Assembly (NCBI RefSeq): GCF_900101745.1
Contig: NZ_FNAD01000006.1
Span: 1-64,000 of the forward strand
DNA: 64,000 nt
Reading direction: 5' to 3'
DNA from: Glycomyces harbinensis
GTDB lineage: Bacteria > Actinomycetota > Actinomycetes > Mycobacteriales > Micromonosporaceae
Positions 1 through 64,000 of the stretch are shown here, piece by piece. The position numbers and the translations under genes are program-made. Within the stretch, counting starts at the first letter, position 1. Each line of letters begins with the position of its first letter. Below the pieces are notes generated by a model. That model saw only the letters and a list, made by a program, of their open reading frames with translations, searched no databases and had not been told where the DNA came from.

Positions 1-734
1 AACGAGGCACATACCGTAGGCAAAGGCCCTCTGAAGCGCCACCTGCGATGATCACGACCGGTTGGCATCTGCGCCCGATCCACGCGCACCCCGACAGTCC
101 CGACCAACACCGCAAGCAGCACCACCCAGCACCACCAACACCCAGCACCACCCGCACCCCGGGTGCAGTACCCGCACGCTCGAGCACGGGCGCCGGGCAT
201 CACTGCCCCGGTACCGTGCCCGCGCCCTGGGGGGCTGGCAGTCTGGCGCGACCGCGCACACTGCCGGCACGAACCCCAAGGGGCCCACGCCCACGCCGGT
301 GCCCTGCACGCCGACCGGTACCCGCCGAGCCTGCCAGCACCACCAGGGCAGGAGCGGGGAACCGGCATAGGAGCAGGAACAGAAGCGGGAGCAGGGGCGG
401 GAGCGGGAACGGGAACGGGCGCAGCGGAGCGGGAGCCGAAGCCGAAGGCGAGGCCGAGGCCGGTGCGGTGGTGATCACCGCAAGGGGCCGACCGCAAGGG
501 GGCTTACCGCAGGATGCCGACGACTGGAGCAGGAAGGAGGAGACCCGACATGACCACCACCAGCACACCCACCAACACCAACACACCCACCGACACCGAC
601 GCCACGGTGCGCCGCGCGGGCGCGACCGTGCACCGCAACCACACCCACCACCACACCACCATCGGACAGGCCACCGCCGCGCCACCGCCGCGCCACCATC
701 GGGCAGGCCCCGGCAACACACGCCCCGCCCGCTA
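1..734. other. Gene-free low-complexity region
   Basis: No convincing gene is seen here. The stretch holds a CAC/ACC-rich tract (about 100-175), a nearly pure purine tract on the plus strand (about 349-465, repeats of GGGAGC and GGAAC type) and a second CAC-rich tract (about 550-670). Open frames exist on both strands but translate to His/Pro/Thr-rich or Trp/Cys/Arg-rich sequence without domains. An ATG at 550 has a good ribosome-binding-like GGAAGGAGG upstream and would encode a Thr/Asn/Pro-rich start, but the frame then runs through the tandem repeats downstream, so it is probably not a functional gene. Confidence 0.6.
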
Positions 735-1310
735 CTCGCCTCATCGTCGCCGCCCGTTCGAACCGCATCCGAGACGGCGCCCAGGGGCGGCAACACACGC
801 CCGCCCCACCACCCGCCCCTCAGTCGCTGTCCGCTCGAACCACCACCGAAGGTCGCCCCGGTTCGGGCAGCGCACCGTGGATCAGCCTTCGCCGCTTCGT
901 CGCTGCCGCCTGAACACCGGCCAACGCCCGGCCCTGCCTCAGCAACACGCCGAGGGCCGACCCCCACCGCTCCTGCATCGCTGCCTGTTTGAACACCGGC
1001 CTCAGACCGGCCCGACCTCAGCAACTCACCCAGGACCGACCCCTACCGCTCCGTCGCCGAATGCTTGAACACCGGCCCCAGACCGGCCCGGCCTTGGCGA
1101 TGTGCCGGGGGATCGATCCCCCGGCACCCCAGCACCCCGTCGCTGCGCGCCTGAACACTGACTCGATACGCGCCAAGGCCGGGGGACTCATCAGGGACCG
1201 GCTCCTCACCGCTTCATCGCTGCTGGTTTGAGCTCAAGCCCAAGTTCGGCCCGGTTCAGCGATGCGCCTGGGACCGTTCGCTCATGCGGAGACCCGTTGA
1301 GCCGGTTCGG
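735..1310. repeat. Degenerate 75-86 bp tandem repeats
   Basis: About eight imperfect units can be lined up on a shared core resembling TCGCTGCCTGTTTGAACACC. The GAAC or GAGC core falls near 760, 837, 912, 991, 1067, 1153, 1230 and 1299, giving spacings of 77, 75, 79, 76, 86, 77 and 69. The units at 912-1153 are the best preserved and also share CAGACCGGCCCG and a CAGCAACNC segment. No protein-coding explanation was found on either strand. Function unknown. Confidence 0.6.
1103..1126. repeat. Perfect 24-nt palindrome
   Basis: A perfect 24-base palindrome centred on ATCGAT (arms TGCCGGGGGATC and GATCCCCCGGCA) lies inside the longest unit of the degenerate repeats and accounts for much of that unit's extra length. 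It could be a protein-binding site, a cruciform-forming element or a small insertion. Confidence 0.6.
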
Positions 1311-1323
1311 TAGTGATCGCGCG

Positions 1324-1386
1324 AAAAGGCCCCCGGTGTTGCGGCAACGCATCATCGATGCGCCACTGCACCACCGGAGGCCTTCA
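1324..1386 (-). terminator. Terminator of the sugar ABC importer operon
   Basis: On the minus strand, CACCGGGGGCCTTTT pairs with AAGGCCTCCGGTG (12 of 13 positions) across a loop that itself holds two small inverted repeats. The second arm ends in a run of T in the direction of transcription. It lies about 50 bases past the stop of the last permease gene. Confidence 0.6.
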
Positions 1387-1438
1387 CCCGTCAGGTGATT
1401 TCACCATCACCGATCGGAGCGTTTCCCGGACTTCACAC

Positions 1439-2371
1439 CTAGCCCTTGATGGCTCCGGTGATGATCGCCTTCGTGAAGTGCTTCTGGATGAACGGGTACA
1501 TGATCACGATCGGGACGATCGTGCAGACCACCACGGCCATCTTCAACGCCGCGGTCGGGGCCGCCTCGGCGGCCTGGTACTGGCCGATGTCCGCGCCCGG
1601 CATACCCTGCGTCGACATCAGCATCCGCTGGAGCACCACCTGGATCGGCTGCGTCTCCAGGCCCGGCGTGTACAGCACCGCCTGGAAGTAGATGTTCCAG
1701 TAGCCCACCGCATAGAACAGCGCGATGACCGCCAGGATCGCCTTCGACATCGGCAGCACGACCCTGAACAGGATGCGGAGCTCTCCCGCGCCGTCCATCT
1801 TCGCGGCGTCGATCAGCTCGCCCGGCACGCTGTTCATGAAGAACGCCCGCAGCACGATCAGGTTGAACGCGTTGAGCGCCGAGGGCAGGATCAGCGACCA
1901 GTAGCTGTCGAGCAGGCCCAGCTGCTGCACCACCAGATAGCTCGGGTACATGCCCGGCCCGAACAGGAACGTGAACAGCACCAGCATGAGCAGCGGCCGG
2001 TGCAGGAGCGACCCGGGGCGCGAGAGCCCGTACGCCGCACCGATGGTGAGCACCATCGAGATCGCGGTGCCGCCGACCGTCAGCAGGATCGTCACGATCA
2101 GCGAGTTGGTGAGCGCGCCGCCGCCGAGGATCTGCTCGTAGGCCTGGGTGCTCAGATCGTTGGGGAGCAGCAGCAGGTTCCCGCCGGCATCCTGGAGCGC
2201 ACTCTCGCTCGCGAAGCTGGTGGCGATGACGGCCCAGATCGGAAGGACGATCGCGGCGGCGTAGCAGATGAGGAAGGCCGCCTTGACGAACTTCCCGGCG
2301 AAGGACGGCTCCTCGTCCCACGCGGGGCGCTGGCTCCGGCGGGACTTGGTGCGGAAAGCAGTGGTGGTCAT
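1439..2371 (-). CDS. Carbohydrate ABC transporter permease (MalG/YtcP type)
   Basis: 310 aa inner-membrane permease, the second of two in a sugar ABC importer. An N-terminal TM helix (about residues 30-50) is followed by about five more. The binding-protein-dependent transport core has the EAA-type loop (GAGELRILFRVVLPMSKA), which contacts the ATPase. The C-terminus, AIITGAIKG, is typical of the LplC/YtcP group. Start ATG 2371 overlaps the upstream permease stop (ATGA), so the two are translationally coupled. No ATPase gene is in the cluster; such importers usually share one (MsiK type) encoded elsewhere. Family assignment is strong; the sugar is not determined, but the neighbouring GH3 enzyme suggests a plant oligosaccharide. 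Confidence 0.9.
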   Translation of the reverse strand: MTTTAFRTKSRRSQRPAWDEEPSFAGKFVKAAFLICYAAAIVLPIWAVIATSFASESALQDAGGNLLLLPNDLSTQAYEQILGGGALTNSLIVTILLTVGGTAISMVLTIGAAYGLSRPGSLLHRPLLMLVLFTFLFGPGMYPSYLVVQQLGLLDSYWSLILPSALNAFNLIVLRAFFMNSVPGELIDAAKMDGAGELRILFRVVLPMSKAILAVIALFYAVGYWNIYFQAVLYTPGLETQPIQVVLQRMLMSTQGMPGADIGQYQAAEAAPTAALKMAVVVCTIVPIVIMYPFIQKHFTKAIITGAIKG

Positions 2372-3348
2372 GACTTCTGGTAGATCCCTTGCTCTCCGAG
2401 GCGGTGGGCGACATTGTTCGCGACGAGGATCAGGATCAACCCGATCACGCCCTTGAACAGGCCCGCCGCGGTGCCGAACGAGTAAGCCGCGTCTTGGATG
2501 CCGCGGTAGTAGACGAACGTGTCGAGGACTTCGGTGGTCTGGTACCCGACCGCGGCGCGCTGCAGCTGGTACTGCTCGAACCCGACGGTGAGGATGTTCC
2601 CGATGTGGAGGATCAGCAGCAGCACGATCACGGGCCGGATGCCCGGGATGGTGATGTGCCACATGCGCTTCCAGCGTCCGGCCCCGTCGACCGCGGCGGC
2701 CTCGTAGAGGCTCGGGTTGATCGAGGCGAGCGCGGCCAGGAAGATGATCATGCCCCAGCCCGCGTCCTTCCAGGCCCACTGGAGCCAGGCCAGGAACGTG
2801 AACGTGCTCGGATCCGACATGATGTCGAGCCGGTCGCCGCCGAGGCCGAGGAGCCAGTTGCTGACCAGGCCGTCGGCGCCGAGCACCTGGACGAAGATGG
2901 TCACGACCAGGACCCACGAGAAGAAGTACGGCAGGTACACGATCGACTGGAAGACGCTGCGGACCTTCGTCGAGACCACGCTGTGCATGATGAGCGCCAG
3001 GGCGATCGACAGCGGGAACAGGAACATCAGGTTCAGCGCCGAGAACTTCAGCGTGTTCAGCAGCGCGGGCACGAAGTACGGGTCGGAGAAGAGCCGCTCG
3101 AACCAGGCGAAGCCGACGAACGGGTTGTCCCAGAACGGCCGGTAGGCGCTGTAGTCCATGAACGCGATGATGTTCCAGGACGAGGGCCAGTAGAAGAACA
3201 CGGCCAGCTGCGCCAGCGCGGGGGCGCTCATCAGGAGCAGGGGCCAGTCGTGGCGGAGCCGCTGGCCGACGGTTCGCTTGCGCCTGACGGTGGGCCGGCC
3301 CGCGGCCCGGCCCTTGACCGGGGGCGCCGAGGTCTCGATTGCTGCCAT
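2368..3348 (-). CDS. Carbohydrate ABC transporter permease (LplB type)
   Basis: 326 aa permease with a basic cytoplasmic N-terminus (KGRAAGRPTVRRKRTVGQRL), then six predicted TM helices. The EAA-type loop is DGAGRWKRMWHITIPGIRPV and the C-terminus ends GIYQKS. It resembles the LplB partner found with LplC-type permeases and large LplA-type binding proteins. It lies 88 bases downstream of the binding-protein gene, separated by a strong hairpin, and overlaps the next permease by 4 bases. It forms the heterodimeric membrane channel with that permease. Confidence 0.9.
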   Translation of the reverse strand: MAAIETSAPPVKGRAAGRPTVRRKRTVGQRLRHDWPLLLMSAPALAQLAVFFYWPSSWNIIAFMDYSAYRPFWDNPFVGFAWFERLFSDPYFVPALLNTLKFSALNLMFLFPLSIALALIMHSVVSTKVRSVFQSIVYLPYFFSWVLVVTIFVQVLGADGLVSNWLLGLGGDRLDIMSDPSTFTFLAWLQWAWKDAGWGMIIFLAALASINPSLYEAAAVDGAGRWKRMWHITIPGIRPVIVLLLILHIGNILTVGFEQYQLQRAAVGYQTTEVLDTFVYYRGIQDAAYSFGTAAGLFKGVIGLILILVANNVAHRLGEQGIYQKS

Positions 3349-3395
3349 CGCTTGTGTAGTCCAGTCAGTGAGTACCGGTGCGGTGAACGGGGGAG

Positions 3396-3430
3396 GGCCG
3401 GGCCGCGGTGGGAGGCACCGCGGCCCGGCC
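3396..3430 (-). terminator. Hairpin between binding-protein and permease genes
   Basis: A perfect 15 bp inverted repeat (GGCCGGGCCGCGGTG with its complement) encloses a 5-base loop just after the binding-protein stop codon, inside the operon. There is no T-run. This is the place and form of elements that stop part of the transcription or protect the upstream mRNA end, so that binding protein is made in excess over permeases. Confidence 0.65.
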
Positions 3431-3436
3431 GGGGCG

Positions 3437-5122
3437 CTAGTTGCCCTGCGCCTGCTCGTAGGCCTTGGTGAAGTGCTCGCGGGCGGCCTCGCCGCCGGCG
3501 CTCATGAAGGTCTCGACCATGTCCGGGATCGCCGACAGCTCGGCGCGCCCGTAGGAGACGTCGTCCTGCTGGTCGAGGAGGGTCTGGGCGGCGGTCTTGT
3601 ACTCCGCCGGGCCCTCGACGCGCAGGCCCGCGAAGATGTCCGTCTCGGCGAAGTCCTTCACCGACGCGTTGTACTCGAACCGGCGCTGGACGAGGTCCGG
3701 GTCGCCGGTGAGGAAGACCTGCACCTGGCCCGACATCTCCTTGAAGTTGACGGGGGCCTGGACGACGGTGGTGCCCGACTCGGTGCGGACGGGGATGCCG
3801 TCGTCGCCGTAGGTGAAGTGCGTGCCTTCGACGCCGTACTGGAGGAGCTCGTACTCCTTGGTGCCGTAAGGCGCGGAGCAGAAGTTCATGACGTCGAGGA
3901 GTTCTTCGACCTGCTCCTTCTCGAGGTCCTTGTTGAAGAAGGTCCAGCCGCCGACGGTCTTGTTGACGTAGCGGATCGGCTCGCGGCCGTTGAAGCCGAT
4001 GGCGCCGATCGGGTCGATCGAGCCGGTCGCGGTGCCGGTCAGGGCCTGGTTGGTGTAGTCCGCCCACCAGGAGATGCCGTCCTGGGACATGAGGATCGTC
4101 CCGGCGATGTGCAGGGCGTGGCCGTCCAGGGTCCCGGTGGGGGTGTCCGGGTGGATCAGGCCCTCGTCCCAGCAGGTGCGGCGGAACTCGAGCCACTCGG
4201 TGTACTCGGGGCGCTCGCAGTTGTGGACCAGCTTGCCGTCGATGAAGGACCAGCCCGGGCTCGAGGCGAGGCCGAACCACTCGGGGGTCACGTAGTCCAG
4301 GCCCAGGAAGGCCCACTTGCCGGCGTCGCCGTCGGACCAGGCGCGGGCGACCTCCAGGACCTCTTCGACCGTGGTCGGCATGGCGAGGTTCGCCGCCTCG
4401 AGCAGGTCGGTGCGCACGAAGATGCCGTTGCCGGGGCCGCTGGAGTAGTTCTGCGGGACGCCGAAGATGCGGGCGGTCTCGGGGTCGGTCGGGTCGGTGG
4501 ACCAGACGGACTGGCCCCACGAGGCGGTGGGCTCGCCGGCCAGGAGCGGCCAGCGCTCGGAGATGTCGCCCTTGACGATGTCGGTCAGGTCGTAGAAGGT
4601 GTTGACCACCGTCTCCTGGAAGTTCGGGTGGGCGTCGGTCATCCAGCCGAACATGTTGATGGCGTCGCCGAACTCGTTGGCCTGGAGCCACTGCACCGAG
4701 GTGTCGGCGAAGGTGTTGCCGTCGGCCTGGCGCAGGTTGATCTTGGTGCCGCCCCAGGCCTCCTGGAGGGCCGCGAAGTAGGGGTCGTCCCCGGACGGGG
4801 GCGTGCCCCACATCGGGACGGTGATCTCGTACTCGCCGGCGCCTTCCGCCGCCTCGACGCCGTCGACCGGCTCGGGGTAGGTGGTGAAGCCGGAGGGGTG
4901 GTTCGGCGGCTCGCCGACCAGGTCGGGCTGGACCGGGAGCTCGTATTCCTTGTACTCGGGAAGGAAGTCGAAGCCCTCGGTGCTCTGCGAAGTGCCGCTG
5001 CCCGACTCGATGTCGCTGCAAGCGGCCATGACAGGGAGGCCCGCGATCCCCGCGGCGCCGATACCGGCCGCCTTGAAGAGGGATCGGCGCCGGAAGATCG
5101 ACCCGTCTGAGGGAGTAGCCAC
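3437..5122 (-). CDS. Extracellular sugar-binding lipoprotein (LplA type)
   Basis: 561 aa solute-binding lipoprotein of the sugar ABC importer. The N-terminus has a twin-arginine-like signal (RRRSLFKAAG from residue 11), a hydrophobic stretch and a lipobox VMAAC with Cys35 as the lipidation site; an acidic/Ser linker follows. At about 560 aa it matches the large LplA-like family-1 binding proteins rather than the usual 400 aa. The GTG at 5122 was chosen because AAAGGA lies just upstream and the signal peptide starts there; the frame stays open further upstream without signal features. It is first in the operon with two permeases and is divergent to a ROK regulator. Confidence 0.9.
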   Translation of the reverse strand: MATPSDGSIFRRRSLFKAAGIGAAGIAGLPVMAACSDIESGSGTSQSTEGFDFLPEYKEYELPVQPDLVGEPPNHPSGFTTYPEPVDGVEAAEGAGEYEITVPMWGTPPSGDDPYFAALQEAWGGTKINLRQADGNTFADTSVQWLQANEFGDAINMFGWMTDAHPNFQETVVNTFYDLTDIVKGDISERWPLLAGEPTASWGQSVWSTDPTDPETARIFGVPQNYSSGPGNGIFVRTDLLEAANLAMPTTVEEVLEVARAWSDGDAGKWAFLGLDYVTPEWFGLASSPGWSFIDGKLVHNCERPEYTEWLEFRRTCWDEGLIHPDTPTGTLDGHALHIAGTILMSQDGISWWADYTNQALTGTATGSIDPIGAIGFNGREPIRYVNKTVGGWTFFNKDLEKEQVEELLDVMNFCSAPYGTKEYELLQYGVEGTHFTYGDDGIPVRTESGTTVVQAPVNFKEMSGQVQVFLTGDPDLVQRRFEYNASVKDFAETDIFAGLRVEGPAEYKTAAQTLLDQQDDVSYGRAELSAIPDMVETFMSAGGEAAREHFTKAYEQAQGN

Positions 5123-5508
5123 GTTGCTGTCCTTTCGGTCGTACTGCAAGTGAGGGTTTTTGCGGGGGGTGTGGCCGATAGTTAGTTCGGCTATTCGATA
5201 AACTAAAGTAGCGCACGGTGACACCCCGCACAAGCGGGGGGTCAGGCGAAACGGGCGCGGATTGGTCACGATTCGAGAACGGGACTTGTGGTGGAACGTG
5301 CATATACGCCACTGTCAGGGACTGCTCGACGACCGTTGGTCGCCATCCACGAGAATGCCAAAAGACGGCTTGCAAGCTTTGCCGGAGTTGCCGACGGCGG
5401 CTCGCAACCGTCACCGCAAGTGCCGAACGGACGGCTCGTGAGCCCCACCGGCCGGCGGCCCACAGGCCGCGCCGGCGGTGGACCACGAGGAACAGCAGGA
5501 GGACCAAC
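5123..5508. other. Divergent intergenic region, importer versus ROK gene
   Basis: This 386-base gene-free stretch separates the importer operon from the ROK gene. The part next to the binding-protein gene (about 5170-5215) is notably AT-rich for this genome and contains the TTAGTT/AACTAA inverted repeat described separately; the importer promoter probably lies here. The remainder up to 5490 shows no further element I can name. The ROK gene has a good ribosome-binding site, AGCAGGAGG, at 5494-5502. Confidence 0.6.
5182..5206. promoter_or_regulatory. ROK-type (xylO-like) operator candidate
   Basis: TTAGTT and AACTAA form an inverted repeat with a 13-base spacer, 25 bases in all, about 60 bases upstream of the importer start codon. 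From memory, the Bacillus xylose operator bound by XylR, a ROK repressor, has the same outer hexamers and overall length. The divergent gene encodes a ROK regulator, so this is the natural target site. Confidence 0.55.
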
Positions 5509-6759
5509 ATGGCGATGCGCATCGCGGCTAAGTCGGCCGGGACCAACGGCGTCCCGGAGGGCGAGCCCGGCCGCGCCAAGCGCGCCGACTTCACCGACGT
5601 CCGGGCCAACAACCTCGGCTTCGTGCTCCGCCAGGTCCGCGCCGAGGGCCGGTGCTCGCGCGCCGACCTCGCCGCCAAGACCGGCCTCAACAAGGCCACC
5701 GTCTCCTCGCTCGTCGCCGAGCTCATCGAGCGCCGCGTCCTGCGCGAGTCCGGCTCGGTCATCGGCAACATCGGCCGGCCCGCCGTCCTCCTCAGCGTCG
5801 ACACCGGCTACTACGCGTCCCTCGGCGTCGAGGTCAACGTCGACTACATGACCCTCGTCGCCGTCGACCTCGCCGGGAACCGCCTGCTGTCCTGGCGCCG
5901 CGCGCACGACGGCTCCGGCTCCACCCCCGGCAAGTCCGTCTCCGCGCTCGCCGGCCTCGCCAAGCGCGCCGTGGACAAGATGGACGCCGAGGGCCGCCAG
6001 ATCCTCGGCCTCGCCGTCGCCGTCCCCGGCATGATCGACAACGAGGGCGTCGTCCAGCGCGCGCCCATGCTGGGCTGGAACGAGTTCGACCTCACCGGCC
6101 GCCTGCGCCAGGCCATGCGCGACCCGAAGTACGCCGTCACCGCCGACAACGACGCCAACCTCGGCGCCGTCGCCGAGCAGCGCTTCGGCTCCTGGGCCGG
6201 GGTGTCCAACATGATCTACCTGACCGGCGAGATCGGCCTCGGCGCCGGCCTCATCGTCGACGGCGAACTCCGCAGGGGCGCCACCGGCTTCGCCGGCGAG
6301 ATCGGCAACCTCCTCATCGAAGTGGACGGCCGCGTCGGGCGCGTCGAGGACTTCGCGGGCGTCCGCGCCGTCCTCGACGAACTGTCCGAATCGGACGACA
6401 TCGCCGGCACCGAGGTCGAGGCCGAGGTCGAGGACATCGTCACCCGCGCCCGCGCCGGCGAGGCCCGCGTCGTCGAGTCGCTGGAGCGCATCGGCCGCTC
6501 GCTCGGCGCCGGGATCGCCCTCGCCGTCGACCTCATCAACCCCGAGGCCGTGGTGCTCGGCGGTCACTACCAGGCCTTGAGCCCGTGGATCGGCCCCGCG
6601 GCCGAGACCGAGCTGGCCGCGCGCACCCACGCCTCCGGCGCGGGCGGGGCCGAGATCGTCGTCTCCGCGCTCGGCCACGAGGCCCCCGCGCTCGGCGCGG
6701 CCACCGGCATCCTCAACGACATCGACGCGGGCCGGATGCCCACGCCCCTCGGGCACTGA
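5509..6759 (+). CDS. ROK-family transcriptional regulator
   Basis: 416 aa regulator. A winged-HTH region lies at about residues 35-80 (RADLAAKTGLNKATVSSLVA), followed by a ROK sugar-kinase-like domain with ADNDANLGA and GEIGLGAG motifs. The usual ROK zinc site (His plus CxCGxxGCxE) is missing: the segment after GFAGEIGN carries no Cys, so it is probably a DNA-binding sensor and not a kinase. ATG 5509 was chosen for its AGCAGGAGG site 7 bases upstream; an extended frame upstream crosses the intergenic region and is unlikely. It is divergent from the sugar importer and probably represses it through the TTAGTT/AACTAA element. Confidence 0.9.
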   Translation: MAMRIAAKSAGTNGVPEGEPGRAKRADFTDVRANNLGFVLRQVRAEGRCSRADLAAKTGLNKATVSSLVAELIERRVLRESGSVIGNIGRPAVLLSVDTGYYASLGVEVNVDYMTLVAVDLAGNRLLSWRRAHDGSGSTPGKSVSALAGLAKRAVDKMDAEGRQILGLAVAVPGMIDNEGVVQRAPMLGWNEFDLTGRLRQAMRDPKYAVTADNDANLGAVAEQRFGSWAGVSNMIYLTGEIGLGAGLIVDGELRRGATGFAGEIGNLLIEVDGRVGRVEDFAGVRAVLDELSESDDIAGTEVEAEVEDIVTRARAGEARVVESLERIGRSLGAGIALAVDLINPEAVVLGGHYQALSPWIGPAAETELAARTHASGAGGAEIVVSALGHEAPALGAATGILNDIDAGRMPTPLGH

Positions 6760-6951
6760 CGCTCCCCGCACCGGCGTCCGGCGGGCCGCGCGAGCCCCGC
6801 CGGACCCGGTTGTTTCGGAACTGTTACCACGGCCGTTTCCGCAGGCAGGCAACCCGCACAACGGTCGAAACCCGTCAATTACGTACGTTGTCCGGCCAGT
6901 CCCGTCTTGACGCCGGGCTCGGCAGGGGTGTAGAAATCTTGCATTCCTCAA

Positions 6952-6965
6952 TCGAAGCGCTTCGA
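6952..6965. promoter_or_regulatory. LacI-type operator 1
   Basis: Perfect palindrome TCGAAGCGCTTCGA with the central CG step typical of LacI-family operators. It lies 125 bases upstream of the GH3 start; an identical copy is at 7031. The likely ligand is the LacI protein encoded right after the GH3 gene. Confidence 0.7.
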
Positions 6966-7030
6966 CAAGCTTCTTCACTGAAAGCGCGACCCCGCTGGCA
7001 CAGCGACCACCGGCGGTGACGCTTTCGTCA

Positions 7031-7044
7031 TCGAAGCGCTTCGA
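7031..7044. promoter_or_regulatory. LacI-type operator 2
   Basis: Second exact copy of TCGAAGCGCTTCGA, starting 79 bases downstream of the first and ending 45 bases before the GH3 start codon. Two sites at this spacing, about 7.5 helical turns, could allow looping or cooperative repression. Confidence 0.7.
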
Positions 7045-7089
7045 CGGGCCTTTCCCACGACAGCGACGTCCAAGCAAGGAAGTCCACCC

Positions 7090-9924
7090 ATGAGTGATCT
7101 CGACCCTCGCCCCGCGTTCCGCGACCCCGGCCTCCCGCGCGAGAAGCGCATCGCCGACCTGCTCTCCCGCCTCACCCTCGACGAGAAGATCGGGCTGCTG
7201 CACCAGTACCACCGCCCCGTCGAACGACTCGGCATGGGGCCGTTCAAGACCGGTACCGAAGCCCTCCACGGGCTCGCCTGGCTCGGCGAGGCCACCGTCT
7301 TCCCGCAGGTGGTCGCACTCGGCGCGACCTGGAACCCCGAACTGGTGGAACGGGTCGGCGCCGCCGTCGCCGACGAGGTCCTCGCCTTCAACCACGACGA
7401 CCCGGTCAAGGTCGGCCGCAACGTCTGGGCCCCCACCGTGAACCCGCTGCGCGACCCCCGCTGGGGCCGCAACGAGGAGGGCTACTCCGAGGACGCGTGG
7501 ATGACCGGCCTCATGGGCGGCGCCTACGCGCGCGGCCTCAAGGGCGACGACGGCACCACCTGGAAGACCGCGCCCACCGTCAAGCACTTCCTCGCGTACG
7601 GCAACGAGGCCGACCGCTGCACCACCTCCTCCAACATGCCTCCCCGCGTCCTGCGCGAGTACGAGTTCGCCGCCCACCGCCCGGCACTGGCGAGCGGCGA
7701 CGCGGTCGCGGTGATGCTGTCCTACAACCTCGTCAACGGCCGCCCCGCGCACGTGACACCCCTGGTCAACACCGAACTGCGCACCTGGACGACCGAAGAG
7801 GTCTTCATCGTCTCGGACGCCTACGCGCCCAACAACCTCGCGCAGCTCCAGGGCTACTTCGAAGACCTCCCGACCGCCTACGCCGCCGCCGTCAAGGCCG
7901 GCCTGGACTCCTTCACCCAGGACGACGACCGCCCCGGCGAGGTCCTCGCCCACATCGAGACCGCCCTGGAGCGCGGCCTCCTCGACGAGACCGACATCGA
8001 CACCGCCGCGCGCCGCAACCTGTTCGTGCGCTTCGGACTCGGCGAGTTCGACCCCGAGGACGCCTACGCGCACATCGGCCGCGAGGTCGTCAACTCCCCG
8101 GAGCACCAGGCCCTCGCCCGCGAGGCCGCCGCGCAGTCGATCACGCTGCTCAAGAACGACGGCATCCTGCCCCTGAAGGCCCCCAAGAAGATCGCCGTCG
8201 TCGGCCCGCTCGCCGACACGCAGATGCAGGACTGGTACTCAGGCACCCTGCCCTACGCCGTCACCGCCCGCGAGGCGCTCGCCGAGCGCGCCGAGGTGAC
8301 CTACTGCGAAGGCGTCGACCGCATCCGCCTGCGCCACAAGACCGGCAACATCACCGCCGGCGCCGACGGGGCCGAACTCACCCTCACCGACACCCAGGGC
8401 GTCGACGCCCAGTTCGACCTCTTCGACTGGGGCGGCTGGTCCTACACGTTCCGGAGCGTCCGGACCGGCAAGTACGTCGACGGGCGCGAGGACGGGACCG
8501 TCGGCGCCGACTCGGTCGGCCCCCACGAGTTCGACGTGCACGAGACCTTCACGATGGTGGAAGTCGAAGGCGGCAAGGTCGCCGTCCAGCAGATCCACAA
8601 GAGCGAGGGCGCCGAGTCCGGCAGGTGGTTCGCCATCGAGAGCGGCCGCGTCATTCTGAGCGACGACCGCTCGCAGGCGGCGGAGTTCGATTTCGATTTC
8701 GTCTCCAAGGGCCGAGAACAGGCCGCAGCGCTGGCCGCCGAGGCCGACGTGGCCGTGGTCGTGGTCGGGGACCACCCGCTCGTGAACGGCCGCGAGACCG
8801 AAGACCGCACCGACCTGAACATGCCCTCGGCCCAGGCATGGCTCCTGGGCACCGTCCTCGCCGCGAATCCGAATACCATTCTGGTCATGTCCTCCTCGTA
8901 CCCGTTCGCCGCCAACTGGGCCGCCAAGCACGTGCCCGCGATGGTGTGGTCGGGGCACGGCGGCCAGGAGTGGGGCAACGCCCTCGCCGCGGTCCTCTAC
9001 GGCGAGCGCGACCCCGAGGGCCGCCTCCCGCAGACCTGGTACACCGACGCCGCCGAGCTGCCCGCGCTGCTCGACTACGACATCGTGGCCTCCGACGCGA
9101 CCTACCTCTACTACCTCGGCCAGCCGCTCTACCCGTTCGGCCACGGCCTCTCCTACGCGGACTTCACGTACGCGAACCTCGCGGTCGACCGCGAGCAGGT
9201 CCGCCCCGGCGAGGAGCTCACCGTTCGCGTCGACGTCACCAACAACGCCGACCGCCCCGGCGTCGAAGTGGTGCAGCTGTACTCGCACCAGTGCGGCTCG
9301 CGTGTCAAGCAGCCGCTGCGCCAGCTCCGGGCCTTCGACAAGGTCCGCCTCGCAGCCGGGGAGACCCGCACGGTCGAGTTCACCGTCGATGTGGACGACT
9401 TCGCCCACTGGGACAACGTGACCGGGCGGACGATCGTCGAGAAGAGCCGCCAGCGCCTCATGGTCGGCCGCTCCTCCGCGAACATCGTGCTCTCGGCCTC
9501 GGTCCGCGTCGACGGCGAGGTCGTCGGCCCCCGCGACCTCTCGCAGCCGCTGCGCGCCACCGCGAACGACGCCTACGCGGGCGTGCTGTGGCGCGACGAG
9601 AACCGCACCGCCGGCGACGTGATCGCCGCCGAGGAGGCGGGCGGCTGGATCATGCTGGGCGACTGCGATTTCGGCCCCGACTACACCACCGTCACCGCCC
9701 GGGTGGCCGGCCAGTCCTCGCAGCTGGTGCTGCGCGTGGACGACCCGCTCGACGGCGATGTGCTCGCCAAGATCGACACGCCGACCACCGGCGGCGTCTA
9801 CGACTACGAGGACGTCACCGTCGACCTCGGCCCCGTCGAGGGCGTCAAGGACCTGTACGTGACCTTCGAGTCCGGCCCGGTCCGCCTCGCGTCGCTCGGC
9901 TTCGCCGCCGGCGGGGAATCCTAG
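7090..9924 (+). CDS. Glycoside hydrolase family 3 with insert and C-terminal binding domain
   Basis: 944 aa, no signal peptide, so cytoplasmic. It should release glucose or xylose from oligosaccharides brought in by the neighbouring importer. The GH3 (alpha/beta)8 domain has the nucleophile Asp243 in FIVSDAY; the second domain has the acid/base motif ETEDRTDL (probable Glu569). An extra segment of about 115 residues (420-537) interrupts the second domain and looks like a beta-trefoil/fascin-like insert (GGWSYTFRSVRTGKYV). A fibronectin-III-like domain (about 705-800) follows, then a beta-rich C-terminal domain of about 130 residues resembling CBM6-type modules. It overlaps the LacI gene start by one base. 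Substrate (beta-glucoside, beta-xyloside or other) is not determined. Confidence 0.9.
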   Translation: MSDLDPRPAFRDPGLPREKRIADLLSRLTLDEKIGLLHQYHRPVERLGMGPFKTGTEALHGLAWLGEATVFPQVVALGATWNPELVERVGAAVADEVLAFNHDDPVKVGRNVWAPTVNPLRDPRWGRNEEGYSEDAWMTGLMGGAYARGLKGDDGTTWKTAPTVKHFLAYGNEADRCTTSSNMPPRVLREYEFAAHRPALASGDAVAVMLSYNLVNGRPAHVTPLVNTELRTWTTEEVFIVSDAYAPNNLAQLQGYFEDLPTAYAAAVKAGLDSFTQDDDRPGEVLAHIETALERGLLDETDIDTAARRNLFVRFGLGEFDPEDAYAHIGREVVNSPEHQALAREAAAQSITLLKNDGILPLKAPKKIAVVGPLADTQMQDWYSGTLPYAVTAREALAERAEVTYCEGVDRIRLRHKTGNITAGADGAELTLTDTQGVDAQFDLFDWGGWSYTFRSVRTGKYVDGREDGTVGADSVGPHEFDVHETFTMVEVEGGKVAVQQIHKSEGAESGRWFAIESGRVILSDDRSQAAEFDFDFVSKGREQAAALAAEADVAVVVVGDHPLVNGRETEDRTDLNMPSAQAWLLGTVLAANPNTILVMSSSYPFAANWAAKHVPAMVWSGHGGQEWGNALAAVLYGERDPEGRLPQTWYTDAAELPALLDYDIVASDATYLYYLGQPLYPFGHGLSYADFTYANLAVDREQVRPGEELTVRVDVTNNADRPGVEVVQLYSHQCGSRVKQPLRQLRAFDKVRLAAGETRTVEFTVDVDDFAHWDNVTGRTIVEKSRQRLMVGRSSANIVLSASVRVDGEVVGPRDLSQPLRATANDAYAGVLWRDENRTAGDVIAAEEAGGWIMLGDCDFGPDYTTVTARVAGQSSQLVLRVDDPLDGDVLAKIDTPTTGGVYDYEDVTVDLGPVEGVKDLYVTFESGPVRLASLGFAAGGES

Positions 9925-10916
9925 TGGCCGGCCCTGGCCGCGGCGTGACCATCGCCGACGTGGCCGCCCGCGCCGGGGTCGCCGCGAGCACCGTCTCCTA
10001 TGTCCTGAGCGGGAAGCGGTCGATCTCCCCGGAGACGGCCGACCGCGTCATGCAGGCCGTGGCCGACCTCGGGTACCACCCGCACGCCGGGGCGCGCTCG
10101 CTCGCCTCCCGGCGCGCGGGGGTCATCGCGATGATGCTGCCGCTGCGCGACGGCATGCACCTGCCGGTGCTCATGCAGTTCGCCTCCGGCGCGGTCACCG
10201 AGGCCCGCCGCCACGACCAGGACGTCCTGCTGATGACCGCCGACGAGGGGCCCGCGGGCCTGGCACGGGTCGCGGCATCGGCCATTGTGGACGGACTTAT
10301 CCTCATGGACGTCGAAGTGCGCGACCCGCGCGTGGAGACCCTGCGGCGCCTGGGACTCCCGAGCGTCCTCATCGGATTCCCGGCCGACGCCGAGGGACTG
10401 ACCTGTGTCGACCTCGACTTCACCGCCGCCGGCAGCGTCTGCGCCGACTACCTCGCCGAGCGCGGGTGCGGGGACATCGCGCTCCTGGGCGCCTCCGAGG
10501 CGGTCTACGCCCGCCGCACCGGCTTCGCCGAGCGCGTCCGCGAGGGCTTCCTCGGCCGCTCCGGCGCCCGCGCCGAGGTCTGGCCCTGCCCGGACGAGCC
10601 GGTCTCGGTGCAGCGCACCGTGAAGGAGCTCCTGGCTGCCAATCCCGCGCTGACGGGTCTGGCCGTCCACAACGAGCCGGCTGTCGGCCACGTCATGCAC
10701 GCCCTGGCCGACGCGGGCAAGCGCGTGGGGGAGGACTTCCACGTGGTCGTCATCGGCCCCGACGAGGTCGCCGAGCGGGTCCACCCGCAGCTGCCCTCGG
10801 TCCTGGTGCCCGCCGAGACCCTCGCGGAGACCGCGGTGCGACACCTCATGCGCAAGCTCGACGGCCTGGACGTCCCCGACTCGACCCTGGTCGAGCCGCA
10901 GCTGACCGTCCGCTGA
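9924..10916 (+). CDS. LacI-family transcriptional regulator
   Basis: 330 aa. The N-terminal HTH (TIADVAARAGVAASTV) and hinge helix region (GARSLASRRAGVIAMM) are followed by a periplasmic-binding-like sensor domain. GTG 9924 is embedded in the GH3 stop (TAGTG), indicating translational coupling; a second GTG seven codons on (9945) is possible. It is co-transcribed with the GH3 gene and probably autoregulates the pair by binding the two TCGAAGCGCTTCGA palindromes. The effector sugar is unknown. Confidence 0.9.
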   Translation: MAGPGRGVTIADVAARAGVAASTVSYVLSGKRSISPETADRVMQAVADLGYHPHAGARSLASRRAGVIAMMLPLRDGMHLPVLMQFASGAVTEARRHDQDVLLMTADEGPAGLARVAASAIVDGLILMDVEVRDPRVETLRRLGLPSVLIGFPADAEGLTCVDLDFTAAGSVCADYLAERGCGDIALLGASEAVYARRTGFAERVREGFLGRSGARAEVWPCPDEPVSVQRTVKELLAANPALTGLAVHNEPAVGHVMHALADAGKRVGEDFHVVVIGPDEVAERVHPQLPSVLVPAETLAETAVRHLMRKLDGLDVPDSTLVEPQLTVR

Positions 10917-10930
10917 GACGGGACGGCGAA

Positions 10931-11002
10931 ACGGCGGCCCGGGGGCGGGAGGCTGAGCTCATTTACAGCTCGCAAGCTTCGCCGAGACCCCGGGACCGCC
11001 GT
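10931..11002. terminator. Bidirectional terminator, LacI / M23 peptidase
   Basis: Arms ACGGCGGCCCGGGG and CCCCGGGACCGCCGT pair with one mismatch around a 43-base loop that contains a smaller GAGCT/AGCTC hairpin. It sits between two convergent genes. There is no clear T-run on either side, as is usual for actinobacterial hairpins. Confidence 0.5.
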
Positions 11003-11032
11003 CTCTCGTAGGAGTGAAGCGGAGTCCGGTCG

Positions 11033-11854
11033 CTAGCCGACCTCGACGCCCTGCTCTTCGAGCCAGGCGAGCGAGTCGACCTTCTCGCCGTCGATGAGCA
11101 CCTCGAAGTGCAGGTGCGGACCGGTCGAGCCGCCGGTGTTCCCCGACAGGATCACGGTGTCGCCCTTCGACAGCTCGTCCCCGACGCTGACGGGGACCTC
11201 GGAGGCGTGCGCGTAGCGCGTCTCGACCCCGTCGCCGTGGTCGACGTAGACCACGTTGCCGTAGCCGCCGGCCTCGAAGCCGACGTACGTCACAGTGCCG
11301 TCGCCCACCACCGGGATCTCGTCGCCCTCGGCGTTGGCGAAGTCGGTCCCGCCGTGCAGCGAGCCGTTCCGCATGCCGTAGTAAGAGGTGATGTCCGCAT
11401 CCGAAGGCGAGGTCCACGGGTTGGCCGCCTCGGCCTCCGCGGCGGCGGCAGCAGCGGCCTCCTCGGCCGCCTGCGCCGCGGCCGCCTCCTCGGCCGCCTG
11501 GGCGGCGGCCGCCTCTTCAGCGGCCTTCTCGGCGGCCTCGGCCTCGGCCTTCACCCGCTCGGCCTCCTCGGCGGCGTACACGGTGGCCATGTCGGCCAGG
11601 ACCGCGTCCACCTTCCAGTCCGCCTGGACCACCGTCTGCTCTTCGACAGTGGACTCCTCGGCGGCCTGCGCGGCGGCCTGCCCCGACAGGGACGCGACCA
11701 CCCAACCGGTGATGATGGCGGCCACCAGGCCCCCGTTGACGAATCGCCAGCTGTGACGTTCGCGACGGATTCGGCGCCTCCGGACGATCGCCCGGAGCCG
11801 GCGGCTGGTCATTTCGTTTCCCGCGGATTCGCGGGTGTCGTCATGTTTGCCCAT
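11033..11854 (-). CDS. M23-family (LytM) metallopeptidase, membrane-anchored
   Basis: 273 aa cell-wall endopeptidase candidate. A very basic N-terminus (RAIVRRRRIRRERHSWR) precedes one TM/signal segment (residues 43-65), then an Ala/Glu-rich coiled coil (about 75-140, with repeats of EEAAAAQAA), then the LytM domain. Zn-ligand motifs are visible: HGGTDF and HLHFEV. Extracytoplasmic after the first helix. Start ATG 11854 is the longest reading; ATG 11812 (MTSRRLRAIV) is also plausible, and neither has a strong ribosome-binding site. It is divergent from the ABC-F gene across a structured intergenic region. Confidence 0.9.
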   Translation of the reverse strand: MGKHDDTRESAGNEMTSRRLRAIVRRRRIRRERHSWRFVNGGLVAAIITGWVVASLSGQAAAQAAEESTVEEQTVVQADWKVDAVLADMATVYAAEEAERVKAEAEAAEKAAEEAAAAQAAEEAAAAQAAEEAAAAAAAEAEAANPWTSPSDADITSYYGMRNGSLHGGTDFANAEGDEIPVVGDGTVTYVGFEAGGYGNVVYVDHGDGVETRYAHASEVPVSVGDELSKGDTVILSGNTGGSTGPHLHFEVLIDGEKVDSLAWLEEQGVEVG

Positions 11855-11929
11855 AGCGCCGGGAAACGTACCCGACCCGAACCCGACAACCGGTCAAAGA
11901 CCTGCGGAAACAACGCCCTAACTGGTCCC

Positions 11930-12035
11930 CTTGCGGCAGAGGTCGGCACCGGGGGGCGGCCGCGCCTCCTCCGAAAGGAGGAGGGAGCTCACCGAGAGTG
12001 AGATCTCCGTCGCGAATGGTGCCTCCGGCTATATC
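11930..12035. promoter_or_regulatory. Structured intergenic segment, possible leader RNA
   Basis: Successive inverted repeats occur between the divergent M23 and ABC-F genes: CCTCCTCC-gaaa-GGAGGAGG at 11967-11986, then CTCAC/GTGAG with extended imperfect arms at about 11987-12007, and GGCACC (11949) paired with GGTGCC (12018). Read on the plus strand it would be a leader of the ABC-F gene; on the minus strand a leader of the peptidase gene. I could not match it to a known riboswitch class. Confidence 0.4.
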
Positions 12036-12131
12036 GGCATGACCGTGACGCACGACGCCGCCTAAACTTGAAAGGTCTGCGGCCGTCGTGTGAGTACCAC
12101 CCTGGCCCGCCATCGCCTGAAGGAGTGCCAC

Positions 12132-13751
12132 ATGATCACCGCTGCCGGTCTCGAGCTGCGCGCAGGTTCGCGCATCCTCCTGTCCGGGGCCGATCTGCGG
12201 ATCCAGCCCGGCGACCGAATCGGCCTCGTCGGACGCAACGGCGCCGGCAAGACCACCACCATGAACGTCCTCGCGGGCCTCACCCAGCCCTACGCGGGCA
12301 GGATCGAGAACAGCGGGCCCTTCGGGTACCTCCCGCAGGACCCGCGCTTCGCCGACCTCACGCAGACCGCTGCCAACCGCGTCCTCTCCGCCCGCGGCCT
12401 CGACCAGCTCCTGGCCGACCTCGCCAAGACCGAGGCCGCACTCGCCGAGGTCGCCGACGACGACAAGCGCGACAAGCTGGTGAACCGCTACTCGCGCCTC
12501 GAAGAGCAGTTCTCCGCCCGCGGCGGCTACCAGGCCGAGTCCGACGCCGCCCGCATCTGCTCCAAGCTGGGCCTCGAGGACCGCATCCTCGCCCAGCCGC
12601 TCTCGACCCTCTCCGGCGGCCAGCGCCGCCGCGTCGAACTCGCCCGCATCCTCTTCTCCGACGACGGCGACGGCATCCTCCTGCTCGACGAGCCCACCAA
12701 CCATCTCGACGCCGACTCCGTCAACTGGCTGCGCGGCTTCCTCGCCGGCCACAAGGGCGGCCTCGTCCTCATCACCCACGACGTCGAACTCCTCGACGAA
12801 GTGGTCAACACGGTGTGGTTCCTCGACCCGACCCGCTCGGTCATCGACATCTACAACCTCGGCTGGAAGGCCTACCAGCGCCAGCGGGCCGAGGACGCCG
12901 AGCGCCGCCGCCGCGAGCGCGCCAACGCCGAGAAGAAGGCCGCCACCCTCACCAGGCAGGCCGCGAAGCTCGGCGCGAAGGCCACCAAGGCCAAGGCCGC
13001 CAAGGGCATGATCCGCCGCGCCGAGGAGATGCTCGACAACCTCGAAGAGGACCTCGTGCAGGAGAAGGTCGCCGACGTGCGCCTCCCCCAGCCCGCGCCC
13101 TGCGGCAAGGTCCCGCTCACCGCCTCCGGCCTGTCGAAGTCCTACGGTTCGCTGGAGATCTTCACCGGCGTCGACCTCGCCATCGACCGCGGCTCGCGCG
13201 TGGTCATCCTCGGCCTCAACGGCGCCGGCAAGACCACGCTGCTGCGGATGCTCGCCGGCACGCTCGAACCCGACACCGGCGAGGTCGAGCCCGGCTACGG
13301 CCTGCGCATCGGCTACTTCGCGCAGGAGCACGACACGCTCGACCACACCGGCACCGTCCTGGAGCAGATGCAGTCGGCCGCCTCGGACTCCGGCGCCGAC
13401 CTGCCCGACTCGGAGCTGCGGAAGATCCTCGGCGCGTTCCTGTTCCCCGGCGACGACGTGCACAAGCCCGTCGGCGTCCTCTCCGGCGGCGAGAAGACCC
13501 GCCTGGCGCTGGCGAGCCTGGTGTCCTCGGGCGCGAACGTGCTGCTGCTCGACGAGCCGACGAACAACCTCGACCCGGCGAGCCGACAGCAGGTGCTCGA
13601 CGCGGTGGACGGCTTCAGCGGTGCGATCGTGATGGTCACGCACGACCCGGGCGCGGTCGAGGCGCTGCGCCCCGAGCGCGCGATCCTGCTCCCCGACGGC
13701 GACGAGGACCTCTGGTCCGACGACCTGATGGAACTCGTCGAACTCGCCTGA
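12132..13751 (+). CDS. ABC-F family ATP-binding protein
   Basis: 539 aa with two ATPase domains and no TM segment: a soluble ribosome-associated ABC-F protein. Domain 1 has Walker A GRNGAGKTT, signature LSGGQRRRVELA and Walker B LLLDEPTNHLD. A charged coiled-coil linker (about 245-320, rich in Lys/Arg/Ala/Glu) precedes domain 2 with GLNGAGKTT, LSGGEKTRLALA and LLLDEPTNNLD. Such proteins act in translation, either as housekeeping factors (EttA/Uup type) or in antibiotic protection; the sequence does not decide which. ATG 12132 has AAGGAG 9 bases upstream. Four 26 bp tandem repeats begin exactly at its stop codon. Confidence 0.92.
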   Translation: MITAAGLELRAGSRILLSGADLRIQPGDRIGLVGRNGAGKTTTMNVLAGLTQPYAGRIENSGPFGYLPQDPRFADLTQTAANRVLSARGLDQLLADLAKTEAALAEVADDDKRDKLVNRYSRLEEQFSARGGYQAESDAARICSKLGLEDRILAQPLSTLSGGQRRRVELARILFSDDGDGILLLDEPTNHLDADSVNWLRGFLAGHKGGLVLITHDVELLDEVVNTVWFLDPTRSVIDIYNLGWKAYQRQRAEDAERRRRERANAEKKAATLTRQAAKLGAKATKAKAAKGMIRRAEEMLDNLEEDLVQEKVADVRLPQPAPCGKVPLTASGLSKSYGSLEIFTGVDLAIDRGSRVVILGLNGAGKTTLLRMLAGTLEPDTGEVEPGYGLRIGYFAQEHDTLDHTGTVLEQMQSAASDSGADLPDSELRKILGAFLFPGDDVHKPVGVLSGGEKTRLALASLVSSGANVLLLDEPTNNLDPASRQQVLDAVDGFSGAIVMVTHDPGAVEALRPERAILLPDGDEDLWSDDLMELVELA

Positions 13752-13853
13752 CGCGAGCGCGGCTCGGAAGGGCCCGACACGAGCGCGGTTCGAACCGGCC
13801 CGACACGAGCGCCGTTCGTACTCACCTGACGCGAGCGCGGCTCGCGGCGGGGC
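13750..13853. repeat. Four 26-bp tandem repeats
   Basis: Units start at 13750, 13776, 13802 and 13828, exactly 26 bases apart, each beginning GACRCGAGCGCSGYTCG. Units 1 and 4 share their first 17 bases and contain a perfect small hairpin CGAGC-gcg-GCTCG; units 2 and 3 vary in the arms. The array starts inside the ABC-F stop codon. It has no open coding role that I can see and may act at the 3' end of the mRNA. Confidence 0.8.
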
Positions 13854-13981
13854 ACGCTTTCGAGTGACATGCCCGCCGCGTGGGCGCGTTCCTGTCGGAC
13901 CCGCGCGGGAGCGTTGGGGCTACCTTTCCCCGGGGTGGGTGGGGGCTAGGGATGGTACGTGGGTAAGCCGATGCTTCCTCG

Positions 13982-15208
13982 TCAGCCCGAGTACATCATC
14001 ACGATCGCCGCACAGGCGCCCGCTCCTGCGGTCACCAGCGGCACCCGCACCGAGCGGTTGCGGTCGGAACCCGCCGTCGCCGCCACGATCAGCCACGGGC
14101 ACAAGGCGATCCACCCGTACTCGGGGTGCTCCGGGTTCGATCCGCTGAGCGGCGCGATCATGAGCGCGAGCACCGGGCCGATCATCAGCGGCCACGCCGT
14201 GCTCGACCCGAACCGCCGCAGGCTCTCGATCACCGCCGGTCCGCACGCCACGCACACCAGCGCGGGCATGATCGCCAGCCACCACAGCTGGCCCGGGTTC
14301 GCCGCGATCTCGCCGATGGCCGCGTTGTAGGTGTCGACGAGGCCGTACGGCCACGAGGAGCCCACGGTCGCGGCCGTCCCCAGGACCGCCAGGGCCGCAC
14401 CGGCCGACACGAGGATCTGCACGGGCCGGCGCCGCACGAAGTACAGGCACAGCAGCGACACGGCGAACCACGCCGCCCCGTACGACAGGAGCGCCGCGAT
14501 GCCGAGCAGGCCGCCCGTCGCCGCCGCGCCCCAGAACGCGTCCCAGCGCCGGACCCGCCGCTCCGATGCCGCCGCGCCGCACGCGAGCACCGCCGCGCAG
14601 GCCGCCGCGGCGATCCCGTCGATCCCCAGGGTCGTCCACGCCGCCCACGGACCCAGGATCAGCACCGGCGACAGCGCGCGAGCCGCGACCGGGCCGGACA
14701 CCGACTTCACCGCGACCAGCGTCAGCGGCACCGTCAGGCACGACAGCGCGATCACCGTGATCGCAAGGCCCGCTTCGGAACCGGTGTAGGACACCAGGAG
14801 CGCGATCGCGCCGCGGGCCCCGGCGGTCGCCGTCGACATCGTCGTGGGGTCCACGTTCGTGTGCAGCGCGGCCGACCACGTGATCGAGGCCAGATAGGAC
14901 ACCACGAGCAGCGCGTTCCACGACATGCGGGCCGCCGCCGGCCGCGAGGCCGCCGCGAGCACCGCCGCGGCCGTCAGCGGCGCGACCACCATGCCGGCGG
15001 TGACGTGCAGGGAGAGGTTCTGCGCGGGCCACCACGGCAGCGTGGCCGGACCGACCACTTCGGAGGTCGAGACCGCCACCGACGCGACGGTGAACGTCGC
15101 CGCGAGCAGCGACAGCCAGATCCCGATGTCGCGCAACCGTTTGTGGCGCAGTCGGGCGGGAGCGAGGGCTTCCACCCCATCGGTGAGAGAAGTCTGCGGT
15201 GCGGTCAC
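13982..15208 (-). CDS. Polytopic membrane protein of unknown function
   Basis: 408 aa. The first ~28 residues are cytoplasmic with basic character (ARLRHKRLRDIG), then about ten to eleven hydrophobic helices run to the C-terminus. The architecture and loop sequences (LHTNVDPTTMST; GSSWPYGLVDTYNAA; GSNPEHPEYGW) resemble GT-C type integral-membrane glycosyltransferases or related polyprenyl-sugar-handling proteins, but no diagnostic acidic motif in the first extracellular loop is evident, so no function is assigned. It is convergent with the ABC-F gene and divergent from the small HTH gene; the 13854-13981 gap shows no other feature. Confidence 0.75.
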   Translation of the reverse strand: MTAPQTSLTDGVEALAPARLRHKRLRDIGIWLSLLAATFTVASVAVSTSEVVGPATLPWWPAQNLSLHVTAGMVVAPLTAAAVLAAASRPAAARMSWNALLVVSYLASITWSAALHTNVDPTTMSTATAGARGAIALLVSYTGSEAGLAITVIALSCLTVPLTLVAVKSVSGPVAARALSPVLILGPWAAWTTLGIDGIAAAACAAVLACGAAASERRVRRWDAFWGAAATGGLLGIAALLSYGAAWFAVSLLCLYFVRRRPVQILVSAGAALAVLGTAATVGSSWPYGLVDTYNAAIGEIAANPGQLWWLAIMPALVCVACGPAVIESLRRFGSSTAWPLMIGPVLALMIAPLSGSNPEHPEYGWIALCPWLIVAATAGSDRNRSVRVPLVTAGAGACAAIVMMYSG

Positions 15209-15312
15209 GTTACGAAACTATCGGGTATCCGACAGAAGCGACCGCCGGGCGAGAAAAGTCCGGCAAACTTCACAACGTTCCTTCATCACCCTCCGTGCTT
15301 AGGAAAGGACAC

Positions 15313-15573
15313 ATGACACCTGAGGTTCCAGCGCAGCGCAGCGCCGATTCGGGCGAAGACCCCGCAACCAGGACCGATCCGAACCGGCAGGTCCGCGGCG
15401 ACGAGCGCCGCGAGCTCACCGAACACGTCACCGCCGCCTACGAGAAAGGGCAGAGCATCAGGGACATCGCCTCCACGATAGGCCGCTCCTACGGCTTCGT
15501 GCACCGGCTCCTGGCCGAGGCCGGAGTCGATTTTCGAACCCGGGGAGGGGCCCGCAAGGGCTCCCGGAAATAA
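15313..15573 (+). CDS. Small helix-turn-helix protein
   Basis: 86 aa. The C-terminal half is an HTH of a type found throughout Actinomycetota: YEKGQSIRDIASTIGRSYGF, followed by VHRLLAEAGVDFRTRGG and a basic tail RKGSRK. The N-terminal 40 residues are acidic and probably disordered. ATG 15313 is preceded by AGGAAAGGA. It stands alone between divergent promoters and the ABC exporter. Targets are unknown; the homologues I recall are annotated only as HTH-domain proteins. Confidence 0.85.
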   Translation: MTPEVPAQRSADSGEDPATRTDPNRQVRGDERRELTEHVTAAYEKGQSIRDIASTIGRSYGFVHRLLAEAGVDFRTRGGARKGSRK

Positions 15574-15681
15574 AAAGGGCGTCACAGGGCGTTCTTCGTC
15601 TCGGAAACGAGATCGAAACAGCCCAAGCCCCACCCCGCACGACGACCGCACTTGGGCGGACACCTGCACACAGGAGGCCCA

Positions 15682-17592
15682 GTGTCATCGATGGGACCTG
15701 CCGGCTGGGACGCCATGCGCTCCATGCGGCGAGCTGACGACCTCAAGGGCGTCACACTCTCGAGCGGCGTCAAACGCCGCATCCTGCGCTTCGCGCAGCC
15801 CTACCGGCGCGACATCGCGCTCTTCATCGCGCTCGTGACCGCGATCGCCGCCATCGGCGTCGCCACGCCGGTCCTCGCCGGCGACATCGTCAACGAGCTG
15901 ACCGGCGGGAACGGCACCCAGCGCGGCGTCGTCGTCATCGCCGCGATCATCGCCGGGCTCGCCGTCTTCGAAGGCGTCCTCAACCTCGCCATGCGCTGGT
16001 ACGGGGCGAAGCTCGGCGAAGGCATCATCTACGACCTGCGGCGGTCGGTCTTCGACCACGTCCAGTCGATGCCGGTCGCGTTCTTCACCCGCTCCCAGAC
16101 CGGCGCGCTCGTCTCGCGGCTGAACAACGACGTCATGGGCGCCCAGCGCGCGTTCACGAGCACCCTCTCGGGGCTCGTCTCCAACGGCATCGCCGTCGCG
16201 CTCATCATCGGCGTCATGTTCTTCCAGTCCTGGCAGATCACCCTGCTCTCGCTGGTGCTCGTGCCGGTCTTCATCGTCCCGGCCAAGTGGGTCGGCCGCA
16301 AGCTCGCCGCGCTCACCAAGGAGAGCTTCGACCTGAACGCGGCCATGAACACCCAGATGGCCGAGCGGTTCAACATCGGCGGCGCGATGCTCGTGAAGCT
16401 CTTCGGCCGCCCCGACGCCGAGTCGTCCGACTTCGCGGGCAAGGCCGACCGCGTGCGCGGCATCGGCATCACCACCGCGATGTACGCGCGGACCTTCATC
16501 GTCGCGCTCACGCTCGTCGCGGGCCTGTCGCAGGCGCTCGCGTACGGCCTCGGCGGCGCGCTCGTCTTCGCCGGCCAGCTCAGCGCCGGCACCGTCGTCA
16601 CGCTCGCGCTGCTGCTCACGCGCATGTACGGGCCCCTGATGGCGCTCTCGAACGTCCGCGTCGACGTCATGAGCGCCCTGGTGAGCTTCCAGCGGGTCTT
16701 CGAGGTCCTGGACCTCAAGCCGCTCATCCGCGAGGCCGACGACGCCAAGGAGCTGCCCGACGGCGCGGCCGCTATCAGCTTCCGCGACGTCGAGTTCCGC
16801 TACCCGGGCGCCGACGAGGTCTCCCTCGCGAGCCTGGAGGACCTGGCCCGGCCCGACCGGTCCGACAACGGCCGCCAGATCCTCTCCGGCGTCTCCTTCG
16901 ACGTCGCCCCCGGCGAACTCGTGGCGCTCGTGGGCCACTCGGGCGCGGGCAAGACCACCACCGCGAACCTGGTGCCGCGCCTGTACGACGTCACCGCCGG
17001 CGCCGTCGAGGTCGGCGGCACCGACGTGCGCGAGCTGACCTTGGCCTCGCTCTCCGACCACATCGGCATGGTCACCCAGGACGCGCACCTGTTCCACGAC
17101 ACCGTGCGCGAGAACCTCGTGTACGCGCGCCCGGGGGCCACCGACGAGGAGGTCTGGGAGGCCCTCGACCGAGCCCAGATCGGCGAGACCGTCCGCCGCC
17201 TCGAATCGGGCCTCGACACCGTCGTGGGCGAGCGCGGCTACCGCTTCTCCGGCGGCGAGAAGCAGCGCCTGGCGATCGCCCGGGTCCTGCTGAAGGCCCC
17301 GCCGATCGTGATCCTGGACGAGGCCACCGCCCACCTCGACTCCGAGTCCGAGGCCGCCGTCCAGCGCGCCCTCGACACCGCGCTCGAAGGCCGCACCTCG
17401 CTCGTCATCGCCCACCGCCTCTCGACGGTGCGCCGCGCGGACAAGATCGTGGTCCTCGAAGAGGGCCGCGTCGCCGAGTCGGGCACCCACGACGACCTGG
17501 TCGAACGCGGCGGCCTCTACGCGGACCTGTACCGGACGCAGTTCGCCGAGCGCTTCACCGGCGCCGAAGGGGCGCTCTCGACCGCCGGGTGA
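15682..17592 (+). CDS. ABC transporter, fused permease and ATPase (exporter)
   Basis: 636 aa half-transporter: six TM helices (about residues 45-330) followed by an ATPase domain with Walker A GHSGAGKTT, signature FSGGEKQRLAIARVL, Walker B PIVILDEATAHLD and switch His in AHRLSTV. The layout is that of homodimeric type-IV exporters for lipids, drugs or peptides. Start is uncertain: GTG 15682 lies 4 bases after AGGAGG, ATG 15691 lies 13 bases after it. No substrate hint comes from the neighbours. Confidence 0.9.
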   Translation: MSSMGPAGWDAMRSMRRADDLKGVTLSSGVKRRILRFAQPYRRDIALFIALVTAIAAIGVATPVLAGDIVNELTGGNGTQRGVVVIAAIIAGLAVFEGVLNLAMRWYGAKLGEGIIYDLRRSVFDHVQSMPVAFFTRSQTGALVSRLNNDVMGAQRAFTSTLSGLVSNGIAVALIIGVMFFQSWQITLLSLVLVPVFIVPAKWVGRKLAALTKESFDLNAAMNTQMAERFNIGGAMLVKLFGRPDAESSDFAGKADRVRGIGITTAMYARTFIVALTLVAGLSQALAYGLGGALVFAGQLSAGTVVTLALLLTRMYGPLMALSNVRVDVMSALVSFQRVFEVLDLKPLIREADDAKELPDGAAAISFRDVEFRYPGADEVSLASLEDLARPDRSDNGRQILSGVSFDVAPGELVALVGHSGAGKTTTANLVPRLYDVTAGAVEVGGTDVRELTLASLSDHIGMVTQDAHLFHDTVRENLVYARPGATDEEVWEALDRAQIGETVRRLESGLDTVVGERGYRFSGGEKQRLAIARVLLKAPPIVILDEATAHLDSESEAAVQRALDTALEGRTSLVIAHRLSTVRRADKIVVLEEGRVAESGTHDDLVERGGLYADLYRTQFAERFTGAEGALSTAG

Positions 17593-17705
17593 GGCCCCGG
17601 AAGCGAAGGGGCCCCGGGCCACGGCCCCGAACCGGCGGGTGGCGTTCGAGATCGACCAGGGCAGGGAGGGTCCGCGGGCCGCGAACCTGCGCGCTCCAGG
17701 CGAGG

Positions 17706-17743
17706 CGAAGCCGCCGCCCTTCGAACGAAGGACAGCGGCTTCG
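17706..17743. terminator. Bidirectional terminator, ABC exporter / membrane protein
   Basis: CGAAGCCGC pairs with GCGGCTTCG, enclosing an inner CCTTCG/CGAAGG hairpin with a two-base loop. It lies between two convergent genes. Confidence 0.6.
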
Positions 17744-17756
17744 GTGGTCTCCGGGC

Positions 17757-18983
17757 CTACTCGGTGAAGTAGGAGAGCAGCTCCAGCTCGCCGTCGAGCA
17801 TGCCCGACATGGTCAGCTCCTCGACGATCGCCCCGGCCGGGTCGATGAGGTACACCGTCCGCGTCCCGTCCACCTCGACCAGCTCGAGCATCGACCCGTC
17901 GGCGAGGAACACGACCTGCTGCGAGTCGCCCTCGACCGGCAGCTCCAGTTCGTCACCGGTGGCGGTGTCGACGTAGAAGTCGCAGGTCCAAGGGTCGATG
18001 TCGCCTTCTTCTTCGCGGTAGTCCTGGGCGCAGACCTCGCCGCCGTCGGCCGAGACGCCGGTGGGCCACCACAGGTCGTCCCCGCCGATGAGGTGGTCGG
18101 CGAGCCCGGGCAGCTCCGTCGCGTCCGAGCCGTCGGGCCGCATCACCGTGGACTGCCCGTCCCAGACGAACTCGCCGTCCGGCAGCCAGACCGCCCCGCA
18201 GCCGAGCGCCTCCGGCAGCTCCGTCAGCGCTCCGGTGCTCACGTCGAGCATGTAGCCCTTCGGGTCCTCGAACCCGATCGGCTCGTGGAAGAGGACCTTG
18301 TTCGAGTCGGGCGACCAGCTGATGGTGCAGTGGACCGGCTCCACCGAGATCACCTGCTCCGTCGCGAACGCGAACTCGTCGGGCCCCTCGTACCGGAAGT
18401 CGTTCAGCTCCACGTACGCGGCGCCGCACTGGTCGCCCCGGTCGACCGCGAGCGCCCGGACCCCGTCGGGCGCCGGGTGGTACAGGTAGTCGCTCTGCAC
18501 GTCCAGGCCGGAGGTCTCCTCCTCACCGGGCCCGAAGAGGACCCTCTGGGTGGAGCGGTCGCCCAGCGCCGCATCGGTCATGCGGAACAGCACCTCCGCG
18601 GGCAGCCCGTCCAGGTCCGCCGCCGAGTCCGAGTCGCCGCGCGCGGGGAAGGTCCCCTCCTCCCAGTCGCCCGGGCGGACCCCGCAGCCGGTCGCGACGT
18701 CCTCGTCGTCGGGGGTGGCCGTCTCGGCCGCGGAGCTCGGGTCGTCGACCGTTGAGCTCGGATCGTCGGCCGGGGGGACCGGGTCCGCGCCCCGCGCGTT
18801 GACGATCCCCGCCACGCCGGCGCCCGCCAGCGCCAGTGCGACGACCACGCCGAGCGCGCCGGCCGCGACGCGGCGGCGCCCGATCCCGCGGGCCCGCTTG
18901 AGCGCGCCCGATGCCAGGTCCCGCGAAGGACCGGGTTCGTCTCCTGCGATGCCTTGCAGCAGTTCGCGAATCGAGTCAGGCAT
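17757..18983 (-). CDS. Membrane-anchored beta-propeller-like partner of the sigma factor
   Basis: 408 aa. A 35-residue cytoplasmic N-terminus (MPDSIRELLQGIAG) precedes one TM helix (about 40-60), then an Asp/Ser/Pro-rich linker and a long extracytoplasmic beta-rich domain with TolB/WD-like repeats (SPDSNKVLFHEPIGF; LPDGEFVWDG). It overlaps the sigma-factor gene by 8 bases, so the two are made together. The position and short cytoplasmic segment make it a candidate anti-sigma or sensor protein, although no zinc anti-sigma motif (HxxxCxxC) is seen. This role is inferred from context only. Confidence 0.8.
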   Translation of the reverse strand: MPDSIRELLQGIAGDEPGPSRDLASGALKRARGIGRRRVAAGALGVVVALALAGAGVAGIVNARGADPVPPADDPSSTVDDPSSAAETATPDDEDVATGCGVRPGDWEEGTFPARGDSDSAADLDGLPAEVLFRMTDAALGDRSTQRVLFGPGEEETSGLDVQSDYLYHPAPDGVRALAVDRGDQCGAAYVELNDFRYEGPDEFAFATEQVISVEPVHCTISWSPDSNKVLFHEPIGFEDPKGYMLDVSTGALTELPEALGCGAVWLPDGEFVWDGQSTVMRPDGSDATELPGLADHLIGGDDLWWPTGVSADGGEVCAQDYREEEGDIDPWTCDFYVDTATGDELELPVEGDSQQVVFLADGSMLELVEVDGTRTVYLIDPAGAIVEELTMSGMLDGELELLSYFTE

Positions 18984-19563
18984 TGGCCTCTCCCCTCACG
19001 TTCTCGAACTCCAGTTCCCAGCGGTGGAGCCGCCCGTCGGCGTCCCCGAGCACGACCAGCTCGGGGAAGGAGTTGCGCAGTCGCCGCAGTCCGCGCTGGA
19101 CGCGGGCCCGCAGCGTGGTGACCGGGCAGTCGAGGATGGCCGCGGCGGCCGTCTCGGTCCGGTCCTCGAAGTAGCGCAGCACGATCGCGGCCCGCTGGGT
19201 GGCGGGCAGCGACAGCAGCGCGGCGTGCACGGCGAGCCGGAGGGCGGTGTCGGGTTCGTCGAAGCGCCGCTCGGGCACGGCGTCGGTCGCGATCTCCGCG
19301 ACCTTCCTGCGCCGCCAGCGGCTCACGTGCAGGTGGTACATGGTGCGCCGGGTGTAGGCCTCGGCGTTCGCGGTCTGGTGCAGGCGCTTCCAGGAGCGCC
19401 AGGTGCGTGCGAGGGCGTCCTGCACGAGGTCTTCGGCGAGTCCGCGGTCGCCGGTGAGCAGGTAGGCCGAGGCGCACAGGGCGCCCGACCTGGCTCTGAC
19501 GAAGTCCTCGAACTCGCCCTGCCGCGTCGGCGGCGCCCCCGGTGGGGCGGTCGGTCCGTTCAC
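18976..19563 (-). CDS. ECF sigma factor, SigE family
   Basis: 195 aa. Region 2 includes FEDFVRARSGAL and AEDLVQDALARTWRSW; region 4 includes LSLPATQRAAIVLRYFED and TTLRARVQRGLRRLR. It directs RNA polymerase to a specific promoter set, probably in response to a signal passed by the downstream co-translated membrane protein. Start GTG 19563 was chosen because region 2 begins about 15 residues later, as in the family; the frame remains open upstream to 19737 with no conserved features. It is divergent from the acetyltransferase cluster. Confidence 0.9.
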   Translation of the reverse strand: MNGPTAPPGAPPTRQGEFEDFVRARSGALCASAYLLTGDRGLAEDLVQDALARTWRSWKRLHQTANAEAYTRRTMYHLHVSRWRRRKVAEIATDAVPERRFDEPDTALRLAVHAALLSLPATQRAAIVLRYFEDRTETAAAAILDCPVTTLRARVQRGLRRLRNSFPELVVLGDADGRLHRWELEFENVRGEANA

Positions 19564-19726
19564 GATCGGTTCCGTTCCGTGAATAGGGGAGGTGCGGGTG
19601 TGGATACCTACGTAGACGGGAATCCCGGCGATGCCCCACATCCTACGAACGGTCGGCCATACCTGACCGAACGGCCAGTGCGAAAACCGAGGTGCGTTCG
19701 TCGGACCCGCCCGGCACACTGAGGCC

Positions 19727-20749
19727 GTGGAAATCATCGAATTCGGCGCCGAGGACCCAGATCTGATCGATCGGGCCTACGCCATCCTCACCGCGGCGCA
19801 CCAGGCCGACATCCCCGAGAACCCGTGCTCGCCGGAGCGGTTCTTCAGAACCCTGTTCTCCCATGTCTTCCCCGGCCGCGAGCGCCACTGGTTCGCCGCC
19901 GTCGAGGACGGCCGGGCCCTGGGCTACGCCCGCCTGAACTTCTTCACCGACGAGAACCTCGAACTCGCCATGTACGAGCTGCGGGTCCACCCCGACCACC
20001 GCGGCACCGACGCCGACGCGCGGCTGCGCGACCGGGTCGAGCGGTACGCCGCCGAGCACGGCCGCACCGCCCTGGTCACCGCCGCCGCCATCACCTGGCC
20101 CGGCGGACCGGAGCGCGACGAGACCACCGCGCGGACCCTGGAAGCGCGCGGCTACACCCGCGCGCTGACCACCGTCAACCGCCGCAGCCCGGTCGACCCG
20201 CTCGGCGCCGAGGAGGAGCAGCGCCGGTACGACGAGGCCCTCGCGAAGGCCGGCGACGCCTACGAGATCCGCCAGTGGATCGGCCCCGTCCCCGACGACC
20301 TTGTGGACACCATGTGCCGCATGGAGACCATGATCATGAGCGAGATCCCGCTGGGGGAGATCGAGGCCGAGCCCGAGGTCATGAACCCCGAGAAGCTGCG
20401 CGCCACCGAGGCCGTCTACGCGGCCGAGGGCCGCACGTGGCTCGCGTCGGTGGCCGTCGAGCGCGCCACCGGAGAAGTCAGGGCCTGGACCGAGATCGCG
20501 ATCGACGAGGGCGACGACCGCGACGCCCGCCAGGGCATCACCATCGTGGACCCGGCCCACCGCGGCCACCGCCTCGGCCTGCTCCTCAAGCTCGCCAACC
20601 TCCGCCAGGTCCGCGCGCACGCCCCGACCATCGCCCACATCTGGACCGACAACGCCGACGTCAACGCCCCCATGATCGCGATCAACGAACTCATGGGCTA
20701 CACCACGGTCGACGCGAGCGCCGAGTACCAGAAGAAGGCCGAGGCCTGA
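19727..20749 (+). CDS. Double-GNAT acetyltransferase, copy 1
   Basis: 340 aa with two GNAT folds. The C-terminal domain has an intact acetyl-CoA loop (DPAHRGHRLGLLLK), then IWTDNADVNAPMIAINELMG. The N-terminal domain has HPDHRGTDADARL where active GNATs have RxxGxG/A, so its cofactor site looks degraded. GTG 19727 is the start (MEIIEFGAEDP); GAGG just upstream is a weak ribosome-binding site. It is the first of three adjacent paralogues on the same strand; substrate unknown. Confidence 0.88.
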   Translation: MEIIEFGAEDPDLIDRAYAILTAAHQADIPENPCSPERFFRTLFSHVFPGRERHWFAAVEDGRALGYARLNFFTDENLELAMYELRVHPDHRGTDADARLRDRVERYAAEHGRTALVTAAAITWPGGPERDETTARTLEARGYTRALTTVNRRSPVDPLGAEEEQRRYDEALAKAGDAYEIRQWIGPVPDDLVDTMCRMETMIMSEIPLGEIEAEPEVMNPEKLRATEAVYAAEGRTWLASVAVERATGEVRAWTEIAIDEGDDRDARQGITIVDPAHRGHRLGLLLKLANLRQVRAHAPTIAHIWTDNADVNAPMIAINELMGYTTVDASAEYQKKAEA

Positions 20750-20754
20750 CCCCG

Positions 20755-21765
20755 ATGGACCTCCGCCTCCTCGACCCGGCCGACAGCGAGGGCGTCCGGC
20801 GGGCCGCCGAGCTGTTCGAGCTCGTGCGCGCCGCCGAGACCCCCGAGCTCGCACCCGTGCCCGAAGCCCGCTACTCCGGGGCCCTCCAGCACCCGCCGCC
20901 GGACTCCGAGTGCCGCTGCTACACGGCCGAACACGACGGCACCCTCCTCGGCCTGCTGTGGCTCTACCTGCCGCTCAAGGAGAACGCGCACTACGCCGAG
21001 GCCGAGCTGGTCGTCCACCCCGACCACCGGCGGCGCGGCATCGGCTCGGCGCTCCTGGACCGCCTGCTGGAACTCGCCCGCGCCGAAGGCCGCAGCGAAC
21101 TCATCGTCATGGCCCGTGCCGCCGTCGAAGGCGGCCCGGGCCGACCGGACGCCGGACCGAGGTTCCTCGAGCGGCACGGCTTCAAGGCCGCGCTCACCGA
21201 GATCGACCGCGGCCTCCGCGTCGGAGCCCTCGCTCCGGAGGCCGAGGAGCGGCTGTTCCAGGAGGCGCTGGCGGCCGCCGAGGGCTACGAACTGGTCTCC
21301 TGGATCGGCCGCTGCCCCGAGGAGTACCTCGAAGGACTCGGCCGGATCGACTCGCAGATCTTCGCCGAGATCCCGCTCGGCGACGTGGACCTGCGCCCCC
21401 GCACGGTCGACGCGCAGTTCATCCGCACCCGCGAAGCGCGCGCCGAAGCCCAGGGCGACTCCCTGATCCGCACGATCGCGGTCCGCGGCGGCGAGGTCGC
21501 GGCCAACACCCTGATCTACACGCACGAAGGCCAAGAGCACGCCGACCAGGCCATCACGATCGTGGACCCGGCCCACCGCGGCCACCGCCTCGGCCTGCTC
21601 GTCAAACTCGCGAACCTCCGCCAACTGCGCGAGCACTTCGGGCACGTGCACACGGTCTGGACCGGCAACGCCGACACCAACGCCAACATGGCCGCCATCA
21701 ACGACCTCCTCGGCTACCGGCCCGTCGACGCCCGCGTCTCGTACAAGCTCCAGCGCGACGCCTGA
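20755..21765 (+). CDS. Double-GNAT acetyltransferase, copy 2
   Basis: 336 aa paralogue of the preceding gene, starting 5 bases after its stop. Both GNAT domains keep plausible cofactor loops: HPDHRRRGIGSALL in the N-half and DPAHRGHRLGLLVK in the C-half, followed by VWTGNADTNANMAAINDLLG. It ends at a strong terminator. The substrate is unknown; double-GNAT architecture is also that of mycothiol synthase, but the three-gene array and lack of diagnostic context argue against that role. Confidence 0.88.
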   Translation: MDLRLLDPADSEGVRRAAELFELVRAAETPELAPVPEARYSGALQHPPPDSECRCYTAEHDGTLLGLLWLYLPLKENAHYAEAELVVHPDHRRRGIGSALLDRLLELARAEGRSELIVMARAAVEGGPGRPDAGPRFLERHGFKAALTEIDRGLRVGALAPEAEERLFQEALAAAEGYELVSWIGRCPEEYLEGLGRIDSQIFAEIPLGDVDLRPRTVDAQFIRTREARAEAQGDSLIRTIAVRGGEVAANTLIYTHEGQEHADQAITIVDPAHRGHRLGLLVKLANLRQLREHFGHVHTVWTGNADTNANMAAINDLLGYRPVDARVSYKLQRDA

Positions 21766-21808
21766 ACGGGGCGCCCGCGCCGGACGACCTCCGGCGCGGG
21801 CGCCCCGT
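21766..21808 (+). terminator. Strong terminator after acetyltransferase copy 2
   Basis: A perfect 19 bp stem (arms beginning ACGGGGCGCCCGCGCC) with a 5-base loop CGACC starts directly at the stop codon of acetyltransferase copy 2. It separates the first two acetyltransferase genes from the third. Confidence 0.8.
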
Positions 21809-21870
21809 CCGAGCGTGCGGAAATCGAAATTCGGTTGCCGCCCCCGCGGACGAATGTCCAGACTGAACCC

Positions 21871-22905
21871 ATGAGCAACCTGGAAATCCTTGAACTCGAC
21901 CCCGCGGACGGCGACCTCGTCTCAGGCGCCTTCGAGGTCCTCCGCGCCTCCCATGCGGCCGACCATCCCGACAACCCCGCGCCCCACGAAGGCAAGTTCG
22001 CCAAGGGCCTGATCCACCCCACGCCCGGCGAGGAGGAGCACACGTTCATCGCCGTCAAGGACGGCACCGTCGTCGGCATCGCCGAGATCGGCCTGCCCAT
22101 GCGCGAGAACCTGCACTTCGGCTGGGCCAGCATCCACGTCCGCCCGGACCGGCGCCGCCAAGGCGCCGGCGCGGCCCTGCTGGACCACTTCATCGCCTTC
22201 ACCCGCGGGCGCGGGCGCACCGAACTGACCCTCGACACCCTCATGACCTGGGAAGACGGCGTCGCACGCGACAAGGCCGGACAGGAATTCCTGGAGAAGC
22301 GCGGCTTCAAGCTCGCCCTGACCTCGATCAACCGCCGCTGCGCCGTCGACGCCCTCGACGCCGACACCGAGCAGCGCCTCCTCGAGAAGGCGCAATCCGC
22401 CGCCGGAGACGACTACGAGATCGTCTCCTGGCTCGGACGCACCCCCGAGGAACTCGTCGAGACCATGGCCCGCATCGACTCCACGATCCTCGCCGAGGTC
22501 CCGCTGGGCGACCTCGACCTCCAGCCGGAGACGATCGACGCCGAACTCAAGAACGCCAAGGCCGACCGCAACGAGGCCATGGGCGTCATTCCGATCCAGA
22601 CGGTCGCCCGGCACCGCGCCAGCGGCGAGGTCGTCGCGAACACCGCCGTGTTCGCCTACGACGACACCGAGTACGAGGACGCGTTCCAGGGCATCACCAT
22701 CGTCGACAAGGAGCACCGCGGCCACCGCCTCGGACTCCTCCTCAAACTGGTGAACCTCAGGCTCGTCCGGGAGAACTTCCCGCAGGTGCGCGCGATCTGG
22801 ACCGACAACGCCGACGTCAACGCCCCCATGATCGACATCAACGTCATGCTCGGGTACGAGATCGTCGACGCCATGGGGGAGTACCAGATCAAGTTCGCCG
22901 AGTGA
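21871..22905 (+). CDS. Double-GNAT acetyltransferase, copy 3
   Basis: 344 aa paralogue of the two upstream genes. Its N-domain loop is RPDRRRQGAGAALL and its C-domain loop is DKEHRGHRLGLLLK, followed by IWTDNADVNAPMIDINVMLG. ATG 21871 has no ribosome-binding site, and the sequence CAGACT lies six bases upstream, compatible with its own promoter and a leaderless mRNA. It is separated from copy 2 by a strong terminator, so it is probably transcribed independently. Confidence 0.88.
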   Translation: MSNLEILELDPADGDLVSGAFEVLRASHAADHPDNPAPHEGKFAKGLIHPTPGEEEHTFIAVKDGTVVGIAEIGLPMRENLHFGWASIHVRPDRRRQGAGAALLDHFIAFTRGRGRTELTLDTLMTWEDGVARDKAGQEFLEKRGFKLALTSINRRCAVDALDADTEQRLLEKAQSAAGDDYEIVSWLGRTPEELVETMARIDSTILAEVPLGDLDLQPETIDAELKNAKADRNEAMGVIPIQTVARHRASGEVVANTAVFAYDDTEYEDAFQGITIVDKEHRGHRLGLLLKLVNLRLVRENFPQVRAIWTDNADVNAPMIDINVMLGYEIVDAMGEYQIKFAE

Positions 22906-22953
22906 CCGAATCGCCGAAGGACGCCGGAAACAGTGTCTCCAGGCACAAGTCGG

Positions 22954-22999
22954 CCGTGGAGATGGCAATGGCCTTCCACGGTCGGCTATTGTCAATAGC
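22954..22999. promoter_or_regulatory. Two inverted repeats upstream of the DEAD helicase
   Basis: CCGTGGA/TCCACGG (22954-22981, 14-base loop) may terminate the preceding acetyltransferase transcript. It is followed by GCTATT-gtc-AATAGC (22985-22999), a perfect AT-richer palindrome that could be an operator of the helicase gene. A -10-like TATGGT lies near 23051. Confidence 0.4.
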
Positions 23000-23114
23000 T
23001 GGCCCTCCTTGTGGCCCGATCAGGCGCGTCCCGCCCTATCACCGTCGGCTTATGGTGAACCTAATCTCCGCGGAACGTGCGTCATTACGAAGTCGTTCTC
23101 GCGGAAGGCGAACC

Positions 23115-25244
23115 ATGACTGTTGACCAAACTGTGCCCAATGCTGCCGTCAGCGAACCAGGCACTGCGCTCGAAACCCCTGAAACCCCCGAAACCTCCCC
23201 GGCCCCCGAGGCGAACGACACCGTCGTCGCCGAGGTCGTCGCGGTGACCGAGACGGCCGTCGAGGCCGTCCCGGAGACCGTCGAGGCCGAGGCCCCCGCC
23301 GCCGTGCAGGAGGAGTTCACCGTCGAGACCGACGAAGTGACCCTCGCCGAAGACGGCCCGAGCTTCGAAGAGCTCGGCCTGCCGGGCAAGATCACCGCGG
23401 CGCTGGCCGAGCAGGGCATTCACCGGCCCTTCCCGATCCAGGCCGCGACGATCCCCGACGCCCTCGCCGGGCGCGACATCCTCGGCCGCGGCCAGACCGG
23501 CTCGGGCAAGACCCTCGCCTTCGGCCTGCCGACCCTCGCCCGCCTCGCCGCGGGCGGGCGCACCAAGGCCAAGCGCCCCCGTGCGATCATCCTGACCCCG
23601 ACCCGCGAGCTGGCGATCCAGGTCGCCGAGTCGCTGCAGACCTTCGGCGACGCCGTCGGCATCGACATGAAGGTCGTCTGCGGCGGCACGGCGTTCAACC
23701 GCCAGATCGACGCGCTCCGCGGCGGGGTCGACATGCTCGTCGCCACGCCGGGACGCCTGCGCGACCTCATCCGCCGCGGCGAGTGCTCGCTCGACTCGGT
23801 CGAGCTCGCGATCCTCGACGAGGCCGACCAGATGGCCGACATGGGCTTCCTGCCCGAGGTCCAGGAGCTGTTCGACCAGCTGCCCACCGGCGGCCAGCGG
23901 ATGCTCTTCTCGGCCACGCTCGAGCACGAGATCGACGTCCTGGTCAAGAAGTACCTGTCCGACCCGGTCACGCACTCCGTGGACCCGTCGGCCGGTTCGG
24001 TCACCACCATGACCCACCACCTGATGCTCATCGGCCCGCGCGACAAGGCCACCATGACCGCCGCCGTCGCGGCCCGCCCGGGCCTGACGATGGTGTTCGT
24101 GCGGACCCAGCTCGCCGTGGACCGCATCGCCGACGAGCTGCGCGAGTCCGGCGTCAACGCCGAGGGCCTCCACGGCGGCATGTCGCAGATCGACCGCTCG
24201 AAGGTCCTGGACCGCTTCAAGCACGGCCGCCTCGACGCACTGGTGTGCACCGACGTCGCCGCCCGCGGCATCCACGTGGACGGCGTCGACATGGTCCTCC
24301 ACGTCGACCCGCCCAAGACCCACAAGGACTACCTGCACCGCGCCGGTCGCACCGCGCGCGCCGGGGAGTCCGGCCACGTGGCGACCCTGGTGCTGCCGCA
24401 CCAGAACCGCAGCATGTTCAGCCTCATCGAGCGTGCCGGCGTCGAGGCCAAGCGCCACTACGTGAACGACAACTTCGACCCCGAGCTCACCGAGCTCATG
24501 GGCGCCCGGAACTTCACCGACCTGCGCGCGGTCTCGTCCGAGCACCAGGCCACCCGCCACGACGACGAGGTCAAGCGCCTCGAGCGTCAGATCGAGCGCC
24601 TCAAGGAGGACGCCGAGGGCCTGCGGGCCGAGGCGACCCGCCTGCGCGAACAGGCCGAGCGCGAGATGATCGAGGGCCCGTCCAAGCGCCGTGACGACCG
24701 CGGCCCGCGCCGCGACCGCGACGACCGCGGCGGCGAGCGCCGCGGCGGCGGCTACCGGGGCAACCGCGAGGGCGGCTCCAGCGGCGGCTACCGAGGGAAC
24801 CGTGAAGGCGGTTCCGGCGGCGGTTACCGCGGCAACCGCGAAGGCGGCAGCGGCGGCGGCTACCAGGGCAACCGCGAAGGCGGCTACCGAGGCAACCGCG
24901 AGGGCGGTTCCGGTGGCGGCTACCAGGGCAACCGCGAGGGCGGCTACCGGGGCAACCGTGAAGGCGGCTCCAGCGGCGGCTACCGCGGCCAGGGCGGTTC
25001 CGGCGGCGGCTACCAGGGCAACCGTGACGGCGGCTCGTCCTCGGGCGGCTACCGCGGCAACCGCGAGGGCGGCTCGTCCTACGGCGACCGCAGCCGCGGC
25101 GGCTACGGCGACCGTGACAACCGCGGCGCCCGCAGCAGCGACGACCGGGGCGGCCGCGGCGGCTTCCGCGGCGACGACCAGGGCAGCCGGTCCGGCTTCC
25201 GCGGCGACGACCGCGGCGGCCGCGAGCGCCGCGACCGCTGGTAG
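23115..25244 (+). CDS. DEAD-box RNA helicase with Gly/Arg-rich repeat tail
   Basis: 709 aa. An acidic Glu/Thr/Pro/Val-rich N-terminal ~75 residues precede the helicase core: Q-motif region (FEELGLPGKITAAL), QTGSGKT, PTRELA, DEAD (ILDEADQMADMGF), SAT, and the C-terminal lobe with AARGIHVDGVDMV and HRAGRTARAG. A coiled coil (about 480-525) leads to a tail of ~10 GY(R/Q)GNREGG-type repeats and a final RGG-rich region. It remodels structured RNA, for example in ribosome assembly or cold adaptation. ATG 23115 (MTVDQTVPNA) was chosen over an upstream extension that crosses the promoter region. A strong terminator follows. Confidence 0.93.
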   Translation: MTVDQTVPNAAVSEPGTALETPETPETSPAPEANDTVVAEVVAVTETAVEAVPETVEAEAPAAVQEEFTVETDEVTLAEDGPSFEELGLPGKITAALAEQGIHRPFPIQAATIPDALAGRDILGRGQTGSGKTLAFGLPTLARLAAGGRTKAKRPRAIILTPTRELAIQVAESLQTFGDAVGIDMKVVCGGTAFNRQIDALRGGVDMLVATPGRLRDLIRRGECSLDSVELAILDEADQMADMGFLPEVQELFDQLPTGGQRMLFSATLEHEIDVLVKKYLSDPVTHSVDPSAGSVTTMTHHLMLIGPRDKATMTAAVAARPGLTMVFVRTQLAVDRIADELRESGVNAEGLHGGMSQIDRSKVLDRFKHGRLDALVCTDVAARGIHVDGVDMVLHVDPPKTHKDYLHRAGRTARAGESGHVATLVLPHQNRSMFSLIERAGVEAKRHYVNDNFDPELTELMGARNFTDLRAVSSEHQATRHDDEVKRLERQIERLKEDAEGLRAEATRLREQAEREMIEGPSKRRDDRGPRRDRDDRGGERRGGGYRGNREGGSSGGYRGNREGGSGGGYRGNREGGSGGGYQGNREGGYRGNREGGSGGGYQGNREGGYRGNREGGSSGGYRGQGGSGGGYQGNRDGGSSSGGYRGNREGGSSYGDRSRGGYGDRDNRGARSSDDRGGRGGFRGDDQGSRSGFRGDDRGGRERRDRW
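24748..25083 (+). repeat. Coding repeat: GYRGNREGG units
   Basis: About ten in-frame repeats of 8-13 codons, consensus G-Y-(R/Q)-G-N-R-(E/D)-G with variable Ser/Gly spacers, encode the low-complexity tail of the DEAD helicase. Such Arg/Gly/Tyr-rich tails bind RNA and can promote condensate formation. The near-identical units make copy-number change by slippage likely. Confidence 0.85.
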
Positions 25245-25256
25245 TCGATAGACCAT

Positions 25257-25310
25257 GAAGCGGCCCTGGGGCCGCCCGCCCGATCCGGGCGGGTTCCCCA
25301 GGGCCGCTTC
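25257..25310 (+). terminator. Terminator of the DEAD helicase gene
   Basis: Long two-part hairpin: outer arms GAAGCGGCCCTGGGG and CCCCAGGGCCGCTTC (15 bp, perfect) and inner arms CCCGCCC/GGGCGGG with a 5-base loop. Confidence 0.85.
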
Positions 25311-25408
25311 GCATTTGTAGACCCCGCTCCCCGGCGTGAGGGATCGGGTCCTCGCGGTGACCGGGTACTCTGAGAAGGTTTCCCTTCCGCCACTCCAGAG
25401 AGTCCCGC

Positions 25409-27430
25409 ATGGACACCCCCTCGCGAACGGCAGCGGCGCTCGGCGTCGACTTCGGCACCCACCACACGGTCGCGACCGTCCTGCGCGCCGACGGACGACG
25501 CCACCAGCTGCTCTTCGACGGCAGCCCGCTGCTGCCCTCGGGGATCTATCTCGACACCGAAGCGGTCGTCCACGTGGGACGCGACGCCGCCCGTGAAGGC
25601 CGCCTGCGCCCCGAACGCTACGAGCGCAACCCCAAGCTCCGCCTCGACGCACCCTCGATCCTCTTGGGGGACCGGGAGGTCCCGGTCCGCGACGCGGTCG
25701 CGGCGGTCCTGCGGCGGGTCGTCGCCGAGTGCGGCACGGTCGCGGGCCCGCCCAGGTCGGTCACGGTCACCGTGCCCGCGGGCTGGGGCCCGGCCCGACG
25801 CCACACCGTCGCCGACGCCGCTCTCGCGGCCGGCGCCGCATCCCCGGTCCTGCTTCCCGAACCGGTGGCCGCCGCGCGGTACTTCACCGAGGTCCTCGGC
25901 CACGAGCTGGCCCCCGGCCGGGCGCTCGTCGTCTTCGACCTCGGCGCCGGGACCTTCGACGCGAGCGCCGTGTCGCGCACCGCGACCGGCCACGAGGTGC
26001 TGGCCGTCGACGGTTCCGACCGGATCGGCGGGCACTACCTCGACCAGGCCCTGGTCGACCACCTCGGCGGGCGCTACATCGGGGAGCGCGCCGACCGCTG
26101 GGGTTCGCTGCTGGACCCCGACGCCGGGAGCGAGACGCTGCGGCAGCGCTTCGCCCTCTACGACGAGGTGCGGGAAGCCAAGGAGCGCCTCTCGCGCGGC
26201 ACGGTCACCGAGGTCGTGGTGCCCGGGTTCGCGAACGAGGAGATGCTGACCCGCTCCGAACTCGAACTCCTGGCCCGCCCGCTCCTGGCCCGGGCGGTGG
26301 CGATCACCAAGGCCGTCATCCGTGAGGCGGGCCTGAGCCCCGAGCAGGTCGCCGGCGTCTTCATGGTCGGCGGCGCGAGCCGGATGCCGTTGGCCGCCAC
26401 CATGATCCACCAGGAACTCGGCATCGCCCCGACGCTCATCGAACAGCCGGAGCTGGTGGTCAGCGAAGGCGCGGTCGCCGCGGCGCCGCCACCCGAGCCA
26501 CCTGCGCCGCGGCTCGGGGCCGCACCGCCTCCGTACATTCCGGCCCTCGTTGCCCCGGTCGGCGCCCCGGTCTCCGGCGGTCCGGTCACCGCGCCGCTGC
26601 TCGGCATCCTGTCCTCCCGCGATCCCGCCCCCGAGCGCCGGTCCGCGCCCTGGCTGCTCGCCGCCGTCGTCGTGCTCGCCCTCGTTCTGGTCTCCGGCCT
26701 GACCTGGTTCATCACCGAGTACTCGAATCGCGCGGACGACTCGCCCGGCGACGGGAGCGCCGCTTCGAACGGGCCGAATCCGTCGTCCGACGGCGACGAG
26801 CCCGACTCGGACGAACCCGTGGCCTGGGGCGACGTCGAGATCACCGCGATCGAGACGATGCCGACCTCGATCACCGTCCACACCAGCGCAAGCGGCGACA
26901 TGACCGGGTGCACCGCCGTGCTCGACGCGGGTGCGGGAGCCGGTGTCGAGCCGGGACTGGACTGCGCGGAGTTCGTCGTGGACGGCCTCTGGGCGAACAC
27001 GGAGTACGAGGTCCTCCTGTACGGCCCCGGCGACGATCCGGCCGATGCCGACGGCGAGCCGATCGGCGACACCGCCCACACGCCGATGCAGACCGGCGAG
27101 GTGTACTGGGACTGCCCGACGGACCGCGAGTACTGCCGCAATCAGGGCGGCGAGCCGGGCATCCGGGGCGAGCCGGACGAGGCCGCGGCCATCGCGTACG
27201 CGTCGGTGGGGGAGGTCTTCGACCTGGTCTGCTACGAGACCGGTGACCTCATCACGCCCAGAGGAGACGGCGAGCCCGAGGGCTTCTGGGACTACCACCC
27301 CGGCAAGGACGCCTCCGACGTCATGGTCGAGGTGGTGCTGAGCCAGGGGGAGGTCGGGTACCTCCCGTTCGTGTGGCTGGTCGTCGACCCCGCCGACGTG
27401 AACTCGCTCGGGGGCGTGCGGCCCTGCTGA
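25409..27430 (+). CDS. Membrane-spanning Hsp70-like protein
   Basis: 673 aa. Residues 8-355 form an Hsp70/actin-type ATPase: phosphate loop 1 GVDFGTHHTVATV, phosphate loop 2 FDLGAGTFDASA and adenosine motif VGGASRMP. The peptide-binding domain of DnaK is absent. Instead a Pro/Ala-rich linker leads to one TM helix (about 412-434, WLLAAVVVLALVLVSG) and an extracytoplasmic part with an Asp/Ser-rich linker, a fibronectin-III-like stretch (about 470-540) and a C-terminal domain of about 120 residues; six Cys in the outside part could form disulfides. This suggests an ATP-dependent sensor or scaffold across the membrane. ATG 25409 is the only sensible start. It stands alone, convergent with DoxX. 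Confidence 0.88.
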   Translation: MDTPSRTAAALGVDFGTHHTVATVLRADGRRHQLLFDGSPLLPSGIYLDTEAVVHVGRDAAREGRLRPERYERNPKLRLDAPSILLGDREVPVRDAVAAVLRRVVAECGTVAGPPRSVTVTVPAGWGPARRHTVADAALAAGAASPVLLPEPVAAARYFTEVLGHELAPGRALVVFDLGAGTFDASAVSRTATGHEVLAVDGSDRIGGHYLDQALVDHLGGRYIGERADRWGSLLDPDAGSETLRQRFALYDEVREAKERLSRGTVTEVVVPGFANEEMLTRSELELLARPLLARAVAITKAVIREAGLSPEQVAGVFMVGGASRMPLAATMIHQELGIAPTLIEQPELVVSEGAVAAAPPPEPPAPRLGAAPPPYIPALVAPVGAPVSGGPVTAPLLGILSSRDPAPERRSAPWLLAAVVVLALVLVSGLTWFITEYSNRADDSPGDGSAASNGPNPSSDGDEPDSDEPVAWGDVEITAIETMPTSITVHTSASGDMTGCTAVLDAGAGAGVEPGLDCAEFVVDGLWANTEYEVLLYGPGDDPADADGEPIGDTAHTPMQTGEVYWDCPTDREYCRNQGGEPGIRGEPDEAAAIAYASVGEVFDLVCYETGDLITPRGDGEPEGFWDYHPGKDASDVMVEVVLSQGEVGYLPFVWLVVDPADVNSLGGVRPC

Positions 27431-27438
27431 AAGACGGG

Positions 27439-27470
27439 CCGGGCGGCGCCGCGGGAACGGCGCCGCCCGG
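27439..27470. terminator. Bidirectional terminator, Hsp70-like / DoxX
   Basis: Perfect 13 bp stem (CCGGGCGGCGCCG with its complement) and a 6-base loop between two convergent genes. Confidence 0.8.
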
Positions 27471-27482
27471 GCCTCGCCGAGA

Positions 27483-27929
27483 TCAGGCCGGGCTCTCGGC
27501 CGGCACCGGTCGCGTCCCGACCTCCTTCTTGTTGAGCCACAGGGAGTCGACCGCCAAGGCGCCGCCGCCGGAGAACCCGATGGCGATGGAGATGGCGGCC
27601 AGCAGCAGCACGTACTCGTAGCCGCCGTCCCTGGAGTAGAACCCTCCGTCGAGGTGCACGAAGTACATCGCGCCGAGCATGACGCCCGCGAGGGCGAGTC
27701 CCGCCAGAGGTAGGAGCGCTCCCACAATAAGCGCGACGCCGCCGATGAGCTCGGCGGCCACCGTGAAGTAGGCCGACAGCGTGGGTGCCGGGATGCCCAT
27801 GCCCTCGAATCCCTGCACGGTCGCGTCCATGCCGTTGACGCTGAACTTCTGCCAGCCGTGCGCGATGAAGACCACGCCGAGCATGACGCGTCCGATGAGG
27901 AGTCCGATCGGTTGAAGTCTTGCGATCAT
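27483..27929 (-). CDS. DoxX-family membrane protein
   Basis: 148 aa with four predicted TM helices. Family landmarks are RVMLGVVFIAHGWQKF in the first helix and FTVAAELIGGVALIVG in the second. DoxX proteins are small inner-membrane proteins linked to redox and thiol stress, some in complexes with superoxide dismutase or sulfurtransferases. The gene stands alone; an operator-like palindrome GTTGAATGTTCAAC lies about 100 bases upstream (28026-28039). Confidence 0.9.
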   Translation of the reverse strand: MIARLQPIGLLIGRVMLGVVFIAHGWQKFSVNGMDATVQGFEGMGIPAPTLSAYFTVAAELIGGVALIVGALLPLAGLALAGVMLGAMYFVHLDGGFYSRDGGYEYVLLLAAISIAIGFSGGGALAVDSLWLNKKEVGTRPVPAESPA

Positions 27930-28025
27930 ATGCCCTCCAAGGGGGAATGCTGCCCCTGGCGACGGGCCGATTGACTACATCGGACGGCGGTCGGCGCTGA
28001 CCGCCCGGGAACCGGGGCAGGTTGG

Positions 28026-28039
28026 GTTGAATGTTCAAC
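28026..28039. promoter_or_regulatory. Palindromic operator candidate upstream of doxX
   Basis: Perfect palindrome GTTGAA-TG-TTCAAC in an AT-rich part of the DoxX upstream region. Sites of this shape are bound by MarR- and TetR-type repressors, which often control DoxX genes. The regulator is not identified; the nearby TetR gene is a candidate. Confidence 0.45.
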
Positions 28040-28074
28040 TAACCCAGGAGCCTATCAAGGAGCATAGACATCTG

Positions 28075-28099
28075 TAAATATGCCCGGTCTGAGTATTTA
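28075..28099. promoter_or_regulatory. AT-rich inverted repeat TAAATA/TATTTA
   Basis: TAAATA and TATTTA are separated by 13 bases in one of the most AT-rich spots of the window, upstream of DoxX and downstream of the TetR gene. It could be part of the DoxX promoter or a second operator. Confidence 0.35.
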
Positions 28100-28186
28100 T
28101 GTTTCGCGATCTGCAACGCGATGCCGCCGTGGCGAAAGTGGCCGCAGACCGCCGTCCGCGCCGCAGCGCCGCAGGCACTGCCGCCC

Positions 28187-28759
28187 TCAGTGGCGGCGGA
28201 CCGCTTCCTCCACGAGCTTGAGGATGCGGCCGATGTCCAGGTCGTCCCGGCCGGTCGCCAGGTAGCGGACCAGGCCGTCGTACATCAGCGTGAGGAACCC
28301 GCCCAGGACCTCGATGTCGACGTCGGTGCGCAGCACACCGATCTCCCGCTGGTGCTCCAGCCGCTCGCGGCTGGCCTCGGCGATCGCCTCGCGGCGCCGC
28401 CCCCACGCCTCGGCGAACTCGGGATCGGTGCGCAGCCGCCGCGCCACCTCCAACTGCGTCCCCAGCCATCCGGCGATCTCGGGCTTGTCCGCGCCCGACG
28501 TCAGGTCCTGCATGACCCCGACGAGGCCCCGCTCGGCCACCGTCGCCGCCATCTCGGCCGCGTCCACCGAGGCCACGGCCAGGAACAGGGCGTCCTTGTC
28601 CCGGAAGTGGTGGAAGATCGCACCGCGCGAGAGCCCCGTGGCCTCCTCGAGCCGCCGCACGGTCGCACCCTCGTAGCCGAAACGGGCGAAACACGAGCGG
28701 GCGCCGTCGAGGATCTGCTGACGGCGCGAGTCGAGGTGTTCTTGGCTGACGCGAGGCAC
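28187..28759 (-). CDS. TetR-family regulator, AcnR-like
   Basis: 190 aa. The N-terminal HTH is SRRQQILDGARSCFARFGYE through LSRGAIFHHFRDKDALF. Together with the start VPRVSQEHLDSRR and the C-terminal all-helical domain this closely resembles AcnR, the aconitase repressor of mycobacteria and corynebacteria. In those genomes the gene follows acn; here no aconitase gene is in the window. GTG 28759 was chosen because homologues begin at this VPRVS-type sequence; the longer frame to 28789 has no support. Confidence 0.85.
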   Translation of the reverse strand: MPRVSQEHLDSRRQQILDGARSCFARFGYEGATVRRLEEATGLSRGAIFHHFRDKDALFLAVASVDAAEMAATVAERGLVGVMQDLTSGADKPEIAGWLGTQLEVARRLRTDPEFAEAWGRRREAIAEASRERLEHQREIGVLRTDVDIEVLGGFLTLMYDGLVRYLATGRDDLDIGRILKLVEEAVRRH

Positions 28760-28850
28760 CCGGCAATCTTGCCACCTGGCGTTGGCCACCGGCCATGCAG
28801 TCGCCTACCGTTGGGCGGGTAGATCCGCGGTGACGACGGGGGAGAGGCGC

Positions 28851-29054
28851 ATGAAGCAGAGCGATTTCTGGGACCGGATGAACGAGACCTTCGGCCCGAC
28901 GTACGCGCGCTCGGTCGCCTCCGACCACAGTCTGGGGCAGCTCGGCGGCCGCACCATCGACCAGGCGCTCTCCGAGGGCGAGAACGCGAAGGCCGTGTGG
29001 ATGGCCGTCTGCCGCGCCTGGCCGGAGCGGGTCCCCTCGCGCCTCGTGCGCTGA
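28851..29054 (+). CDS. DUF3046 protein
   Basis: 67 aa. The signature of the family is visible: [29 protein letters not shown] and a C-terminal [18 protein letters not shown]. The family is typically found just upstream of recA in Actinomycetota, as here; function unknown. ATG 28851 has GGGGGAGAG upstream. Confidence 0.92.
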
Positions 29055-29065
29055 CCCGGAACCCC

Positions 29066-29209
29066 GCGGACCGGGCTTTCCGCGACCCCGCGAGCCGTGC
29101 TTCCCCCAGCTCTGCGAACCGCGCCTTTTTCATCGCTGCGAACCGTGCTTTTTTCATCTCCGCGAACCGTGCTTTTTTCATCTCTGCGAGATGTGCCCTG
29201 TTCGAACAT
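29066..29209. repeat. Six 24-bp tandem repeats upstream of recA
   Basis: Units begin at 29066, 29090, 29114, 29138, 29162 and 29186, exactly 24 bases apart. Units 4 and 5 are almost identical (GCGAACCGTGCTTTTTTCAT plus 4 bases); units 1, 2 and 6 are degenerate. The T6 runs are striking in this GC-rich genome. The array fills the gap between DUF3046 and the recA promoter, ending about 15 bases before the -35 element. Confidence 0.85.
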
Positions 29210-29223
29210 GCCGTTGTTCTAGG

Positions 29224-29246
29224 TTGTCGGGGGATGCGACTACCGT
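29224..29246 (+). promoter_or_regulatory. recA promoter, PafBC (RecA-NDp) type
   Basis: TTGTCGGGG, an 8-base spacer and TACCGT match the LexA-independent DNA-damage promoter known from mycobacterial recA (TTGTCRGTG-N8-TAnnnT) with one mismatch in the upstream half. Transcription should start near 29253, giving a leader of about 37 bases that carries the GGAGG ribosome-binding site of recA. Confidence 0.75.
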
Positions 29247-29289
29247 ATTCGACATGGCTAAGCAGACAGGATCCACCAGGGGAGGCGGG

Positions 29290-30313
<1,024 letters not shown>

Positions 30314-30339
<26 letters not shown>

Positions 30340-30850
30340 GCCGAACGATCCCGAGGCGGCCCGGCAGTACTGTCTCCAACTGCTGTCGGGCCGGCCCAGG
30401 ACCCGTACCGAACTCGGCGACTCGATGCGCCGCAAGGGCTTCGAGGAGACGATCGTGGCCGAGATCCTGGAGCGCTACGCCGAAGTCGGCCTCATCGACG
30501 ACGCCGTCTTCGCTCGCGCCTGGGTCGACTCGCGCCACCGCAGCCGCGGCCTGTCGAAGAAGGTCCTCGCCGGGGAGCTGCGCCGCAAGGGCGTCGACCC
30601 CGACTTCGTCGAGGCCGCCGTCGAAGCGGTCAGCGACGAGGACGAGCGCGAGGCCGCCCTCGCGCTCGCCCGCCGCCGCTACCGCTCGCTCGCCGGCCAG
30701 CCCGACGAGGCCGTCCTGCGCAAGCTCGTCGGGATGCTCGCCCGCAAGGGCTACGGCTCGGGCGTGGCGATCCCCGTGGTCAAGCAGGTCCTCGCCGAAG
30801 CCGAGAGCGAGGCCGCCGAACTGCTCGACGTCGACGCCCACTTCGAATAG
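30314..30850 (+). CDS. recX: RecA regulator RecX
   Basis: 178 aa helical-repeat protein that binds RecA filaments and limits recombinase activity. RecX landmarks are [32 protein letters not shown] and [22 protein letters not shown] start at 30314 places it 26 bases inside recA, giving tight coupling; no better start lies downstream within the conserved part. Length is usual for actinobacterial RecX. Confidence 0.93.
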
Positions 30851-30990
30851 CGGGACGCCGCACGACCCGCGCACCGGGAAGTGCGCACGCCGCGCCCGCC
30901 CGCACCGCGAATCGAAGGCCGGCGCCGATTCTCCAGCTCACGCCCCGGTACGGCCCCCGCCGCCACCGGGGCCTTCGGCGTTCCAGGATT

Positions 30991-31000
30991 CGGAATGCGG
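30991..31000 (+). promoter_or_regulatory. Shared element upstream of serA
   Basis: CGGAATGCGG followed after 7 bases by GTAAGG. The same CGGAATGCGG, followed by TTAAGG, lies upstream of leuB (32763). The copy here is 102 bases before the serA start and lacks the right-hand arm found at leuB. Confidence 0.4.
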
Positions 31001-31101
31001 CAGGTCGGTAAGGCGCCGTTAACGCGTTCGACATACCATTGGCGCCGACGACGCAGCGCCGCGCCCGGTCCTCCGTCTCTCCTTACCTTTGCGAGGTATC
31101 C

Positions 31102-32700
31102 ATGACCGAACCGAAACCCGTGGTGGTCATCGCCGACCCACTCGCGCCCGCTGCGATCGAGGTCCTCTCCGGAGACTTCGACGTCCGGGAGATCGACGGT
31201 ACGAACGTGGAGTCCCTCCACGCCGCGCTGGTCGACGCCGATGCCGTGATCGTCCGCTCCGCCACCACCATCGACGCGCCGGCCCTGGAGCACGCGCCCA
31301 AGCTCAAGGTCGTCGCCCGCGCCGGCGTCGGACTCGACAACGTCGACCTGCCCGCCGCCACCGAACGCGGCGTCATGGTCGTCAACGCCCCGACCTCCAA
31401 CATCGTCTCCGCCGCCGAGCAGGCCATCACGCTGCTGCTCGCCAGCGCGCGCCACATCGCCCGCGCCGACGCCTCGCTGCGCGCCGGGCGCTGGGACCGC
31501 AAGAAGTTCACCGGCGTCGAGATCCAGGGCAAGACCCTCGGCGTGGTCGGCTTCGGCAAGATCGGTCAGCTCGTCACCACCCGCATGCAGGCCTTCGACA
31601 TGGACGTCGTCGCCTACGACCCGTACGCCCAGCCCGCGCTCGCCGCGAAGCTCGGCGTCCGCCTCGTGGACCTCGACACCCTGCTCGCGTCCGCGGACTT
31701 CATCACGATCCACCTGCCGAAGACCCCCGAGACCGTCGGGATCATCGGCGAGGACGCACTGAACAAGGTCAAGCCCGGGGTGCGGATCGTCAACGCCGCG
31801 CGCGGCGGCCTGATCGACGAGGCCGCGCTCGCCGAGGCCCTCAAGGACGGCCGCGTCGCCGCCGCCGGCCTCGACGTGTTCGTCAAGGAGCCGTGCACCG
31901 ACTCGCCGCTGTTCGCCCTCGACAACGTCGTGGCCGCGCCGCACCTGGGCGCCTCCACCCGCGAGGCCCAGGACAACGCCGGCCTCGCGGTCGCCAAGAG
32001 CGTCAAGCTCGCGCTGTCGGGCGAGTTCGTGCCCGACGCCGCGAACGTCCAGGCGGGCGGCGTGGTCCACGAGGCCGTGCGCCCGCTCCTGCCGCTGGCC
32101 GAGCGCCTGGGCCGCACCTTCAACGCGCTGTCCGGCTCCGCCGTCCAGTCGGTGACGGTCGAGGTCCGCGGCGAGGTCGTCGCGCACGACGTGACCGTGC
32201 TCCAGCTGGCCGCCTCCAAGGGCCTGTTCGTGGACGTGGCCGACTCGGTCACCTACGTGAACGCCCCGCTGGTGGCCGAGCAGCGCGGTGTCGAGGTCGG
32301 CCTGTTCACCGCGCAGGAGTCGCTGGAGTACCAGACGCTGCTGACGCTCAAGGGCGCCATGGTCGACGGCCGGGGTCTCACGGTCTCGGGCACGATCAGC
32401 CCCGGACCGCACGGCGGCCTGCGGCTGACCGAGATCGACGGCTTCGAGCTCGACATCGACCTGGACGGCTCGCTGCTGTTCCTGCGCTACACCGACCGCC
32501 CCGGCGTGGTCGGCCTCATCGGCGGGACCCTGGGAGACCTGGGCATCAACATCGCCGCGATGCAGGTGGCCCGCAAGGCCGCCGGCGGCGAGGCCGTCAT
32601 GGCGATGGCCCTCGACGCGCCGGTGCCCGCAGAGGTGCTCGGCCGCATCAAGGACGCGGTCGGCGCCACGGGCGTCAAGGCCGTGACCCTTGAGGACTAG
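31102..32700 (+). CDS. serA: D-3-phosphoglycerate dehydrogenase
   Basis: 532 aa; first step of serine synthesis, 3-phosphoglycerate to 3-phosphohydroxypyruvate with NAD+. It has the long actinobacterial form: substrate/NAD domains with GVVGFGKIGQLV, the catalytic-site regions NAARGGLIDEAAL and VVAAPHLGASTREAQ, then an intervening domain and a C-terminal ACT domain (RYTDRPGVVGLIGGTL, GINIAAMQVAR) that senses serine. ATG 31102 lies after GCGAGG; the frame upstream is open but unconserved. It is followed by leuB and ilvE on the same strand, each with its own upstream signals. Confidence 0.96.
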   Translation: MTEPKPVVVIADPLAPAAIEVLSGDFDVREIDGTNVESLHAALVDADAVIVRSATTIDAPALEHAPKLKVVARAGVGLDNVDLPAATERGVMVVNAPTSNIVSAAEQAITLLLASARHIARADASLRAGRWDRKKFTGVEIQGKTLGVVGFGKIGQLVTTRMQAFDMDVVAYDPYAQPALAAKLGVRLVDLDTLLASADFITIHLPKTPETVGIIGEDALNKVKPGVRIVNAARGGLIDEAALAEALKDGRVAAAGLDVFVKEPCTDSPLFALDNVVAAPHLGASTREAQDNAGLAVAKSVKLALSGEFVPDAANVQAGGVVHEAVRPLLPLAERLGRTFNALSGSAVQSVTVEVRGEVVAHDVTVLQLAASKGLFVDVADSVTYVNAPLVAEQRGVEVGLFTAQESLEYQTLLTLKGAMVDGRGLTVSGTISPGPHGGLRLTEIDGFELDIDLDGSLLFLRYTDRPGVVGLIGGTLGDLGINIAAMQVARKAAGGEAVMAMALDAPVPAEVLGRIKDAVGATGVKAVTLED

Positions 32701-32704
32701 CGCT

Positions 32705-32730
32705 TGAACCTCCGCTGACGTGGAGGTTCA
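32705..32730 (+). terminator. Hairpin after serA
   Basis: TGAACCTCC and GGAGGTTCA form a perfect 9 bp stem with an 8-base loop, four bases after the serA stop codon. There is no T-run. Confidence 0.55.
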
Positions 32731-32762
32731 TCGATGAGTTCCATCTGCTGAGAGTCGTGAGT

Positions 32763-32811
32763 CGGAATGCGGGACGGGTGCGTTAAGGTGAACGCACTCG
32801 CCCGCATTCCG
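32763..32811 (+). promoter_or_regulatory. Long inverted repeat around the leuB -10 region
   Basis: CGGAATGCGGG pairs perfectly with CCCGCATTCCG; inside, TGCGTT pairs with AACGCA, leaving the loop AAGGTG. The sequence TAAGGT (32784-32789), a good actinobacterial -10, lies at the centre. It could be a repressor operator covering the promoter, or a leader hairpin if transcription starts upstream. The left arm recurs upstream of serA. Confidence 0.55.
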
Positions 32812-32877
32812 CGTCTCCGGCCCCGAACGGCCGTTTCGAGACCGGCGGGCGCATCGAGTAAAAAGCAGAGAGGCAGC

Positions 32878-33915
32878 ATGAGCAGGATCGCGGTCATCCC
32901 GGGCGACGGGATCGGGCAAGAGGTCATCGCCGAGGCGCAGAAGGTGCTCGCCGTGGCCCTTCCCGGCTACGAGTCGACCGAATACGACCTGGGTGCGCGC
33001 CTGTACAACCGCACCGGTGAGATCCTGCCCGACAGCGTACTGTCCGAACTGGACGAGCACGACGCCATTCTCCTGGGCGCCATCGGCGACCCGTCCGTGC
33101 CGCCGGGCGTCCTCGAGCGCGGCCTGCTGCTCAAGCTCCGCTTCGAGTTCGACCAGTACGTGAACCTGCGGCCCAGCCGCCTGTACCCGGGCGCGTCCTC
33201 GCCGCTGGCGGACGTCAAGCCCGGCGACATCGACTTCGTGGTCGTCCGCGAGGGCACCGAGGGCCTCTACGCCGGCGCCGGCGGGAACCTCCACACAGGC
33301 TCCCCTGCCGAGATCGCCACCGAGGAGTCCCTGAACACCCGCTACGGCGTCGAGCGGGTCGTCCGCGACGCGTTCGAGCGCGCCCGCCGCCGCCGCGGCC
33401 ACCTGACCATGGTCCACAAGACCAACGTGCTCGTGCACGCCGGCGGACTCTGGAAGCGCGCCTTCGACGACGTCGCCGCCGAGTACGCGGACGTGACCAC
33501 CGAGTACCAGCACGTCGACGCCGCGGCCATGTTCCTGGTGAACCGGCCCCACACCTTCGACGTCATCGTCACCGACAACCTCTTCGGCGACATCCTCACC
33601 GACATCGCCGCGGCCGTGACCGGCGGCATCGGCCTGGCCGCGACGGGTTCGATCAACCCCGACCACACGCACCCGTCGACGTTCGAGCCCGTGCACGGCT
33701 CGGCCCCCGACATCGCCGGGCAGGGCGTCGCCGACCCCGTCGCCGCGATCTCCTCGACCGCGCTCCTGCTCGAGCACCTGGGCCGCGCCGACGCCGCCAT
33801 CGCGGTGAACGCCGCGGTCGAGCGCGAACTCGCCGGACGCGAGTCCGGAACCAAGATCCGCACCGGCGAGGTGGGCGACCGAGTAGCCGCCGACGTCGCC
33901 GGACAGCTCAGCTAA
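32878..33915 (+). CDS. leuB: 3-isopropylmalate dehydrogenase
   Basis: 345 aa; NAD-dependent oxidation and decarboxylation of 3-isopropylmalate in leucine synthesis. Motifs: [11 protein letters not shown] at the N-terminus, the substrate-binding RxxxxR region ([17 protein letters not shown]), the catalytic VHKTNV Lys, NLFGDILTD metal-binding Asp residues and the NAD-site [18 protein letters not shown] 32878 is preceded by AGAGAGG. In the actinobacterial family this enzyme is about 340-350 aa, as here. A clear terminator follows. Confidence 0.95.
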
Positions 33916-33928
33916 CCAGCAGCCTCGA

Positions 33929-33974
33929 CGCCCGGCGAGAATGCGCTCCTACAGAGCGCCTCGCCGGGCGTTTT
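33929..33974 (+). terminator. Rho-independent terminator of leuB
   Basis: CGCCCGGCGA/TCGCCGGGCG arms with an inner GCGCTC/GAGCGC stem, followed by TTTT. One of the few classic terminators in the window. Confidence 0.9.
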
Positions 33975-34094
33975 GCCGTGTCGACCGCGACGCGGCCGCA
34001 GCCGCCCGAGAACCTGAACGAGCGGTAAGTTAGGCATCAGGACCACTACAGCACTGCCACACTCGAAGCCTGTTTTGATGTGAAGGACAGATCA

Positions 34095-35192
34095 ATGACC
34101 ACCGACGGTCTTCCCGACCTGCGGCGCGAGCCGCACCCGAACCCGACTCCGGACGCCGAGCTCGAGCGCATCCTCGCGAACCCCGTGTTCGGCACCGTGT
34201 TCACCGACCACATGTTCTCCCTGACCTGGACCGAGGGCCGCGGCTGGCACAGCGCCACCCTCAAGCCCTACGGCCCCTTGACCCTCTCTCCGGCCGCGGC
34301 GGTCCTGCACTACGCCCAGGAGATCTTCGAGGGCCTCAAGGCCTACCGGCACGACGACGGGAGCATCGGCCTGTTCCGCGCCGAGGCCAACGCGCACCGC
34401 CTGAACATCTCCGCCACCCGCATGGCGATGCCGCACCTCCCCGAGACGTGGTTCCTGGAGTCCATCCGCGAGCTCATCGGCGTCGACGGCCGCTGGGTCC
34501 CCGACCAGGACGAGGCCACGCTCTACCTGCGGCCCTACATGATCGCCTCCGAGGCGTTCCTGGGCGTGCGCCCGGCGAAGGAGTACCAGTACCTCCTCAT
34601 CGCCTCGCCCGCCGCCGCCTATTTCAAGGGCGGCCCGAAGCCGCTGACGCTGTGGGTCTCCGAGGAGTACAACCGGGCCGGGCCCGGCGGCACCGGCGCG
34701 GCGAAGGCCGGCGGCAACTACGCCGCGAGCCTCCTGCCCCAGTCCGAGGCCATCGACCACGGCTGCGACCAGGTGATCTTCCTTGACGCCGTCGAATACA
34801 AGTACGTCGACGAGCTCGGGGGCATGAACCTGTTCTTCGCCTACGAGAACGAGCGGGTGCTCTACACCCCTGAACTGGGCACCATCCTCCCCGGCATCAC
34901 CCGCGACGCGATCCTCACCCTTGCGATGGAGGCCGGCTGGGAGGTCCGCGAGACGAAGTACTCGATCGAGCGCTGGCGTGACGACGCCGCGTCCGGCCTG
35001 CTCACCGAGGCGTTCGCGTGCGGCACCGCCGCCGTGATCACCCCGGTCGGCACCGTGAAGAGCCGCGACGGCGACTTCAGCATCAGCGGCGGCGAGGCCG
35101 GCAAGTTCACGATGCAGCTGCGCCAGACCCTCCTCGACATCCAGTACGGCCGCGCCGAGGACACCCACGGCTGGGTCACCAAGGTCGCCTGA
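34095..35192 (+). CDS. ilvE: Branched-chain amino acid aminotransferase
   Basis: 365 aa PLP enzyme, last step of Leu/Ile/Val synthesis. Class IV aminotransferase features: AQEIFEGLKAYRHDDGS, the Schiff-base Lys in GAAKAGGNYAASLL, ELGGMNLFF and FACGTAAVITPVG. Very similar throughout to actinobacterial IlvE. ATG 34095 was chosen because AAGGA lies 7 bases upstream; GTG 34080 is a longer alternative. It lies beside leuB, which serves the same pathway. Confidence 0.95.
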   Translation: MTTDGLPDLRREPHPNPTPDAELERILANPVFGTVFTDHMFSLTWTEGRGWHSATLKPYGPLTLSPAAAVLHYAQEIFEGLKAYRHDDGSIGLFRAEANAHRLNISATRMAMPHLPETWFLESIRELIGVDGRWVPDQDEATLYLRPYMIASEAFLGVRPAKEYQYLLIASPAAAYFKGGPKPLTLWVSEEYNRAGPGGTGAAKAGGNYAASLLPQSEAIDHGCDQVIFLDAVEYKYVDELGGMNLFFAYENERVLYTPELGTILPGITRDAILTLAMEAGWEVRETKYSIERWRDDAASGLLTEAFACGTAAVITPVGTVKSRDGDFSISGGEAGKFTMQLRQTLLDIQYGRAEDTHGWVTKVA

Positions 35193-35197
35193 CCGGA

Positions 35198-35243
35198 CCG
35201 CCGCCGAGGGCGGCGGCGCTGCGCGCATCCGGCTGAAAACCGG
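35198..35243 (+). terminator. Hairpins after ilvE
   Basis: CCGCCGCC-gag-GGCGGCGG (8 bp) is followed by ATCCGG-ctgaaaa-CCGGAT, starting 6 bases after the ilvE stop. Confidence 0.55.
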
Positions 35244-35306
35244 ATGGTCCCGTGTCCCCTTCCCGTACCTTTGAGACCACGTGTGTCAAGGCTCGGGGAG
35301 GGGACT

Positions 35307-35900
35307 TTGGGCGAGGTCACCATTCGGCTGAACCGGTTCGGCCTGGAGCGCGGCCGCATGTGGCAGGCGGTCCTCGCCGCCGTCGCCATCGCCCTGCCCC
35401 TCGCGGTGTGGCTCGGCCTCGAACGGGCCCTCGGCGACTCGGTCCAGACCATCGGCGACGGCGACACGCTCTACCTCCAGTCCTCCCCGGTGGCCGCGGC
35501 CAGCCTCGAATACGAGCTGCCCGGCAAGGGCTGGACGAGCCCGGGCGTGCACTTCGCCGACCAGCGCCAGAACTTCACCCGCGACCACCTCACCGCCTCG
35601 GTCGAGGTCGACTCCGGCGTCGACAGCCTCGAACGCCTCCTGGAGCGCCGCGCCTCCCAGATCGTCGGCCAGCCCGGGTACGCCTACAACAACCTCAGGG
35701 CCTACACCGACACCGCGACCGGCCTCACCGGCTTCCGCGCCGACGTCATCGGCATCGACACCGCCGGGTCGATCACCGTGGTGGGCAACGACAAGGGCGC
35801 CGCCGCGATCCTCGTGCTCCTCGCGCCCGGAGCCGACCCGAACGCGGCGACCGTCGACCCCGCGCCCTTCATCGCCACGTTCAAGCTGGAGGGCGAATGA
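35307..35900 (+). CDS. Single-pass membrane protein of unknown function
   Basis: 197 aa. A short basic N-terminus (NRFGLERGRMWQ) precedes one TM helix (about 17-37, AVLAAVAIALPLAVWLGL), then an extracytoplasmic domain of about 160 residues (DSLERLLERRASQIVGQPGY; GFRADVIGIDTAGSITVVGN). TTG 35307 has GGGGAGGGG upstream; GTG 35319 is an alternative. Its stop overlaps the start of the PrsW-type gene (ATGA), so the pair is co-translated and may form one membrane unit. No domain was recognised. Confidence 0.75.
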   Translation: MGEVTIRLNRFGLERGRMWQAVLAAVAIALPLAVWLGLERALGDSVQTIGDGDTLYLQSSPVAAASLEYELPGKGWTSPGVHFADQRQNFTRDHLTASVEVDSGVDSLERLLERRASQIVGQPGYAYNNLRAYTDTATGLTGFRADVIGIDTAGSITVVGNDKGAAAILVLLAPGADPNAATVDPAPFIATFKLEGE

Positions 35901-37735
35901 CCGTCCGCACCGAACGCGTCGTGGTCGAGAGCCAGGGCAACTTCGTCCGGCTCCGGCGCCCCGCCTACTGGCTCTACGTCGCCTGCCTCGTCTACGGCCT
36001 GCTCGAACTCGGCCGCGCCCTCTCGCCCGACTACGACGAGATCGCGACCGCCCTGTGGGCCTCCATCGCCATCAACACGCTCGTGGCGATCGTCTTCCTG
36101 GTCATCCTGTCGCGCCTGGACCTGTTCGAGCGCGAACCGCCCTCGGTGCGCGCCGCCGCCATGTGCTGGGGCGGGCTCGCCGCCGTCGCGTTCGCCATGA
36201 TCGCCAACAACGCCGCCCTCGTGGTCCTCGCCGACATCGCCGACGCCCAATGGGCCCGCACCTGGGGCCCGGCCATCATCGGCCCGGTCAACGAGGAATG
36301 GCTCAAGGCCCTCGGCGTGGTCATGCTCGTCCTCATCGTCCGCGAGCACTTCGACCGGTCCATAGACGGCCTCATCTACGGCGCCCTGGTCGGCCTCGGC
36401 TTCCAAGTGGTCGAGAACCTGACCTACGCGATCAACTTCGCGGTCATGAACCCCAACTCGGACCTGTCGGGGGCCCTCAGCGTCACCTTCACGCGCGTGC
36501 TGGTCGCCGGACCCTGGTCCCATCCGCTGTACACCGGCGCGGCCGGACTCGGCATCGCGTTCTTCGTGACGCAGACCCGGCGCCGCCTCAGCACCCGCCT
36601 GGGCGTCGCGATCGGCCTGTTCGCGCTGGCCCTGGGCATGCACGCGCTGTGGAACCTGCCGGTCCCGGCCGGGCTGACCCCGGCGCTGACGATCCCGCTG
36701 ACCTACGGCAAGGGCCTGTTCATCCTCGGCCTGTTCTTCGTCCTGTACCACTTCGCGGCCCGCGCCGAATGGCGCTGGTTCGTCACCACCATGTCCGACG
36801 AGGACGAATCGGTGATCACCACGACCGACCTCACCGAGATGCGGTCGCTGCGCAGCAGGCGCAAGGCCCGCAAGAAGGCCGCGAAGCGCTGGGGCAAGCG
36901 GGCCTCGCAGCTGCTGCGGCAGCTGCAGCGGGAGCTGGTGAACCTGGCGACGCTCGCCGCCCGCGACCAGCGCCGCGGCGAGAGCGTCCCCGACGGGCCC
37001 GACGTGCAGGCGGTCAAGCGCAACATTGCCGCGATCCGAGCCGAACTGGACGAGGCCAAGTCCGGGACGAAGCGCTTATTCCCCGACGGGGCCCTTCTGC
37101 GGGTCGGGCGCGCTCGACGCCTCCTTCGAGGTCTGGCCGTCGCCCGGGAGGCTCACGGACTCGCTGGGCTCCCCGCTCGTCGGCGGCTCCGAGGTCGGCT
37201 CCTCGGTCGGCTCCTGCGTGGGCGGCTCGGACGTCGGCTCCTCGGTCGGCTCCTCAGTGGGGGCCGGCGAACTCGATCCGCCCTCCTCCTCCGACGGTCC
37301 CGAGGTCTCGTCGCCGCCGATCGGGACGAGCCCCGGCGCGCCGCCGGGACGGGCGCCCGAGCCGGAGCCGCGCACCTCGGACTCCTCGTCGCTCGGCGCG
37401 GCGTCCGGATCGGCCGCCTCGCCGCCCACCGGCGCCTCGGAGGCGGACTCGGAGGACTCCGCGTCCTGCCCGGTGGTGTCCGAGCCGAGCCCGAACCAGC
37501 CGTCGATGATGCCCGCGTCCTCGCCGTCGCCGCCGAGCCCGGCCAGCCCCGGCACCGGCTCGCGCAGCAGCGCCCCGGTGGCGAGGACGCCGCCCGCGAT
37601 CGTGGCCACGGCGATCACCCCGACCCGGCGGAACCGCCGCGACCGGTGCAGGTCGTACGAGAGCGAGCGGAGCGCGCCCTTGGTCTCGCGCCCGATGGCG
37701 CCGAAGAGTCCCACGTTTCTCCCACCGTCCGTTGA
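35897..37735 (+). CDS. PrsW-type membrane protease, frame runs on antisense into neighbour
   Basis: 612 codons as read, of which only about 1-390 look like protein. That part has some eight TM helices and the PrsW family motifs: NEEWLKALGVV (EExxK), GFQVVENLTY, SHPLYTGAAGLG and MHALWN, with a basic cytoplasmic tail (RRKARKKAAKRWGKR). PrsW-type proteases cleave anti-sigma factors in the membrane. After about 37065 the frame meets no stop and continues for over 200 codons of Leu/Arg/Gly-rich sequence, antisense to the 37076-37714 gene, which is very unlike a real protein. Either a stop was lost or a small sequence error shifts the frame. Confidence 0.75.
   Translation: MTVRTERVVVESQGNFVRLRRPAYWLYVACLVYGLLELGRALSPDYDEIATALWASIAINTLVAIVFLVILSRLDLFEREPPSVRAAAMCWGGLAAVAFAMIANNAALVVLADIADAQWARTWGPAIIGPVNEEWLKALGVVMLVLIVREHFDRSIDGLIYGALVGLGFQVVENLTYAINFAVMNPNSDLSGALSVTFTRVLVAGPWSHPLYTGAAGLGIAFFVTQTRRRLSTRLGVAIGLFALALGMHALWNLPVPAGLTPALTIPLTYGKGLFILGLFFVLYHFAARAEWRWFVTTMSDEDESVITTTDLTEMRSLRSRRKARKKAAKRWGKRASQLLRQLQRELVNLATLAARDQRRGESVPDGPDVQAVKRNIAAIRAELDEAKSGTKRLFPDGALLRVGRARRLLRGLAVAREAHGLAGLPARRRLRGRLLGRLLRGRLGRRLLGRLLSGGRRTRSALLLRRSRGLVAADRDEPRRAAGTGARAGAAHLGLLVARRGVRIGRLAAHRRLGGGLGGLRVLPGGVRAEPEPAVDDARVLAVAAEPGQPRHRLAQQRPGGEDAARDRGHGDHPDPAEPPRPVQVVRERAERALGLAPDGAEESHVSPTVR
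37076..37714 (-). CDS. Single-pass membrane protein with Pro/Glu/Thr-rich tail
   Basis: 212 aa. A cytoplasmic N-terminus (GLFGAIGRETKGALRSLSYD, basic HRSRRFRR) precedes one TM helix (about 35-53), then an outside part that is acidic and low in complexity, ending with EPTEEPTSEPPT-type repeats typical of wall-spanning stalks. GTG 37714 has GGGAG upstream. It is convergent with and overlaps the open frame of the PrsW gene. The normal amino-acid composition and membrane topology favour this strand as the true coding one in the overlap. Function unknown. Confidence 0.7.
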   Translation of the reverse strand: MGLFGAIGRETKGALRSLSYDLHRSRRFRRVGVIAVATIAGGVLATGALLREPVPGLAGLGGDGEDAGIIDGWFGLGSDTTGQDAESSESASEAPVGGEAADPDAAPSDEESEVRGSGSGARPGGAPGLVPIGGDETSGPSEEEGGSSSPAPTEEPTEEPTSEPPTQEPTEEPTSEPPTSGEPSESVSLPGDGQTSKEASSAPDPQKGPVGE

Positions 37736-37863
37736 TGTCCCTACGCCCGGTTCAACGAGCGAGGCGACCGGTGGTAACCGTTGGGTCACCCGTGCGGGGA
37801 TGAATCGGCCCCTTCGGGTGACGACCGTTGCCGCAACCGCCGGCGGCGAGCTACGGTCCCGGC

Positions 37864-38916
37864 TCAGAAGTCGCGCTTGACGGCCTTGACCAGCAGCCCG
37901 GCGAAGACCTCCAGCGCCGCCGGGTCCACGTCCGGTCGCGAGGACTCCAGCGCCGCCTCCGCTTCCGCCGCAAGCGCTTCGATGCGCGCCTCGGTGTCGG
38001 CCAGCGCGCCGGTGTCCATCAGGACCGCCCGCAGCCGCGCCACGCCGGCCTCGTCCAGGTCCGGGTCGCCCAGGCTCCGGTCGAGCGCCGCCCGCTGGGC
38101 CCCGTCGGCCGCGGCCCAGGCCCTCGCGACCAGGAACGTGTGCTTGCCCTCGCGCAGGTCGTCCCCGGCGGGCTTGCCGGTCTGCGCCGGGTCGCCGAAG
38201 ACCCCCAGCACGTCGTCGCGCAGCTGGAACGCCTCGCCCAGCGGCAGGCCGATCGCCGAGTAGTGCGACCGCACGGCCTCGCCCGCGCCCGCCAGCGACG
38301 CGCCGATCAGCAGCGGGCGCTCGATGGTGTACTTCGCGGACTTGTAGCGGGCCACCTTCGCGGCCGTCGCCTCCGAGACGTCCCGGCGCACCTCCGAGAG
38401 CACGTCCAGGTACTGCCCGGCGCTCACCTCGGTCCGCATCAGGTCGAAGTCGCGCCGCGCGGCCGCGACCGCGGCCACCGGCATCCCCGCCGAGCACAGC
38501 AGCTCGTCCGACCAGGCCAGGCACAGGTCCCCGAGCAGGATCGCGGCGGCCGTCCCGAACTCGTCGGGCCGTCCCGACCAGCCCTGCCCGCGGTGCAGGG
38601 CCGCGAATCGCCGGTGCACCGAGGGCGCCCCGCGCCGCGTGTCCGAACCGTCGATGAGGTCGTCGTGCATGAGCGCCGAGGCCTGGAGCAGCTCCAGCGA
38701 CGAGACGCACGCGACCAGCTCCGGAGAGTCCGCCAGGCCCGCGCCCCGCGCGCCCCAGTACGCGAACGCCGGGCGCAGCCGCTTGCCGCCGCCCAGCACG
38801 AAGTCGCGGACCGCATCCGCGTACGAACCGAGCCACGGGTCGATGCCGCAGATGACGGCGGCCTGCCGGTCGAGGAAGGCGGTCAGGGCGGCGTCGATGC
38901 GCTCGTTGAGCTCCAC
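37864..38916 (-). CDS. Polyprenyl diphosphate synthase (GGPP synthase type)
   Basis: 350 aa trans-prenyltransferase that elongates allylic diphosphates with IPP. First Asp-rich motif LMHDDLIDGSDTRRG and second motif FQLRDDVLGVFGDPAQTGKP are intact, with GGGKRLRP near the N-terminus. The pattern matches actinobacterial IdsA/GrcC-like GGPP synthases; chain length is not certain. GTG 38916 is preceded at 7 bases by TAGTGT, so the mRNA is probably leaderless. It is divergent from metF, as in several actinobacterial genomes. Confidence 0.9.
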   Translation of the reverse strand: MELNERIDAALTAFLDRQAAVICGIDPWLGSYADAVRDFVLGGGKRLRPAFAYWGARGAGLADSPELVACVSSLELLQASALMHDDLIDGSDTRRGAPSVHRRFAALHRGQGWSGRPDEFGTAAAILLGDLCLAWSDELLCSAGMPVAAVAAARRDFDLMRTEVSAGQYLDVLSEVRRDVSEATAAKVARYKSAKYTIERPLLIGASLAGAGEAVRSHYSAIGLPLGEAFQLRDDVLGVFGDPAQTGKPAGDDLREGKHTFLVARAWAAADGAQRAALDRSLGDPDLDEAGVARLRAVLMDTGALADTEARIEALAAEAEAALESSRPDVDPAALEVFAGLLVKAVKRDF

Positions 38917-38923
38917 GGTTCGA

Positions 38924-38951
38924 ACACTAGGCGCACGCGGGCCGATCCCAA
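38924..38951 (-). promoter_or_regulatory. Leaderless-type promoter of the prenyl synthase gene
   Basis: On the minus strand: TTGGGA, 16-base spacer, TAGTGT, then 7 bases to the GTG start, placing the transcription start at or next to the start codon. No ribosome-binding site precedes the GTG. Confidence 0.5.
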
Positions 38952-38999
38952 CTGTTGGGTGGTGACGAGTGCAGGTCAGGACACGTGTGTCAGAACCGT

Positions 39000-39012
39000 T
39001 ACCGTTGTCGGC
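39000..39012 (+). promoter_or_regulatory. Leaderless-type promoter of metF
   Basis: TACCGT (39000-39005) is followed by 7 bases and the ATG at 39013, with no ribosome-binding site. A CACGTG-centred palindrome ACACGTGT (38981-38988) sits at the -35 position and may be a regulator site. Confidence 0.5.
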
Positions 39013-39921
39013 ATGACACTCGGAGTGCCCAGCGTGATGCCGGTCAAGGCCGCCAAGATCGGCGACCTGCTCCGCTCCGGCACGCCCAAGTTCTCCTTCG
39101 AGCTCTTCCCTCCCCGCGACGAGAAGGCCGACGGCATCCTGTGGCGGACCATCCGCAACCTGGAGCAGCTCGGCCCCGACTTCGTCTCGGTCACCTACGG
39201 CGCCGGCGGCCTCACCAGGGAGAAGACGGTCGAGACGACCGAGCTCATCAACGCCGAGACCACCATGCTGACCATGGCCCACTGCACGGCCGTCGACCAC
39301 ACCGTCGGCGAGCTGCGCAACCTCATCGGCCACTTCGCGAACGTCGGCGTCCGCAACATCCTCGCCCTGCGCGGCGACCCGCCCGGCGACCCGCGCGCCG
39401 AGTGGATCGAACACCCCGGCGGGATGCGCTACGCCTACGAGCTGGTCGAGCTCATCAAGTCCTCCGGCGACTTCAGCGTCGGCGTCGCCGCCTTCCCCGA
39501 AGGCCACCCGCGCGACGCCGACTGGGAGACCGGGGTGCGCCACTTCGTCGCCAAGTGCCGCGCCGGGGCCGACTTCGCCATCACCCAGATCTTCTACCGG
39601 GTCGAGGACTACCTGCGCCTGCGCGACGCCGTCGTGGCCGCCGGGTGCGACATCCCGATCGTCCCGGGCATCATGCCCGTCACGAACATCAAGCAGATCG
39701 AGCGGTTCGCGGTCCTCACCGGCATGGCCTTCCCCGCGGCGCTGGCCGAGCGCCTGCGCGCGGTCGAGGGCGACCGGGACGCCATCCGGGACATCGGCGT
39801 CGAGGTCGCGACCGACATGGGCGAGCGCCTCCTCGCCGAGGGCGCCCCGGGGCTGCACTTCACCACCTTGAACCACTCGCGTTCGACGCGCCGGGTGTGG
39901 CAGAACCTCCGCAAGAGCTGA
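39013..39921 (+). CDS. metF: Methylenetetrahydrofolate reductase
   Basis: 302 aa; reduces 5,10-methylene-THF to 5-methyl-THF for methionine synthesis, with FAD. Family motifs are FSFELFPPRDEKADG, FVSVTYGAGG, LALRGDPPGDP, FAITQIFYRVEDYLRL and VPGIMPVTNIKQIERF. The catalytic Glu lies in the FELFPPRDE segment. ATG 39013 was chosen by family alignment and the promoter position; it lacks a ribosome-binding site. Length is usual for bacterial MetF. Confidence 0.95.
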   Translation: MTLGVPSVMPVKAAKIGDLLRSGTPKFSFELFPPRDEKADGILWRTIRNLEQLGPDFVSVTYGAGGLTREKTVETTELINAETTMLTMAHCTAVDHTVGELRNLIGHFANVGVRNILALRGDPPGDPRAEWIEHPGGMRYAYELVELIKSSGDFSVGVAAFPEGHPRDADWETGVRHFVAKCRAGADFAITQIFYRVEDYLRLRDAVVAAGCDIPIVPGIMPVTNIKQIERFAVLTGMAFPAALAERLRAVEGDRDAIRDIGVEVATDMGERLLAEGAPGLHFTTLNHSRSTRRVWQNLRKS

Positions 39922-39965
39922 TGTCGGCAACCCGATCGAGGGATTGCGGTCACCGAGTGAACACG

Positions 39966-39979
39966 TAGAGTCCTTCCTT
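39966..39979 (+). promoter_or_regulatory. Leaderless-type promoter candidate
   Basis: TAGAGT (39966-39971) followed by 8 bases and ATG 39980, with no ribosome-binding site, upstream of the CDP-alcohol-phosphotransferase-like gene. Confidence 0.35.
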
Positions 39980-40639
39980 ATGTTCGATGCTGCGAATGCG
40001 CGTTTGATGTCGTCTGCTACAACAACACCCATGCGCACCCGAGTGCCCGCCGACTCCCTTGTAGGCAAGGTCATCCTCTCCACCCGGTTCCAGCCCGGCC
40101 TGGTCGTCGGCATCGGCCTGGTCGCCGCCCTCCTCGTGCCCGTCAGCGTGCGACTCGGCGGGCCGATCATCCTGGCCGCCCTGCCGCTCATCGCCGTCAC
40201 GGCCCTCGCCGACGCGTCCTACGCGCTCCTCGCCGCGCGCTCGACCAGCCTCTCGCGCCGCGTCCTGGTCCTCGAACCGCTCGCCGCCCGCGTCTCCGAG
40301 GCCTCGTGGCTGATCGCCCTCTGGTTCCTCGGCGCCCCCGGCTGGGCCGTCGCCGTCACCGGCGCGCTGTGCTGGATGTACGTCCAGACGCGCTCGCGGG
40401 CCCGCGAGGTCGGCCTGCGCGACCTCGGCATGACGACGCTGGGGGAGCGGTCGGTGCGCGAGTTCGTGGTCGCGATCGGCTTCGGCGCGGCCGGCGTCAT
40501 CGCCGTCGCCGGCGGCGGCCAGTACGAGCAGTGGATCGGCGGCGCGATCACCGTCACCGTGACCGCCTGGATGCTCCTGGCCGCACTCGGCCTGCTGCAG
40601 CTGGTCATCGTCGTCTCGGCGGCGCTGCGCAACGACTGA
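39980..40639 (+). CDS. Degenerate CDP-alcohol phosphotransferase-like membrane protein
   Basis: 219 aa with about six TM helices. The segment ADASYALLAARSTSLSRR continuing to VLVLEPLAARVSEASWLIAL can be laid on the CDP-alcohol phosphotransferase motif DxxDGxxARx8GxxxDxxxD without gaps. First Asp and the Ala are kept, but the second Asp is Tyr, Gly is Ala, Arg is Ala, the second Gly is Val, the third Asp is Glu and the fourth is Ala. If the alignment is right, it is an inactive homologue of phospholipid-head-group enzymes. The start is uncertain: ATG 39980 or ATG 40031. It follows metF on the same strand. Confidence 0.7.
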   Translation: MFDAANARLMSSATTTPMRTRVPADSLVGKVILSTRFQPGLVVGIGLVAALLVPVSVRLGGPIILAALPLIAVTALADASYALLAARSTSLSRRVLVLEPLAARVSEASWLIALWFLGAPGWAVAVTGALCWMYVQTRSRAREVGLRDLGMTTLGERSVREFVVAIGFGAAGVIAVAGGGQYEQWIGGAITVTVTAWMLLAALGLLQLVIVVSAALRND

Positions 40640-40692
40640 CCCGCCCGATACCTCACGGGAATGATCCGGCCGGGAGCCGTGTTATTCCCTCC

Positions 40693-41073
40693 ATGCGCCA
40701 CGACGACATCACCGACGACCAGATCGCCGCCTTCATCGACTCCGCCTCCCGGGAGCCGCAGGTCCCCGAGGAGACCCAGCGGCTGCGCGACGCCGAGGAG
40801 ATGCTCGCGCACAAGGACCCCCACGCGGCCCTGAAGTTCCTGGAGCCGCTGCTGCGCGACCACCCGGACCACCCGGACGTCGTGCTCCTCGCGGCCCGCG
40901 CCTACTTCAAGTCGGCGCAGCTGAACAAGGCGCTCGCGCTGTCGGAGAAGATGGTCGAGTCCAACCCGGCGGACTTCTACGCCCGGCTGCTCTTGGGCCG
41001 CACGCTCCAGCGCCTCGGCCGGGACGACGAGGCCCGCGGCCACCTGCGCCTGGTGGACGAGGTCACCGAGTAG
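40693..41073 (+). CDS. Small TPR-repeat protein
   Basis: 126 aa soluble protein. About two to three tetratricopeptide-like helical hairpins are visible: MLAHKDPHAALKFLEPLLRD, DVVLLAARAYFKSAQLNKAL and DFYARLLLGRTLQRLGRDDE. The N-terminal ~30 residues are acidic (DDITDDQIAAFID). It probably acts as a protein-binding adaptor. It begins 53 bases after the membrane-protein gene and ends before a clear terminator. Confidence 0.85.
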   Translation: MRHDDITDDQIAAFIDSASREPQVPEETQRLRDAEEMLAHKDPHAALKFLEPLLRDHPDHPDVVLLAARAYFKSAQLNKALALSEKMVESNPADFYARLLLGRTLQRLGRDDEARGHLRLVDEVTE

Positions 41074-41153
41074 TCCGCCGCGCGGCGGCGGAGCATGGCC
41101 GTCCGCGAGGAGCGGATTTTTTCGAACACCGGATTCGCCCTGAGTGAATTCAA

Positions 41154-41186
41154 GGGGCCGCGAGCCGTCAGGTTCGCGGCCCTTTT
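41154..41186 (+). terminator. Rho-independent terminator after the TPR gene
   Basis: GGGCCGCGA and TCGCGGCCC form a 9 bp stem with a 10-base loop, followed by TTTT. Confidence 0.85.
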
Positions 41187-41329
41187 CCATTGCCGTGCAA
41201 TGGCTCCGCTGTCGGATGGGCGACAATCCGTAGCCGATCGCTGATTTTCGGCAAGGATGGGGGTTGGAATTGTCGGACCCCTGTGGTTCCATATTTCTCG
41301 AACGCAAGTTCGAACAGGTTTAGGAGGCC

Positions 41330-41851
41330 ATGATGGCAGCTTCTCGACCCGGAGCCACCCGATCCGCTTCGTCCGTCACCACCCGCGGCGCGAACGCGCC
41401 CCGACTCGTGCAGGTCGGGAGCGTTTCGAACTCCCGCCTGCGCATCCCCGCAGACCAGCTCCCCAACCGCTCCCCGCTGCAACTGCTCGCGACCGCCCGC
41501 ACCGATCTCGACGACGCCGCCGAGCGCGTGCGGCCCGGCGAGCGCTACGCCGAGGCCCACATGGCGGCCCTGCGCGTCGCGGTCGCCGTGCTCGCCGTCA
41601 GGGCCGGCGACGCCACCGGCAGGCGCCGTCCCGGCCGCCCGTCGAGCACCTGGGAACTCCTCAGGGGCGTCGCACCGGAACTGGAGGAGTGGGCCTCCCA
41701 TTTCGCCCGCACCGCGCGCAAGCGGGTGCTCGCCCAAGCGGGCATCCCCGACATCGTCACGCCCGAGGAGGCCGATGCGATCGTCGCCGACGCCCGGCGG
41801 TTCCTCGACGTGGTGGTGCGCCTCCTGGGATTCAGCGCGCTCGCGCACTGA
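41330..41851 (+). CDS. SAV_6107-type HEPN-domain protein
   Basis: 173 aa. A disordered N-terminal ~45 residues precede an all-helical domain: LLATARTDLDDAAERVRPGE, RYAEAHMAALRVAVAVLAVR, TWELLRGVAPELEEWASHF and EEADAIVADARRFLDVVVRL. This order matches the actinobacterial SAV_6107 HEPN family. No RxxxxH nuclease motif stands out, so an RNase role is not claimed. ATG 41330 (ATGATG) is preceded by AGGAGG. Confidence 0.85.
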   Translation: MMAASRPGATRSASSVTTRGANAPRLVQVGSVSNSRLRIPADQLPNRSPLQLLATARTDLDDAAERVRPGERYAEAHMAALRVAVAVLAVRAGDATGRRRPGRPSSTWELLRGVAPELEEWASHFARTARKRVLAQAGIPDIVTPEEADAIVADARRFLDVVVRLLGFSALAH

Positions 41852-41923
41852 ACATGCGCGCAGCGGCGCGACGGTCCGCTCAACGTGAGCCGGGCAGCGC
41901 GCCGCACCCGATGACGCACTGAA

Positions 41924-41967
41924 GGAACGCCCTCCGGCGTCGGTGGCTCCGCCGGAGCGGGTGTTCC
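41924..41967 (+). terminator. Hairpin after the HEPN gene
   Basis: Outer GGAAC-type and inner CTCCGGCG/CGCCGGAG arms form a long imperfect stem-loop about 70 bases after the HEPN stop codon. The rest of the 41852-42143 gap holds the aspS promoter region; nothing else is recognised. Confidence 0.5.
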
Positions 41968-42143
41968 CTCAGCGACCCGAGGCCGATCAGGTCCCCGGCC
42001 GCGGGTGACTCCCGCCGTGCCCGGCGGTACGCATGCTCTGAATAAACGACGGCGGTTATACGATTGCTGCTGGCCGAGGCGTTCGCGAGAATGGTCCGAA
42101 GCCGACCAATGACTAGCCGTTTCCTTCGAGGAGTTTTGAGCCC

Positions 42144-43931
42144 GTGTATCGGACACACCTCGCCGGCACCCTGAGTGCCGCTGACGTCGACCAGCAAGTC
42201 ACCCTCGCCGGATGGGTGGCGCGACGACGCGATCACGGCGGGGTGGAGTTCGTCGATCTGCGCGACGCCTCGGGTGTCGTCCAGGTCGTCTTCCGCGATT
42301 CGGAGGCCGCCAAGGTCGCCCACGAACTGCGCAACGAGTTCTGCGTCTCGGTCACCGGCACCGTCCTGCGCCGCCCCGACGGCAACGAGAACCCCGAGCT
42401 GCCGACCGGCCAGATCGAGCTCAACGCGACCGGCCTCGAAGTGCTCTCCGAGTCCGCGCCGCTGCCGTTCCAGATCGACGACCACGTGGACGTCTCCGAG
42501 GACATCCGGCTGCGCCACCGCTACCTCGACCTGCGCCGCACCGGCCCCAACAACGCGATCCGCTTGCGCTCCAAGGCCAACCACATCGCCCGCAACCTCC
42601 TGGTCGAGGACGGCTACGTCGAGATCGAGACCCCGACGCTGACCCGCTCCACCCCCGAGGGCGCCCGCGACTTCCTCGTGCCGGTGCGCCTCCAGCCCGG
42701 CACCTGGTACGCCCTGCCGCAGTCGCCGCAGCTGTTCAAGCAGCTGCTCATGGTCGGCGGCTTCGAGAAGTACTTCCAGATCGCCCGCTGCTACCGCGAC
42801 GAGGACTTCCGCGCCGACCGCCAGCCCGAGTTCACCCAGCTCGACATCGAGGCCTCCTTCGTCGACCAGGACGACGTCATCGACCTGGGCGAGCGCATCG
42901 TCCAGGCCCTGTGGTCCGAACTCGCCGACCACCGGGTCCAGCTGCCGATCCCGCGCCTGACCTGGCACGACGCCATGGACCGCTACGGTTCCGACAAGCC
43001 GGACCTGCGCTTCGGCCAGGAGCTGATGGAGCTCACCGACTACCTGCGCGGCACCGAGTTCCGCGTCTTCGCCGGCGCGATCGACGCCGGCGGCTACGTC
43101 GGCGCGGTCGTCATGCCCGGCGGCGCCGCCCAGACCCGCAAGGAGCTCGACGGCTGGCAGGACTGGGCCAAGGCGCGCGGCGCCAAGGGCCTGGCCTACA
43201 TCACCTTCAACGCCGAGACCGGCGAGCCCAAGGGCCCGGTCGCCAAGAACCTCTCCGAGGAGCACCTGGCCGGCCTCGCCGACGCCGTGGGAGCCAAGGC
43301 CGGGGACGCGGTCTTCTTCGCCGCCGGCACCGACCGCCGCGACGCCCAGGAGCTGCTCGGCGCGGCCCGCCTCGAAGTCGGCCGCCGCGTCGGCCTCATC
43401 GACCCCGACGCCTGGGCGTTCTGCTGGGTCGTCGACGCCCCCATGTTCGAGCCCACCGACGACGGCGGCTGGACCGCGATCCATCACCCCTTCACGTCGC
43501 CGAACCCCGAGTGGGTCGACAAGTTCGAGACCGACCCGTCGAACGCGCTCACCTACGCGTACGACATCGTCTGCAACGGCAACGAGCTGGGCGGCGGCTC
43601 CATCCGCATCCACGACGCCAAGGTCCAGAGCCGCGTCTTCGACGTGCTCGGCCTGACCCGCGAGGACGCCGAGGAGAAGTTCGGCTTCCTCCTCGACGGG
43701 CTCAAGTACGGCGCCCCGCCGCACGGCGGCATCGCCCTCGGCTGGGACCGCGTCACCGCGATCCTCGCCAAGGCCGACTCGATCCGCGACGTCATCGCGT
43801 TCCCCAAGTCCGGCGGCGGCGTCGACCCGCTGACCTCGGCACCGACCCCGATCACGCCCGAGCAGCGCAAGGAGGCCGGCATCGACTTCACGCCCGAGCC
43901 CGAAGCGGGTACCGAGCCGGTTGCCGATTAG
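42144..43931 (+). CDS. aspS: Aspartyl-tRNA synthetase
   Basis: 595 aa class II synthetase of the bacterial type: N-terminal OB-fold anticodon-binding domain ([20 protein letters not shown]), motif 1/2 region with [19 protein letters not shown] and [20 protein letters not shown], the GAD insertion (about 290-420) and motif 3 [10 protein letters not shown]. Whether it also charges tRNA-Asn is not decided here. GTG 42144 has GAGGAG upstream. It is followed by a terminator, so it is monocistronic. Confidence 0.97.
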
Positions 43932-43952
43932 CCCTACGATGTCGTAGTGGGC

Positions 43953-43975
43953 GGCCCGAGCCTGCGGCTCGGGCC
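43953..43975 (+). terminator. Terminator after aspS
   Basis: Perfect 10 bp stem GGCCCGAGCC/GGCTCGGGCC with a 3-base loop. Confidence 0.75.
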
Positions 43976-44111
43976 GTCTCCTATTCGATGTGCCAGGTTG
44001 CCCCTCAACACCTTCCGACCGGTGAGAGTCCGTGGGCGGCGGCCGTGGCCCTTCAGTGCCTGGTATATGTAACATCCGGCCGACGCAGAAGTAACGAGGA
44101 GCGGGTTCGAC

Positions 44112-45470
44112 GTGCAGAGCGGGACCTTGGTGGCGGGTCGCTATCGATTGGACGAGCGGCTGGCCGCAGGCGGCATGGGCGAGGTCTGGAAGGGCACCGA
44201 CACCAGACTCGGACGCGCGGTCGCGATCAAGATACTCCACGCAGGACTCTCGAACAGCGACAAGTTCCGCGCCCGCTTCCAGCTCGAGGCCCGTGCCGTC
44301 GCCGCGCTCCAGTCCCCGGGCATCGTCGCGCTCTACGACTACGGCGAGGAGACCACCGACGACGACGGCCTCGTCTCCTACCTGATCATGGAGCTCGTGC
44401 GGGGCCGCTCCCTCGCCGAGATCCTCCGCGACCGCGGCCCGCTCCCTCCCGCCGAGGTCATGCAGATCGTCTCGACCGCCGCCGACGCGCTCGAGACCGC
44501 CCACCGCCACGACATCATCCACCGCGACATCAAGCCCGCGAACCTGCTCGTGGACGAGGAGACCGGCGCGACCAAGATCGTCGACTTCGGCATCTCCGCG
44601 GCACGCGGCGCCTCCGGCCTCACCGAGACCGGCACCGTCATGGGAACGCTTGCCTACGCGTCTCCCGAGCAGCTCAACGGCGCCGAACTGACCGGCGCGA
44701 GCGACCTGTACTCGCTCGGCATCGTCGCCTACGAGGCGCTGACGGGCCGGCCCCCGTTCGTCTCCGACACGCCCGTCGCGGTCATGAACGGCCACATGAC
44801 CCAGGCTCCGCCGCCGCTCTCCCGCGACATCCCCGCGGGGATCGCCCAGGTCGTGCTCCAGTCGCTCCAGAAGGACCCGGGCGCCCGCTACACCTCCGCG
44901 GCGGAGATGGCCCGCTCGGCGCGCGAGGGCCACGTCGTCACCGGCGCCGTCCCCTCGCCGGGCTCGACCCCCTCGGACGGCCAGAAGACCCAGTACTTCG
45001 GCTCCGACCAGACGGCCCTGTTCGGCGCCGCGGCCGGCGGCAACACCGCCGAGCAGCCCACCGGCGTGATGGCCCCGGACGAGGAGAAGAGCCGCCTCAC
45101 CCCGTGGCTCATCACCGCCGCCGTCACGGCGGCAGTGGTCATCATCGGACTGCTCATCTGGTGGAACGTGCTGCGGGACAGAGATCCCAGCGGCAACATC
45201 GAGAACAACAACACGAGCTCCAGCGAAGCGGCCACCTCGGAGGAGGAGGTCACCTCAGAGGTGGAGACCACCACCGAGGAAGACGACGACGACTGGACGC
45301 CCACGACCGAGGAGGAGACCTCGGAGACCCCGAGCGAGACGCCCTCGGAAACGCCCAGCGAGACGCCGTCAGAGACGCAGAGTGAGACGCCGTCGGAGGA
45401 ACCGACGACCGAGGAACCGACCTCCGATGCGCCGACTAGCGAAGCGGACGACGGCGGCGAGGGCGTGTAG
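44112..45470 (+). CDS. Transmembrane Ser/Thr protein kinase
   Basis: 452 aa Hanks-type kinase. ATP loop AAGGMGEVWKG, VAIKIL Lys, catalytic HRDIKPANLL, VDFGIS and GTLAYASPEQ are all intact (domain about 10-270). A linker of about 55 residues, one TM helix (about 329-351) and an outside tail of about 100 residues follow. The tail is almost only Ser/Thr/Glu/Pro (repeats of ETPS) and has no PASTA domains, unlike PknB. It is predicted to sense an envelope state or act as an anchored kinase; substrates unknown. GTG 44112 has GAGGAG upstream and an AT-rich TATATG about 45 bases upstream. Confidence 0.93.
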   Translation: MQSGTLVAGRYRLDERLAAGGMGEVWKGTDTRLGRAVAIKILHAGLSNSDKFRARFQLEARAVAALQSPGIVALYDYGEETTDDDGLVSYLIMELVRGRSLAEILRDRGPLPPAEVMQIVSTAADALETAHRHDIIHRDIKPANLLVDEETGATKIVDFGISAARGASGLTETGTVMGTLAYASPEQLNGAELTGASDLYSLGIVAYEALTGRPPFVSDTPVAVMNGHMTQAPPPLSRDIPAGIAQVVLQSLQKDPGARYTSAAEMARSAREGHVVTGAVPSPGSTPSDGQKTQYFGSDQTALFGAAAGGNTAEQPTGVMAPDEEKSRLTPWLITAAVTAAVVIIGLLIWWNVLRDRDPSGNIENNNTSSSEAATSEEEVTSEVETTTEEDDDDWTPTTEEETSETPSETPSETPSETPSETQSETPSEEPTTEEPTSDAPTSEADDGGEGV

Positions 45471-45490
45471 CCCACGCCCGCAACGACATC

Positions 45491-45520
45491 GAGGCCCCCG
45501 AGCGCACGCTCGGGGGCCTC
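45491..45520. terminator. Bidirectional terminator, kinase / sugar dehydrogenase
   Basis: Perfect 14 bp stem GAGGCCCCCGAGCG with its complement and a 2-base loop between convergent genes. Confidence 0.85.
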
Positions 45521-45531
45521 GTCGCTCTCAC

Positions 45532-46602
45532 CTAACTGCCGATCGGCCGGTACCGGACCACCTTGTCCTCGCCGTTGCCGTTCGAGGTCGTGACCCACAG
45601 CCAGCCGTCCGGGCCCAGCTCCACCGTGCGGATGCGGCCGAGTTCCGAGACCAGTTCGGCCACCGGCTCGCCCACCTCGCCGCCGCTCAGCGGCACCGTC
45701 CACAGGCGCTGGCCGCGCAGCGCTCCGATGTAGATCGTGTCGCCGACGACCTCGGCCCCCGAAGGCGAGGCCTCGGCGGTGCTCCAGGTGACCAGCGGGT
45801 CGACGAACTCCGGCGCGCCGCCGGTGCCCTCGACCTCCGGCCAGCCGTAGTTCGCGCCCGGCTCGGCGCGGTTGAGCTCGTCCCAGGTGTTCTGGCCGAG
45901 CTCGGAGAAGTACATCTCGCCGTCCGCGTCCCAGGTCAGGCCCTGGACGTTCCGGTTGCCCCAGGTGTAGACCAGCGAGTCCTCGAAGGGGTTGTCCTCG
46001 GGGACGGTCCCGTCGGGGTTCGCGCGCAGGATCTTGCCCCCGAGGCTGTCGAGGTCCTGCGAGTTGGCGCTGTCGTTCGCGTCGCCGGTCGAGATGTAGA
46101 GCTTGTCGTCCGGCCCGAACGCGAGGCGGCCGCCGTTGTGGTTGAGTGCCGAGGGAATCCCGGTCACGACCGGTTCGGGCTCGAACCGGTCGAGCGTGAA
46201 CCTGACTACCCGGTTGTCCTCTTCGGTCGACAGGTACGCGTAGATCCAGCCGTCGGTCGCGAACGTCGGCGACACGGCCAGGCCGAGCAGGCCCCGCTCG
46301 TCGAACGAGCTGGTGCCGCCGACGACGTCGAGGGTCCCGAGCACGACCGGATCGGCGTCGTAGCCGATGCGAAGGACATCGCCGGAGTTGCGCTCGGCGG
46401 CGAGCGCCGAGACGCCGTCGGGCAGGAACGTGAGTCCCCAGGGGATCGTGAGCCCCGTGGCGACCGTGTCGCCGGTGCGGAAGTCGAACTCGGGAACGGC
46501 GGCGGGCGCCGCCGATTCCTCCTGGGCAGAGGCGGTGGCCGTGCCCGCGGCCAGTACCAGACCGGCGATGGCCGCTCCGATGGCAGGCAGTCTGCGTCGC
46601 AT
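45532..46602 (-). CDS. Secreted PQQ-dependent sugar dehydrogenase-like protein
   Basis: 356 aa. A signal peptide (MRRRLPAIGAAIAGLVLAAG to about residue 27) precedes a six-bladed propeller of the soluble glucose/sorbosone dehydrogenase family. Motifs are LTIPWGLTFLPDG, DERGLLGLAVSPTF, LNHNGGRLAFGPDDKLYIST and TWGNRNVQGLTWD. The HNGG segment carries the family's active-site His. It oxidises aldoses or related sugars outside the cell if PQQ is available; PQQ genes are not in the window. ATG 46602 has AAGGAG upstream; the frame extends further but without signal features. Confidence 0.9.
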   Translation of the reverse strand: MRRRLPAIGAAIAGLVLAAGTATASAQEESAAPAAVPEFDFRTGDTVATGLTIPWGLTFLPDGVSALAAERNSGDVLRIGYDADPVVLGTLDVVGGTSSFDERGLLGLAVSPTFATDGWIYAYLSTEEDNRVVRFTLDRFEPEPVVTGIPSALNHNGGRLAFGPDDKLYISTGDANDSANSQDLDSLGGKILRANPDGTVPEDNPFEDSLVYTWGNRNVQGLTWDADGEMYFSELGQNTWDELNRAEPGANYGWPEVEGTGGAPEFVDPLVTWSTAEASPSGAEVVGDTIYIGALRGQRLWTVPLSGGEVGEPVAELVSELGRIRTVELGPDGWLWVTTSNGNGEDKVVRYRPIGS

Positions 46603-46644
46603 GGCTGCTCCTTGTCTCTCATGGTGCCGGGTGATGAAAGCGAA

Positions 46645-46668
46645 GAAATCATGATATAGATGGATTTC
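46645..46668. promoter_or_regulatory. AT-rich inverted repeat upstream of the sugar dehydrogenase
   Basis: GAAATC and GATTTC are separated by 12 bases (containing ATGATATAGATG) in the most AT-rich spot of this region, 43 bases upstream of the start codon. Candidate operator or promoter core for the sugar dehydrogenase. Confidence 0.4.
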
Positions 46669-46850
46669 AATTAACCGCAACCCCGGCGCTGATCCGCGGC
46701 GGTCACGGCAAGGCCCTCCGGATGCCAACGGCCGCAATCGGCCCGGTAACGAGTCGGCAATGTGACAGCCTCTGGGCCTCGGCCTCCGGCGGCCGTCCCT
46801 TAAGCTCAGATCCAGGCACGCAGCGTCCCCCGAACCCAGGAGCAACCCAC

Positions 46851-47735
46851 ATGACCTCCCGCACCGCACAGCGCCTCGCCGGCGCGATCGCCGCACCCGC
46901 GCTCGGACTGGCCCTCGTCGCCTGCGGCGACGGCGGGAACGACACGTCCGGCGGCTCCGGCGACGCCGACAACCAGGCCGCAGCGCAGCTGAGCCCCCAG
47001 GAGGCCGTCCTGGCCTCCGTCGAGGGACTCAACGACTCCTCGTACAAGATGGAGTCGACCATGACGGTCAACGGCCTCGACTACCTGGTCTCCTCCGGCA
47101 CCTACGCCGGCGAGAACTCCCAGGCGAGCGCCGACATCCTCATGAGCGCCCTCATGGAGGCCAGCGGCGAGCAGCTCACCCCCGAAGAGGCCGAGATGAT
47201 GGGCTCCATGTTCGGCGACATGCACACCGAGACCGTCGTCATCGACAAGGTCCTCTACATGCAGATGAGCGGCGGCATGTTCGACGCCATGGCCGAGGAC
47301 TTCGGCGAGAACGCCTGGTTCACCATGGACCTCACCGAGGACGCGGCCCTCAGCGACATCTACTCCCAGTACGGCGGCATGGACCTCGGCGAGCAGACCG
47401 AGCTCATCCTCACCGACCTGACCGACGTCGAGGAGACCGCCGACGGCACCTTCACCGGCACGCTCGACGCCGACTCCGAGGCGATGACGGCCCTCTCCGG
47501 GGCCTCCGGCGCCGAGGCCAGCGCACTGGTCGACGGCACCGAGGTGACCGTGACCCTCGACGGCGACGGCCTCCTGCAGACCATGGTCATGTCCCTGCCC
47601 GAGTACCAGGGCATGACCATGGAGATGACCAGCGAGATCGTCGAGATCGGCGGCGACTACACGATCACGGCCCCCGACACCGACAACCTCCACGACTTCG
47701 AGGAGTTCGGCGCCGCCCTCGGCGGCGGCATGTAG
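46851..47735 (+). CDS. LppX/LprG-like lipoprotein
   Basis: 294 aa. A lipoprotein signal with lipobox LVAC (Cys24 or nearby) is followed by a Gly/Ser/Asp linker, then a half-barrel-like domain rich in Met, Asp and Glu ([37 protein letters not shown]). This pattern resembles LppX/LprA/LprG family proteins, which carry lipids or glycolipids through the envelope. ATG 46851 has CAGGAGC upstream. It is divergent from the sugar dehydrogenase and monocistronic, with a strong terminator. Confidence 0.85.
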
Positions 47736-47747
47736 CCCCCGATCGAA

Positions 47748-47783
47748 CCGAAGGCCGCCGCGCGCCGTCGCGGCGGCCTTCGG
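47748..47783 (+). terminator. Terminator of the lipoprotein gene
   Basis: Perfect 15 bp stem (CCGAAGGCCGCCGCG with its complement) and a 6-base loop. Confidence 0.85.
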
Positions 47784-47868
47784 CGCGTCACCCGAAAGCC
47801 CGGTCCGCGTCATACGCCGCGCCCAGATCTGCGGTCCGCTCATGCAGATGGCTTACGCTGAGGGTGAC

Positions 47869-49263
47869 ATGGACGCACCAGGCTTGTTCGATATCGCCGG
47901 TCCGCCGGAGCCGCAGGGCTCGGGGATCCTCGGCACGGGATCGGCCACCGGCGACGAGCCGCTGGCCGTACGCATGCGCCCGCGCGCGCTGGACGAACTG
48001 ATCGGCCAAGACCACCTGCTCGGCCCCGGTTCGCCGCTGCGCCAGGTGGTCGAGGGCCGACAGCCGCTCTCGGTGATCCTCTGGGGCCCGCCCGGTTCGG
48101 GCAAGACCACCATCGCGCACCTCGTCGCCCAGTCGGGCGATCGGCGCTTCCGGGCGATGTCGGCGCTGAACTCGGGCGTCAAGGACGTGCGCGCGGCCAT
48201 CGACGAGGCCCGCCGGGTCCGCCGCACCGGCGGCCCGCAGACGATCCTGTTCATCGACGAGGTCCACCGCTTCACCAAGACCCAGCAGGACTCGCTCCTG
48301 GGCGCGGTCGAGGACCGCACCATCACGCTCCTGGCCGCCACCACCGAGAACCCGTACTTCTCCGTGGTCGCGCCGCTGGTGAGCCGCTGCGTGCTCCTGA
48401 CGCTGCGGGAGCTCGACGCGACCGACGTCGGCGAGCTCGTCGACCGGGCCGTCGCCGACGAGCGCGGACTGGGCGGCGCGGTCACACTCGCGAAGGAGGC
48501 CCGCGAGCACCTGGTGCGCACCGCCGCCGGGGACGCCCGCAAGGCCCTCACCGCTCTGGAGGCCGCCGCCCTCACCGTGCATGCCGAAGGGGCCGAGGGC
48601 GAACCCGAGATCACCGTCGCGGTGGTCGAGGCCGCCATCGACACCGCCGCGGTCCGCTACGACCGCGACGGGGACGGCCACTACGACGTGGCCAGCGCGT
48701 TCATCAAGAGCCTGCGCGGCTCCGACGTCGACGCGGCGATGCACTACCTGGCGCGCATGGTCGTCGCGGGCGAGGACCCCCGGTTCATCGCCCGCCGCCT
48801 GGTGATCTTCGCGTCCGAGGACGTCGGCATGGCCGACCCGACCGCGCTCCTGGCGGCCACGGCCGCCGCGACCGCCGTGGAGCGGATCGGCATGCCCGAG
48901 GCCCGGATCAACCTCGCCCAGGCCGTCGTGCACCTGGCGACGGCGCCGAAGTCCAACGCGGTCATCACCGCCGTCGACGAGGCCATCAAGGACGTGCGCC
49001 AGGGCAAGATCGGCCCCGTCCCGCCCGATCTGCGCGACGCCCACTACAAGGGCGCCGGGAACCTCGGCCACGGCGCAGCCTACGTCTACCCGCACAGCGA
49101 CCCCCGCGGGGTGGTCCCGCAGCGGTACGCCCCCGACGTGGTCGCCGGGCGCGACTACTACCGGCCGACCCGCCACGGCCGCGAGGCCGAGATCGCCGAC
49201 CGGCTGGAGAAGCTGCGCCGGATCATCCGGCTGGACCGCGACCGGGATCCGGGCGATGACTGA
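47869..49263 (+). CDS. rarA: Replication-associated recombination protein A (MgsA/RarA)
   Basis: 464 aa AAA+ clamp-loader-like ATPase acting at stalled replication forks. [20 protein letters not shown], Walker [11 protein letters not shown], Walker [11 protein letters not shown], sensor region [10 protein letters not shown] and the C-terminal domain ([42 protein letters not shown]) are all present. ATG 47869 was chosen by family alignment; an upstream ATG at 47842 adds nine residues. It overlaps the next gene by 8 bases. Confidence 0.95.
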
Positions 49264-49822
49264 GCCGCGGCCGGGCCCGCGCTCCTCGAGCCGTCTCGCG
49301 GCAACCCTGGAGCACACCGGGACGCGCATCGAGCGGCTGCGCATGACGGTGGTCGCGGTCGGCGTCACGGCCGTGCTGCTGGTCGCCGCGGTGCTGTGGC
49401 TGGGCCGGGCGGTCACGGTCGACCCGACGCGCCGGGCCGCCGACGAGCTGTCGGTCCCCGGCTGGGCCGCGGTATCGGTCCACGACGAGACCTACGGGAG
49501 CCGCTGGTGCCTGGGGGAGTGCCGGGTGCGGATGCGCACGTGGACCTCGGAAGGGACCGTGGACGACACCGCCCTGGAGTACTGGGAGGCGGCCCTGAAC
49601 GCCGGCTGGACCCCGGCCGACCCCGGAACGTGCGTCGGCGGCGTGGGCGAAGAGGGCTGCTACACGCGCGACGAGCTGTACCTCGAGCTGTGGGTGGTGC
49701 CCGTCGAATGCGACGACCGGTACGAGCTGTGCGTCGGCGCGGAGGTGACCGCGGTGGTGGCCTCCCAGGCCGCGCTGCCGCGCCTCGCGGAGGAGCGCGA
49801 ATCGGCTCCGGACGCGGCCTGA
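49256..49822 (+). CDS. Single-pass membrane protein of unknown function
   Basis: 188 aa. A basic, Ser/Arg-rich N-terminus precedes one TM helix (about 30-50, [20 protein letters not shown]), then an extracytoplasmic domain of about 135 residues with six Cys ([28 protein letters not shown]), likely disulfide-bonded. It overlaps the rarA stop by 8 bases and is probably co-transcribed with it. No family recognised. Confidence 0.8.
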
Positions 49823-50067
49823 GCGCCCGCGTCCCGCGCCGGCCGGACTGGACAGTGGACCGACGCGCCCCGTTGCGCCGGATGTCCGGTCCCGCAAGGT
49901 AAGGTCGACACCGCGCCGTTCGCGCGAGGACCCGACGACGCCGTGACCGCAGTTTCCATCATGGCGACGCTCGCGAGCCGCAATCCGGCTCAGGCCCCCC
50001 GAGCGGCGAGACCACACACTTCATCGACGGTGACGGACACCGGCGGTATTCGCGACAGGGGGACAGC

Positions 50068-50577
50068 GTGCCTGAGGAGACCTTGGCAGTGGAGTTCGAC
50101 AACGTGGGCCTCTGGGAGGTCGCGCTCCTCATCATCTCGGTCGCGATTTTCATCGCCTGCCTGTGGCTCTCCGCAGGGCTGATCCGGAAGGCCACCGGCA
50201 CGTTGAGCCGGGTCAACAGCGTGCTCGACAAGGTCGACCACGAGATCGGCCCGATCCTGCGCAACGCGAACACCACGCTCGACAACGTCAACGCCAGCCT
50301 CGTGCAGGTCGAGGGCGAACTGGAGAAGGTCTCCTCGATCACCGAGAACGCGGCGCACGTCTCCTCCAACGTCGCCAACGTCACGAGCCTGGTCGTCTCC
50401 GCGGTCGGCTCCCCGCTGGTCAAGGCCGCCGCGTTCGGGTTCGGCCTGCGCACCGCGCTGAAGAAGCGCAACCAGGGCGTCGAGGAGGACCAGGTGCGCC
50501 GCATGGTCGAGGCGTCCCGCCAGAGCAAGCGCGAGGCCAAGCGCACCGCGAAGGCCCGCAAGAGGGCCGACAAGTAG
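50068..50577 (+). CDS. DUF948 membrane protein
   Basis: 169 aa. One N-terminal TM helix (about 17-40, ALLIISVAIFIACLWLSAGL) is followed by a long amphipathic coiled coil with t-SNARE-like heptads (SRVNSVLDKVDHEIGPILRN; TTLDNVNASLVQVEGELEKV) and a Lys/Arg-rich C-terminal tail. This is the DUF948 pattern; in Actinomycetota the gene usually stands before alaS, as here. GTG 50068 has CAGGGGGACAG upstream. Function unknown. Confidence 0.9.
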   Translation: MPEETLAVEFDNVGLWEVALLIISVAIFIACLWLSAGLIRKATGTLSRVNSVLDKVDHEIGPILRNANTTLDNVNASLVQVEGELEKVSSITENAAHVSSNVANVTSLVVSAVGSPLVKAAAFGFGLRTALKKRNQGVEEDQVRRMVEASRQSKREAKRTAKARKRADK

Positions 50578-50652
50578 CCTGCGGCGATCGGCCGCACGTA
50601 AATCGACTGGCGCCGGTGCGCGGCATCGGCGAACATCGAATCAGGAGCTCCC

Positions 50653-50943
50653 GTGTTGAAACGGATGATCTGGGTAGGCATCGGCATCGCCGTGGGCGTG
50701 GTCGTGGTCCGCAAGCTCACGAAGGCCGCGGAGTCGGTCACTCCCGGCGGGGTCGCCGAGCGGGTGGGCGGCGCCGGTGCTGAAATGAGGGACTCGCTCA
50801 AAGCGTTCTGGGCGGACGTCTCTGAGGCCAAGCAGGCCAAGGAGGCCGAGCTGTTCGACGCGATCGAGCGCGGCGAGGACCTCACCCCGCTGCTCGCCGA
50901 AGACGAAGACGACGACCGGGCCCTGCCCGGCCGGCAGTACTAG
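50653..50943 (+). CDS. DUF6167-type small membrane protein
   Basis: 96 aa. An N-terminal hydrophobic helix (MIWVGIGIAVGVVVVRKL) is followed by an amphipathic, acidic C-terminus (DSLKAFWADVSEAKQAKEAE). The position between the DUF948 gene and alaS and the overall pattern match the DUF6167 family of Actinomycetota. GTG 50653 has CAGGAGC upstream. Unknown function. Confidence 0.8.
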   Translation: MLKRMIWVGIGIAVGVVVVRKLTKAAESVTPGGVAERVGGAGAEMRDSLKAFWADVSEAKQAKEAELFDAIERGEDLTPLLAEDEDDDRALPGRQY

Positions 50944-50962
50944 ACCTTGAAGGAGGTGCCCC

Positions 50963-53644
50963 ATGGAGACCGCTGAAATCCAACGCCGGTTTCTGAAGTT
51001 CTTCGAGTCCAACGGCCATACGGTGGTCCCCAGCGCACCGCTGCCCGCCTTCGAGGACCCGAACCTCTTGTTCGTGCCCGCGGGCATGGTCCCGTTCGTG
51101 CCCTACTTCCTGGGCCAGGCGACCCCGGACTGGAACCGCGCCACGTCGGTGCAGAAGTGCATCCGCACGCCCGACATCGACGAGGTCGGCAAGACCTCCC
51201 GCCACGGCACGTTCTTCCAGATGAACGGCAACTTCTCCTTCGGGGACTACTTCAAGGAGCAGGCGATCCGCTTCGCCTGGGACCTGACCACCGGCTCGGT
51301 CGAGTCGGGCGGCCTGGGCCTGGACGGCGACCGGATCTGGGCCACGGTCTACCTCGACGACGACGAGGCGATCGACATCTGGCACCGGCAGATCGGGCTG
51401 CCGCTCGACCGCATCGTGCGGCGCGGCCAGGCCGACAACATGTGGTCGATGGGCATTCCCGGCCCCTGCGGCCCCTGCTCGGAGCTGTACTACGACCGCG
51501 GCCCCGACTACGGACCCGAAGGCGGCCCGGAGGTCGACGAGGACCGCTACCTCGAGTTCTGGAACCTCGTGTTCATGCAGAACATCCGCGGCGGCGGCCC
51601 CGCCAAGGAGGGCTACGAGGTCACCGGCGACCTGCCGAAGAAGAACATCGACACCGGCATGGGCATGGAGCGCATGGCCGCGCTCCTCCAGGGCGTCGAC
51701 AACATGTACGAGACCGACCAGGTCCGCCCGATCATCGACAAGGCCTCGCAGCTGACGGGGAAGCGCTACGGCGTCTCGACCTCGCACACCGCGTCCGAGT
51801 CGCACCCGGACGACATCCGCTTCCGCGTGATCGGCGACCACGTGCGCTCCTCGCTGATGCTCATCGGCGACGGCGTCGTGCCCTCGAACGAAGGCCGCGG
51901 CTACGTCCTGCGCCGCCTCATGCGCCGCGCGATCCGCGCCGTGCGCCTGCTCGGCTACGACAAGCCCGCGATGCCCGAGCTGCTGCCGGTCGCGATGGAG
52001 CGCATGTCCACCGCCTACCCGGAGCTGCGCACCGACTTCGAGCGGATCTCCTCCTACGCCTACGGCGAGGAGGAGGCGTTCCTCCAGACGCTCAAGCACG
52101 GCACGACGATCCTCGACACCGCCGTCTCCGAGACCAAGTCCGAAGGCGGCAGGACCCTCTCCGGTTCCAAGGCGTTCGAGCTGCACGACACGTACGGCTT
52201 CCCGATCGACCTGACCCTGGAGATGGCCGAGGAGCAGGGGCTCTCGGTCGACCAGGAGGCGTTCCGGCAGCTCATGACCGAGCAGCGCCAGCGGGCGAAG
52301 GCCGACGCGGCCGCCCGCAAGACCGGGCACGCCGACCTGTCCGCGTACTGGCAGATCCTCCAGGAGCAGGGCCCGACCGACTGGAAGGCCTACGAGACCC
52401 TGGAGACCGAGTCCCGGGTGATCGGCCTGCTCAAGGACGGCCAGTCGATCCCGGTGGCCAAGTCCGGGGACATCGTGGAGGTCGTGCTCGACCGGACCCC
52501 GTTCTACGCCGAGTCCGGCGGCCAGCACGCCGACGCGGGCAAGCTCGTCGGCCCGAACCTCTTCGCCGAGGTCGTGGACGTGCAGCGCCCGGTCAAGAAG
52601 CTCGTGGTCCACAAGGTCCGCGTCCTCGAGGGCGACCTCGCCCTCGGCGACGCGGTCGAGGCCTCGGTCGACGGCGAGTGGCGCCTCGGCGCCCGCCAGG
52701 CCCACTCGGGCACCCACGTGGTGCACGCGGCCCTGCGCGAGGTGCTCGGCCCGACCGCGCTGCAGTCCGGCTCGTTCAACCGGCCCGGTTACCTGCGCCT
52801 GGACTTCTCGTGGCGCTCGAAGCTGTCCGACGAGACCCGCAGCGAGGTCGAGGAGGTCTCCAACAAGGCCGTCCGCGACGACCTGCCGGTCGCCGTCAAG
52901 TACATGACGCTGCCCGAGGCCAAGGACTTCGGCGCGGTCGCCCTGTTCGGGGAGACCTACGACGAGACCGTCCGCGTCGTCGAGATCGGCGGCCCCTGGT
53001 CGCGCGAGCTCTGCGGTGGCACGCACGTGTCGCACTCGGCCCAGATCGGCCCGCTCGTCCTCACCGGCGAGTCCTCGGTCGGCTCGGGCCAGCGCCGCGT
53101 CGAGGCCGCCACCGGCATGGAGGCCTACCGGTACCTCGCGCGCGAACGGGACCTCGTCTCGCAGATCGCCGAGGAGATCGGCGCCCAGCGCGGCGACGTC
53201 CTCGAGCGCGTCCGGGCGATCCTCCAGCGCTCCAAGGACGCCGAGCGGGAGCTCGCGACGCTCCAGGCGAAGGCCGTCTCCGGCCGCGCCGCGGAGTTCG
53301 CGGCCGCCGCGAAGCAGGTCGGGGCCGTCAAGGTCGCGGCCGTGCAGGCGCCCGAGGGCACCAAGGGCGGCGACGTGCGCAACCTCGCGACCCAGATCCG
53401 CGGGCACCTGCCCGAGGGCGAGCCGGGCGTCGCGGCGGTCGTCGCGACCGCCGGCGGCAAGGCCAGCATCGTCGTCGCGGCCAACAAGGCCGCGCAGGCC
53501 CAGCACGTCTCGGCCGCGCAGCTGGTCAAGGCCGCGCTGTCGGGCAAGGGCGGCGGCAACGACGAGATCGCCCAGGGCGGCGGCGTCCCCGCCGACCAGG
53601 CGCCGCAGCTGCTCGACGCGGTCGTCCGCGCCATCGCGGCCTAG
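50963..53644 (+). CDS. alaS: Alanyl-tRNA synthetase
   Basis: 893 aa. Class II catalytic domain ([25 protein letters not shown]-type region; [18 protein letters not shown]), tRNA-recognition domain, editing domain with metal site HSGTHVVH and [13 protein letters not shown], and the C-terminal oligomerisation/DHHA1-type domain. It clears Ser/Gly mischarging in its editing site. ATG 50963 is preceded by the best ribosome-binding site of the window, AAGGAGGTG. It heads the ruvX-mltG-aroE string. Confidence 0.97.
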
Positions 53645-54127
53645 ATGACGGAGACTTCGTCCGGCCCCGCCGCCGCTTCCGAGTGGCGGCGGGGCCGCCG
53701 TCTCGGCGTCGACCTCGGCAAGGCGCGCATCGGCGTCGCCGTGTGCGACCCCGACGGCCTCCTCGCCACTCCGGTCGCGACGGTCCGTCGCGACCTCAAA
53801 ACCGCTGGTGGGGACATTCCTTCCGATATTCGTGAAATCGCCGAAACGGCCCGGGAATACGATGTGGTCGAGATCGTTGTCGGCCTACCCGTTACTCTTT
53901 CGGGTGAGGAGGGGCCGGCAGCCGCCCACACCCGAGCGTGGGTGGAGCGTTTCGCCGACCACGTCTCACCCGTTCCGGTGACCCTGACCGACGAGCGCAT
54001 GACGACCGCCGTCGCGACCCGCAGACTCAACGAAGGCGGCGTGCGCGGCAAACGGAAGCGCTCCATCGTGGATCAGGCGGCGGCGGTGGAGATCCTCCAG
54101 CAATGGTTGGACCAGCGGCGGAGGTAA
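53645..54127 (+). CDS. ruvX: Holliday-junction resolvase-like protein RuvX (YqgF)
   Basis: 160 aa RNase H-fold nuclease, in bacteria linked to pre-16S rRNA processing. Motifs: LGVDLGKARIGVAVCDPDG with catalytic Asp, VEIVVGLPVTLSG, TLTDERMTT with catalytic Glu, and KRSIVDQAAAVEILQQWL with the last catalytic Asp. It starts immediately after the alaS stop (zero spacing), so it is co-translated. Confidence 0.95.
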   Translation: MTETSSGPAAASEWRRGRRLGVDLGKARIGVAVCDPDGLLATPVATVRRDLKTAGGDIPSDIREIAETAREYDVVEIVVGLPVTLSGEEGPAAAHTRAWVERFADHVSPVPVTLTDERMTTAVATRRLNEGGVRGKRKRSIVDQAAAVEILQQWLDQRRR

Positions 54128-54134
54128 GAACAGG

Positions 54135-55403
54135 ATGCTCGGCGACTTCAGGACCGAGGACGATCGCGACGCGTCGCCCCGGAGCCACCGCCGTAAGGAC
54201 TCGGGCAAGTCCTTGGTCGCCATGACCCTGGTCGTGGCCCTGTTCGGTGTCATCGGCGTCGGCGGCTGGTGGGCCTACAACAACGTCATCAAGGAGTACT
54301 TCGTCGCCGAGGACTTCTCCGGCGAGGGCAACGGCACCGAGGTGACGGTCATCGTCGAGGACGGCTGGCTCGTCTCCGACATCGCCGCCCACCTCGAAGA
54401 GGAGGGCGTGGTCGCCTCCGCGAAGGCCTTCCTGAACGCCTCCGAGGACGACGGCGACTCCGGGCAGAGCATCCAGCCGGGCACCTACAACATGCAGGGC
54501 GAGATGTCGGCCGCCGCGGCCCTGACGTTCCTCCTCGACGAGGCCAACCGCATGACCAACGCGGTCACCATCCCCGAGGGCTACCGCAAGTTCGAGGTCT
54601 TCCAGACCCTCTCCGAGCACACCGGCGTCCCGGTCGCGGACTTCGAGGCCGCCGCCGAGGACCCCGAAGCGCTCGGTGTCGACCCGATCTGGTTCGAGGG
54701 CTTCTCCGACCGCCAGATCAAGTCCGTCGAGGGCTTCCTGTTCCCCTCGACCTACGAGTTCGACGAGGAGTGGACCGCCGCCGACATGCTCTCGGCGATG
54801 ATCGACCGGTTCAACACCGAGATCGCGGAGATCGGCTTCCTCGAGGACCTCGCGAACATCCAGAACCCCGACCCCGACTTCGACCCCAGCGCCATGACCG
54901 AGCAGACGTTCTACCCGGAGACCAACGGCGAGTTCAAGATCTACCCGTGGATGGCGCTCCAGATCGCCTCCATCGTGCAGTCCGAGTCGGGCATTCCCAC
55001 CGACGACCCGAAGATCGCCCAGGTCATGTACAACAAGCTCTACCTCAACTGGATCGAGCACGAGCAGACCAACTGCAACTGCTTCGAGAGCGAGGCGATC
55101 TGGAACTACGGCCGCCTGCTCAACGGCGAGGAGGCGATCACCTCGGGCGAGAACGTCGACTGGTACGCGCTCATGCGCGACCCCGACAACCCGTGGTCGC
55201 CCAGCGCCCCCGAGCACGCCGGCTACCTCCCCAGCGCCATCTCCAACCCCGGCTCCGCCGCCCTCGAGGCCGCCGCCAACCCCGAGGCGGGGGACTGGCT
55301 CTTCTTCGTCACCGCCTACGAGGACGGCAGCGCCCTCTTCGCGCACGACTACGCGGACCATCAGGACAACATCGTCATCGCCGAGGAGAACGGCATCCAA
55401 TGA
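54135..55403 (+). CDS. mltG: Endolytic murein transglycosylase MltG
   Basis: 422 aa. A cytoplasmic, charged N-terminus precedes one TM helix (about 27-50), a LysM-like region (VTVIVEDGWLVSDIAAHLEE) and the YceG catalytic domain with EGFLFPSTYEF, the catalytic Glu in IASIVQSES, and LPSAISNPG (family usually TPI-type at this place). It cuts nascent glycan strands and ends peptidoglycan elongation. The ruvX-mltG-aroE order is common in Actinomycetota. It overlaps aroE by 4 bases. Confidence 0.93.
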   Translation: MLGDFRTEDDRDASPRSHRRKDSGKSLVAMTLVVALFGVIGVGGWWAYNNVIKEYFVAEDFSGEGNGTEVTVIVEDGWLVSDIAAHLEEEGVVASAKAFLNASEDDGDSGQSIQPGTYNMQGEMSAAAALTFLLDEANRMTNAVTIPEGYRKFEVFQTLSEHTGVPVADFEAAAEDPEALGVDPIWFEGFSDRQIKSVEGFLFPSTYEFDEEWTAADMLSAMIDRFNTEIAEIGFLEDLANIQNPDPDFDPSAMTEQTFYPETNGEFKIYPWMALQIASIVQSESGIPTDDPKIAQVMYNKLYLNWIEHEQTNCNCFESEAIWNYGRLLNGEEAITSGENVDWYALMRDPDNPWSPSAPEHAGYLPSAISNPGSAALEAAANPEAGDWLFFVTAYEDGSALFAHDYADHQDNIVIAEENGIQ

Positions 55404-56230
55404 CGCGCGCGGCCGTCCTCGGCAAACCCATCGAGCACTCGCTCTCGCCGGTCATCCACAACGCCGGCTACACCGCGGCCGGCCTGCGCGAATGGACCTA
55501 CACGCGGCACGAATGCGACGAGCCCGCGCTCGCCCGCTTCGTCGACTCGCTCGACGAGACCTGGGCCGGGCTCTCGCTCACCATGCCGCTCAAAGAGGTC
55601 GCCCTCGCCGTCGCCGACGAGGCCACGCCCGTCGCCGAGGCCATCGGCGCGGCGAACACGCTGGTCCTGCGGGGCGGGCGCCGCCTCGCGGACAACACCG
55701 ACGCGCCCGGGATCGTCGACGCGCTGGCCGAGATCGGCATGAAGGAGGCCGGCGAGGTCGCCGTCCTCGGCGCGGGCGGCTCGGCGCGCGCCGCGCTCGC
55801 CGCGGCGACGCAGCTGGGGGCCTCCTCGGTCACCGTATACGCCCGCCGCCGCGTCGCCGTCGCCGAACTCGAGCCGGTCGCATCCCGCCTCGGCCTGAGA
55901 CTCCGGACCGCCGGCTGGGACGAGGCCGGGGCCTGCGGCAGGGCCGACCTGGTCATCAGCACGGTGCCCAAGGGCGTCACCGACGACCTCCGCCCGATCT
56001 GGGGCGCCGAGACGGTCCTGTTCGACATCCTCTACGACCCCTGGCCGACCCCGCTCGCCGCGGCGGCCGAGCGCGAGGGCGTCCGCGTCCTCGACGGCCT
56101 GGCCCTGCTGCTCGCCCAGGCCGTGCGCCAGTGGACCCAGTTCACGGGGGTCGACCGGGCACCCGTCGCCGCGATGCGCGAGGCCCTGTACGCCGCGGTC
56201 CCCTCCCGTAGCGCCTCCGAGGAACAATAG
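55400..56230 (+). CDS. aroE: Shikimate dehydrogenase
   Basis: 276 aa; NADPH-dependent reduction of dehydroshikimate. VLGKPIEHSLSPVIHNAGY at the N-terminus binds shikimate, LTMPLKEVALA carries the catalytic Lys, NTLV and DNTDAPGIVDAL complete the site, and GAGGSARAALAA is the nucleotide-binding loop. ATG 55400 overlaps the mltG stop (ATGA). Other aro genes usually follow in this lineage; here the HTTM locus follows instead. Confidence 0.95.
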   Translation: MTRAAVLGKPIEHSLSPVIHNAGYTAAGLREWTYTRHECDEPALARFVDSLDETWAGLSLTMPLKEVALAVADEATPVAEAIGAANTLVLRGGRRLADNTDAPGIVDALAEIGMKEAGEVAVLGAGGSARAALAAATQLGASSVTVYARRRVAVAELEPVASRLGLRLRTAGWDEAGACGRADLVISTVPKGVTDDLRPIWGAETVLFDILYDPWPTPLAAAAEREGVRVLDGLALLLAQAVRQWTQFTGVDRAPVAAMREALYAAVPSRSASEEQ

Positions 56231-56234
56231 GCAT

Positions 56235-56633
56235 ATGAGCCACGCCCACACCTTCCTCTACGACGGCGACTGCGCCTTCTGCACCAAGTCGGCCCAGTTC
56301 CTGGAGAAGCACGTCCGCACCACCGCGAAGGTCATGCCCTGGCAGTGGGCCGACCTCGACGCCCTCGGCGTGAGCCAGGCCCAGGCCGAGGAGGCCGTCC
56401 TGTGGATCGAGGTCAACTTCCTCAGGGCCGGTCCCGACGCGATCAGTGTCCTGCTGCGCCGCGCCCAGTGGTACTGGAGGCCCGTCGGCGGGCTCCTGTC
56501 GCTCAAGCTCGTCTCCAAGGCCGCCTGGCCGGTGTACCGGCTCGTCGCCCGCAACCGCCACCGCCTCCCCGGCGGCACGGCCGCCTGCTCGCTCCCGCAG
56601 GCCGAGCGGGACCGACTCCGATACGGGGGATGA
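56235..56633 (+). CDS. DCC1-type thiol-disulfide oxidoreductase (DUF393)
   Basis: 132 aa. The name-giving start YDGDCAFCTKSAQFLEKHV contains the CxxC redox motif in a thioredoxin-like fold; the middle (VLWIEVNFLRAGPDAISVLL) and the end (YRLVARNRHRLPGG) fit the DUF393 family. There is no signal peptide. It starts 4 bases after aroE. DUF393 proteins are often found beside or fused to HTTM (vitamin K carboxylase-like) proteins, as here, suggesting a redox role for that membrane partner. Confidence 0.92.
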   Translation: MSHAHTFLYDGDCAFCTKSAQFLEKHVRTTAKVMPWQWADLDALGVSQAQAEEAVLWIEVNFLRAGPDAISVLLRRAQWYWRPVGGLLSLKLVSKAAWPVYRLVARNRHRLPGGTAACSLPQAERDRLRYGG

Positions 56634-56678
56634 GAGTCCGTTTCGTGAGGGTACGGCCCTGCATGACATACTCGTGCG

Positions 56679-57143
56679 GTGCTGAAGGACGCTGCTGAAC
56701 CCCCTCTGACGCGCCGAGGAAAGATCGTGCGGATCGCCGCGACGCTCGCGATGACGATCGCCCTCATGGCGACCTCGCTGTGGGGCGTCGACGACCTCTT
56801 CCCGTTCGCGCCGTTCAAGATGTACTCCCACGCGCACGACCCCGACGGCTGGGCGAACAGCACCAGCCTCGTCCTGACGAACGCCGAGGGCGAGAGCTTC
56901 GCCATCGGCGACAACGACACGGGCTTCCGCCGCGCCGAACTCGAAGGCCAGCTGAGCCGGTTCCGCGAGGACCCGTCGCTGCTGGCCCTCGTCGCCGAGG
57001 CCTACGAGGACGCCCACCCCGGCTCCCCCGAGATCGTCGCCGCCGAAGTCCACATCAGGCGCTACGAGCTCAAGGACGGCGAGCGGACCGGCGCCGAGAC
57101 CAACGAGATCGCGGTCTCCTGGAGCGAAGGGGCGGACTCATGA
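56679..57143 (+). CDS. Anchored small protein, HTTM partner, copy 1
   Basis: 154 aa. One N-terminal TM helix (about 15-36) is directly followed by the motif LFPFAPFKMYSHAHDPDGW and a soluble extracytoplasmic domain (DTGFRRAELEGQLSRFREDP; EIVAAEVHIRRYELKDG). It is about half identical by eye to the copy at 58119. GTG 56679 has no ribosome-binding site; CATACT lies 6 bases upstream, so a leaderless mRNA is likely. It overlaps the HTTM gene by 4 bases. The role is unknown; conservation of the PFAPFKMYS segment suggests it docks on the HTTM protein. Confidence 0.85.
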   Translation: MLKDAAEPPLTRRGKIVRIAATLAMTIALMATSLWGVDDLFPFAPFKMYSHAHDPDGWANSTSLVLTNAEGESFAIGDNDTGFRRAELEGQLSRFREDPSLLALVAEAYEDAHPGSPEIVAAEVHIRRYELKDGERTGAETNEIAVSWSEGADS

Positions 57144-58063
57144 GCGTCTTCACCCGCTACGCGAACGGCTTCTTCTTCACGCCCGTGGCCCTCGGCCGCG
57201 TCGCCGCCATGCGCTTCCTCGCCGGACTTTTCGTCTGGATCGAATGGTGGGCCTACAAGCCGTTCATCATCCAGCACCGCTTCCTGCCCGAGGACCTGTA
57301 CCAGCCCCTGTTCATCGGCCGGATCCTGCCGATCCCGGCCCCGAACTACTGGATCGTCACCGGCACCCTCGTCGTCATGCTCGCCGCCGCCCTGCCGGTG
57401 ATGTTCGGATACCGCCCGCGCCTGTTCGGCTGGATCCTCTTCATCGCCTACTTCGAGTGGATGCTCATCTACAACTCGTACGGGAAGGTCGACCACGCGA
57501 GCTTCGGCTTCATGGTGCTCCTGCTCGTGCTCTGCATGATGCCCGAGGCCAGGTGGGGCGACCGCGAGCACCTGTCCCCGCGGGTCGGGTGGGGCTTCAA
57601 CCTCGTCCAGATCGCCGTGGTCTGCACGTACTTCCTCTCGACCTGGTCCAAGTTCCGCTACGGCGGCCTCGAATGGGCCAACTCCGGGGTCTTCACCTGG
57701 GCGATCATCCGCCGCGGCACGCCCTTCTCGGACTGGATGCTCGACTTCCCGCTGCTGCTCAACGCGGCCCAGTGGGGCATGATCGCCTTCGAGCTGCTGA
57801 CACCGCTGGTGCTCTTCGTCTACCCCTGGAAGCGGATCCAGTACTCGATCGTCGCGTTCTTCTACGCCTTCCACGTCGCGGTCTTCGCCGCACTGACCAT
57901 CAGCTTCCTGCCGCACCTGTTCGCCATGGCCTGCTTCCTGCCGCTGGAGCGGATCGACCCCAAGGACCTCGCCCGCAGGGCCCGGGCGAAGCTCAAGGGC
58001 GGCAAGGACACGCCGCGGCGCGGCGCACCCGAGCCCGCGGCCGAAATGGAGACCACCGGCTGA
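57140..58063 (+). CDS. HTTM membrane protein (vitamin K carboxylase-like), copy 1
   Basis: 307 aa with about seven to eight TM helices and the HTTM fold: PVALGRVAAMRFLAGLFVWI, AYFEWMLIYNSYGKVDHASF, KFRYGGLEWANSGVFTWAI and FELLTPLVLFVYPWKR. HTTM is the membrane domain of vitamin K-dependent gamma-carboxylase and of many uncharacterised bacterial proteins. The protein lacks the large extramembrane C-terminal part of the animal enzyme; its tail is short and basic/Pro-rich. ATG 57140 overlaps the anchor gene (ATGA). Enzymatic activity is not shown by sequence. Confidence 0.88.
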   Translation: MSVFTRYANGFFFTPVALGRVAAMRFLAGLFVWIEWWAYKPFIIQHRFLPEDLYQPLFIGRILPIPAPNYWIVTGTLVVMLAAALPVMFGYRPRLFGWILFIAYFEWMLIYNSYGKVDHASFGFMVLLLVLCMMPEARWGDREHLSPRVGWGFNLVQIAVVCTYFLSTWSKFRYGGLEWANSGVFTWAIIRRGTPFSDWMLDFPLLLNAAQWGMIAFELLTPLVLFVYPWKRIQYSIVAFFYAFHVAVFAALTISFLPHLFAMACFLPLERIDPKDLARRARAKLKGGKDTPRRGAPEPAAEMETTG

Positions 58064-58118
58064 GCCCCGCCGTCGTCCGCCGCCCCGGCCGGTGGCGGGC
58101 ACGTGAAATACTCTTGCC

Positions 58119-58589
58119 GTGCCAGTCGACGAACCCCGCCTCTCCACGGTCCGCCCTGTCGGGAAGGCCGTGCGCATCGCCGTCACCGCGGTCGTGCTCG
58201 CCCTCGTCACCGCCACCACCTTCTGGGGCGCCGACGACTTCTTCCCCTTCGCGCCCTTCAAGATGTACTCGTTCTCGAAGGAGCTCGACGGCTGGGCCGG
58301 CTCGACCCGCGTCGAAGCGGTCAACGAGGAGGGCGAGCGGTTCAGCCTCAGGGAGTCCACCACGGGCTTCCGCCGCGCCGAACTCGAAGGCCAGAAGAGC
58401 CGCTTCATCGAGGACCCCTCGCTCCTGGAGTACATCGCCGAGGCCTACGAGAACACCAACCCCGACAAGCCCGAGATCGTCACCGTCGAGATCATCGAGC
58501 GCCGGTACGAGCTCGAGGACGGCTACCAGACCGGCGAAGTGATCGAGGTCGTCGAGGCTTCCTGGACCCGCGAAGGAACCGACGCGTGA
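58119..58589 (+). CDS. Anchored small protein, HTTM partner, copy 2
   Basis: 156 aa paralogue of 56679-57143 with the same layout: a TM helix (about 16-38), FFPFAPFKMYSFSKELDGW, TTGFRRAELEGQKSRFIEDP and EIVTVEIIERRYELEDGYQT. GTG 58119 is preceded by AATACTCTTGCC; the first copy has the similar CATACTCGTGCG, so both the gene and its promoter were duplicated. It overlaps the second HTTM gene by 4 bases (GTGA). Confidence 0.85.
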   Translation: MPVDEPRLSTVRPVGKAVRIAVTAVVLALVTATTFWGADDFFPFAPFKMYSFSKELDGWAGSTRVEAVNEEGERFSLRESTTGFRRAELEGQKSRFIEDPSLLEYIAEAYENTNPDKPEIVTVEIIERRYELEDGYQTGEVIEVVEASWTREGTDA

Positions 58590-59554
58590 CGCAGCTTCGC
58601 GGTTTTCAGAAGATCAGCGCCCGCAAGGCCACCGGCTGGTTCTTCCAGCCCGTCGCGCTCGGCCGCGTCGCCGCCATGCGCTTCCTCGCCGGCGCCTTCA
58701 TCTGGGTCGACTGGTGGTGGTACATGCCGTGGATCCTGGGGCACCGCCACGTCCCCGGGGAGCTGTACCAGCCGCTGTTCATCGCCCGCGTCCTGCCGGT
58801 CTTCCCCGTCCCCGGCTACTGGATCGTCGTCGGCACGCTGCTGGTCATGCTCGCGGCCTCCATCCCGATGATGCTCGGCAAGGCCCCGCGGCTCTTCGGC
58901 TGGATCGTCGCGGTCGCCTACTTCGAGTGGATGATCATCGCGATGTCCTACGGGAAGGTCGACCACGGCAAGTTCGGGTTCCTCCTCCTGCTGTTCCTGC
59001 TGCCGACCATGCCGAAGGCCAGGTGGGGCGACCGCCGCAACCTCTCCGAGCACGTCGGCTGGGGCTTCAACCTCGTCCAGATCGGCGTGGTCTGCACCTA
59101 CTTCTTCGCCGCCTGGGCCAAGTTCCGCTACGGCGGCTTCGAATGGGTCAACTCGGCGACCATGACCTGGGCGATCATCCGCCGCGGCACCGAGTTCTCG
59201 AACTGGCTGCTGGACTTCCCGTGGATGCTGCGCGCCTCCCAATGGGGCATGGTCACCTTCGAACTGCTCAGTCCCATCGTCATGTTCGTCGCGGCCAAAC
59301 GGTTCAAGTACGGCATCGTGGCGTTCTTCTACCTGTTCCACCTGACGGTGTTCCTCGCCGTCGGGATCAGCTTCCTGCCCCATATGGTCGCCATGGCCTG
59401 CTTCCTGCCGCTGGAACGAATCCGGCCACGTGACCTGATTCGCAATCTGCCCCGCCTGCCCGGCCTGATCCGGCGAAAGCTCCAGGCCCGCAAGGCCGTA
59501 CCGGCCCAAGGACCCCCCGCCGAACCCGCCCGGGAGGCCGAACCGGCGTCCTGA
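58586..59554 (+). CDS. HTTM membrane protein (vitamin K carboxylase-like), copy 2
   Basis: 322 aa paralogue of the first HTTM protein: PVALGRVAAMRFLAGAFIWV, AYFEWMIIAMSYGKVDHGKF, KFRYGGFEWVNSATMTWAII and FELLSPIVMFVAAKRFKYG. The Lys and His in YGKVDH and the block RRGTxFSxWxLDFP are kept in both copies. GTG 58586 was chosen for its overlap with the anchor gene and the GAAGGA site upstream. It is followed by a weak terminator. Confidence 0.88.
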   Translation: MTQLRGFQKISARKATGWFFQPVALGRVAAMRFLAGAFIWVDWWWYMPWILGHRHVPGELYQPLFIARVLPVFPVPGYWIVVGTLLVMLAASIPMMLGKAPRLFGWIVAVAYFEWMIIAMSYGKVDHGKFGFLLLLFLLPTMPKARWGDRRNLSEHVGWGFNLVQIGVVCTYFFAAWAKFRYGGFEWVNSATMTWAIIRRGTEFSNWLLDFPWMLRASQWGMVTFELLSPIVMFVAAKRFKYGIVAFFYLFHLTVFLAVGISFLPHMVAMACFLPLERIRPRDLIRNLPRLPGLIRRKLQARKAVPAQGPPAEPAREAEPAS

Positions 59555-59565
59555 ACCGCGGAAAA

Positions 59566-59592
59566 CGAGTGGCCCGCTCCCACTCGATTTTC
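59566..59592 (+). terminator. Weak terminator after HTTM copy 2
   Basis: CGAGTGG/CCACTCG stem (7 bp, 7-base loop) followed by ATTTTCC. Confidence 0.5.
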
Positions 59593-59593
59593 C

Positions 59594-59605
59594 TACGGTT
59601 GAAGG
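59594..59605 (+). promoter_or_regulatory. Leaderless-type promoter of the ABC-2 operon
   Basis: TACGGT followed by 6 bases (TGAAGG) and ATG 59606. The GAAGG is too close to be a ribosome-binding site, so transcription probably starts at the start codon. Confidence 0.45.
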
Positions 59606-60604
59606 ATGCCGATTCTCGAAGCCCGATCCCTCACCAAGACCTTCCGCAGGCCTGACAAGGCCTCGGGGTTCAAGGGCGCCGTCAAACACCTCGCGCAGCG
59701 CAGATACAAGAACTACACCGCGGTCGACGGGATCGACCTCTCGGTCGACGCGGGCGAGTCGGTGGCCTACGTCGGGCCCAACGGCGCCGGCAAGTCCACC
59801 ACCGTCAAGCTCCTCACCGGCATCCTCAAGCCCTCCGAGGGCACCGTACGGGTGATGGGCCGCGACCCGCACACCGAGCGCATCGCCAACGCCCACGACA
59901 TCGGCGTGCTCTTCGGCCAGCGCACCCAGCTGTGGTGGGACCTGCCGGTGGAGGAGTCCCTGAAGCTCCTCAAGCACATGTACGGCGTCTCCGAAGCCGA
60001 CTACAAGCGGCGCATCGCGAAGTTCGACGAACTCCTCGACCTCGGCGAGTTCATGCCGGCGCTGGCCCGCACGCTCTCCCTCGGCCAGCGGATGCGGGCC
60101 GACCTGGCCTGCGCGCTCATCCACGACCCCAAGATGGTCTACCTCGACGAGCCGACCATCGGACTGGACATCTCCGTCAAGGACCGCCTCCGGGCGTTCC
60201 TGCGCGAGCTCGTCGACGACGGCACCACGCTGCTGCTGACCAGCCACGACCTCGCCGACATCGAGGAGGTCTGCGAGCGGATCGTGGTGATCGACAAGGG
60301 CGCCATCGCCTACGACGGCCCGATCACCGAACTCAAGGCCCACTACATCACGACCAAGGCCGTGCACCTCATCCTCGACGGCCCGGCCGACCTCCCCGAG
60401 CTGAGCGAGAAGTTCCCCGACTACGCCTGGGCCGCCGGCGACGCCCCCTCGGAGGTCAAGGTGACCTACGAGTCGGCGCGCTTCACCACCGCCGAAGTCC
60501 TCGCCGACGTCACCGGCCACCTGCGCCCCAGGGACCTCTCGCTCTCCGAGCCGAGCATCGAGGACGTCATCCGCCGCCTCTACGCGGGGGAGCTCACCAA
60601 GTGA
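59606..60604 (+). CDS. ABC-2 type transporter ATPase
   Basis: 332 aa ATPase: Walker A YVGPNGAGKSTTV, Q-loop FGQRTQLWWDLP, signature LSLGQRMRADLA, Walker B VYLDEPTIGLD, switch LTSHDLADIE. The FGQRTQLWWDLP and LSLGQ forms are characteristic of the uncharacterised COG4586-type exporters that work with two dissimilar permeases (COG4587 and COG3694). The C-terminal ~90 residues form a regulatory domain. It is the only ATPase for four following permease genes. Confidence 0.93.
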   Translation: MPILEARSLTKTFRRPDKASGFKGAVKHLAQRRYKNYTAVDGIDLSVDAGESVAYVGPNGAGKSTTVKLLTGILKPSEGTVRVMGRDPHTERIANAHDIGVLFGQRTQLWWDLPVEESLKLLKHMYGVSEADYKRRIAKFDELLDLGEFMPALARTLSLGQRMRADLACALIHDPKMVYLDEPTIGLDISVKDRLRAFLRELVDDGTTLLLTSHDLADIEEVCERIVVIDKGAIAYDGPITELKAHYITTKAVHLILDGPADLPELSEKFPDYAWAAGDAPSEVKVTYESARFTTAEVLADVTGHLRPRDLSLSEPSIEDVIRRLYAGELTK

Positions 60605-60635
60605 CCTCCCGCGTACCCCCGATCGGGGTGACCAC

Positions 60636-61433
60636 TTGACGCAGGGCTTCGCGGTGGACCGCGCCTTCGCGACCGTCGCGTTCAAACGCCGCCTGGCGTA
60701 CAAGATCCAGTGGATGGTCGCCCTGGTCCTCGGCGGCGGCGCCATGCTCGTCTCGATGGCGATGTGGCGCAACCTGCTCGCCGACGGCGCGCTGTCGGGC
60801 TACGACTGGGAGTCGATGCGCGCCTACATCATCATCGGGTTCATCACCGCGACCGTGGTCTTCGGCGCCGCGGACTGGCACATCGCCGACCGCATCCTCG
60901 ACGGCCACATCGCGATCGACCTGACCAAGCCCGTCGACTTCCAGCGGGCCCGCGCCGCCGAGTACATCGGCTCCATGATCTCCACCGTCCCCACCGTGAT
61001 CGTCGGCGTCGTCGGCGCCTGGCTGCTCTTCGACCCGCCCGGCCCGGCCTCGGCCCTCGCCGGGGTCCTCACCGCCGTCAGCTTCGTCCTGATCTTCCCG
61101 CTCGCCTTCGGCATCACCTACCTCACGGTCCTGGTGTGCTTCTGGACCAAGCGGTACATCGGCGTCATGTGGCTGCGCGAGGCCCTGCTCGGCTTCTTCT
61201 CCGGGATGATGATCCCCCTGGCGTTCATGCCCTCCTGGCTCCAGGCCGTCGCCTGGGCCCTGCCGTTCCCGCACTTCACGACCACGCCCGCCGCCATCTA
61301 CCTCGGCCGCGTCGACACCGCCGGAGCGCTGGGCCTCCTCGCGGCCGAGGCGGCCTGGGCCCTCGGGCTGTGGTTCGGCGGCCGGCTCGTGTTCCGCCAG
61401 GCGGTCAAGAAAGTGACGGTGCACGGTGGCTGA
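60636..61433 (+). CDS. ABC-2 permease A, copy 1
   Basis: 265 aa with six TM helices, COG4587-like. Conserved with copy 2 are GYDWESMRAYIIIGFITAT, DLTKPVDFQRARAAEYIG, FFSGMMIPLAFMPSWLQ and the C-terminal KKVTVHGG. A TTG start at 60636 follows GGGGTG; no good ATG/GTG lies nearby in frame. It is 31 bases after the ATPase and overlaps permease B by 8 bases. Confidence 0.88.
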   Translation: MTQGFAVDRAFATVAFKRRLAYKIQWMVALVLGGGAMLVSMAMWRNLLADGALSGYDWESMRAYIIIGFITATVVFGAADWHIADRILDGHIAIDLTKPVDFQRARAAEYIGSMISTVPTVIVGVVGAWLLFDPPGPASALAGVLTAVSFVLIFPLAFGITYLTVLVCFWTKRYIGVMWLREALLGFFSGMMIPLAFMPSWLQAVAWALPFPHFTTTPAAIYLGRVDTAGALGLLAAEAAWALGLWFGGRLVFRQAVKKVTVHGG

Positions 61434-62247
61434 CACCTCGACGCCCGGCAGGTCCCTGACCGCGCGGCACGTGGGCGGCGTCTACGGGCGCTCGCTCGTC
61501 GCCCAGATCCGCGCCATCACCGAGTACCCGGCCGACTTCTGGGTCATGGCCTCCGCGGGCGTGATGTGGAACGTCCTCCAGCTCGCGTTCCTGACGGTCC
61601 TGTTCGCCGCGGTCCCCGACGTCGCCGGGTGGGACTACCACGAGATGGTCATGCTCGCCGGGCTCCTGTCCGTGGCCGCCGGCTCGACCGCCCTGTTGTG
61701 CGACGGCGTGTGGAGCACCGGCGGAATGATCCTCAAGGGCGAGATCGACTACCGGATCACCCGTCCCGCGCCGGTGGTCGTCCAGGTCGCGACCACCCAC
61801 ATCGGGATGCAGGGCTTCGGCGAGGTCGGCTTCGGGCTCGTCATGGTCGTCTTCGGCTGGATCGGCGCCGGCCTGGGCCTCGCCGCCGTCCCCGTGGGCA
61901 TCCTCGGCATCCTCTGCGCCATCGTCATCGAGGGCGCGCTCATCACCGTGTTCTGCGCGGTGAACTTCTGGATCAAGGGCCCCATGTCGCCCTTCGCGTT
62001 CATGCTCATCGACCTCCAGAACAGCGCGATGAACCTCCCGCTGGGGCTCTTCCCGGCCGGCGTGCGGATCGTGACCATGTTCGTCGTCCCGGTCGCCTTC
62101 GTCAACTTCGTGCCCGTCGCCGTCCTCACCGGGCACCTGTCGGCCTGGTGGCTCATCGGCACCCCGCTCGCCGCCGTCGCGTCCGTCCTCGCGGCGGTCG
62201 GCATATACCGGCTCGGCCTGCGCTCCTACGACTCCTCGGGACACTGA
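61426..62247 (+). CDS. ABC-2 permease B, copy 1
   Basis: 273 aa with six TM helices, COG3694-like. Shared with copy 2 are HVGGVYGRSLVAQIRAITEY, GWDYHEMVMLAGLL, GEIDYRITRPAPVVVQVA and LIDLQNSAMNLPLGLFPAGV. GTG 61426 overlaps the preceding gene by 8 bases. It pairs with permease A to make one heterodimeric channel. Confidence 0.88.
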   Translation: MADTSTPGRSLTARHVGGVYGRSLVAQIRAITEYPADFWVMASAGVMWNVLQLAFLTVLFAAVPDVAGWDYHEMVMLAGLLSVAAGSTALLCDGVWSTGGMILKGEIDYRITRPAPVVVQVATTHIGMQGFGEVGFGLVMVVFGWIGAGLGLAAVPVGILGILCAIVIEGALITVFCAVNFWIKGPMSPFAFMLIDLQNSAMNLPLGLFPAGVRIVTMFVVPVAFVNFVPVAVLTGHLSAWWLIGTPLAAVASVLAAVGIYRLGLRSYDSSGH

Positions 62248-62249
62248 CC

Positions 62250-63038
62250 TTGGCAAGCATCGACGTCGCGCTCGCGACCATCTCGTTCAAGCGCAAGATC
62301 GCCTACAAGACGACCTGGCTCTTCTCGGTCCTGTTCGGCGGCTGGTCGCTCCTGGCCGGCCTCGCCGTCTGGAGCAACCTCATCGGCGACGGCGAGCTGG
62401 GCGGCTACGACTGGCAGTCCATGAAGGCCTACCTCATCATCGGCTTCCTGACCTCGACCCTCGCCTGGGCCGGCGCGGACTGGGAGATGGCCAACCGCAT
62501 CCTCGACGGGCTCGTCGCGGTCGACCTGACCAAGCCGATCGACTTCCAGCGCGCCCGCGCCGCCGAGTACATCGGCGGCATGGCCGCCTCGGTGCCCGCC
62601 GCGGTCCTCGGCACGGTCGCGGCGGTCCTGATCTTCCGGCCCGCGCCGCCCGCCTCGCCGCTCGCCGCGGCCCTGACCGTCCTCAGCCTGCTGTTCATCT
62701 TCCCGCTGGCGTTCGGCATCAACTACCTGTCGGTCCTCGCCTGCTTCGTGACGCAGCGCTACCTGGGCATCCAGTGGGCCAGGGACTGCTTCCTGGCGTT
62801 CTTCTCCGGGATGATGGTCCCGATCGCCCTCATGCCCGTGTGGCTCCAGGGCGTCGCGTGGAGCCTCCCGTTCGTCCACTTCACCACCACGCCCGCGTCG
62901 ATCTACCTCGGCCGCGTCGACGCCCTCGGCGGGCTCGGCCTCATCGCCGCCGAAGCGGTCTGGGCCCTCGGCCTGTGGCTCGGCGGCCGCCTCATCTGGA
63001 ACCAGCTCGTGAAGAAGGTGACCGTCCATGGCGGCTGA
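62250..63038 (+). CDS. ABC-2 permease A, copy 2
   Basis: 262 aa paralogue of 60636-61433: GYDWQSMKAYLIIGFLTSTL, DLTKPIDFQRARAAEYIGG, FFSGMMVPIALMPVWLQGV and the same C-terminal KKVTVHGG. A TTG start at 62250 (LASIDVALATISFKRK) lies two bases after the previous stop. It overlaps the next gene by 11 bases. Confidence 0.88.
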   Translation: MASIDVALATISFKRKIAYKTTWLFSVLFGGWSLLAGLAVWSNLIGDGELGGYDWQSMKAYLIIGFLTSTLAWAGADWEMANRILDGLVAVDLTKPIDFQRARAAEYIGGMAASVPAAVLGTVAAVLIFRPAPPASPLAAALTVLSLLFIFPLAFGINYLSVLACFVTQRYLGIQWARDCFLAFFSGMMVPIALMPVWLQGVAWSLPFVHFTTTPASIYLGRVDALGGLGLIAAEAVWALGLWLGGRLIWNQLVKKVTVHGG

Positions 63039-63834
63039 CACCGCGCGGATGCGCCACGCCGGCGCCGTCTACCGCCGCTCGATCGGCGCCTACCTGCGCT
63101 CGATGGCCGAGTACCCGGCCGACTTCTGGATCATGTCGATCGCCGGGACGCTCTGGCAGGTCGTCCTGTTCGCGTTCCTGAGCATCCTGTTCGCCAACGT
63201 CAACGCCATCGACGGCTGGGGCTACCACGAGATGCTCGTCCTCGCGGGCTTCCTCGCGACCTCCTGGTCCTCCACGGCCCTGTTCTGGGACGGCATCTGG
63301 GACACCGGCAAGATGATCGTCGAAGGCGACATGGACTACCGGCTCACCAGGCCCGCGCCCGTCCTCGTCCAGGTCGCGTCGAAGCACCTCGGCATGCAGG
63401 TCTTCGGCGAGATGACCCTCGGCCTGGTGATGATCGCGATCGGCTGGACCGGCGCGGGCCTGGGCCTCGCCGCGATCCCGGTCGGCCTCTTCCTGCTCGT
63501 GTGCGCCTCGATCATCCAGGCGGCGCTGCTGACCATCGCGAACGCCGCGAACTTCTGGATGAAGGGCCGCACCCCCGTCATCGCGTTCATGCTGACCGAA
63601 CTCCAGAACGAGGCCATGCGCTTCCCGCTGACGATCTTCCCGATCGGGGTCCGCCTGGTCCTCACCTTCGGCCTGCCGCTGGCGTTCGCGAGCTTCGTCC
63701 CCGCCCAGATCCTCACCGGCCGGCTCGACGCGTGGTGGCTCATCGGCCCGCCGCTGGCCGCCGCCGCGTGCGCACTGGCCGCCGTGTGGGTCTTCCGGGC
63801 GGGCGTGCGCGCCTACGATTCCGCCGGCAACTGA
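63028..63834 (+). CDS. ABC-2 permease B, copy 2
   Basis: 268 aa paralogue of 61426-62247: HAGAVYRRSIGAYLRSMAEY, GWGYHEMLVLAGFL, GDMDYRLTRPAPVLVQVA and LTELQNEAMRFPLTIFPIGV. ATG 63028 overlaps the preceding gene by 11 bases. Last gene of the five-gene exporter operon. Confidence 0.88.
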   Translation: MAADTARMRHAGAVYRRSIGAYLRSMAEYPADFWIMSIAGTLWQVVLFAFLSILFANVNAIDGWGYHEMLVLAGFLATSWSSTALFWDGIWDTGKMIVEGDMDYRLTRPAPVLVQVASKHLGMQVFGEMTLGLVMIAIGWTGAGLGLAAIPVGLFLLVCASIIQAALLTIANAANFWMKGRTPVIAFMLTELQNEAMRFPLTIFPIGVRLVLTFGLPLAFASFVPAQILTGRLDAWWLIGPPLAAAACALAAVWVFRAGVRAYDSAGN

Positions 63835-63862
63835 AGTGGCGTGGAACACCGCGAAAAAAGAC

Positions 63863-63892
63863 TTGCGCCCCCCGGGGAGGCTTCGCTAAAGT
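63863..63892 (+). promoter_or_regulatory. Promoter of the last gene
   Basis: TTGCGC, an 18-base spacer and TAAAGT, about 55 bases upstream of ATG 63949. A run of A (63854-63859) precedes the -35 element. Confidence 0.5.
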
Positions 63893-63948
63893 CATCGCTG
63901 TTGCCCGGAGCATTCCACCCGGGACGCTTGCGAATGGAGGTGTTACTG

Positions 63949-64000
63949 ATGGCTGTCACTGTTCTCGACCTTGCCTCGAAACTCAGTTCACCTTCCGCAG
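63949..64000 (+). CDS. Start of a gene cut by the window end
   Basis: Only 17 codons are visible: MAVTVLDLASKLSSPSA. ATG 63949 has a strong ribosome-binding site GGAGG 8 bases upstream and its own promoter. The hydrophobic xLDLxxKL-type start followed by Ser/Pro/Ala faintly recalls leader peptides of some actinobacterial ribosomal peptide precursors, but the fragment is too short to assign. Confidence 0.6.
   Translation, partial: MAVTVLDLASKLSSPSA

Follow-up and report, generated by a model that had tools for sequence, protein, structure and literature searches.

In the vitamin K-dependent gamma-glutamyl carboxylase GGCX, the residues K218, H160, W223 and F286 are described as deprotonating and holding vitamin K hydroquinone, K218 being the catalytic base (PMC12589487). 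Bacterial relatives (VKGC) are single chains with frames of 430-582 aa, in which an HTTM core is joined to one transmembrane (TM) helix, a linker and an outer domain. One bacterial VKGC protein matches GGCX at 3.6e-34, and the bacterial VKGC C-terminal domain matches GGCX residues 365-504 at 4.4e-13. HTTM proteins also occur with other partners. SdpC processing, which yields the SDP toxin, needs SdpA and SdpB (PMC6818787), and linaridin clusters contain crdG/crdE, coding for an HTTM protein and an alpha/beta hydrolase, with an assumed role in peptide maturation (PMC9927463). The locus reported here resembles crdG/crdE in that an HTTM protein has a partner and, going by that description, differs from it in the type of partner and in the RiPP cluster around the linaridin genes.

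The locus lies at positions 56235-59554 of the window, by which we mean the whole 64 kb stretch of Glycomyces DNA that was analysed, and consists of a DCC1 gene and two tandem pairs, each made of a one-TM protein, the anchor, and an HTTM membrane protein. Both chains of a pair taken together would provide what a VKGC frame holds, namely an HTTM core, one TM helix, a linker and an outer domain, here in two genes, with the C-terminal part encoded first. We propose that in each pair a relative of the vitamin K-dependent gamma-glutamyl carboxylase is split over two polypeptides, a reading to which we give a probability of roughly 0.47, a little short of even. No paper on an HTTM-anchor pair was found in the literature searched.

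Organization of the locus

The first gene (56235..56633, + strand, 132 aa) encodes a DCC1-like (PF04134) thiol-disulfide oxidoreductase-type protein and is treated here as a neighbour of the pairs. It is followed by anchor 1 (56679..57143, +, GTG start), with one N-terminal TM helix, assigned by analogy to that modelled in anchor 2, the linker DDLFPFAPFKMYS and a soluble domain, and by HTTM 1 (57140..58063, +, ATG start, 307 aa), with a GGCX-like transmembrane core. Anchor 2 (58119..58589, +, GTG start) and HTTM 2 (58586..59554, +, GTG start, 322 aa) repeat this order. The anchor stop and HTTM start overlap as ATGA in the first pair and as GTGA in the second. The layout given in the preliminary description, a CxxC oxidoreductase followed by two anchor-HTTM pairs, is thereby confirmed. 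No RNA family was detected by Rfam at the gathering threshold between positions 50000 and 64000 (0 matches).

The HTTM proteins and their quinone pocket

Neither HTTM 1 nor HTTM 2 matches any Pfam or NCBIfam model, both staying below the PF05090 cut-off; they are assigned to the HTTM family because of their relatives, a profile comparison and the fold. Three of the 12 aligned members of HTTM profile A1 match PF05090 (best 1.1e-8), and the HTTM protein of another locus, L049, scores 35.5 bits against a cut-off of 27.7. In profile-profile comparison, HTTM profile A4 matches the HTTM part of bacterial VKGC at E 2.3e-9. A predicted model of HTTM 2 searched against the PDB returned GGCX structures as all of its best 16 matches, at a probability of 1.00 (best E 1.5e-4, TM 0.35-0.59), and the match that followed had a probability of 0.08; HTTM 2 is accordingly predicted to adopt the GGCX transmembrane fold. 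A sequence search of the PDB with profiles A1 and A4 gave 0 matches. The relationship to vitamin K-dependent carboxylases suggested beforehand is thus supported by both the structural matches and the profile comparison.

K179, H127, W187 and F251 of HTTM 2 are the equivalents of GGCX K218, H160, W223 and F286, and these four positions, a set that leaves out the GGCX pocket residues F294, F299, V210 and M401, are invariant in 111/111 full rows of the HTTM alignment, in which rows from other genera share 34-49% identity with HTTM 2. Further residues beyond the pocket set are invariant as well, for example R27, R32, R199 and R200. The retention of the four pocket residues argues for the quinone-linked role that had been suggested for the HTTM proteins. 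The window proteins, of 307 and 322 aa, stop after the HTTM core, with no C-terminal TM9, linker or lumenal domain in cis.

The anchor as a candidate C-terminal half

In the predicted model of anchor 2, a TM helix spans residues 13-36 and is followed by strands at 58-69, 74-77, 120-133 and 136-150, with helices between 79 and 113. The broad anchor profile A11 aligns end to end with the VKGC C-terminal domain (profile A8) at E 0.014 in local and 0.008 in global mode, a score reached by 0/150 decoys; A11 was the fourth anchor profile tried against this domain, three narrower ones having failed. The close anchor family A5 gave a non-significant E of 0.16, its score being reached by 13/150 decoys and by 1/60 when the comparison was run under different settings, while A9 gave 0.26 (0.53 global) and A10 0.21. 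This weak similarity of the C-terminal half sets the pair apart from GGCX and VKGC.

Gene architecture bears on the same question. Among 30 loci with a PF05090 protein, the C-terminal half was fused in 8, split in 8, absent in both forms in 14 and present in both forms in none. Among the 16 loci so classified, only L085 and L093 (fused) and L105 and L109 (split) are independent; the other 12 had contributed to the profiles, either directly or through the same genes. The fused HTTM protein of L108 has a TM segment and an F-x-M-F-S motif on its own chain; over 35 columns it matches A11 at E 0.0018. Foldseek with the anchor against the PDB gave no match at E <= 0.001, and GGCX was absent among the matches listed (50 of 444); by sequence, the anchor had only two PDB matches, at E 0.49 and 0.64. 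The linker Met is shifted by one residue between the A5 and A11 alignments and is replaced by Val in 2/6 bacterial VKGCs. No counterpart of GGCX Y395 or R436 was traced in the pair. Overall, moderate evidence favours the anchor as the putative equivalent of the GGCX half that has no counterpart in the HTTM protein, that is, the last TM helix, linker and outer domain supplied in trans. The role of docking subunit suggested for the anchor is plausible in view of the A11 match and the fused and split counts, and the anchor may be either docking or catalytic.

Conservation of the anchor-HTTM pair

The preliminary description had made co-conservation of the two genes elsewhere one of two points on which its proposal would stand or fall. 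Anchor and HTTM genes occur together at 77/78 loci in named genomes, the remaining one, L155, having an HTTM gene without a full anchor, and 14/14 anchors in the 13 loci recovered by an anchor query alone are accompanied by an HTTM gene. An earlier set had the pair in 20/20 loci, two of which (L050 and L051) seem to be one stretch. The start/stop overlap, with the HTTM frame open across it, is found for 87/88 anchors. Since the genes are conserved together and overlap, the two proteins are probably produced in similar amounts. The pair is common among related soil bacteria. The widened anchor profile A10 has matches in 20/396 genomes, including a false one in G326 whose frame we take to be that of a RibBA-type protein (L221); a false second A10 match in G061 (L228) is presumably a RecO-type protein. 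Mobile spread was not detected with a single query each, the anchor of L139 against plasmids and HTTM 2 against viral contigs. A defence system was considered and rejected, as PADLOC on seven proteins gave only E 0.026 and 0.015.

Neighbouring genes

The ABC-2 exporter downstream had been proposed to belong to the same system. This is rejected because no ABC-2 match was present in six non-Glycomyces pair loci (five of them distinct, some on short contigs), and because in Glycomyces loci without the pair the exporter directly follows DCC1, the pair being missing between them, as is clear in 5/7 loci. The absence of both genes together there also speaks for the pair as a unit. The exporter looks like local synteny. 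VKOR recycles vitamin K epoxide in animals; here it is present in 19/31 pair-bearing and 11/20 pair-free genomes, with pair-free status assigned by a single HTTM query that may miss distant pairs. The pair is therefore not associated with VKOR, a further difference from GGCX and VKGC.

Proposed reaction and alternative explanations

In the split-carboxylase reading, the anchor would supply in trans the last TM helix, the outer domain and the linker whose GGCX counterpart reaches into the quinone pocket. The HTTM protein would bind menaquinol, and its lysine would deprotonate it; reaction of the deprotonated menaquinol with O2 would then generate a strong base, as in GGCX. With this base the pair could generate a carbanion on a substrate exported by the cell; the outcome would be carboxylation, epimerisation or a different C-H reaction. 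That an exported substrate undergoes a reaction driven by menaquinol is likely, with carboxylation as one candidate. Since no conserved substrate gene was found beside the pair among ORFs of at least 110 aa, the gene for the substrate probably lies at another site, or the substrate is of a non-protein kind. More doubtful is the general form of the proposal, in which Actinobacteria would have a two-subunit enzyme of the vitamin K-carboxylase type, the HTTM protein contributing menaquinol site and base and the one-TM subunit the linker and substrate domain. Respiratory menaquinol would thereby be used to make carbanions on exported substrates, the animal single-chain carboxylase would be one fused form, and split forms would be common. 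If the split reading is true, the pair would serve as a small bacterial model for the chemistry of vitamin K-dependent carboxylases, with only two genes to express and mutate; the substrate-binding and quinone halves of the carboxylase would be separable, and Micromonospora, Actinoplanes and Glycomyces would be places to seek gamma-carboxyglutamate or a related modification.

In a variant that we consider unlikely, the pair modifies or handles a lipid or other small membrane substrate instead of a protein, and the anchor's outer domain is what recognises this substrate. In its favour, among ORFs of at least 110 aa, no third gene was seen travelling with the pair outside syntenic blocks, and the pair is retained among differing neighbours in different lineages. 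Nothing points to any particular lipid, however, and to our knowledge all biochemically characterized GGCX-type chemistry takes place on protein glutamate.

A role like that of SdpAB, in which the HTTM protein and its one-TM partner, the anchor, would process or modify a secreted peptide, the former serving as membrane component of the maturase, is decidedly unlikely. In the Bacillus subtilis type (PF17418 and PF05090), an SdpB-type protein is indeed an HTTM protein (PF05090 at 2.6e-8; E 1.4e-4 against profile A4), and in L112 its gene lies directly downstream of that for SdpA, a small partner whose N-terminal segment is hydrophobic by eye. SdpA is nevertheless rejected as a relative of the anchor, a single SdpA sequence giving E 0.72 and 0.55 against anchor profiles. 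The anchors do not match the SdpA family (TIGR04034/PF17418), which has no match in their own genome either, and their best family-model matches (E 0.0088 and 0.033) come from unrelated families and look like chance. No SdpC-like gene was seen travelling with the pair among ORFs of at least 110 aa, and the GGCX-like His that is kept in 111/111 HTTM rows here is missing from the single SdpB-type protein that was inspected.

We consider very unlikely a quinone-linked thiol redox module, in which DCC1 would exchange electrons with HTTM and menaquinone and the anchor would be a docking subunit. The DCC1 protein is a clear PF04134 member (E 2.9e-15; 57.9 bits against a cut-off of 27.8), with C13 and C16 of the CxxC motif and C118 invariant in nine aligned homologues. 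Its gene lies within the flanks taken at 69/78 pair loci, upstream on the same strand in Glycomyces (13/13) and downstream on the opposite strand in other genera (52/65), and also adjoins a distant relative of the pair in L200. By genome, however, DCC1 is found in 21/31 pair-bearing vs 12/20 pair-free genomes under the same single-query definition, which shows no association; it is present in 7/7 pair-free Glycomyces and missing from 9/10 distant pair-bearing genomes. The anchor alignment has no conserved cysteine column (any Cys in 11/110 rows), the HTTM alignment no invariant cysteine (best column 82/112), and the DCC1 protein no signal or TM segment by eye. The earlier suggestion of DCC1 as redox partner is thus weak despite the proximity; DCC1 is a frequent but dispensable neighbour, a non-obligate part. 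We give hardly any credence to a non-catalytic membrane scaffold that keeps the GGCX fold for stability only, given that the base and quinone-contact equivalents persist in every full row despite the divergence across genera.

Duplication and promoter-like elements

The two pairs of the window are true duplicates. Anchor 1 and anchor 2 are identical at 79/141 residues (56%), HTTM 1 and HTTM 2 at 198/301 (66%), and the DNA of the two pairs at 963/1217 aligned bases. Each pair appears to have its own promoter-like element, CATACT for pair 1 (56667..56681, +) and AATACT for pair 2 (58107..58121, +), followed after 6 nt by a GTG start of leaderless type, which these coordinates include. An element of this kind is in register in 26/26 anchor copies displayed, with the start codon picked among candidates and the copy of L125 left out. 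The pattern MATACTNNNNNNRTG, derived from the two window copies themselves, has two matches in the window, one 5' of each anchor start, compared with a chance mean of 0.11 and two matches in 1/100 shuffles. The duplication of gene order, overlaps and upstream sequences noted beforehand is thus borne out. In our reading the pair was duplicated within Glycomyces with both copies retained, each with its own element. Anchor and HTTM genes were duplicated together, which we count in favour of the pair being a unit.

The anchor-HTTM pair and its conservation

Gene calls place a DCC1-like gene (PF04134, E 2.9e-15) and two tandem gene pairs at 56235-59554, each pair consisting of a small gene for a protein with one transmembrane (TM) helix, the anchor, and a gene for an HTTM membrane protein. 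Upstream lie what we take, from their translations, to be homologues of alaS, ruvX, mltG and aroE, and beyond the pairs, downstream, are an ABC-2 ATPase gene and four permease genes. The preliminary description of a duplicated module was confirmed, the two anchors being identical at 79 of 141 positions, the two HTTM proteins at 198 of 301, and 963 of 1217 aligned bases of the duplicated DNA matching. The duplicated gene overlaps and upstream sequences that it reported are likewise present: the HTTM start overlaps the anchor stop in both pairs (ATGA, GTGA), and each anchor is immediately preceded by [CA]ATACT and six bases before its start codon. The ABC-2 permeases at 60636-63834 are duplicated as well, as two pairs with 161/260 and 149/260 identities, and three such pairs occupy the same place in several other Glycomyces (e.g. 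loci L033, L035, L036 and L038).

Among the loci examined from Micromonosporaceae and Glycomyces, the pair is common. HTTM 2, the second copy in the window, has counterparts in 21 of 41 genomes, the window's own included, and each of the 20 loci taken from the other genomes has an anchor immediately upstream in the same orientation. Two of these, L050 and L051, look like one stretch: they are identical, with identical contig coordinates, in genomes assigned to different families, possibly through shared contamination. A search starting from the anchor found matches in 11 of 396 actinobacterial genomes, and in 13 loci outside the window genome all 14 anchors are followed directly by HTTM. In a scan of named genomes, the best 80 of 343 matching stretches represent 78 distinct loci, 13 from Glycomyces (the same genomes as in the HTTM 2 search) and the rest mostly from Micromonosporaceae; among these best matches the anchor adjoins HTTM in 77 of 78, so that the preliminary description passes, in all three sets, its own test of co-conservation. 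The exception, L155 from Phytohabitans flavus, has retained the HTTM gene but no complete anchor before it, the beginning of the anchor surviving only as a short and weak match. In another locus (L070:6810-7654) the HTTM match breaks off and continues in another frame, so that either the gene is a pseudogene or the assembly is wrong there.

Copies 1 and 2 of 12 Glycomyces species separate in the trees of anchor and HTTM alike. Both form supported groups in the anchor tree; in the HTTM tree, where bootstrapping had not yet converged, the branching of copy 2 is left as an unresolved fork. One simple duplication is an insufficient account, because the HTTM of a single-pair Glycomyces (genome G010, locus L046) clusters with copy 1 and its anchor with copy 2. 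A genome of another family (G109) carries its own tandem pair.

A stop/start overlap across which the HTTM frame stays open is present at 87 of the 88 anchors in the 78 named loci (again from the best 80 of 343 matches), the sole exception being in L149. The [CA]ATACT element, six bases and a start codon, picked among candidates, recur in 26 of 26 displayed Glycomyces copies (the L125 copy was left out of this count). The 64 kb window has two matches to the pattern, both at anchor starts, against a chance mean of 0.11. A scan for standard -35/-10 promoters found none. [CA]ATACT may be the -10 element of a leaderless message, and each pair would therefore have a separate transcript start.

Kinship of HTTM with vitamin K-dependent carboxylase

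The relationship of HTTM to vitamin K-dependent carboxylase (VKGC; human GGCX), suggested in the preliminary description, holds at the level of both profile and fold. The window HTTM proteins match no Pfam model, but of 12 aligned relatives 3 match the HTTM model PF05090, and comparison of the family profile with the HTTM portion of bacterial VKGC gives E 2.3e-9. Searched by sequence, the HTTM profiles found no match in the PDB, while the first 16 PDB matches of the AlphaFold2 model (pLDDT 86.5) are all GGCX (probability 1.00, E 1.5e-4 to 5.2e-2, TM score 0.35-0.59), the 17th having a probability of 0.08.

Passages of a GGCX study identify K218 as the base, place H160, W223 and F286 among the residues holding the naphthoquinone, and have the glutamate held by N159 and H160 (PMC12589487). 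Through bacterial VKGC, aligned both to GGCX (3.6e-34) and to the HTTM family, with numbers derived from chain offsets, K218, H160, W223 and F286 correspond to K179, H127, W187 and F251 of HTTM 2, present in all 111 full rows (a further row of the 112 is a fragment). N159 corresponds to D126, which is Asp in 108 rows and Asn in 3. The lysine is kept in the 17 rows of an HTTM alignment (A6) that were read on the right strand, and the GGCX-like histidine is absent from an SdpB-type row (L112) and from L089.

The anchor as a possible separate C-terminal half

We put at roughly 0.6 the probability that the anchor is the separate C-terminal half of a GGCX-type enzyme. In GGCX and VKGC the end piece belongs to the same chain, whereas the window HTTM proteins stop short of it; the anchor, encoded by a separate gene, resembles the VKGC end piece in having one TM helix, then a linker with a Met, then an outer domain. 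The anchor 2 model (pLDDT 87.8) places a single TM helix at 13-36 and an outer domain, ordered strand-strand-helices-strand-strand, after a linker that contains FPF.PF.MYS and is modelled with less confidence. Four K/R stand against two D/E before residue 20, which suggests that the C-terminus lies outside. P43 and A87 are kept in 110 of 110 rows and M49 in 109. The C-terminal part of six bacterial VKGC frames consists of a TM helix, a linker of R-F-x-W-x-M type and, on our reading of secondary structure, a domain of anchor-like order; the linker Met position holds Met in four and Val in two. Their end piece matches GGCX 365-504 (E 4.4e-13), the linker falling on Y395-M402 in derived numbering, and this linker is described, in passages of the same study, as membrane-embedded, with M401 lining the quinone pocket (PMC12589487).

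Foldseek with the anchor model gave no significant match, and of four anchor profiles tried against the VKGC end piece three do not match: A5 (E 0.16, with 13 of 150 decoys equal or better, 1 of 60 with other settings), A9 (E 0.26) and A10 (E 0.21). The fourth, A11, built from relatives in other families (L098, L199, L200, L216, L217, L219 and L220) and five A5 rows, reached E 0.014 in local and 0.008 in end-to-end alignment, equalled by 0 of 150 decoys, the decoys being made by column shuffling beyond the first 28 columns. These L098-type partners are clearly related to A5 (E 8.8e-7) and have HTTM just downstream in 8 of 9 loci, none being found in L218. That count excludes two false matches, L221 and L228.

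In 36 of 198 genomes PF05090 matched at 53 places, and 30 of these places were examined as loci. The end piece is fused in 8 (including the fragment L093), a split partner is present in 8, neither in 14 and both in none. Of the 16 classified loci, 12, or the same genes, had also served in profile building; those independent of the profiles are two fused loci, L085 and L093, and two split ones, L105 and L109. Two single-chain HTTMs, L094:556-1122 (-) and L108:2086-2541 (+), carry a C-terminal hydrophobic segment and then SQSWGMFAP or TFAMFSN. Both are among the 14 loci with neither, and in both a TM helix and a [WF]-x-M-F-[AS] motif stand in cis; against A11, the tail of L108 gives E 0.0018 across 35 columns and that of L094 only E 0.033. 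Such a segment and tail may possibly be a general HTTM feature.

Proposed chemistry and substrate

The pair is best described as a possible split GGCX-type enzyme, a variant on the known GGCX/VKGC theme; no account of it was found in the full-text literature covered, most subscription-journal papers and all bioRxiv preprints being outside that scope. By analogy, menaquinol-driven chemistry has about even odds. Conservation is what is observed; as a best guess, with every chemical step borrowed from GGCX, menaquinol would bind in HTTM and be deprotonated by K179, reaction with O2 would yield a strong base, a substrate bound to the outer domain of the anchor would give up a C-H proton, and CO2 or another group may then add to it. 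Across lineages, the recurring open reading frames of at least 110 aa (13 query loci) are anchor, HTTM and partly DCC1, the others, annotated in part, falling mostly in a block common to Micromonosporaceae-type loci; the substrate is therefore expected to be a lipid, the anchor or the product of a gene at another site. Passages of PMC4555120 describe a glutamyl carboxylase homologue in Leptospira interrogans, presumed acquired by transfer.

Neighbouring genes

The preliminary interpretation is supported in part. The ABC-2 exporter, mentioned there as a possible member of the same system, does not appear to belong to it; six non-Glycomyces loci (five distinct, some short) gave no ABC-2 match, and in pair-free Glycomyces the ATPase directly follows DCC1, clearly so in 5 of 7 loci (L197 has an ATPase remnant only and L196 stops at the contig edge). 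The pair can therefore come and go, with neither neighbour dependent on its presence.

DCC1, proposed as a redox partner, stands as a frequent neighbour, lying within the flanks of 69 of the 78 named loci (best 80 of 343 matches): in all 13 Glycomyces loci it stands upstream in the same orientation, and among the other 65 it is downstream on the opposite strand in 52, downstream on the same strand in 3, upstream on the same strand in 1 and missing in 9. It also adjoins a distant relative pair in L200. An obligate link does not hold. Across 51 genomes, classed as pair-bearing by the HTTM 2 search (41 genomes) and the anchor search (396 genomes), DCC1 occurs in 21 of the 31 with the pair and in 12 of the 20 that lack it, the corresponding counts for VKOR being 19 and 11; from the DCC1 figures and the flank counts, DCC1 is a recurrent neighbour that is not required. 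Thiol exchange with it is also disfavoured by the cysteine counts: 11 of 110 anchor rows have any Cys, and the best HTTM column is Cys in 82 of 112 rows.

In L089 a DCC1-like gene (2434-2862) comes right after the HTTM gene, and no anchor-type partner was found there. Two Micromonosporaceae loci (L127:11733-13367, L173:8211-10340) have, near the pair, a radical SAM gene that gives an intein-like match, and L127 has DUF6758 and bPH_2 genes nearby as well.
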